NCBI GenBank assembly: GCA_030453055.1
Contig: JAKDLC010000117.1
Span: forward strand, 1-6,544
DNA length: 6,544 nucleotides
Direction of reading: 5' to 3'
Origin: Nitrosospira sp.
GTDB taxonomy: Bacteria > Pseudomonadota > Gammaproteobacteria > Burkholderiales > Nitrosomonadaceae
The position numbers and the translations under genes are program-made. Positions 1-6,544 of this stretch are shown piece by piece; the first letter of the stretch is position 1; each line of letters opens with the position of its first letter. The notes beneath the pieces were generated by a model. That model was not told the origin of the DNA, did no database searches, and saw only the letters and a list, made by a program, of their open reading frames with translations.

Positions 1-45
1 GTCGGCGGATTTTCGCAGGAAGTAATCATGCAACGCTTGCAGCAT
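1..45 (-). CDS. cas8c: Cas8c (Csd1-type) large Cascade subunit, N-terminal 15 codons only
   Basis: On the minus strand an ATG at 45-43 shares its A with the TGA stop of cas5 (TGATG overlap), which indicates translational coupling. The 15 visible residues read MLQALHDYFLRKSAD. Type I-C Cas8c/Csd1 proteins typically begin M(I)LQALxxYYxRL, so the start, spacing and gene order (cas3, cas5, cas8c) all agree. In this family Cas8c is the large subunit of the type I-C surveillance complex, which reads the PAM and helps recruit Cas3. The gene leaves the window at position 1, so nothing can be said about its integrity. The family call rests on a short N-terminus plus gene order. Confidence 0.82.
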   Translation of the reverse strand, partial: MLQALHDYFLRKSAD

Positions 46-776
46 CATCCCCGCACCTCGCCGCTATCCCATGCCGGAAGATGATCAACCTCCTTCCCTG
101 TAAGCTCACCGTTTCTTAGTCGTGCATTGAAAAAACGCGGTTGGGGGTGGTCGCCACTTTTGCCGTAATCCAGGTCATAGAGCATCCATCCCAGATCGCG
201 CGTTTCTGCTATCGCCGGCGATTGTATCGTCGCGGAATTCTCCACCAACCGGAAATTCGCCGCGAACTCTCGACAGCCAAGATAGGGCTGGTTGACGCAC
301 TGGCCTTTTCGCGCGCGACGCTCGAACATACTCATGAATTTCGGCGCGTTGTTATCCGGTAGCATTGCAAGCTCGTCCTCACCCTGATTCATTTTGCGTT
401 TGGACAAATAGGAATAATTTGATTTATGAAAATCGGAATCGCACAATTCGAAATGCGCGTGTATACGATACGCCACGTCGCGCAGAAACAATCCGGCACG
501 TTGTTGACGCACGCTCGGCTCGTCAGCAAAAATCCCGTCTTTGCCGATAATGGCAACCGCACCCACTTCATTACGGCGCACAGATATCCACTTAATCGGT
601 TTCAACACCTCGATTTTGGTAATGTGCCAATGGATTGCTGGTTTCCACAGTATTGACTCGAATACGGCTCGCGCGGCGGAGGGCGTCATCACATCGTAAG
701 AAACCCGCTCCACCTTCATTTCAGGACGGGTGAAGCAGGCAAAATCGCCGGTTACTTTCAAACAGTAGGTTTTCAT
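45..776 (-). CDS. cas5c: Type I-C Cas5 (Cas5d/Cas5c), crRNA-processing Cascade subunit
   Basis: The 243-residue product has the Cas5 N-terminal RAMP strand (residues 4-18, VTGDFACFTRP), the family segment FESILWKPAIHW (39-50), VLKPIKWISVRRNEVGAV (57-74) and the I-C block RRARKGQCVNQPYLGCREF (153-171). Type I-C lacks Cas6; Cas5 both cleaves the repeat hairpin and caps the 5' handle of crRNA in Cascade. Two points are odd. The position matching the catalytic Tyr of Bacillus halodurans Cas5d is Leu43, and the Lys-His pair appears as Lys146-Phe147 (PKF before MSMFERRARKGQ), preceded by an extra loop at about 112-142. From memory, Leu at the first position is common in proteobacterial members, so this does not show loss of activity. 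The start ATG (776-774) has only a weak GGA upstream. It overlaps cas8c by 1 nt and is separated from cas3 by the creTA-like module. Confidence 0.93.
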   Translation of the reverse strand: MKTYCLKVTGDFACFTRPEMKVERVSYDVMTPSAARAVFESILWKPAIHWHITKIEVLKPIKWISVRRNEVGAVAIIGKDGIFADEPSVRQQRAGLFLRDVAYRIHAHFELCDSDFHKSNYSYLSKRKMNQGEDELAMLPDNNAPKFMSMFERRARKGQCVNQPYLGCREFAANFRLVENSATIQSPAIAETRDLGWMLYDLDYGKSGDHPQPRFFNARLRNGELTGKEVDHLPAWDSGEVRG

Positions 777-815
777 GAAAATTCCATAACGATGAAGTGT
801 AAGGACACCTTCCGA

Positions 816-938
816 TTATTCTTTTCCCCAAAACCCCAGAATAACAATCAATACCAGAAACCAGATGCCCCAGAATCTCGGAGACGGAAGCTGTATCAAC
901 ATCAACCTAACCTCTCGCATTAATCCTCTCCAGTCCAT
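816..938 (-). CDS. Small 40-aa hydrophobic protein or mini-ORF, candidate CreT toxin
   Basis: The ORF starts at ATG 938-936, preceded by AGGGGAG five bases upstream, and ends at TAA 818-816. Residues 1-21 are short and basic (Arg4, 8, 11, 21). Residues 22-37 (FWGIWFLVLIVILGFW) form one hydrophobic segment ending in GKE, like many small membrane toxins. All four Arg codons are of the rare type (AGA, CGA, AGG, AGA), and AUA, UUA and two GGA also occur. Known CreT RNAs poison the cell by sequestering rare tRNAs through mini-ORF codons, so either a membrane or a tRNA-sequestering mode would fit. A second in-frame ATG at codon 7 has its own GAGAGGA upstream (34-aa form). A longer frame from 1016 would start inside the promoter and lacks a ribosome-binding site. 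It is co-oriented with cas3 and cas5, 39 bases upstream of cas5. The alternative is a leader peptide for cas5. The ORF is well supported; the toxin role is inference. Confidence 0.66.
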   Translation of the reverse strand: MDWRGLMREVRLMLIQLPSPRFWGIWFLVLIVILGFWGKE

Positions 939-943
939 ACTGT

Positions 944-950
944 CTCCCCT
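944..950 (-). promoter_or_regulatory. Shine-Dalgarno of the small ORF (decides the 938 start)
   Basis: Minus-strand AGGGGAG lies five bases before ATG 938-936. It is the strongest purine-rich site in the cas3-cas5 gap downstream of the mapped promoter, and it favours the 40-codon start over the 66-codon frame that would begin at 1016. Confidence 0.65.
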
Positions 951-986
951 AAGCAAACTCAACTTCGAGGATAGGATAGCATATAA

Positions 987-1016
987 ATAATACTTCACTA
1001 GATTTTGATTTAACAA
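987..1016 (-). promoter_or_regulatory. Sigma70-like promoter of the small ORF (candidate PcreT)
   Basis: Reading the minus strand, -35 is TTGTTA (1016-1011, 4/6 to consensus) and -10 is TATTAT (992-987, 5/6), separated by 18 bp. Transcription would begin near 980, giving a leader of about 40 nt before ATG 938. The spacer between the two boxes is the 15-nt sequence repeated downstream of the CRISPR-like repeat, plus its TTC PAM. An R-loop there would therefore block this promoter directly. The promoter could also feed cas5 and cas8c. Confidence 0.6.
994..1011 (+). promoter_or_regulatory. PAM (TTC) plus 15-nt seed protospacer, putative Cascade operator
   Basis: TTC at 994-996 is followed by ACTAGATTTTGATTT (997-1011), identical to the first 15 nt (1064-1078) after the CRISPR-like repeat. 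TTC 5' of the protospacer is the established type I-C PAM. Identity stops at position 16, and later positions match only sporadically, so the site fits seed-directed binding rather than full interference. It fills the space between the -10 and -35 boxes of the small-ORF promoter. Seen directly: the match, the PAM and the location. Inferred: the repression. Confidence 0.75.
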
Positions 1017-1025
1017 ACCTATAAA
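994..1025 (+). promoter_or_regulatory. Candidate promoter of the crRNA-like RNA (creA)
   Basis: TATAAA (1020-1025) is a 5/6 match to the -10 consensus and would place the transcription start at about 1032, the first base of the CRISPR-like repeat. The -35 is poor: TTCACT (994-999, 4/6) at 20-bp spacing is the best candidate. The promoter lies back to back with, and overlaps, the opposite promoter of the small ORF. Cascade bound at 994 and onward would cover it too, allowing self-limitation of creA. Confidence 0.4.
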
Positions 1026-1078
1026 CTTGTAGTGCGTTCTAATGAAAGAACGAGGATTGAAACACTAGATTTTGATTT
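996..1078. repeat. 16-bp direct repeat pair flanking the CRISPR-like repeat
   Basis: CACTAGATTTTGATTT occurs at 996-1011 and at 1063-1078, 67 bp apart. The leading C of the second copy is the last base of the CRISPR-like repeat; the remaining 15 bases are the spacer-like start. The bases before the copies differ (TT versus AA). The 67-bp period equals a typical type I-C repeat-plus-spacer unit, but 965-996 shows no repeat-like sequence, so this is not a second degenerate array unit. Confidence 0.85.
1032..1063 (+). CRISPR. Solitary type I-C-like CRISPR repeat (32 nt)
   Basis: The element starts GTGCGTTCT and ends GAGGATTGAAAC. It contains a perfect 6-bp stem CGTTCT/AGAACG (1035-1040 and 1047-1052 within a base or so) with a 6-nt loop. 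The stem is followed by exactly 11 nt, AGGATTGAAAC (1053-1063). Type I-C repeats are usually 32 nt, begin GT, and are cut by Cas5d at the 3' base of the stem to leave an 11-nt handle ending GGAUUGAAAC/U, so length, stem and handle all agree. No other copy of this repeat is present in the window, so it is not an ordinary array. It is the repeat part of a minimal, one-unit CRISPR-like RNA. Confidence 0.85.
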
Positions 1079-1094
1079 TTTATTTATCGACAAT

Positions 1095-1137
1095 GCGCCA
1101 CACTCAAAAAGTGTGGCGCTATTCGTTTAATTTTTTT
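1095..1137 (+). terminator. Hairpin plus T-tract ending the crRNA-like RNA
   Basis: GCGCCACACT (1095-1104) pairs perfectly with AGTGTGGCGC (1110-1119) across a 5-nt loop, CAAAA. Downstream on the plus strand comes TATTCGTTTAA and then seven T (1131-1137). The T-tract is about 11 nt from the stem, so termination may be imperfect. On the minus strand no T-run follows, so it does not suit the end of the cas3 transcript. It occupies the place where a second repeat would be in a normal CRISPR unit. Confidence 0.55.
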
Positions 1138-1154
1138 GAAAAACAAGATTTCAT
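1119..1154 (-). other. 11-codon mini-ORF with strong RBS right after cas3 (possible scar)
   Basis: The cas3 stop TAG (1166-1164) runs into AGAGGAGAACA and then ATG (1154-1152). The frame encodes MKSCFSKKLNE and stops at TAG 1121-1119, on the base of the creA hairpin. The ribosome-binding site is much better than that of cas5, whose own start reads ATGAAAACC and encodes MKTYCLK. A plausible reading is that this is the original cas3-cas5 junction, cut off from cas5 when the creTA-like module was inserted. A functional peptide is not claimed. Confidence 0.35.
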
Positions 1155-1163
1155 TGTTCTCCT

Positions 1164-3404
1164 CTAACCGCACAGTGAAGCCGGGTCTGGATTATCATCA
1201 TTGAGCAGTACGCCTAACTCGACATGGTAAAGCGCATCGGATGATAACGCGAACATTCCCTGCCATAATTCCCTTACGTCATGCCGATCCCGCATTTTCT
1301 CGAATTGGTATTGGGGCAAGCTCACGCTGTAGCGCTGGAGTTTACGCATCAGCCAGCGCTTCGGACCGTCCTTTTCAAGCCGTCCCAAAAGACCCGCGTA
1401 TTCTTCGCCATAGGGCACAAAAATTGGTTGGTAACCACTTTCATCAACCAGATTAAATTTTGCCGCCGCGCTACGAAACTGAACTTCGAATTCATCCCCA
1501 GCTTTGAGAAAATCGCCGATACGCTGTTCATCCAAATCAGCTTGCGCATAGAGCTTTTCGAAATAAGGTTGTAACAACGCTCTTGCCAGCGGATCGCCTT
1601 TATAATCAAAAAGCATGCTTATCGCGGCTTGTTCCGCCTTGAGAAGCAGACCGGCGGGGGCTGGTTTGGGCGGAACAAATACCCAAACCGTACCGCGCTC
1701 AAATCTGCCTTCCCGGTTGCATCGCCCGGCGGCTTGATGGATGGAATCCAGCCCCGCCATTGCGCGGTAGACTATCGGAAAATCAATGTCTACGCCCGCC
1801 TCCACCAACTGTGTGCTGATTACCCGCACCGGCTCGCCATCCTTTAACTTCTGTTTGATTTCGGCTATCACGTAAGAACGGTGCGCACCGCACATCAACG
1901 CAGAAAGGTGGACTGTTCCCTTCGGCATAAGCCGGTGCAGCTCGCGGCAATCGGCGCGGCTATTAACGATGCACAGCACCGACTCGTGCTGTTGTAATGC
2001 TTGTGCGATATCTTCCCACGTATTGGGTTGATGAAAATCATCCGGCAATCGAACAGTCACACGCTCCAAATCACAATACAGTGCATCGCGGTCCTGCATG
2101 ATTTCGCGTACGCCCTCCAATCCCTTGAAATGCCAGCCGAACCCGCTGCGGCTATTCAGCGCGGGTTGGGTGGCGGTCGAGAATACGAATGACACGCCGT
2201 AATACTTGGTTAACAAATTTATTGCGTTCAGGATAGGCTGTAAAAATTCTGGTGGAAGTAGTTGCGCTTCGTCCAGCACGACGACACTGTTGACAATATT
2301 GTGCAGCTTGCGGCAGCGGCTGGTTCGCGCCGCGAACAGCGATTCGAAAAATTGCACGTTGGTAGTAACGATAACAGGCGCATCCCAATTTTCCGTCGCC
2401 AAGCGGCTTTGCACGGTTTCTTCGTCCGGATCGAGGTTGCTGTGATGCGCTATCACTGCATCTCCGAGAATATCGCGGAAAATTTTTGCAGTCTGTTCGA
2501 TGATGCTGGTGTACGGGATTGCATAGATGATACGGCGCTTGCCGTGCTTAATCGCATGATCGAGCGCAAACGCCATGCTGGAAAGAGTCTTACCGCCACC
2601 GGTGGGAACCGTCAAAGAGAATAAGCCAGGATCATCGCTCGCCCTCGCGCGACATTGGCGCAGCACTTCGGCTCGCACCCTGTTTACCGATGTTTGCGCC
2701 GCACTCCCTGATTTTTTCGCCATATGCCGCTCAAACAAAACCCGCAAATTGGAGAGCTGTGGCAAACCGCTACGCTCGGTGGCCCTGTTCTCGTCCATGA
2801 ATCGCTCAGTATCGAGAAAATCCGCATCTGTCAGGCAGGAAAAAAGCATTCTCACCCACAGCGCGAAACCTTCCCGTCCGCCGGGTATTGAGCCCGCAGG
2901 CTTATTCTGGCGGAGAATATCCGGCGAAATGGGCTGGCTTAATGTCTCGGTAAGCAAATTGGCTTGGTGCGCCCGTATTGAAAGAGCCGCGCCAGCAGTT
3001 TCACTGGTATACCAATCCGGCAGACCTGCATGATGCCCGGCGATCAGATATGCAAGGATACGGCCATGTACACCGAATTCCGCTATCGCATGGATAGCGC
3101 CAGCCGTTGAATGATCAACGCGCCCTTTCGCGCCTTCCAGGTGCGCGTCGACAGCATAACCACTGGGGGGTTTTATATAGCGTTGAAATGCCTCACGGTA
3201 TTTTCCTAAGTCATGCCACAATCCGGCTAGCGCCGCCCACTCCGTGCCGCCAAATGGCTGAGCAAAATCCCTCGCTAAAAGAGACACCTCCCGCAGATGC
3301 TCTTCCAATGAATGTTCCCGCCAAACACCAGTGGCATCTTGCGTAACATGAGCAAGTATGCGTTGGCTTGTTGATGTCTCTTTCACTTTATTCTCATTCA
3401 TCAT
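1164..3404 (-). CDS. cas3: Type I-C Cas3 HD nuclease / DExH helicase
   Basis: Counting from ATG 3404 (746 residues), the N-terminal HD nuclease domain shows His36, His64-Asp65 (HDLGK), DHSTAG (97-102), GHH (123-125) and the TDAD region (192-195). The SF2 helicase follows: Walker A PTGGGKT (267-273), DEAQ (378-381), STAT (409-412), CIVNSR (about 478-483), STQLVEAGVDIDFP (about 530-543) and QAAGRCNREG (557-566). All core motifs are intact and the length is normal for I-C Cas3. Cas3 is recruited by Cascade to an R-loop and unwinds and degrades the target DNA in an ATP-dependent manner. An in-frame GTG at 3419 would add five residues, but it sits inside the Shine-Dalgarno (AGGAGGTGAT), so ATG 3404 or ATG 3401 is preferred. 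It is the first gene of the operon; cas5 follows after the 387-bp creTA-like gap instead of directly. Confidence 0.96.
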   Translation of the reverse strand: MMNENKVKETSTSQRILAHVTQDATGVWREHSLEEHLREVSLLARDFAQPFGGTEWAALAGLWHDLGKYREAFQRYIKPPSGYAVDAHLEGAKGRVDHSTAGAIHAIAEFGVHGRILAYLIAGHHAGLPDWYTSETAGAALSIRAHQANLLTETLSQPISPDILRQNKPAGSIPGGREGFALWVRMLFSCLTDADFLDTERFMDENRATERSGLPQLSNLRVLFERHMAKKSGSAAQTSVNRVRAEVLRQCRARASDDPGLFSLTVPTGGGKTLSSMAFALDHAIKHGKRRIIYAIPYTSIIEQTAKIFRDILGDAVIAHHSNLDPDEETVQSRLATENWDAPVIVTTNVQFFESLFAARTSRCRKLHNIVNSVVVLDEAQLLPPEFLQPILNAINLLTKYYGVSFVFSTATQPALNSRSGFGWHFKGLEGVREIMQDRDALYCDLERVTVRLPDDFHQPNTWEDIAQALQQHESVLCIVNSRADCRELHRLMPKGTVHLSALMCGAHRSYVIAEIKQKLKDGEPVRVISTQLVEAGVDIDFPIVYRAMAGLDSIHQAAGRCNREGRFERGTVWVFVPPKPAPAGLLLKAEQAAISMLFDYKGDPLARALLQPYFEKLYAQADLDEQRIGDFLKAGDEFEVQFRSAAAKFNLVDESGYQPIFVPYGEEYAGLLGRLEKDGPKRWLMRKLQRYSVSLPQYQFEKMRDRHDVRELWQGMFALSSDALYHVELGVLLNDDNPDPASLCG

Positions 3405-3414
3405 TGTTAACGCA

Positions 3415-3424
3415 ATCACCTCCT
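3415..3424 (-). promoter_or_regulatory. Near-perfect Shine-Dalgarno of cas3
   Basis: Minus-strand AGGAGGTGAT matches the 16S rRNA 3' end over ten bases. It ends 10 nt before ATG 3404 and covers the alternative GTG 3419-3417, which therefore cannot readily be the start. Confidence 0.65.
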
Positions 3425-3498
3425 CTCACTCACATACAGGACACCTGAATGTCTATTATTATCCTTTTCACATAGGCAGAAATTTTTGGATGCAATGA

Positions 3499-3528
3499 AT
3501 ACTATGTCTTACCGTCATCTTGTTACAA
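3499..3528 (-). promoter_or_regulatory. Weak candidate promoter for the cas operon
   Basis: Reading the minus strand, TTGTAA (3528-3523, 4/6) and TAGTAT (3504-3499, 4/6) are 18 bp apart, which would give a leader of about 90 nt before cas3. The layout resembles the small-ORF promoter (TTGTTA-18-TATTAT). A second -10-like GATAAT lies nearer the gene but has no matching -35. No copy of the creA seed is present here. Confidence 0.28.
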
Positions 3529-3626
3529 TTAGACTAAAGTACTACTTTTCGAGCTTGAAACAGTCCCTGCGTTGTTATTCCCGCGCCGACGCGTCGGACA
3601 TATGCAAAAATATTACCGCATTTGAC

Positions 3627-3658
3627 GATGGGTTACGCTACACTCCACCCATCCTACG
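3627..3658. repeat. GATGGGT...ACCCATC palindromic intergenic repeat
   Basis: GATGGGT (3627-3633) pairs with ACCCATC (3647-3653) around a 13-nt loop and is followed by CTACG. Near-identical GATGGGTTACGCT...ACCCATCCTACG elements are, from memory, scattered through intergenic DNA of many proteobacteria. Only one copy is in the window. Its function is unknown. Confidence 0.55.
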
Positions 3659-3682
3659 CGAATAGCATGGATAGTGGCGCTG

Positions 3683-3750
3683 TCCTGATTTTACTCAAAC
3701 TCCAGATTCTGGTTTTCCAGTTTCATCGATGCTATCTGCTAAAATCAGGA
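3683..3750. repeat. 11-bp perfect inverted repeat in the synthase upstream region
   Basis: TCCTGATTTTA (3683-3693) is the exact reverse complement of TAAAATCAGGA (3740-3750), with 46 bp between. The right arm's TCAGGA can also pair with TCCTGA at 3758-3763 (7-nt loop), so two exclusive hairpins are possible. There is no T-tract after either. It could be a small MITE-like remnant or a protein-binding site. Confidence 0.45.
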
Positions 3751-3785
3751 ACTTCTCTCCTGAAATAGCAACTCGAAGCAATATC

Positions 3786-3813
3786 TTGACCTTCAGGTTC
3801 GGCAGCATGTAAT
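3786..3813 (+). promoter_or_regulatory. Candidate sigma70 promoter for the squalene/phytoene synthase gene
   Basis: TTGACC (3786-3791, 5/6) and TGTAAT (3808-3813, 5/6) are separated by 16 bp. Transcription would start near 3820, only about 13 nt before the GTG start and leaving no room for a Shine-Dalgarno. This agrees with the absence of a visible one. Confidence 0.42.
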
Positions 3814-3832
3814 GTTCGCCCCTGTTGATTGA

Positions 3833-4894
3833 GTGGCTTCGGAATTTCCATCCTTGCGTACTGATCCTGCCACACACGAACTTCTTCACGGCATCCTCAA
3901 GCAGGTCTCCCGTTCGTTTTATCTCACGCTTAACGTGCTGCCGGCGGACATGCGCGACCAGATGGGGCTGTCGTACCTTTTTGCGCGTGCTGCCGACACC
4001 ATCGCCGATACAAATCTGATCGACCGCGAGCAGCGCCTGAAATATCTCAATCAGTTCCGTGCGCAGTTCCGGGCTGCCGAAATCGACTGGAGGGCCGTCC
4101 AGGAGATTCAAACCGCACTCATTCCCCACCAGAAAGACTCTGCGGAAGCCATTCTTCTTCAGCGGCTGGAAGACTGTTTGAAATTGTATGAAGCGTTGTC
4201 CGCCGGCGATCGGGAGCGGGTTCAGTGGTTAATGGGCGTGCTCCCCGACGGAATGGAAATGGACCTGACTACCTTTCCCGGCGAGTCGGTCGAATACCTC
4301 ACGGCATTGTCCACACTGGACGAATTGGACCAGTACACTTATTATGTTGCGGGTTGTGTCGGAGAGTTCTGGACCCGGATGGTTTGTGCGCACCGGCCGG
4401 CGATGGCCCGGTGGGACATCGCGAAAATGTCCGCCATCGGTGTGAGATTCGGCAAAGGGCTGCAACTTACCAACATCGTCAAGGATATCGCCCGCGATCT
4501 GCATAATGGCCGCTGCTATGTGCCGGAGTCGCTCTTGCGGGAAGCCGGATTGAAACCCGTCGATCTGCTGAATGAAGACAACCTGCTGCGATTCAGGCCG
4601 GCGTTGCATCGGCTCATCAAGCTCGCCATGGGACATCTGGACGAAGGCTGGAGGTATGCGATGGCGATTCCTCGTTCAGAGATTCGCCAACGATTGGCCT
4701 GCATGTGGCCAATTTTGCTTGCCGGCGAGACACTGAAACGGGTCGCAGTCTCCCCTGGCTTGCTCGATCCGGCCGTCAATGTCAAAGCGCCCCGCAGCGT
4801 TGTGTACCGCGTGATGGCCCTGACGATATTTTCCGGAGCCAGTGGATACGTGGGGACCGCTTACTGGAACTGTCTCAGTAAGCAGGTTGTCTGA
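3833..4894 (+). CDS. Squalene/phytoene synthase family protein (head-to-head prenyl transferase)
   Basis: The 353-residue product shows both Asp-rich substrate/Mg2+ motifs of the trans-prenyl head-to-head synthases: DTIAD (55-59) and DIARD (218-222, inside QLTNIVKDIARD). It also has SRSFYLTL (26-33), YYVAGCVGEFW (170-180) and GRCYVPESLL (226-235). Such enzymes condense two farnesyl or geranylgeranyl diphosphates to squalene or phytoene, feeding hopanoid/sterol or carotenoid synthesis. At 353 residues it is longer than typical bacterial HpnC, HpnD or CrtB (about 280). A hydrophobic stretch at 323-345 near the C-terminus recalls membrane-associated, eukaryote-like squalene synthases. The start is GTG 3833: an in-frame TGA ends directly before it and the first in-frame ATG is codon 40, inside the domain. 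There is no obvious Shine-Dalgarno. No other isoprenoid gene is adjacent, so squalene versus phytoene cannot be decided here. Confidence 0.9.
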   Translation: MASEFPSLRTDPATHELLHGILKQVSRSFYLTLNVLPADMRDQMGLSYLFARAADTIADTNLIDREQRLKYLNQFRAQFRAAEIDWRAVQEIQTALIPHQKDSAEAILLQRLEDCLKLYEALSAGDRERVQWLMGVLPDGMEMDLTTFPGESVEYLTALSTLDELDQYTYYVAGCVGEFWTRMVCAHRPAMARWDIAKMSAIGVRFGKGLQLTNIVKDIARDLHNGRCYVPESLLREAGLKPVDLLNEDNLLRFRPALHRLIKLAMGHLDEGWRYAMAIPRSEIRQRLACMWPILLAGETLKRVAVSPGLLDPAVNVKAPRSVVYRVMALTIFSGASGYVGTAYWNCLSKQVV

Positions 4895-5046
4895 GCCGTA
4901 GACCCGCTGGCCGGGTTGGCGCAGCCCTGTCCGGCAACTTATCCAGCCATTTGGTCGGCGAATCCCTGCCAGGAATTCGCAAAGCGATGTCCGCAAAGAA
5001 GCTTTCGCGCGCCGCACCCAGATAACCTTCATGAGAACCCATCGTT

Positions 5047-6544
5047 ATGACAACCGCTCCCCCCGCCGCAGGATTCTTTACCGCCTTGGGCCGCTGGTTC
5101 GATGTCAACATCCTGTCGCTCGGACGCGAGATGCGCTTGTCCTATCTGCCTCCACTCATGGTGTATGCCGCCGCCGGTATTTCGGGCCTGACAGGGATAG
5201 TGGGCACGTTTTACGTCAAGGAACGGTTGGGACTGTCCGCCGAGTTCCTGGCGGCGCTCGGATTCTGGATGATGTTGCCGTGGGCCTTGAAGATGCCGCT
5301 CGGTCATCTGGTGGATCTGATATGGCCCTGGAAAAGTTTGCTCGTGTATCTGGGCGCGAGCCTCATCACGTTGAGCCTGCTGATCATGATCGGCCTGCTC
5401 GGGTACACCGACGCAATGGGCGCGGCCGCCTCGGTGGAAGCCTGGTACGTCACCGCGGCATTGCTCGCGCCGATCGGCTATGTGCTGCAGGATGTGGTTG
5501 CGGACGCCATGACAGTCGAAGCCGTGCCGCGCGTGGATGCCGATGGAGAGCCCTTGTCGCTCGACGATCGCAAACCCATGCACGTCACCATGCAAACACT
5601 CGGGCGTGTTGCGATCATTGGCGGCGGCGTTTTGGTCTCGGTGGCGAACGTCTTTCTATTGCGCGGCGTCGGTGAGTTATCCGAGGCGGAGAAGGCGGCC
5701 ACTTACCTGTTCGTCTATCAGCTCGCCCTGATCATCCCGCTGGTTTCGGTTTACGGTGTTTTGTTCGCTACCCGGCTGCGGCGGCGCGACGTGGCACGGC
5801 TTTTGGCGCAGGGACATAGTCGCGAGGAATGTGAGGCGCTGCTGAGCGCCGACACGGATCCCCCTCCGGTCAACTGGTGGATTCTCGGCGGGGGACTCGC
5901 CTTTACCCTGGTTTCTCTGAGCGTCGGCCTCAACCGCGTCCCCGGCGGGGAAGAAATCGTCTTCGGCGTTTCCATGGCAATCGTGCTGTTTCTGATGTGG
6001 CGGCTGACCGGAGAGCTTGAGCCCAGAGCGCGCAACGTACTGGTGGGCACGGCGATTCTGATTTTCGTATTCCGCGCCATGCCGGGTCCGGGCGCCGGTT
6101 CGACGTGGTGGATGATCGATCAACTGGGTTTCGATCAACAATTTCTCGCCACATTGTCGCTGGTCGGCGCGATACTAACGCTCGCCGGAATGTTCATTTT
6201 TCGCCGTTTCATGGCGGAGCGCTCGATTGCCTACATCATCGGCGTACTCACCATCGCCGGAACCGTGCTATCGCTGCCCATCGTCGGCATGTATTTCGGC
6301 TTGCATGAATGGACCGCTTCGCTCACCGGCGGTGTCGTGGATGCACGATTCATTGCCCTGATCGACACCGCGCTGGAGTCGCCCCTAGGGCAGATCGCCA
6401 CGATTCCGATGCTGGCATGGATCGCGAACTCGGCGCCGGAAAATCTCAAGGCCACATTCTTTGCGGTGATGGCCTCATTCACCAACTTGGCCCTGTCCGC
6501 TTCGCAACTCGGGACCAAGTACCTGAATCAGGCGTTCGAGGTCA
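5047..6544 (+). CDS. Multi-pass membrane transporter, BT1 (folate-biopterin)/MFS-like, 3' truncated by window
   Basis: The frame is open from ATG 5047 to the window end (499 codons, no stop). It was chosen because an in-frame TGA lies at 5032-5034 and this is the first ATG after it. There are about 11-12 hydrophobic segments, for example residues 35-56, 70-84, 98-118, 137-150, 186-204, 219-238, 279-297, 302-318, 329-344, 370-388 and 398-418. The repeated-half layout and the segments VGTFYVKERLGLSAEFLAAL (54-73), FWMMLPWALKMPLGHLVD (about 74-91) and DVVADAMTVEAVPRVD (149-164) recall the BT1 folate/biopterin branch of the MFS. Substrate cannot be read from sequence. It lies 152 bp after the synthase gene on the same strand; the gap shows no clear promoter or terminator, so co-transcription is possible. 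Assignment to a membrane transporter is firm, BT1 less so. Confidence 0.75.
   Translation, partial: MTTAPPAAGFFTALGRWFDVNILSLGREMRLSYLPPLMVYAAAGISGLTGIVGTFYVKERLGLSAEFLAALGFWMMLPWALKMPLGHLVDLIWPWKSLLVYLGASLITLSLLIMIGLLGYTDAMGAAASVEAWYVTAALLAPIGYVLQDVVADAMTVEAVPRVDADGEPLSLDDRKPMHVTMQTLGRVAIIGGGVLVSVANVFLLRGVGELSEAEKAATYLFVYQLALIIPLVSVYGVLFATRLRRRDVARLLAQGHSREECEALLSADTDPPPVNWWILGGGLAFTLVSLSVGLNRVPGGEEIVFGVSMAIVLFLMWRLTGELEPRARNVLVGTAILIFVFRAMPGPGAGSTWWMIDQLGFDQQFLATLSLVGAILTLAGMFIFRRFMAERSIAYIIGVLTIAGTVLSLPIVGMYFGLHEWTASLTGGVVDARFIALIDTALESPLGQIATIPMLAWIANSAPENLKATFFAVMASFTNLALSASQLGTKYLNQAFEV

Follow-up and report, generated by a model that had tools for sequence, protein, structure and literature searches.

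The window, the whole stretch of 6,544 nucleotides that we analysed, is one entire contig out of the 446 in a 2.5-Mb Nitrosospira MAG that is 80% complete, and the contig ends just beyond cas5. The genes cas3 and cas5c are separated in the window by a gap of 387 bp. The two genes and the features between them are as follows:

45 to 776, minus strand: cas5c (Cas5d), the crRNA-processing subunit of type I-C Cascade (TIGR01876, E 2.9e-62)
816 to 938, minus strand: small gene of 40 aa with two predicted helices (3-15 and 19-39), a candidate CreT/CreP-like product (from the ORF, conservation, profiles and a model)
944 to 949, minus strand: Shine-Dalgarno-like GGGGAG, 5 nt before the ATG (from sequence)
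987 to 1016, minus strand: predicted promoter of the small gene, with -35 TTGTTA at 1016-1011, an 18-nt spacer and -10 TATTAT at 992-987 (hexamers 9/12)
994 to 1011, plus strand: TTC PAM (994-996) and 15-nt protospacer (997-1011), from identity to the guide
1029 to 1063, plus strand: solitary degenerate CRISPR repeat of 35 nt, with a 6-bp stem abutting an intact 3' handle (from sequence and folding)
1064 to 1094, plus strand: CreA-like guide (spacer analogue), its first 15 nt identical to 997-1011 and 20/34 nt matching overall
1095 to 1119, plus strand: GC-rich hairpin after the guide, with a 10-bp stem, a loop of 5 and a T-rich tail (from sequence)
1164 to 3419, minus strand: cas3 (HD and helicase), the upstream gene of the operon (TIGR01596 and TIGR01587, both above their cut-offs)

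A second contig of the same MAG, C129, carries the tail of cas8c (TIGR01863, E 1.3e-48, below the cut-off because the gene is partial) and, by inspection of the translations, cas7, cas4, cas1 and cas2. We infer that the window contig and C129 join to form one operon. Cas5c adjoins Cas3 in the window and Cas8c and Cas7 are on C129; given this linkage, the locus is a type I-C CRISPR-Cas system. The profile matches for cas3, cas5c and the partial cas8c bear out the earlier placement of the module between cas3 and cas5 of a type I-C operon. C129 also bears a HicA-type toxin gene (PF07927, E 4.7e-12) between cas7 and cas4 (locus L015, 1584-2035), with a small ORF without a Pfam match upstream of it in the HicB position; the operon that holds it is probably the same as that of the window. 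Beyond cas3, at 3833-6544 on the plus strand, the window contains a squalene/phytoene-synthase-like gene, below the curated cut-offs, and a transporter-like gene.

The preliminary description had claimed a solitary CRISPR repeat and a spacer-like guide with a 15-nt seed match in the gap, and both are there: the repeat lies within a few bases of where it had been placed, and 1064-1078 is identical to 997-1011. The 3' handle of the solitary repeat is GATTGAAAC, and it is identical to the handle of a 37-nt repeat at the end of contig C90 from the same genome. The stem is paired in both, but that of the solitary repeat is different and weaker (-6.4 kcal/mol versus -22.0 kcal/mol for the C90 repeat). 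Judged by this comparison, the solitary repeat is a degenerate form of the C90 repeat, and the C90 array, because of its repeat, presumably belongs to the window's operon. Against Rfam, the solitary repeat gave a sub-threshold match to CRISPR-DR9 (20.7 bits, with a gathering threshold of 45; E 0.62), and a match of the window to isrN (E 0.49) was taken as chance. The hairpin that follows the guide could be a terminator of the guide RNA or the remnant of a second degenerate repeat.

The TTC PAM that had been reported at the matched site is found at 994-996, directly beside the protospacer. The window guide/target match is T-rich, and it beats shuffled guides (P 0.0004). In the window the target lies within the spacer of the predicted promoter and the PAM is next to the -10. 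The claim that the matched site sits inside a promoter stands as a prediction: promoter-like hexamers bracket the target at 1016-987, but one such pair was found versus 1.7 expected in shuffled sequence, and because the pair is at chance level it is no evidence on its own. By inspection, a -10-like element occurs soon after the PAM in most of 12 aligned loci from the set described below; L031, L075 and L141 fit this pattern less well. The tiny ORF, likewise claimed before, runs from 938 to 816 and encodes a member of a conserved protein family. It ends 39 nt before cas5c and no terminator-like site was found between the two, so transcripts from the predicted promoter may continue into cas5.

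For comparison we collected cas5c loci from three sources: the best 80 of 120 relatives in genome contigs; 369 genomes of the class, of which 37 had a match and the best-matching ones gave 30 loci, new or own; and 399 genomes of the order, 46 with a match, which in the same way gave 29 loci, new or own. Removal of nine exact duplicates just upstream of cas5 reduced the 140 sequences (the window, 80 loci and 59 loci) to 131, a few of which have no usable upstream sequence. The apparent upstream sequence of L083 is an artefact, because this locus begins inside cas5. A locus from the same family as the window (genome G436) is identical just upstream of cas5 to the Nitrosomonas eutropha locus L026. 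The cas3-cas5 gap was estimated automatically as 100 bp or less in 94 of the 131 loci, a method that gave a wrong value for L093 at least. Searches with cas5 confirmed none in viral contigs and returned 49 plasmid records, all below 60% identity. At the cas3-cas5 junction of other loci we observed a Phd antitoxin gene (PF02604; L034 and L045), Phd with a VapC-like gene (L034 and L040, by inspection) and a VapC-like tail (L063); perhaps this junction is a hot spot for toxin-antitoxin modules in I-C operons.

The decisive evidence for the guide/target match is comparative and comes from the sequences of these loci. We scanned up to 520 nt upstream of cas5 on both strands, using a permissive repeat-end motif and scoring seed positions 1-5 and 7-11. 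At least nine of the ten seed pairs were present at TTC in 15 of 131 loci, versus a mean of 0.19 and a maximum of 1 for the other 63 triplets. With at least eight of ten, TTC gave 20 loci; some of these are chance matches, because the other triplets average 1.46 with a maximum of 5. Two of the matches at this level, L078 and L157, were taken as chance and excluded. The 20 pairs that we analysed are thus the other 18 with at least 8/10 at TTC, together with L149 and L151; L151, which was first spotted by eye, has a 10/10 seed pair with GTT as PAM. Taken individually, seven of the first eight cas3-cas5 modules had a seed that beat shuffled guides at P <0.01. L031 has a seed match of 6 nt only (P 0.116 versus shuffled guides) and was kept as a weak case outside the 20 pairs. 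In 15 of 18 folded loci (L149, L151 and L176 were left out of this set) the repeat has a stem of 5 bp or more that directly adjoins the handle, versus 21% of shuffles. Several related loci also have a hairpin after the guide, by inspection, and its T tail is not always present. The search of related I-C operons for the same insertion, which the preliminary description had proposed, found the anatomy recurring with different but matched guide and target sequences. A further arrangement of this sort was seen in a locus from Planctomycetia (L089, 7440-7840), where a repeat with its guide follows cas7. The guide pairs (10/10 seed) with a site at TTC some 350 nt distant, near the start of an ORF preceding a second cas5-like gene.

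The mismatches within the pairs are not evenly spread. Position 6 is mismatched in 13 and position 12 in 16 of the 20 pairs, and positions 13, 14 and 15, which were as unscored as 6 and 12, are mismatched in 5, 4 and 8 (29/40 for 6 and 12 versus 17/60 for 13-15; Fisher 1.6e-5). Over positions 1-15, the only differences in guide and target between the window and L018 are those at 6 and 12. In the H. hubeiense CreA, mutation at positions 6 and 12 made no difference (PMC8501985). Moreover, pairs of related loci carry compensatory changes in the seed, by which guide and target changed together. There are four such changes between L023 and L165 (with two one-sided or other changes), six between L136 and L139 (with one), three between L075 and L084 (with three) and one between L182 and L184 (with one), and simple sequence duplication would not yield them. 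An ordinary leftover of a decayed array, with an accidental direct repeat in AT-rich DNA, might account for the T-rich match and chance-level hexamers of the window if it were seen alone. Such a relic is contradicted by the comparison of loci, namely by the specificity for TTC, the pattern at positions 6 and 12 and the compensatory changes, and we rejected it as having next to no probability.

We then consider the product of the small gene. Eleven family members could be aligned (alignment A2), with M1, E9, R11 and R21 invariant, and the proteins of the family are 40-75 aa long. An AlphaFold2 model of the window protein has two helices (mean pLDDT 75), and the predicted product is most likely a small membrane protein. 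With the 40-aa ORF as query, a single-sequence protein search and tblastn in plasmids returned nothing. A profile search with A2 found 39 database proteins, some of them the fetched loci's own; none of the 39 has a Pfam domain or a name beyond "hypothetical protein". The window protein has no Pfam match, and the matches of other members are at E 0.02 or worse, none of them to KilA-N. In PADLOC one member gave a match at E 0.049 and the window protein none, and no relative of the window protein was found among PDB sequences. A family HMM built from A2 and the 39 database proteins matches 14 of the 131 loci, always beside cas5 and nowhere else in the loci scanned (1-9 kb each). A TTC pair of at least 8/10 is present in 13 of the 14 loci with the family versus 7 of the 117 without it (Fisher 3.5e-12), in a test that is not fully independent because most members came from loci picked by gap or guide. 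The fourteenth is L151, the locus with the GTT pair, where the ORF came to notice earlier than the pairing. The distribution on a FastTree of 127 cas5 proteins is patchy and resembles that of toxin-antitoxin genes.

Some modules have a pair without an intact family gene. By inspection, a tandem duplication of 11 bp interrupts the small ORF of L037 (3838-3990), one piece of which gives the family match; the guide/target match of this locus is 21/24. L174 has a pair without a family ORF. Repression may thus persist without the protein. The small ORF of L031 gave no match to the family HMM. The pair of L176 (1888-2070) lies upstream of an ORF of 61 aa that is not a family member; this ORF has, by inspection, a lipoprotein-like signal.

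The characterised CreT toxins are RNAs, with tRNA sequestration in the two archaeal cases, and the mRNA of the small gene could be envisaged to sequester a rare tRNA as archaeal CreT does, the peptide being irrelevant. The window ORF does have AGA, CGA and AGG codons early on. Neither L018 nor L023 retains both the early AGA and the early CGA, though each retains the protein. The pN/pS ratio is 0.10 between the window and L018 (5.0 of 94.3 versus 13.0 of 25.7) and 0.28 between the window and L023, and spans 0.10-0.29 in the three pairs among the window, L018 and L023. Together with the existence of a protein family with phage homologues, this conservation at the protein level, an indirect test, led us to reject an RNA toxin, which we regard as very improbable.

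The phage homologues belong to phrog_6632, a profile of 45 positions that matches seven of the 11 members at E up to 0.1 (E 2.3e-6 for the window). In profile-profile comparison (hhalign) the family and phrog_6632 align at E 4e-12. Scored on the family profile, each of the five phage proteins ranks above 10,000 shuffles; scored conversely on the phage profile, ten of the 11 members rank above 11,000 shuffles, the exception being L093. The motif common to both is (I/L)RE(L/V)R(L/I)M..(Q/K)L...(R/K)F...W. The homology rests on profiles, because tblastn of the window protein in phages gave weak single matches (best E 0.005). We inspected the neighbourhood in eight of 14 phage records with a homologue. 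The homologue lies between endolysin and Rz in SPN3UB, and FSL SP-016 has it in the corresponding place, the gene in the Rz position being called hypothetical; in E. coli phage 569R3 it is flanked by lysozyme R and Rz, and two small genes also lie in that interval. Its neighbours in Rac-SA53, SEN34 and an Actinobacillus phage are baseplate genes, and two Pseudomonas phages have it in their tail-tip region. Thus, the phrog_6632 proteins are phage-borne in lysis, baseplate or tail-tip regions, whereas the window family is beside cas5. DNA related to the phage homologue (L190, 2480-2640) occurs in 908 of 5,426 complete E. coli genomes, mostly at 80-90% identity, and in the 15 among the matches listed it is annotated as a hypothetical protein.

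This relationship raises the possibility that the small gene is a back-up defence, a phage-derived exclusion or abortive-infection protein that would act when a phage inhibits Cascade and would cost an uninfected cell little. The homologues are accessory genes in phage late regions, as would be expected of such a protein. Nothing shows protective activity, and a short amphipathic helix followed by a membrane helix also fits small membrane toxins, such as type I toxins. A published precedent for protein output triggered by anti-CRISPRs is CrePA (PMC12737573). On balance we consider a back-up defence unlikely.

The modules fall into three arrangements. In arrangement A, the repeat is antisense and the small gene points toward cas5 (the window, L018, L023, L037, L075, L084, L093, L141, L151, L165, L171 and L178, with L031 fitting weakly). 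Arrangement B, seen in L136 and L139, is inverted: its repeat lies on the cas-sense strand, and the small gene, again of this family, reads away from cas5, overlapping the end of cas3 and having the matched site upstream. In arrangement C (L147, L149, L182 and L184) the small gene comes first, followed by the repeat and guide, and the target is upstream of the small gene; in L147 and L149 it lies over a TTGACA-like -35, by inspection. The pairs of L147, L149 and L184 have mismatches at positions 6 and 12. The proteins of arrangement C are 50-54 aa long, each with a hydrophobic stretch by inspection, and they match neither the profile of the family in A and B nor any PHROG.

These arrangements bear on the hypothesis that the guide, like a CreR, represses a promoter meant for cas5c-cas8c-cas7, with the small ORF as a passenger or leader peptide. 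CreRs have been reported for I-B, I-E and V-A (PMC13131331). The short distance from the small ORF to cas5 in the window would suit such a role, as would the L174 pair without a family ORF and the near-perfect match that L037 keeps with a broken one. In L136 and L139 the matched site precedes a small gene pointing away from cas5, and autoregulation of the cas genes alone cannot explain the module. Likewise, the small protein is conserved and tied to the presence of guide and target, a leader peptide needs no phage homologues, and in L178 a hairpin lies between the small ORF and cas5 (by inspection). We therefore hold a purely CreR-like element to be improbable. The window promoter may still read into cas5, with cas autoregulation as a second effect, and autoregulation of cas5-cas8c-cas7 may occur in arrangements A and C, though it cannot explain B.

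We compared the module with known systems. The preliminary description gave archaeal type I-B as the characterised prototype of CreTA, which holds for the archaeal I-B system but omits a bacterial one, since CreTA is described as characterised both in archaeal I-B and in bacterial (Acinetobacter) I-F (PMC10097628). Like CreTA, the window has a degenerate ectopic repeat, related to the cognate repeat, in the cas locus, and a guide whose partial match, seed included, adjoins a functional PAM within the predicted promoter of a small gene. The match is too short for cleavage to be expected, with 15 contiguous nt and 20/34 versus the 27 nt of a Xanthomonas I-C system. As in the H. hubeiense CreA, positions 6 and 12 appear free, here by the pattern of mismatches. 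The junction on the cas3 side is also shared, one I-F CreTA having first been seen between cas3 and csy1 (PMC8501985, PMC10097628), and the window module lying between cas3 and cas5. Unlike CreTA, the window belongs to subtype I-C, with Cas5c and no Cas6, has one clearly recognisable repeat, and would repress what seems to be a conserved predicted membrane protein rather than a toxic RNA. Because the toxin of CreTA is an RNA, we call the module CreTA-like and not a strict CreTA member. In CrePA a protein toxin, CreP, with a KilA-N domain is repressed by a crRNA-like CreA (PMC12737573); the window is similar in its predicted protein product under Cascade repression, but that product is a predicted two-helix protein of 40-75 aa across its family, without a KilA-N match. 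CreR elements are described as generally not coupled to toxin genes (PMC12737573). The window shares with them a crRNA-like element that matches a predicted promoter in a cas operon, and this promoter could read into cas5; a CreR promoter serves cas genes only, which does not fit L136 and L139, and the module differs in that a conserved small gene is associated with the element and in some loci is directed away from cas5. Finally, the type II toxin-antitoxin genes of I-C operons are likewise found at the cas3-cas5 junction (Phd with VapC-like) or, in this genome, between cas7 and cas4 (HicA), but they have protein antitoxins, whereas the window module has a guide RNA. Among the matches listed in a literature search of titles and the beginnings of abstracts, none described a comparable module from type I-C; an I-C case may yet be found in the primary CreTA, CreR and CrePA reports. 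The term "I-C" was not found in the available text of PMC12737573, PMC8501985, PMC10097628 and PMC9458426.

Taken together, we favor as the probable explanation a CreTA-like type I-C module in which a small, phage-related, predicted membrane protein is the repressed and likely toxic product. The recurrent matched anatomy and the small protein family conserved in related loci support the CreTA-like reading that had been proposed. Toxicity is suggested by analogy, from the logic of CreTA, the membrane-protein features and the patchy distribution. Cas5c processes the pre-crRNA of type I-C systems (PMC7684278) and recognises the repeat hairpin (PMC8406640), so Cas5c would likely cut the antisense guide RNA at the base of the short stem that the repeats conserve. 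The guide RNA, 1029-1094, would then load Cascade, which would bind between the -35 and the -10 and silence the predicted promoter of the small gene. TTC has been shown to work as a PAM for a type I-C system, and killing by self-targeting in a Xanthomonas I-C system needed a 27-nt match (PMC8406640); with 15 contiguous nt, far fewer than 27, binding without destruction by Cas3 is expected. Should Cascade be lost, or be blocked by an anti-CRISPR, the promoter would be freed and the two-helix protein made. Cells that lose CRISPR would then stop growing or die, which would amount to an addiction function, or a phage that disables CRISPR would set off abortive infection.

Type I-C is among the most prevalent CRISPR subtypes (PMC7684278), and the module described here would extend CRISPR-guarding modules to it. 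The simple sequence rule of a repeat handle, a guide and a TTC site near cas5 finds such modules despite their poor sequence conservation. The analysis also names a small protein family, for which Pfam has no model, that is common to modules and phages. More broadly, we see about equal grounds for believing and for doubting that type I-C systems of several bacterial lineages carry kill switches silenced by Cascade, whose toxins are tiny membrane proteins shared with phages: a lysis-like or exclusion protein would be held down by a private guide RNA and released by a phage that disables Cascade. The cassette of repeat, guide and PAM site would be kept, while the small products and their orientation vary, with three arrangements and at least two apparently unrelated small-protein families. 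The module suggests a testable function for a hypothetical prophage gene with relatives in E. coli genomes, and it makes testable the idea that CRISPR-Cas retains itself, and punishes phages carrying anti-CRISPRs, by means of a phage-related membrane protein.
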